A DNA stretch of 12,861 bases from an uncultured Lachnospiraceae bacterium (GTDB lineage: Bacteria > Bacillota_A > Clostridia > Lachnospirales > Lachnospiraceae), in NCBI GenBank assembly GCA_902780985.1, contig CACZHN010000062.1, positions 1 through 12,861 on the forward strand. Direction: 5' to 3'. Every line of letters begins with the position of its first letter. The first letter of the stretch is position 1. A program made the translations under genes and the position numbers. Shown here piece after piece: positions 1 to 12,861 of this stretch. The notes under the pieces are model-generated. The model was given only the letters and a program-made list of their open reading frames with translations, had not been told where the DNA came from and ran no database searches.

Positions 1-726
1 GTCAGTCCGTCAGATGCATTTATAAAAAAAGTAAAGTGGGTATCAACAAATAACAATATTGCAAAGGTAGATAGTAACGGTAATGTAACGGGAGTAGCCA
101 AAGGGACCGCATATATTTATGCAAAGGCAACAGATGGTTCGGGAAAAAATTCGGAATATTGCAGAATATATGTTTGGGGAAAGCAGGATGCACCGAAGGT
201 TACGGCGAAAGATTTCACAGTAAGCGAACAAAAAATCACATCAAATATTTCGGGAAATTATGAATATAGGATTAAGAAAAACGGTACATGGAGTTCATGG
301 AGCAGCTATGATTATTGGACAGGATTAAGTGTAAATACTTCGTATGATATAGGAGTAAGATTACGAAAGAATTCATCCGAATATCTTGATTCCGGAGCGG
401 AAACGGTAGTTACGATAAAAACTAATGATCACACACCGGAAACCATAAAAGGGAAAGCTGCTACGTGTACAGCGTCAGGACTTACGGACGGAACGAGATG
501 TGCATTTTGCGGTACGGTTATTAAGAAGCAGGAAACAATTCCGGCAAAGGGTCATAGCTGGGATTCCGGAAAGGTTACGAAGGCGGCAACCTGTACGGCA
601 AAGGGAGTAAAGACATACACATGTACAAAGTGTAAAGCAACGAAAACCGAGGATATACCGGCAGCCGGCCATAAAACGGTAACGGATGCAGGGCCGGAAG
701 TCATTGCTCAGTCTGCGGAACTGTAA
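1..726 (+). pseudogene. 5' fragment of a disrupted surface protein: BIG2-like, Fn3-like and Cys-rich repeats (start lies outside the window)
   Basis: Frame 1 is open from the window edge to TAA at 724-726, directly followed by a second TAA. The first ~55 residues resemble a bacterial Ig-like group 2 (BIG2) domain (KWVSTNNNIAKVD, NVTGVAKGTAYI). Next comes an Fn3-like segment (KNGTWSSWSSYDYW, GLSVNTSYDIGVRLR). From H at 430 there are Cys-rich repeats of the form H..C..CxxC. The frame is lost near 699: compared with the matching repeat in the gene at 2365, 34 nt are missing between the GTAACGGAT at 679-687 and the CAT at 702. After that the true repeat (SHCSVCGTVITAQQ) is read in frame 3 up to about 866. 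A second deficit of 71 nt then returns the reading to frame 1, which continues into the ChW part at 892-2037. The total loss, 105 nt, is exactly 35 codons. The start codon and signal peptide are not in view. An assembly artefact in repetitive DNA would look the same. Confidence 0.75.
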
Positions 727-862
727 TAACAGCACAACAGACAGTGAAAGCAACAGGCCACAACTGGGATTCCGGAAAGGTTACGAAGGCGGCAACCTGT
801 ACGGCGAAGGGAGTAAAAACATACACATGTACAAAGTGTAAAGCAACGAAAACCGAGGATAT
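561..862 (+). repeat. 96-nt direct repeat pair (561-656 and 767-862) within the Cys-rich array
   Basis: The two copies are offset by 206 nt and differ at only two positions by my alignment (A/G and G/A, both third codon positions). Each encodes WDSGKVTKAATCTAKG followed by the CTKC pair. A second pair, 700-742 and 869-911 (43 nt, one difference), is offset by 169 nt. The two offsets differ because the two flanking deletions have different sizes. Near-identity at silent sites points to recent duplication or gene conversion, or to an assembler mis-joining copies. Confidence 0.8.
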
Positions 863-891
863 CCGGACGTCATTGCTCAGTCTGCGGAACT

Positions 892-2037
892 GTGATAACA
901 GCACAACAGACCGTAAAGGCAAGCGGTCATAGTTGGGATTCAGGAAAGATAACAACTAAACCTACTACAACATCCACGGGAATTAAAACATATACGTGTA
1001 CAAAGTGCAAAACTACAAAGACAGAAATTATTCCGAAGTTAACACAGGAAGAGAAAGCCGGAGTAGCGTATACAACACATGTTCAGTCAATAGGCTGGCA
1101 GAACTTAGTCAGAAATGGTGATCTGGCAGGAACTGTCGGAGATGGCAAGAGGCTTGAAGCTATAAAGATTAGTCTTGAGAATGCGCCTTATACTGGTGAA
1201 ATAGAATACAGGACTCATGTACAGACATACGGTTGGCAAGGCTGGGCTAAAAACGGTTCTATTTCCGGAACAAGTGGTCAGGCTAAGAGGCTGGAGGCAA
1301 TCCAGATACGACTTACCGGAGAAATGGCAAAGCATTATGATGTATATTATAGAATCCAGGTTCAATCCTATGGCTGGCTTGGATGGGCCAAGAACGGAGA
1401 ATATTCCGGATCGGCAGGATATGGAAAGAGACTTGAAGCGATTCAGATTGTACTGGTTGAAAAAGGGAAGACTTTAGATAGGACAACTCTCAATAAACAA
1501 GCTAAGATTACTTCCTCAACAAAGGTTACAGACAGTACACCGTATATAGCAAAAGCTCCGAGTGTTGAGTACCAGACTCATGTACAGACATATGGCTGGC
1601 AGGGATTAAAGATTAATGGAGAAGTTTCGGGAACAATCGGAAAAGCTAAGAGACTTGAAGGAATTAAAATTAATCTGAGCAAACCTCCATATGATGGAGG
1701 AATCCGATATAAGACTCATATTCAATCAATTGGTTGGCAGGATTGGAAAAATGACGGAGCAATGTCCGGAACAAGTGGACAGTCTAAACGACTTGAAGCG
1801 ATATGTATAGAACTTACCGGAGAAATGGCACAGCATTACGATGTCTATTACAGAGTACATGCTCAGTCATACGGCTGGCTTGGCTGGGCAAAGAACGGTC
1901 AGAATGCGGGAACAGCAGGCTATGCAAAACGCCTTGAAGGAATTCAGATTGTTCTTGTAGAAAAAGGACAGGCCGAACCGGGGGCAACATATAAAGGAAT
2001 AACTGCTGACAGAACAGAGGCATATATTTCAAAGTAA
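892..2037 (+). CDS. 3' fragment of the same disrupted gene: last Cys-rich repeat plus six ChW repeats
   Basis: This is the C-terminal part of the gene that begins before position 1. The nominal start, GTG at 892, lies inside a Cys-rich repeat (VITAQQTVKASGH). It has no convincing ribosome binding site and no signal peptide, so I do not think it starts translation of a functional exported protein. The repeat reads GHSWDSGKITTKP and ends in a CTKC pair. Then come six ChW repeats (clostridial hydrophobic W, core GWQ...NG..SGTSGQ.KRLEAI.I.L) as two triplets joined by a linker with ITSSTKVTDSTPY. A short tail follows, GATYKGITADRTEAYISK, shared with the two paralogues in this window. ChW repeats are known from clostridial secreted proteins and are thought to act in surface attachment or substrate binding; that role is inferred. 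The TAA stop is followed within 10 nt by an intrinsic terminator, so this end of the gene is genuine. Confidence 0.7.
   Translation: MITAQQTVKASGHSWDSGKITTKPTTTSTGIKTYTCTKCKTTKTEIIPKLTQEEKAGVAYTTHVQSIGWQNLVRNGDLAGTVGDGKRLEAIKISLENAPYTGEIEYRTHVQTYGWQGWAKNGSISGTSGQAKRLEAIQIRLTGEMAKHYDVYYRIQVQSYGWLGWAKNGEYSGSAGYGKRLEAIQIVLVEKGKTLDRTTLNKQAKITSSTKVTDSTPYIAKAPSVEYQTHVQTYGWQGLKINGEVSGTIGKAKRLEGIKINLSKPPYDGGIRYKTHIQSIGWQDWKNDGAMSGTSGQSKRLEAICIELTGEMAQHYDVYYRVHAQSYGWLGWAKNGQNAGTAGYAKRLEGIQIVLVEKGQAEPGATYKGITADRTEAYISK
1063..1968 (+). repeat. ChW repeat array, six copies in two A-B-C triplets (first gene)
   Basis: Copies begin with VAYTTHVQSIGWQ, IEYRTHVQTYGWQ, YRIQVQSYGWLGW, VEYQTHVQTYGWQ, IRYKTHIQSIGWQ and YRVHAQSYGWLGW. 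Positions 3 and 6 are a distinct subtype: they lack the TH, have GWL in place of GWQ, and directly follow the segment E-M-A-x-H-Y-D-V-Y. Each copy is about 45 residues with an invariant GW and KRLE core. Confidence 0.9.
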
Positions 2038-2046
2038 TATAATATC

Positions 2047-2087
2047 AAAGGGATGATAATTAAATTATTGATTATCATCCCTTTTTC
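2047..2087 (+). terminator. Intrinsic terminator after the first ChW gene
   Basis: A perfect 14-bp stem (2047-2060 with 2071-2084) with a 10-nt loop runs into a short T-rich tract (to 2087). It starts 9 nt after the TAA of the upstream gene, the expected place for a Rho-independent terminator. The AAA/TTT base of the stem could also let it work weakly on the opposite strand. Confidence 0.85.
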
Positions 2088-2112
2088 TATAGTGAACGAT
2101 GATTAAAGATAC

Positions 2113-2141
2113 TTGAAATACACCTTCACAAAAGGTATAAT
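2113..2141 (+). promoter_or_regulatory. Sigma-A-type promoter for the riboswitch-controlled operon
   Basis: TTGAAA at 2113-2118 and a perfect TATAAT at 2136-2141 are separated by exactly 17 nt. The predicted transcript start is near 2148, just before the cyclic di-GMP aptamer. That is the spacing expected for a riboswitch leader. Confidence 0.8.
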
Positions 2142-2149
2142 TCTCATGT

Positions 2150-2245
2150 GGGTAAAAGTAAAATAAAAGGCAAAGCAGGAGAAATCCTGTGACGCAAAAC
2201 TATAGGGCCTAAAAATTGATTTTATGGTAGCCAGTTGCAACATAG
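2150..2245 (+). promoter_or_regulatory. Cyclic di-GMP-I (GEMM-I) riboswitch aptamer
   Basis: The conserved GEMM-I elements appear in order: GGCAAA (2169-2174); a CAGGA-GAAA-TCCTG hairpin with the typical GNRA tetraloop (2176-2189); GACGCAAAAC (2191-2200); GGGCCTAA (2205-2212); and GGTAGCCAGTTGC (2226-2238). Known members of this class bind the second messenger cyclic di-GMP. The aptamer lies between a good promoter and an intrinsic terminator, about 120 nt before the CAP/ChW surface-protein gene. I assigned it by motif pattern, not by covariance search. The exact outer boundaries (P1) are approximate. Confidence 0.87.
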
Positions 2246-2261
2246 TATGACTTGGATTTAC

Positions 2262-2296
2262 AGACGCTACCGTCGCATTGACAGTGGCGTCTTTTT
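2262..2296 (+). terminator. Riboswitch-linked intrinsic terminator (expression platform)
   Basis: AGACGCTAC (2262-2270) pairs with GTGGCGTCT (2284-2292), nine base pairs with one G-U, and is followed by a run of five T (2292-2296). The terminator's GCTACC (2266-2271) is the exact complement of the conserved aptamer segment GGTAGC (2226-2231). The two structures should therefore compete. If ligand holds GGTAGC inside the aptamer, the terminator is free to form, suggesting cyclic di-GMP switches the operon OFF. That polarity is an inference from pairing by eye. Confidence 0.8.
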
Positions 2297-2351
2297 GCGT
2301 TTAAGGAGCGATGCTTTACAAGGGGAAATAAAGCTTTGACTAAAGGGATAA

Positions 2352-2356
2352 AGAGG
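2352..2356 (+). promoter_or_regulatory. Ribosome binding site fixing the start at ATG 2365
   Basis: AGAGG lies 8 nt before ATG 2365 but only 2 nt before the in-frame TTG at 2359. The ATG is therefore the likely start. It also gives a standard Lys/Arg-rich signal-peptide n-region, MKRVGRNER. Confidence 0.65.
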
Positions 2357-2364
2357 AATTGCCG

Positions 2365-4896
2365 ATGAAACGTGTAGGAAGAAATGAAAGATTATTAAAC
2401 GGATTTATGGCTATGATCCTGACGCTGGCACTAGTCCTGTCGGGATGGATGGGAGACGGAACCCGCTATGTTTATGCGGATGAAGGCAGCGATGAAAATG
2501 AAGTAAGGATTGCCGAGGAAGGTAATCCGGTTGAGGATCCGAGTATTGTCAATGATGATGACAGTAATGTTCCGGTAGAGCCGGAAGAAGCCTCACCGTC
2601 GGATGCCGAGGATATGGCGACATCCGTATACAGCGTGAGCGGTCTGTACGGATTCAATAAGTTATCACAGGCACAGATCACATCTATGTATAACAGTGCC
2701 ATGAGTGTTGCACCGACGAAGATATTTGAGACGGAACCGTCTATATCGAGTCCGTATTCTTTAGGTGCATTAAATGAAACATTTCTGCAAACAGGAATTA
2801 CATATCTGAATTTTTACAGAAGTATAGCAAGCCTCGGTCAGGTTACAATGACGGATGACCTTATATACGGAACAGGAGGAGCACAGTACGGAGCGGTTCT
2901 TCTTGCAGCAGAAGATAATTTCGGACATACGCCGCCTAAGCCGGCAGATATGGATGACAGCTTTTATTCCAGCGGATATTCTGCAACAAGCTCAAGTAAC
3001 TTATCAGCCAGAAAGGGTTACTGCGTAGGAAATTCTCTCAGATCGGCTGTTAGAGGATGCATGGATGACAAGGAATCAACAGGCAACCTTACAACCATGG
3101 GACACAGAAGATGGTTTTTGAATCCTACTCTCGGTAAGGTAGGTTTCGGATATGCCAGAAGTGCCGACAACTGGAGCTATATCGATATGAAAGTATTCGA
3201 CAGAAGTGCGACTATCGACGGATACGATTTCGTATCATGGCCTGCAAGCGGCAACTTCCCAAATGAGATAGTGGATACAAGAACTCCTTGGTCGGTAACT
3301 CTTAATCCAACGATTTTCAATACATCATCGAGTATATTAAATTCGGCAGTAGTAACTATTACAAGAAAATCCGATAATAAGAAGTGGACAATCACGAATG
3401 CGTCAGACATGTCATCTCCTACGGGAAGTGATACGGTAAATTCGTATTTCCATGTAAACACGAACGGATACGGCGTAGCCAATTGTCTTATATTCCATAT
3501 CGGATCCAACAACGTTGGGGCAGAATCCTATGTTGGTGATTATGAAGTTGTAGTATCGGGACTTCAGGATAAAAGCGGAAATCCTGCCATGCTTGATTAT
3601 ACTGTAAGTTTCTTTAGCATGGGTGTTGATACTTCCAAAGCCGAGAACCATATATATGATTCAGGTGTTATCACAAGAGAACCAACCTGTCTGCAGACAG
3701 GAACAAAAACATATACATGTTCATTTTGCGGTTCTAAGAAGTATGAGAACCTTGGGTTTGGAGAACATAAATGGGACTCCGGAACAGTTACAAAAGCAGC
3801 AACTTGTACAGAAAAAGGAGCTAAAACATTCGAATGTACATTGTGCTACAAAAAGAAAACCGAGGAAATAAAAGCAACCGGTCACACAGCGGTAACAGAT
3901 AAGGCAGTAGCGGCGACCTGTACAACAGACGGAAAAACAGCAGGAAGCCATTGCTCGAAGTGCGGAACGATAATCACTGCGCAGCAGACAGTAAAGGCAA
4001 CCGGCCACACAGCGGTAACTGATAAGGCAGTATCCGCAACCTGTACAACAGATGGTAAAACAGAAGGAAGTCACTGTTCAAAGTGTGGTGCGGTAATAGT
4101 AGCACAGCAGACCATAAAGGCCGGCCATACACCTGTAACGGATAAAGCAGTAGCGGCGACCTGTACAACAGACGGGAAAACAGCGGGAAGCCATTGCTCG
4201 AAGTGCGGAACGATTATTACAGCGCAGCAGACAGTAAAGGCAACCGGTCACATCTGGGATGACGGAAAGATCACCAAGCAGGCAACAGCAACCGAAACAG
4301 GTGTTATGACATACACCTGCACGACTTGTAAAACTACACGAACCGAAACAATTCCTAAGCTTAAGGATGATAAGGCAGCGGGAGTTGCATATACCACACA
4401 TGTTCAGTCAATCGGCTGGCAGGATCAGGTAAGAGATGGTCAGCTCGCGGGAACGGTCGGAGACGGCAAGCGTCTTGAAGCCATAAAGATAAGTCTTGAA
4501 AATGCACCGTACAGCGGCGGCATTGAGTACAGAACTCATGTACAGACTTACGGCTGGCAGGACTATGTAAAGAACGGAGCTCTTTCCGGTACCAGCGGTG
4601 AGGCAAAGCGCCTTGAAGCTATCCAGATAAGACTTACCGGAGAAATGGCTAAGTACTACGATGTTTATTACAGGATTCAGGTTCAGACCTTCGGATGGCT
4701 GGGCTGGGCAAAGAACGGTGAGTATGCGGGTTCTGCAGGTTATGCCAAGAGACTTGAATCCATCCAGATAGTCCTTGTTAAGAAGGGCGATTCCCTTGAT
4801 AAGACTGCACTTAACAAGCTTGCAAATATTACCTCATCTACAAAGGTTACAGACAGTACGCCTTATGTGGCAAAGGCTCCGAGTGTTGAGTATTAG
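2365..4896 (+). CDS. Secreted CAP-domain surface protein with Cys-rich repeats and ChW repeats, truncated by an in-frame TAG
   Basis: From ATG 2365 the product has 843 residues; reading through TAG it would have 997. Residues 1-38 form a signal peptide ending YVYA. Residues ~40-85 are an acidic linker. A CAP/SCP-like (PR-1 superfamily) domain spans about 135-285: LNFYRS near 148, the first His in NFGHTPPKP near 188, and GHRRWFLNP near 247. A beta-rich segment follows to ~420. Six H..C..CxxC repeats span ~429-664; the sixth lacks its first Cys (QATATETG). Three ChW repeats span ~674-810, then a linker (NITSSTKVTDSTPY). The TAG falls four residues into repeat 4, where the paralogue at 1564 has CAG, so a C-to-T change explains it. 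CAP proteins are secreted proteins of diverse function, including lipid or ligand binding; the substrate here is unknown. The gene is first in a riboswitch-led transcript with the glycosyltransferase genes downstream. Loss of repeats 4-6 may weaken surface attachment. Confidence 0.88.
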   Translation: MKRVGRNERLLNGFMAMILTLALVLSGWMGDGTRYVYADEGSDENEVRIAEEGNPVEDPSIVNDDDSNVPVEPEEASPSDAEDMATSVYSVSGLYGFNKLSQAQITSMYNSAMSVAPTKIFETEPSISSPYSLGALNETFLQTGITYLNFYRSIASLGQVTMTDDLIYGTGGAQYGAVLLAAEDNFGHTPPKPADMDDSFYSSGYSATSSSNLSARKGYCVGNSLRSAVRGCMDDKESTGNLTTMGHRRWFLNPTLGKVGFGYARSADNWSYIDMKVFDRSATIDGYDFVSWPASGNFPNEIVDTRTPWSVTLNPTIFNTSSSILNSAVVTITRKSDNKKWTITNASDMSSPTGSDTVNSYFHVNTNGYGVANCLIFHIGSNNVGAESYVGDYEVVVSGLQDKSGNPAMLDYTVSFFSMGVDTSKAENHIYDSGVITREPTCLQTGTKTYTCSFCGSKKYENLGFGEHKWDSGTVTKAATCTEKGAKTFECTLCYKKKTEEIKATGHTAVTDKAVAATCTTDGKTAGSHCSKCGTIITAQQTVKATGHTAVTDKAVSATCTTDGKTEGSHCSKCGAVIVAQQTIKAGHTPVTDKAVAATCTTDGKTAGSHCSKCGTIITAQQTVKATGHIWDDGKITKQATATETGVMTYTCTTCKTTRTETIPKLKDDKAAGVAYTTHVQSIGWQDQVRDGQLAGTVGDGKRLEAIKISLENAPYSGGIEYRTHVQTYGWQDYVKNGALSGTSGEAKRLEAIQIRLTGEMAKYYDVYYRIQVQTFGWLGWAKNGEYAGSAGYAKRLESIQIVLVKKGDSLDKTALNKLANITSSTKVTDSTPYVAKAPSVEY
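3649..4356 (+). repeat. Six tandem Cys-rich H..C..CxxC repeats in the CAP protein
   Basis: Each repeat is about 40 residues: a His (usually GH), then TC about 12 residues on, then a CxxC pair about 10 residues later. Two subtypes occur. The W type (HKWDSGTVTKAATC) is copies 1, 2 and 6. The V-T-D-K-A type (HTAVTDKAVAATCTTDGKT then GSHCSKCG) is copies 3-5. Similar spacer repeats are common in Lachnospiraceae surface proteins. Three Cys and a His could bind a metal or form disulphides; the sequence does not decide which. Confidence 0.85.
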
Positions 4897-5289
4897 ACTC
4901 ATGTTCAGACCTATGGCTGGCAGGAACTCAAGATCAACGGCGAGATGTCCGGAACCAGCGGACAGGCAAAGCGTCTTGAGGGTATTAAGATCAATCTCAG
5001 CAAGCCTCCGTACGAAGGCGGAATCAGATATAAGACACACGTTCAGACTTACGGCTGGCAGGGCTGGAAGTACGACGGAGACATGTCCGGAACCAGCGGC
5101 GAAGCAAAACGTCTGGAAGCCATTTCTATCGAATTAACAGGTGAAATGGCCGAGCACTATGATGTATACTATAGAGTGCATGCGCAGACCTACGGCTGGC
5201 TCGGTTGGGCAAAGAACGGACAGAATTCCGGAACCGCCGGTATGGCAAAACGTCTCGAAGGAATTCAGATCGTGATTGTCGAGAAGGGT
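4384..5289 (+). repeat. ChW repeat array of the CAP protein, six copies split by TAG at 4894
   Basis: The arrangement is the same A-B-C / A-B-C as in the first gene: VAYTTHVQSIGWQ, IEYRTHVQTYGWQ, YRIQVQTFGWLGW, VEY-stop-THVQTYGWQ, IRYKTHVQTYGWQ, YRVHAQTYGWLGW. The linker and repeats are nearly the same protein as at 1063-1968, but many codons differ at third positions, so the two arrays are not a recent copy. TAG at 4894-4896 separates copies 3 and 4. Confidence 0.9.
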
Positions 5290-5358
5290 CAGGCTGCACC
5301 GGGTGCTACATACAAGGGCATTACAGCAAACAGAAGCGAGGCCTACATAGAGAAGTAA
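4897..5358 (+). pseudogene. 3' remnant of the CAP/ChW gene after the in-frame TAG: ChW repeats 4-6 and conserved tail
   Basis: This continues the frame of 2365-4896 with no shift: 153 sense codons then TAA at 5356-5358. It holds three well-kept ChW repeats and the shared tail GATYKGITANRSEAYIEK. No frameshift or further stop has accumulated, so the interruption is recent, tolerated by suppression, or a sequencing error. The first internal ATG (4945) lies inside repeat 4 without a signal peptide, so separate translation would give a cytoplasmic fragment. Confidence 0.75.
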
Positions 5359-5370
5359 AGGACAGAACCG

Positions 5371-6345
5371 ATGGACAAGATAGCAATTCTGATTCCCTGT
5401 TACAACGAAGCGAAGACGATTGGGAAAATAGTCAGTGATTATAAAAGGGTGCTTCCCGAAGCAACCGTATATGTTTATGACAACAACTCCACCGACGGCA
5501 CGGACAAAATAGCCCGTGCCGCCGGTGCGGTTGTGAGGTATGAGTATCAGCAGGGAAAGGGAAATGTAATCCGACGTATGTTCAGAGACATCGATGCGGA
5601 GTGCTACATCATGACGGACGGGGACGATACCTATCCGGCGGAGAGTGCACCAGAGATGGCTGAGCTTGTACTGAAAAAGAATGTTGATATGGTGGTCGGC
5701 GACAGATTGTCGTCGACTTACTTTGAGGAGAATAAACGCCCATTCCACAACTTCGGCAATACTATCGTAAGACGCAGTATCAACCGATTATTCAAGGGCG
5801 ACATAAAGGATATCATGACAGGCTTCAGGGCCTTCAGTTATAACTTTGTGAAGACATTTCCTATTCTGTCCAAGGGGTTTGAGATAGAAACGGAAATGAG
5901 TATCCATGCAATAGATAAGAACATGTATATAGAAAATGTAGTGGTGGACTACAGGGACAGACCCGACGGAAGCGAGTCGAAGCTGAACACGTATTCCGAC
6001 GGCATGAAGGTTCTTATGACCATCATGAGACTTTACAGGACATATAAGCCGTTACGATTCTTCGGCGGCCTGTCAATGATTATGTGCATACTTGCCGCTG
6101 CATTTTTTATTCCGGTATTTGTTGAATATCTTAATACGGGTCTTGTTCTGAAGTTTCCGACTCTGATAGTATGCGGCTTTGTTGTTATAGCGGCGATTCA
6201 ATCATTTTTTACGGGACTTACACTTCAGACGATGATACAAAAGAATAAGCAGGATTTTGAAATTGAACTCATACGGACAAATGACGAATTTAAGAAAAAA
6301 AAGAATACTTATCACGGGGATAGCGATAGTTCTGTCGATCGTTAG
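5371..6345 (+). CDS. Family 2 glycosyltransferase, polyprenyl-phosphate sugar synthase type, with two C-terminal membrane helices
   Basis: This 324-residue protein probably transfers a sugar from a nucleotide donor to polyprenyl phosphate on the cytoplasmic membrane face, as in the DPM1/DPG-synthase-like branch of GT2. The GT-A fold is clear: IAILIPCYNEAKTIGKIV at residues 4-21, VYDNNSTDGT at 35-44, GKGN at 62-65, and the DxD-type metal site TDGDDTYP at 82-89 (D83, D85). Then come GDRLSS at 110-115 and DIMTGFRAF at 147-155. FEIETEMSIHA at 170-180 and the RPDGSESKL segment near 197 are typical of this group. Hydrophobic segments at ~230-252 and ~262-285 are likely membrane helices. The ribosome binding site AAAGGA (5357-5362) overlaps the TAA of the upstream surface-protein gene, so the two are probably co-transcribed and coupled. 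An early stop upstream (4894) could reduce that coupling. The sugar is not determined. Confidence 0.9.
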   Translation: MDKIAILIPCYNEAKTIGKIVSDYKRVLPEATVYVYDNNSTDGTDKIARAAGAVVRYEYQQGKGNVIRRMFRDIDAECYIMTDGDDTYPAESAPEMAELVLKKNVDMVVGDRLSSTYFEENKRPFHNFGNTIVRRSINRLFKGDIKDIMTGFRAFSYNFVKTFPILSKGFEIETEMSIHAIDKNMYIENVVVDYRDRPDGSESKLNTYSDGMKVLMTIMRLYRTYKPLRFFGGLSMIMCILAAAFFIPVFVEYLNTGLVLKFPTLIVCGFVVIAAIQSFFTGLTLQTMIQKNKQDFEIELIRTNDEFKKKKNTYHGDSDSSVDR

Positions 6346-7963
6346 GATGGCACTCATGATGTCAACTCCGGCCCATATAATCGGGGACTCGGGGTATGAT
6401 GACGCGTTTCAGGTGAATCAGGCGTTATCGATCTGCCTCAAAAGTTGGCTGGGAGACTACATAGAGACCACTTTATCGAAAGGAGTATCCTTCCCTGTAT
6501 TTCTATGTGCAGCCAAAGTTGTATGCATGCCTTATTACATGCTGCTGGCGCTTTTTTACTTCTTTGCTGCGGCGGTATTTGTGGCAGCGTTAAGAGACGA
6601 GGTAAAGAACAGCTGGGTGAGACTGGGGATGTATCTTTTTCTGATATATAACCCGGTGAGCTTTTCCGGAGATGTAACAGCAAGGATATACAGAAATGCG
6701 ATTTGTTATCCGGCGGTTCTTCTGACGACAGCCGCTATGATAGGAGCATACCTCAGGAAAGATAAGGGTGGAAAGAGTTACGTTCTGTGGCTCGCATTGA
6801 CGGGGTTTAGCTTTACATTTTTCTATTACATCAGAGAAGACTCGGTGTGGCTGGTTCCTATGGCGGGAGCGGTTACGGTACTGATCATTCTATGGAATGT
6901 ATTTCGGAAGAAAAAGTCGATTAAGCGTATAGCGGCATTGGCCGTTCCGTATATCATATTCCTCTGCATTTCCTTAGGATATATGGCAATGAATCACAGA
7001 TTCTACGGAGCATATATCATAAATGACAGAACAGGCGGTGAGTTTGCGGAGATAACGGAAAAGCTGTTGAAGGTTGAAGAAGGAAGAGTGGCGGATAAGA
7101 CGATCTGGGTAAGCAGAGAGACTTTTCGAAGGACTATGGAGGAGTGTCCTTCCGTGTCGGGATATGCGGATACTCTGGTGGATTATTATAATATCTGGAG
7201 TACGACGGAGGGAACCAGAGGAGATCTTTACGTATGGGCGCTGAGACAGGGACTGTATGACGTGCTGGATATCGAATCGGCGGCTGAACTTCAGGATGCA
7301 AGCAGGTTGATCAGCGATGAGATAGACAGAGCATTTGAGGAGGGCAGGCTGCATAAGACAGATCTGATATATCTTTCTTCCCAGACAAGAGGACTTGAGA
7401 AGGCTGAAGTTTCGGCATTTATAGGTGGTGCGCTTAAGAACTGGCTGGACGTTGTAACCTATAAATGCGTGACATTTTCCGGACCGCAGCAGGCGACGGG
7501 AAGTGAAAGCGAGATCCGACTGATGGAAGCTATGACAGGAGCCCACGGATTGAAGGGAATAAACTCCGAAGGTGATGAGGATTCAATGGTAAATCTTCAG
7601 TCGAGAGTATATAAGGTGAATAACGGATTGATAAGGCTGTATGCGTTGATCAATAAATTGCTGATAGTGATGGCGGGAATAGGTCAGGTAGTGCTGGTTG
7701 TCGCATATTTCAGAAAGAGAACCTGGAGGAGTTTCGACAGAGCCGTTATTCCGCTGGGAGTACTTCTCAGCTCTTTTGTACTGGTTCTGGGCGTATCATT
7801 CATGGTCGAATGGATAGGATATGCGGGGTTGTGGTTCTACTCATCAGGAACCCCTGTGCTGGTAAGTATATTCGAGATTCTTTCCGTTTATTGGGGAACA
7901 AAAAATATTATTGATTCAAATCAATTATTTGATAAAAAATGCGAAATGTCCGAAAACAATTGA
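6281..7963 (+). CDS. Polytopic membrane protein, putative GT-C-type glycosyltransferase
   Basis: This is a 560-residue protein from ATG 6281. An in-frame TTG at 6257 is possible but has only a 2-nt gap to AGGA; neither start has a strong ribosome binding site. It overlaps the glycosyltransferase gene by 65 nt, implying translational coupling. A first helix (~9-28) is followed by an outer loop with acidic residues (GDSGYDDAF, 35-43) and WLGDY...TLSKGVSFPVFL (56-75). Several more helices run to ~235 (including YYIREDSVWLVP). A large hydrophilic region spans ~236-440, and helices return from ~450 to the end. The N-terminal helix plus acidic first loop is the layout of GT-C enzymes, which transfer sugars from lipid carriers outside the membrane. 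Pairing with a lipid-phosphate-type GT2 supports that role. I recognise no named subfamily. It could instead be a flippase-like or export protein. Confidence 0.72.
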   Translation: MTNLRKKRILITGIAIVLSIVRMALMMSTPAHIIGDSGYDDAFQVNQALSICLKSWLGDYIETTLSKGVSFPVFLCAAKVVCMPYYMLLALFYFFAAAVFVAALRDEVKNSWVRLGMYLFLIYNPVSFSGDVTARIYRNAICYPAVLLTTAAMIGAYLRKDKGGKSYVLWLALTGFSFTFFYYIREDSVWLVPMAGAVTVLIILWNVFRKKKSIKRIAALAVPYIIFLCISLGYMAMNHRFYGAYIINDRTGGEFAEITEKLLKVEEGRVADKTIWVSRETFRRTMEECPSVSGYADTLVDYYNIWSTTEGTRGDLYVWALRQGLYDVLDIESAAELQDASRLISDEIDRAFEEGRLHKTDLIYLSSQTRGLEKAEVSAFIGGALKNWLDVVTYKCVTFSGPQQATGSESEIRLMEAMTGAHGLKGINSEGDEDSMVNLQSRVYKVNNGLIRLYALINKLLIVMAGIGQVVLVVAYFRKRTWRSFDRAVIPLGVLLSSFVLVLGVSFMVEWIGYAGLWFYSSGTPVLVSIFEILSVYWGTKNIIDSNQLFDKKCEMSENN

Positions 7964-7993
7964 TGAAAATTGCGGAATATTAATAAAATTCTC

Positions 7994-8033
7994 TTGTTTA
8001 TCAGGTTAACAAACGTTATAATTTTATTATAAT
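7994..8033 (+). promoter_or_regulatory. Two overlapping sigma-A-type promoters before the third ChW gene
   Basis: TTGTTT (7994-7999) is 17 nt before TATAAT (8017-8022). TTAACA (8006-8011) is 16 nt before a second perfect TATAAT (8028-8033). Predicted starts are near 8029 and 8040, only 4-15 nt before the long hairpin at 8044. No better promoter lies between the hairpin and the ATG at 8169. Confidence 0.7.
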
Positions 8034-8043
8034 GTAAGGCCTG

Positions 8044-8116
8044 AAACGCGACACCGGAGGACTGAAACTGAGGGTCAGAAAGATTCATCTGTTCAGTCTT
8101 CCGGTGTCGCGTTTTT
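8044..8116 (+). terminator. Long leader hairpin with T-run: terminator or attenuator
   Basis: Arms 8044-8066 and 8092-8114 are 23 nt each and pair along their whole length with one G-U. The loop is 25 nt and itself contains CTGA/TCAG and CAGA/TCTG complements. A run of five T (8112-8116) follows. It could end the upstream glycosylation operon, but two good promoters precede it, so it also lies in the leader of the gene at 8169. There it would act as an attenuator or as a stabilising 5' structure. I could not match the leader to a known riboswitch class. Confidence 0.75.
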
Positions 8117-8168
8117 GCTTTATCGGGAAATAGTTGGGATGTATTTTTGCAGAAAGGAGAGGTAGTGT

Positions 8169-11100
8169 ATGGGGCGTAAAAGAAGAAAACTATATGCTTA
8201 TTTTATAGCTTTTTGTATGGCGCTTTCGATGTTGTTCCCATCCGGTGTTGTATATGCGAACGGGGATCAGGATGGTCAGAATGTAGAAGGCGGAAATCTT
8301 GACGGGCAAGAACAGGGAGACGGAAATCCGAGTGGACAGGGTCAACAGGAAGATGAATATAATATAGACTTTGGACCTGACGGATCCTTTGATGTTAACG
8401 GTACAACGGTTTATATATACTTTGATCCTGCAACTGTAGAAAACAGAGAGCCGGTTAAGGGATTCAATAAGATTCAGGATGATACACCTATTTATCTGTC
8501 ATCATACGATGGGGATACAATGGATGTATGTATTTATGCTACGGATGGTTTTTCTACCAGATTAGCGGTAGATGAGAATCTTAAGACCAGTGTCGGTGCT
8601 AGAGATGCTGATGTATTGCCGTTTGAGGATAGAGAAGGCAATCCGATAGGACTTGAATTCAGGGTAGAGCCTAAGAGACAGGAAGGTCCGGGTCCCGGAC
8701 CGGGACCTGACCAGAATGACAGAGAGGCAGTCATAAATGTAAAGGGACTGGAGTATAAGGGCAAGACCACCTGGACAGGTGTTCCGGGAACAGAACGTTG
8801 GGACGGCGCTCCTGCGGTAACTGTTGATCTGAATAAGACCTGGACAGCTGTTTCAATCAGCGTAAACGATAATTGGGCAGGAGATGCGCATACCCGATGT
8901 GAAAGATACGAACCGGGTGAAGATGATAGATTGCCGGCGGAATTATATGAAGAACTGGGATCGCAGCGCATAAGAATGAACAGAGGGGACGATGATGAGT
9001 TTGTAAGTCTGGATTTCTTCCTCAGCAGCTGGGGCGATGAAGTCTATGCATTAAAGATTAACGGCGTTGACTATACGGATCAGCTCAAGGTTGATACCGA
9101 TAAAGACGGCATTCCTGATACAACTTACTTTGATGACAGATACTCATGGCTGTTACGTTTCCGTGATCAGGGTACCAGATTCAGTATAAAGAACGTACCT
9201 GTTAACGAGAAGCAGGACGGTGACAGAGTTTACGATGAGTATAATGTCGAGATAGCCATTGCACCGAACGAAGAGTGTTACATAGGGAATTTCGGATGGT
9301 CGAATAATGATTACTTTGCACCGGAACCTTTAGGCGTTGAACCGAGTGATCTTTATATCGGACATTCCACACTTACACTTCTTTCGGTAGATTATTTCGA
9401 CGGTGATCCGGATTGGGATTTCGATAAGGACGGATTAAAGCATCTGGATATAAAGAGGACGGAGAATCCGAACAATAATTCATATGCATACGAATCCAAC
9501 GACGAGATAAACTATATTCATTATGAACTGGACAGACCAAGCCGCATGGCCAGCGATATAGAAGTTGAGACCAGTGAGATGGTCATTCCTGAAGGTTCAT
9601 GGGTTACTATGAAGATAGAGCCTGACTACGGATATCAGGTTGTTTCATTTAACGTAACGGAAGATGAAATCAAGCTTGATAAAAATGCGGAAGGCGCTTC
9701 CGTATTCAGCTTTAAGGTAGGTAAGGGCAATTACCACATCGGAGCACAGGTAGTTGAGGTCGGAAATGATGCCAAGGTTGATAATGCGGAGAACATCGAT
9801 TTTGCCATGGTAGAACTTCCGGAAGGAACTATTGAAACAGGTACCGCCAGACTTACGGTTGAGGATGCGAATCCGAATGCCGACAAGAAAGCGGAATTCG
9901 AACAGATAGCAGAGGATGAAGGTTTAGAGATCGAGAATTATCTTGATATAAATCTTGATCAGGTATTCTTCCAGGGAACAGGAAATGATGAAGATGTATG
10001 GAAATTCCCGATGGAAGATCTTGAGAATCCTGCACAGGTAGGACTTCAGCTGGGCGAAGGACTGCTTGGTGATGATCTTGGTGACGGAGATCTTGTTGTA
10101 ATCCATAATATTCATGATGAAGAAGGTGATTTTGAGGTTCTTGATACGGAACTTGTCGAAGAAAACGGCAAAGTGGGAATCGTGTTTGATGCGGATTCTT
10201 TCTCAGGATATGCGATTGCAAGAAAGAAAAAAGATGTAAAAGAGCCCGGCATTTCATACGTAACACATGTTCAGAGTTACGGATGGCAGGGTAAAGAAGC
10301 TGATCCGACAACCTGGAAGGCTGACGGAAAGCTCTCAGGTACGGTTGGAGAGAGTAAACGACTTGAGGCTATAAGGATAAAGCTGAATGATGCTCCGTAC
10401 AGCGGAGGTATCGAATACAGAACTCATGTTCAGACCTATGGCTGGCAGAAGTGGGTTAAAGACGGTGAGCTTTCGGGAACAAGCGGCCAGGCAAAGCGCC
10501 TTGAGGCTATTCAGATAAGACTTACGGGCGATATGGCCAAGAATTATGATGTTTACTACAGAGTTCAGGCACAGACCTACGGTTGGCTCGGTTGGGCTAA
10601 GAACGGAGAGTACGCAGGTACTTCGGGACAGGCAAAGCGCCTTGAGGCTATTCAGATAGTTATTGTTAAGAAGGGAACTGTAATAACAGGAAATACCGAG
10701 ATTGGCGGAGTTAAGCTTGATAAGCTGGGCAACATCACTGCTTCTACAAAGCAGACTCCGGGCAAGGGATATGTAGCACCGATGCCTGATATCCAGTACG
10801 CAACTCATGTTCAGAGCTACGGCTGGCAGGGATATGTAAAGAACGGAGCTATGTCCGGAACCAGCGGCCAGGCAAAGCGTCTTGAAGGAATAAGGATCAA
10901 GCTCGGAAGTCTTCCTTATGAAGGCGGAGTAAGATACACAACACACATTCAGTCGATCGGATGGCAGGATAATGAGAATTATCCTACAACCTGGACCAAG
11001 GACGGCAACATGTCCGGAACCAGCGGCCAGGCAAAGCGTCTCGAAGCTATAAGGATCAACCTGTACGGCGATATGGCTGAAAATTACGATATCTACTACA

Positions 11101-11285
11101 GAGTACATGCACAGAGCTACGGCTGGCTCGGCTGGGCGAAGAACGGCGAAGCAGCCGGAACAGCAGGCTATGCAAAGAGACTCGAAGGAATACAGATAGT
11201 TCTTGTAGAAAAGGGCAAGTCAGCCCCGGGCAAGACCTATAACGGAATAACAGCAAATAACGACAAGGCCTACATCTCAAAGTGA
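8169..11285 (+). CDS. Secreted acidic surface protein with six ChW repeats (intact)
   Basis: This 1038-residue product starts at ATG 8169, 9 nt after AAGGAG (8154-8159). A signal peptide (residues 1-30, RKRRK n-region) ends VVYA. An Asp/Gly/Gln-rich linker (~31-62) follows, then a head region (~63-690) that I do not recognise. A Gly-Pro run near 173-180 splits the head. Two Asp-rich loops, DTDKDGIPD (309-317) and DWDFDKDG (415-422), look like calcium-binding DxDxDG motifs. A segment ending DADSFSGYAIARKK (~674-688) resembles the end of a beta-sandwich repeat. ChW repeats span 695-1016 as two A-B-C triplets. The tail KTYNGITANNDKAYISK matches the tails of the other two ChW genes. No sortase motif is seen, so ChW repeats may provide retention. 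The head likely binds a surface or glycan ligand, but that is a guess. It has its own promoter and leader hairpin and is the only fully intact secreted-protein gene here. Confidence 0.9.
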   Translation: MGRKRRKLYAYFIAFCMALSMLFPSGVVYANGDQDGQNVEGGNLDGQEQGDGNPSGQGQQEDEYNIDFGPDGSFDVNGTTVYIYFDPATVENREPVKGFNKIQDDTPIYLSSYDGDTMDVCIYATDGFSTRLAVDENLKTSVGARDADVLPFEDREGNPIGLEFRVEPKRQEGPGPGPGPDQNDREAVINVKGLEYKGKTTWTGVPGTERWDGAPAVTVDLNKTWTAVSISVNDNWAGDAHTRCERYEPGEDDRLPAELYEELGSQRIRMNRGDDDEFVSLDFFLSSWGDEVYALKINGVDYTDQLKVDTDKDGIPDTTYFDDRYSWLLRFRDQGTRFSIKNVPVNEKQDGDRVYDEYNVEIAIAPNEECYIGNFGWSNNDYFAPEPLGVEPSDLYIGHSTLTLLSVDYFDGDPDWDFDKDGLKHLDIKRTENPNNNSYAYESNDEINYIHYELDRPSRMASDIEVETSEMVIPEGSWVTMKIEPDYGYQVVSFNVTEDEIKLDKNAEGASVFSFKVGKGNYHIGAQVVEVGNDAKVDNAENIDFAMVELPEGTIETGTARLTVEDANPNADKKAEFEQIAEDEGLEIENYLDINLDQVFFQGTGNDEDVWKFPMEDLENPAQVGLQLGEGLLGDDLGDGDLVVIHNIHDEEGDFEVLDTELVEENGKVGIVFDADSFSGYAIARKKKDVKEPGISYVTHVQSYGWQGKEADPTTWKADGKLSGTVGESKRLEAIRIKLNDAPYSGGIEYRTHVQTYGWQKWVKDGELSGTSGQAKRLEAIQIRLTGDMAKNYDVYYRVQAQTYGWLGWAKNGEYAGTSGQAKRLEAIQIVIVKKGTVITGNTEIGGVKLDKLGNITASTKQTPGKGYVAPMPDIQYATHVQSYGWQGYVKNGAMSGTSGQAKRLEGIRIKLGSLPYEGGVRYTTHIQSIGWQDNENYPTTWTKDGNMSGTSGQAKRLEAIRINLYGDMAENYDIYYRVHAQSYGWLGWAKNGEAAGTAGYAKRLEGIQIVLVEKGKSAPGKTYNGITANNDKAYISK
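10251..11216 (+). repeat. ChW repeat array of the third gene, six copies
   Basis: Copies begin ISYVTHVQSYGWQ, IEYRTHVQTYGWQ, YRVQAQTYGWLGW, IQYATHVQSYGWQ, VRYTTHIQSIGWQ and YRVHAQSYGWLGW. Copies 1 and 5 carry extra residues after GWQ containing PTTW (DPTTWKADG, YPTTWTKDG). Exact nucleotide repeats occur inside the array: 32 nt at 10851-10882 and 11010-11041, and 30 nt at 10488-10517 and 10629-10658. Confidence 0.9.
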
Positions 11286-11286
11286 A

Positions 11287-11341
11287 ACACGGGGACGGGG
11301 GTTAAGTATTCATTTTGAATACTTAACCCCCGTCCCCATGT
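11287..11341 (+). repeat. REP-like GC-rich palindrome between two surface-protein genes
   Basis: Arms 11291-11311 and 11317-11337 are 21-nt perfect complements around a 5-nt loop (ATTTT). After one mismatch, three more outer pairs extend the stem. It begins right after the TGA of the third ChW gene. No T-run follows, so it is not a standard terminator, though it could still protect the mRNA 3' end. The core GGGGACGGGGGTTAAGT resembles dispersed repetitive palindromes (REP type, often spread by REP-associated transposases). That resemblance is from memory of such elements, and only one copy is present here. Confidence 0.7.
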
Positions 11342-11350
11342 GCCATACAG

Positions 11351-11379
11351 TTCACGACAAAAAATATACTGTTTATAAC
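11351..11379 (+). promoter_or_regulatory. Possible promoter for the transglutaminase-like gene
   Basis: TTCACG (11351-11356) and TATAAC (11374-11379) have 17-nt spacing but match the consensus only moderately (4/6 and 5/6). Further AT-rich -10-like sequences occur at 11365 (TATACT) and 11410 (TAATAT) without good -35 partners. A separate promoter is expected here because the palindrome separates the genes. Confidence 0.4.
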
Positions 11380-11439
11380 ATTTATGTGATTTTGGCAGAG
11401 TGTTTCAGATAATATAGAAACCTGACGTTATGTGACATT

Positions 11440-11445
11440 AGGAGG
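11440..11445 (+). promoter_or_regulatory. Perfect ribosome binding site fixing the start at ATG 11453
   Basis: AGGAGG lies 7 nt before ATG 11453. A GTG at 11432 in the same frame would place this site inside the coding region and spoil the signal peptide, so the ATG is preferred. Confidence 0.85.
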
Positions 11446-11452
11446 AAAAGAC

Positions 11453-12340
11453 ATGTTGAAACAAAAGGTGTTGGTGTTGGCGATGATTCTTCTTGTCGTG
11501 ACCGGATTACAGACGGACTTTTTTTCGTGCATAGTATATGCAGATGAAGAAGATTTTGAGCCGGAGATAACCGTAACGGTTGAGGAAGTTGAAGATGAAG
11601 GGGCTCTTCAACAGATCTCGGATGAGGAATTCGCTGATTACATTACCGATTTTAATGAACTGGTGGCGGAGACAAAGGGGTACGTTAAAAATCGTACAGA
11701 GAGCTTTACGGTAAAATATGCATCTCAGCAGCAGCTGACTGATGACGAAGCGAAGACAGTATATTATTGGGTAGGTGAGCACAACGGGAAAGGCGATGAA
11801 GGCGATTATCTGATACATAACATTCATAAAAGCGATATGCATGTAGTCTGTACTGCCGAATACACCGCAGAGCCGGATGTAGTCTATTATTGTTATGATT
11901 TTGAGTTTTCGTTTGCTTATTTCTCCACATTACAGGAAGAGCAGCAGCTGACCGAAAAACTGAATCAGATTTATCAGTCACTGGGTCTGGATGCCATGTC
12001 GGAATATGACAAGGTTCAGACTATATACAGATACATTTGCGTGAATGTGGATTATGATCATGATGGACGCTTTAATGCGAAAGTTAATAATGATATTGAT
12101 TTTGAAATCTATTCGGCAACAGCGGCAGTGCTAAAGGGGAAAGCGGTATGTAACGGTTATGCACTGCTTTTATACAGAATGGCGTTGGATAACGGTATCG
12201 ATTGTAGATTTGTTTATGGATTAGCAGGTCATAAAAACGATAAGGATAAGGAAGCCCACGCGTGGAATCTGATCAGAGTGGGCGATAAATACTACTATGC
12301 GGATTCAACCTGGGATAGTCCTGAGGGGACGAGAGATTAA
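11453..12340 (+). CDS. Secreted transglutaminase-like cysteine peptidase domain protein, ended by an in-frame TAA
   Basis: The product is 295 residues from ATG 11453. A signal peptide (1-30, ending IVYA) is followed by an acidic segment (DEEDFEPEITVTVEEVEDEG). A transglutaminase-like domain occupies about 180-290. Its catalytic triad is visible: Cys233 in GKAVCNGYA, His269 in EAHAWN and Asp284 in YYADSTWD. Upstream, YDKVQTIYRYICVNVDYD (185-202) is the usual lead-in helix of this family. Such secreted proteins are usually thought to be peptidases or protein cross-linkers acting at the cell surface; the substrate is unknown. The TAA at 12338-12340 comes about 10 residues after the TWD motif, and the same frame stays open to the window edge, so the native protein was probably longer. 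The triad is intact, so the truncated form might still fold. Confidence 0.85.
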   Translation: MLKQKVLVLAMILLVVTGLQTDFFSCIVYADEEDFEPEITVTVEEVEDEGALQQISDEEFADYITDFNELVAETKGYVKNRTESFTVKYASQQQLTDDEAKTVYYWVGEHNGKGDEGDYLIHNIHKSDMHVVCTAEYTAEPDVVYYCYDFEFSFAYFSTLQEEQQLTEKLNQIYQSLGLDAMSEYDKVQTIYRYICVNVDYDHDGRFNAKVNNDIDFEIYSATAAVLKGKAVCNGYALLLYRMALDNGIDCRFVYGLAGHKNDKDKEAHAWNLIRVGDKYYYADSTWDSPEGTRD

Positions 12341-12861
12341 TTCGAAGGCGGTGATACGGTACAGCCCGGCAACAAACCGGAAGAGAAGAGCGAATACAAG
12401 GTTACATTGCTTGCAGGTGAGCACTCAAAAGGATTTAAGGGGGATGACGGAAAATATACAAACAGCATTGATATGACAAAAGCCGCAAAACATAAGTTGG
12501 GTGAAATGCAGATACCCGAAGCGGAGGACGGATATATATTCGTAGGATGGAAGATAGACGGAATGGATTCACTATTCAGAACTAAGGATATGTACGATAA
12601 GGAATCGGGAAATTCCAGATATATAGAGGATTATTATCTGAAAACTGATATCACGGTAACAGCTCAGTTTGAGAAAAGTTTTACGGTTACATTTAAGGAT
12701 GAAACAGGAGCGGGCTTTTACGGACAAAACGGAAATACGTATGTTAAAGAGTACACCGTCGCCGAAGGTAAAAGCTTATATGAAGTACCGTATGTGGATG
12801 AAGAACAGGAATTGGTATTTGCAGGCTGGAAGAGAGTGGATACAGGAGAATTTTTCAGCTA
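12341..12861 (+). pseudogene. In-frame continuation of the transglutaminase-like gene: linker and repeat region (runs off the window)
   Basis: After TAA 12338-12340 the same frame has 173 further codons without a stop up to the edge. It encodes a linker (EGGDTVQPGNKPEEK), then two units of the form ...GYIFVGWKIDG...DITVTAQFEKS and ...LVFAGWKRVD, resembling InlB B-repeat / Listeria-Bacteroides repeat modules of surface proteins. There is no start codon with a ribosome binding site or signal peptide after the stop, so this is best read as the detached C-terminal part of the same gene. Confidence 0.7.

Follow-up and report, generated by a model that had tools for sequence, protein, structure and literature searches.

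A candidate class I cyclic di-GMP OFF riboswitch ahead of a CAP-like/ChW surface-protein gene in an uncultured Lachnospiraceae bacterium

The leader of a gene for a secreted CAP-like/ChW surface protein in an uncultured Lachnospiraceae bacterium quite probably acts, judging from its sequence and from folding models, as a class I cyclic di-GMP (c-di-GMP) riboswitch that turns transcription off. We consider OFF the best reading because the terminator lies clear of the aptamer, which is in conflict with the candidate antiterminator alone, as in C. difficile Cd1. The features, numbered within the window (the whole stretch of 12,861 nucleotides that we analysed), are these:

2113..2141, + strand: promoter-like site, TTGAAA-17-TATAAT
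2148..2159, + strand: predicted outer helix (P1A-like) closing the aptamer, 5' strand
2159..2242, + strand: c-di-GMP-I (GEMM-I) riboswitch aptamer, RF01051
2224..2231, + strand: candidate antiterminator, 5' strand, AUGGUAGC, inside the aptamer
2250..2261, + strand: predicted outer helix, 3' strand
2262..2292, + strand: intrinsic terminator hairpin
2266..2273, + strand: candidate antiterminator, 3' strand, GCUACCGU, inside the terminator 5' arm
2365..4896, + strand: gene for a secreted CAP-like / Cys-containing repeat / ChW surface protein, 843 aa, signal peptide recognised by eye
4897..5358, + strand: remainder of the ChW frame past the stop, containing another three ChW stretches
5371..6345, + strand: GT2 glycosyltransferase gene, 12 bases past the preceding frame
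6305..7963, + strand: membrane-protein gene (by eye), overlapping the GT2 gene, without a Pfam or NCBIfam match

The sequence-only reading had proposed that a promoter, a GEMM-I aptamer, a terminator and a surface-protein gene lie here in that order, and we found them so placed (2113-2141, 2159-2242, 2262-2292 and 2365). The promoter-like site has 11/12 matches, with both hexamers the same at the orthologous locus L001 of the relative G001 (UBA2864), and just one other site in the window (8006-8033) is as good, while promoter-like sites as a whole numbered 26 versus 25.7 in shuffles. Transcription probably starts at A2146 or G2148. The covariance search that had been suggested as a check was clearly positive, with RF01051 matched over the full length of the model (1-87) at 72.2 bits (gathering score 35; E 6.7e-13). 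This was the sole Rfam match above the gathering score in the window, in which no second GEMM-I was found even among matches at E<=1; a match to mir-127 at 8033-8124 (28.1 bits, gathering score 60) was discarded as chance on a long hairpin. The Rfam match supports assignment of the predicted aptamer to the c-di-GMP-I class, and G2169 is the c-di-GMP type base at model position 11, which we take to be 'G20', the base setting guanine recognition.

The terminator hairpin consists of 9 bp, one mismatch and 3 bp (-17.8 kcal/mol), with a U-run at 2292-2296; terminator-like sites in the window numbered 10, versus 8.3 in shuffles. It starts at 2262, 19 nt from the aptamer end at 2242 and without overlap, an arrangement of the Cd1 type, in which the two elements stand apart and can coexist. 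The earlier proposal that aptamer and terminator are mutually exclusive states fails, as it is the aptamer and the antiterminator that exclude each other. Its observation that GCTACC (2266-2271) exactly complements GGTAGC (2226-2231), with extension to 8 bp including one U-G, was correct: the helix is 2224-2231/2266-2273, and each hexamer occurs once on the + strand of the window. This candidate helix of aptamer bases and terminator 5' arm is only moderately unlikely by chance when compared with shuffles of the arm alone (p 0.035), and is kept in L001, where the 3' strand is the same. The outer helix, predicted with ViennaRNA, has the same 5' strand in L001 and a 3' strand with one difference, at the unpaired base 2255. 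Because pairs of this helix cross those of the antiterminator, the two compete.

Co-transcriptional folding, the other computational check that had been suggested, gave a divided answer, in that a candidate competing antiterminator is present, but would be mostly a minority state for the window's leader in the folding model. Just before the terminator 3' arm emerges, its modelled probability was 0.10-0.57 across every start tried, and 0.11-0.20 when transcription began at 2146 or 2148. Once the 3' arm is fully out, the terminator is favoured in the model by about 6-10 kcal/mol.

Under the OFF reading, at low c-di-GMP the emerging GCUACC would capture GGUAGC to form the antiterminator, which would persist until RNA polymerase had passed. 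At high c-di-GMP, the bound aptamer together with the outer helix (2148-2159/2250-2261) would retain GGUAGC, so that the terminator hairpin would form. The CAP-like/ChW gene would then be left untranscribed, as probably would the two genes behind it, for the glycosyltransferase and the membrane protein. Such a switch would work kinetically, as is reported for Cd1, since thermodynamics favours the complete terminator. The Rfam match, the conservation of the leader and the topology shared in relatives support the OFF logic of the sequence-only reading, and we also count in its favour the 37 GGDEF matches in G001; the mostly minor share of the antiterminator in the model weakens it. The OFF sign had been called unexpected for an adhesin. 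This view finds no support: in C. difficile, class I switches are as a rule OFF (PMC3649979, PMC6366702), and one of them represses zmpI, the product of which sets predicted adhesins free (PMC6366702). For that species a review gives the number of functional class I riboswitches as seven.

Between the window and L001 the leader is identical at 239/251 positions (95%) and the aptamer in 84 of 85 columns, versus 1211/1516 positions in the first 1.5 kb of the gene and 62% at third codon positions, which argues that the leader is under selection. The four hairpin differences lie in the loop, in the 3' arm or at its last base, and the 5' arm is the same. C2271 forms the terminator mismatch in both species yet is kept as C, and pairs with G2226 in the antiterminator alone. 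Of 299 family genomes, 51 match leader DNA, but only G001 does so over the whole leader, the listed matches of the others being to parts of it; since only two of the sequences searched share this platform, no covariation could be counted.

We compared RF01051 loci across the lineage, choosing 96 matches (92 from the top 93 by score, plus four weaker ones) from at least 150 listed; three were without a locus, leaving 93, or 94 loci with the window. A terminator was present by our search rule, which covered only sequence downstream of the aptamer match and would let overlapping (ON-type) terminators escape, at 83 loci and absent at 11. At these 83 loci the terminator 5' arm scored 15.0 against its own aptamer, versus 12.6 for the 3' arm and 12.3 for the shuffled arm, and matched the aptamer better than the 3' arm did in 55 loci and worse in 24. 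Modelled pairing of the 5' arm with the aptamer at the decision point was 0.57 versus 0.36 when shuffled, and higher in 69/83; own-aptamer pairing of the 5' arms thus exceeds shuffles (Wilcoxon 6e-11). Exceptions are the window, at 0.04 versus 0.10 when shuffled, and its ortholog, at 0.07 versus 0.09; neither beats shuffles. Position 20 (model position 11) was counted from the match start across the 94 loci, with the expected GCAA adjacent in 84, and the downstream ChW search had at least 3 kb of sequence at 60 of them. Of a further 30 matches, 28 were examined, the other two lying at contig ends.

In G001, five of 13 GEMM-I switches precede ChW genes (L001 6155, 9794, 13825 and 19480, which form one array, and C42:2963), that at 9794 being the ortholog of the window's switch. 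The finding of ChW-linked switches only in G001 is a lower bound, because the shorter stretches missed three of its five cases, which surfaced only with longer ones. GCGUCA(C/U):GUGACGC is the candidate antiterminator in three of the five, and the Rfam alignment confirmed A at model position 11 in three of the five. In one A20 aptamer, model position 83 is U as well, and the two changes together recall those of the engineered c-di-AMP binder G20A/C92U. On a ligand-split reading, G20 (c-di-GMP) would stand before the CAP-like/ChW gene and one other, and A20 (possibly 3',3'-cGAMP, or both) before three ChW genes. This split belongs to a broader reading that is unlikely, namely that in this Lachnospiraceae lineage each gene of a paralogous ChW surface-protein array is separately linked to cyclic dinucleotides, five ChW genes of G001 having GEMM-I switches of their own with at least two antiterminator designs, that their aptamers are starting to split in ligand, and that coat composition would follow the dinucleotide mix. 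No RF01051 was found in the stretches searched at the CAP-like relatives L002-L006, and we rejected the idea that every such relative has the switch.

In the product, described earlier as a CAP/ChW protein, ChW repeats (PF07538) score above the cut-off (167.7 bits versus 22) and CAP (PF00188) below it (17.7 versus 21.1 bits, E 0.0068). We call it CAP-like because PF00188 falls short here, yet matches at E<=1 in 9/9 aligned sequences (best 5.3e-6); many of the 120 homologues listed carry a CAP domain. An in-frame TAG (4894-4896) ends the gene where a close homologue (P0001) continues, and the G001 ortholog is broken by a masked stretch, with its ChW part in the next frame piece. We infer that the GT2 gene probably shares the ChW transcript, because the gap is 12 bases and no + strand terminator-like site was found between them, and the membrane-protein gene is probably on it too. 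A scan of viral contigs returned no relatives, a plasmid tblastn 29 records, each below 60% identity and with less than 80% of the query covered, and a PDB search by sequence four chance-level matches (lowest E 0.024).

An ON switch, in which ligand binding promotes read-through, is unlikely here. Bc2 of Bacillus thuringiensis, which serves a surface-protein gene, is reported as a class I switch of the ON kind (PMC6366702), and another platform is conceivable because the proposed antiterminator does not dominate in the model; however, in the GEMM-I ON switch pilM the aptamer and terminator share a strand and are mutually exclusive (PMC9262584), whereas the 19-nt gap here leaves no shared strand, on which ground we rejected an ON platform, and we saw no helix by which the bound aptamer could weaken the terminator. 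We give little credence to the view that the aptamer binds c-di-GMP in a leader that always terminates or is a decayed remnant. The energetic advantage of the complete terminator, the weak modelled antiterminator and the in-frame TAG would fit it, but the leader is conserved far beyond third codon positions, the TAG is uninformative on relatives, as P0001 continues past this point, and the Cd1 antiterminator is likewise only transiently stable, yet Cd1 works (PMC9262584). Class I switches that act on translation by ligand-dependent exposure of the ribosome-binding site exist, such as Vc2 (PMC9262584). Such control is very improbable here, and was rejected, as modelled exposure barely changes between states (0.54 free, 0.44 with the antiterminator, 0.37 with aptamer and terminator) and the ribosome site (2352-2358) lies about 55 nt beyond a good terminator.

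The switch preferred here, OFF at high c-di-GMP, is itself ordinary, of the standard class I type. It extends the range of targets of this class to ChW cell-surface proteins, a link that, like one to Lachnospiraceae, we did not find in the literature listings, and if the OFF logic is true, part of the surface coat is made at low c-di-GMP. G001 offers a testable set in a single genome, its five ChW-linked switches differing in candidate antiterminator and ligand-setting base.

Among known systems, a close one is C. difficile Cd1 (Cdi1_3, flgB operon), which likewise has a class I aptamer and a separate intrinsic terminator that can coexist with it, and whose antiterminator competes with the aptamer (PMC9262584), as the candidate one here would. 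Unlike the window's switch, Cd1 governs flagella and builds its antiterminator with the aptamer-stabilising strand, and its OFF action was tested experimentally, whereas ours is read from sequence and model. C. difficile Cdi1_12, ahead of zmpI (PPEP-1, CD2830), is also class I and negatively regulates a surface-acting exported protein (PMC3649979, PMC6366702), but that product is a protease, not a CAP-like/ChW protein. Bc2 precedes a surface protein too, a collagen adhesion protein, but is reported as ON (PMC6366702), unlike the OFF reading preferred for the window. Five GEMM-I switches of UBA2864 place the same aptamer family before ChW surface genes.

The c-di-GMP-I riboswitch of the window is real and conserved, is most likely an OFF switch, and lies ahead of a ChW surface gene, with two more genes probably under it as well. 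The sequence-only reading had proposed a promoter, a GEMM-I aptamer, an intrinsic terminator and a surface-protein gene in this order, and all four were recovered; the RF01051 covariance search matched the aptamer at full length and, with the threshold relaxed to E ≤ 1, found no second copy in the window.

Features of the riboswitch region
2113-2141, promoter-like site TTGAAA-17-TATAAT, 11/12 matches
2159-2242, + strand, c-di-GMP-I (GEMM-I, RF01051) aptamer, 72.2 bits, E 6.7e-13, full length
2262-2292, terminator hairpin, -17.8 kcal/mol, then a U-run
from 2365, + strand, CAP-like/ChW surface-protein gene: signal-peptide-like start (by eye), CAP-like domain, Cys-containing repeats, ChW repeats

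Only two promoter-like sites in the window reach 11/12 matches, this being one of them, and the totals of promoter-like and terminator-like sites are near the shuffle level. The ChW repeats of the gene product score far above the Pfam cut-off and its CAP domain falls under it (17.7 vs 21.1 bits), with PF00188 matches at E ≤ 1 in 9/9 aligned sequences; the product is a putative surface protein, for which a role as adhesin has no support here. An in-frame TAG at 4894-4896 could be a true nonsense codon or an assembly error; the close homologue P0001 (99% across the part that was queried) continues past it. Upstream, the frame of an Ig-like/ChW gene (1-2037) is broken between ~726 and 892.

On the + strand of the whole window, GGTAGC occurs once (2226), as does GCTACC (2266), and the complementarity claimed between them is present as a candidate antiterminator helix of 8 bp including one U-G (2224-2231/2266-2273; p 0.035 against shuffled arms, modest taken alone). 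The accompanying claim of mutually exclusive states held for aptamer and antiterminator but not for aptamer and terminator, which are separated by 19 bases (2242 to 2262). Since it is the antiterminator, not the terminator, that conflicts with the aptamer, a bound ligand would be expected to tip the leader towards termination. Folding also predicts an outer helix (2148-2159/2250-2261) in competition with the antiterminator, whose pairs it crosses. In ViennaRNA folding, which ignores ligand and aptamer tertiary contacts, the modelled antiterminator probability just before the terminator 3' arm emerges was 0.11-0.20 when transcription began at 2146 or 2148, the full set of starts gave 0.10-0.57 (ortholog, 0.20-0.85), and the terminator was ahead by 6-10 kcal/mol after the 3' arm was out. 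Because the modelled antiterminator is weak and the completed terminator prevails, the switch would need to operate kinetically.

The ortholog in Lachnospiraceae bacterium UBA2864 also carries an RF01051 match (9794-9878 of its stretch, L001). The two leaders are identical at 239/251 aligned positions, and the first 1.5 kb of the genes at 1211/1516 (third codon positions, 62%). The terminator 5' arm is unchanged, and the four hairpin differences (2275, 2283, 2286 and 2292) fall in the loop, the 3' arm or that arm's last base, the one at 2286 changing U-G to U-A. In both species C2271 forms a mismatch in the terminator hairpin but would pair with G2226 in the antiterminator. This conservation supports the antiterminator rather than proving it, because only two sequences are compared.

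Within the genus of UBA2864, RF01051 was detected at E ≤ 0.001 in 53/61 genomes (above cut-off in 52), and 93 loci out of at least 150 matches were analyzed together with the window. A terminator, by the rule used, lay within 115 nt of the aptamer in 83/94 loci. Across these 83, the best-helix score with the own aptamer was 15.0 with 5' arms, against 12.6 with 3' arms and 12.3 after the 5' arms were shuffled; at 55 loci the 5' arm outscored the 3' arm, and at 24 it was outscored. Modelled 5' arm-aptamer pairing just before the 3' arm emerges was 0.57 vs 0.36 for shuffled arms (higher in 69/83; Wilcoxon 6e-11), the window (0.04 vs 0.10) and its ortholog (0.07 vs 0.09) being exceptions. The most frequent candidate antiterminator design paired GCGUCAC-like arms with GUGACGC (14/83); GCUUUG with GGCAAAGCA occurred at 4/83. 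Individual helices reached p ≤ 0.05 at 26/83 loci and p ≤ 0.01 at 18/83. With p > 0.05 at 57/83, more than half, the set as a whole tends strongly towards the OFF topology, which is not demonstrated locus by locus. At 10/94 loci the downstream gene encodes a small protein that by eye resembles a helix-turn-helix protein and has an RRVQKMCS-like motif.

The main lead of interest is the array of ChW-linked switches in UBA2864, where five of 13 RF01051 matches lie upstream of ChW genes.

ChW-linked switches of UBA2864
L001 6155, before the gene at 6356
L001 9794, before the gene at 10001 (its ChW part comes after masked sequence and sits in a different frame piece)
L001 13825, before the gene at 14038
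L001 19480, before the gene at 19651
contig C42, fifth switch

Model position 11, presumably the base named G20 in the literature, is A in 3/5 of these switches vs 0/8 of the others (Fisher p 0.035), and in 24/94 loci of the lineage set; the window aptamer has G there and C at position 83, which we take to be C92. One of the three ChW-linked A switches (G001:C44:215441-215523; L032 1501-1583) combines A at position 11 with U at position 83; it is the weakest of the 13 matches (46 bits) and may be decaying. It resembles the engineered G20A/C92U mutant, which is able to bind c-di-AMP according to PMC7288161; for the G20A mutant, PMC7288161 and PMC6274999 give cGAMP as a ligand that it can bind.

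In the window, two genes are counterparts of ChW genes in this array: the ChW gene 8169 shares 63% identity with L001 14038, and gene 11453 shares 42% with the front of L001 19651. The RF01051 search of the window (to E ≤ 1) found no GEMM-I before either, so the switch of the CAP-like/ChW gene is the one kept in both genomes. Where the counterpart of 8169 has its GEMM-I, the window has, at 8006-8120, a promoter-like site followed immediately by a very long hairpin and U-run (-52.6 kcal/mol); across 299 family genomes this region gave two short partial matches only. Past gene 8169, a near-perfect inverted repeat, GGGGACGGGGGTTAAGTATTC...GAATACTTAACCCCCGTCCCC, was seen by eye at 11290-11336. ChW occurs in 46/299 family genomes and RF01051 in 15/45 of the ChW genomes outside UBA2864, where none of 28 matches examined (of 30) had ChW in the downstream sequence covered, which was up to 5 kb. 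Among the 93 genus loci, ChW lay downstream only in UBA2864, with less than 3 kb of downstream sequence at 34/94 loci. Literature searches, judged from their listings, returned nothing relevant tying ChW proteins, or Lachnospiraceae, to c-di-GMP riboswitches.

The OFF sign had been called unexpected if the protein is an adhesin, a view that is not supported. The review PMC6366702 counts seven functional class I riboswitches in C. difficile; the functional ones there are OFF switches, and one represses zmpI, whose product releases predicted adhesins. An OFF class I switch before a surface gene is thus not odd. The same review classes the class I switch Bc2 of B. thuringiensis, which serves a collagen adhesion protein, as ON, and warns that sign cannot simply be transferred between bacteria. 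Prepilin-like-start genes lie downstream of 13/94 GEMM-I loci (among them L107, L111, L017 and L074), and at four of the 13 the terminator arms are complementary to GGCAAAGCA, an OFF topology; in contrast, the class II switch before C. difficile pilA1, which c-di-GMP induces, has the opposite sign. The kinetic working proposed for the window resembles that of Cd1, the OFF-type class I switch of the C. difficile flgB operon, whose antiterminator is reported to be only transiently stable (PMC9262584).
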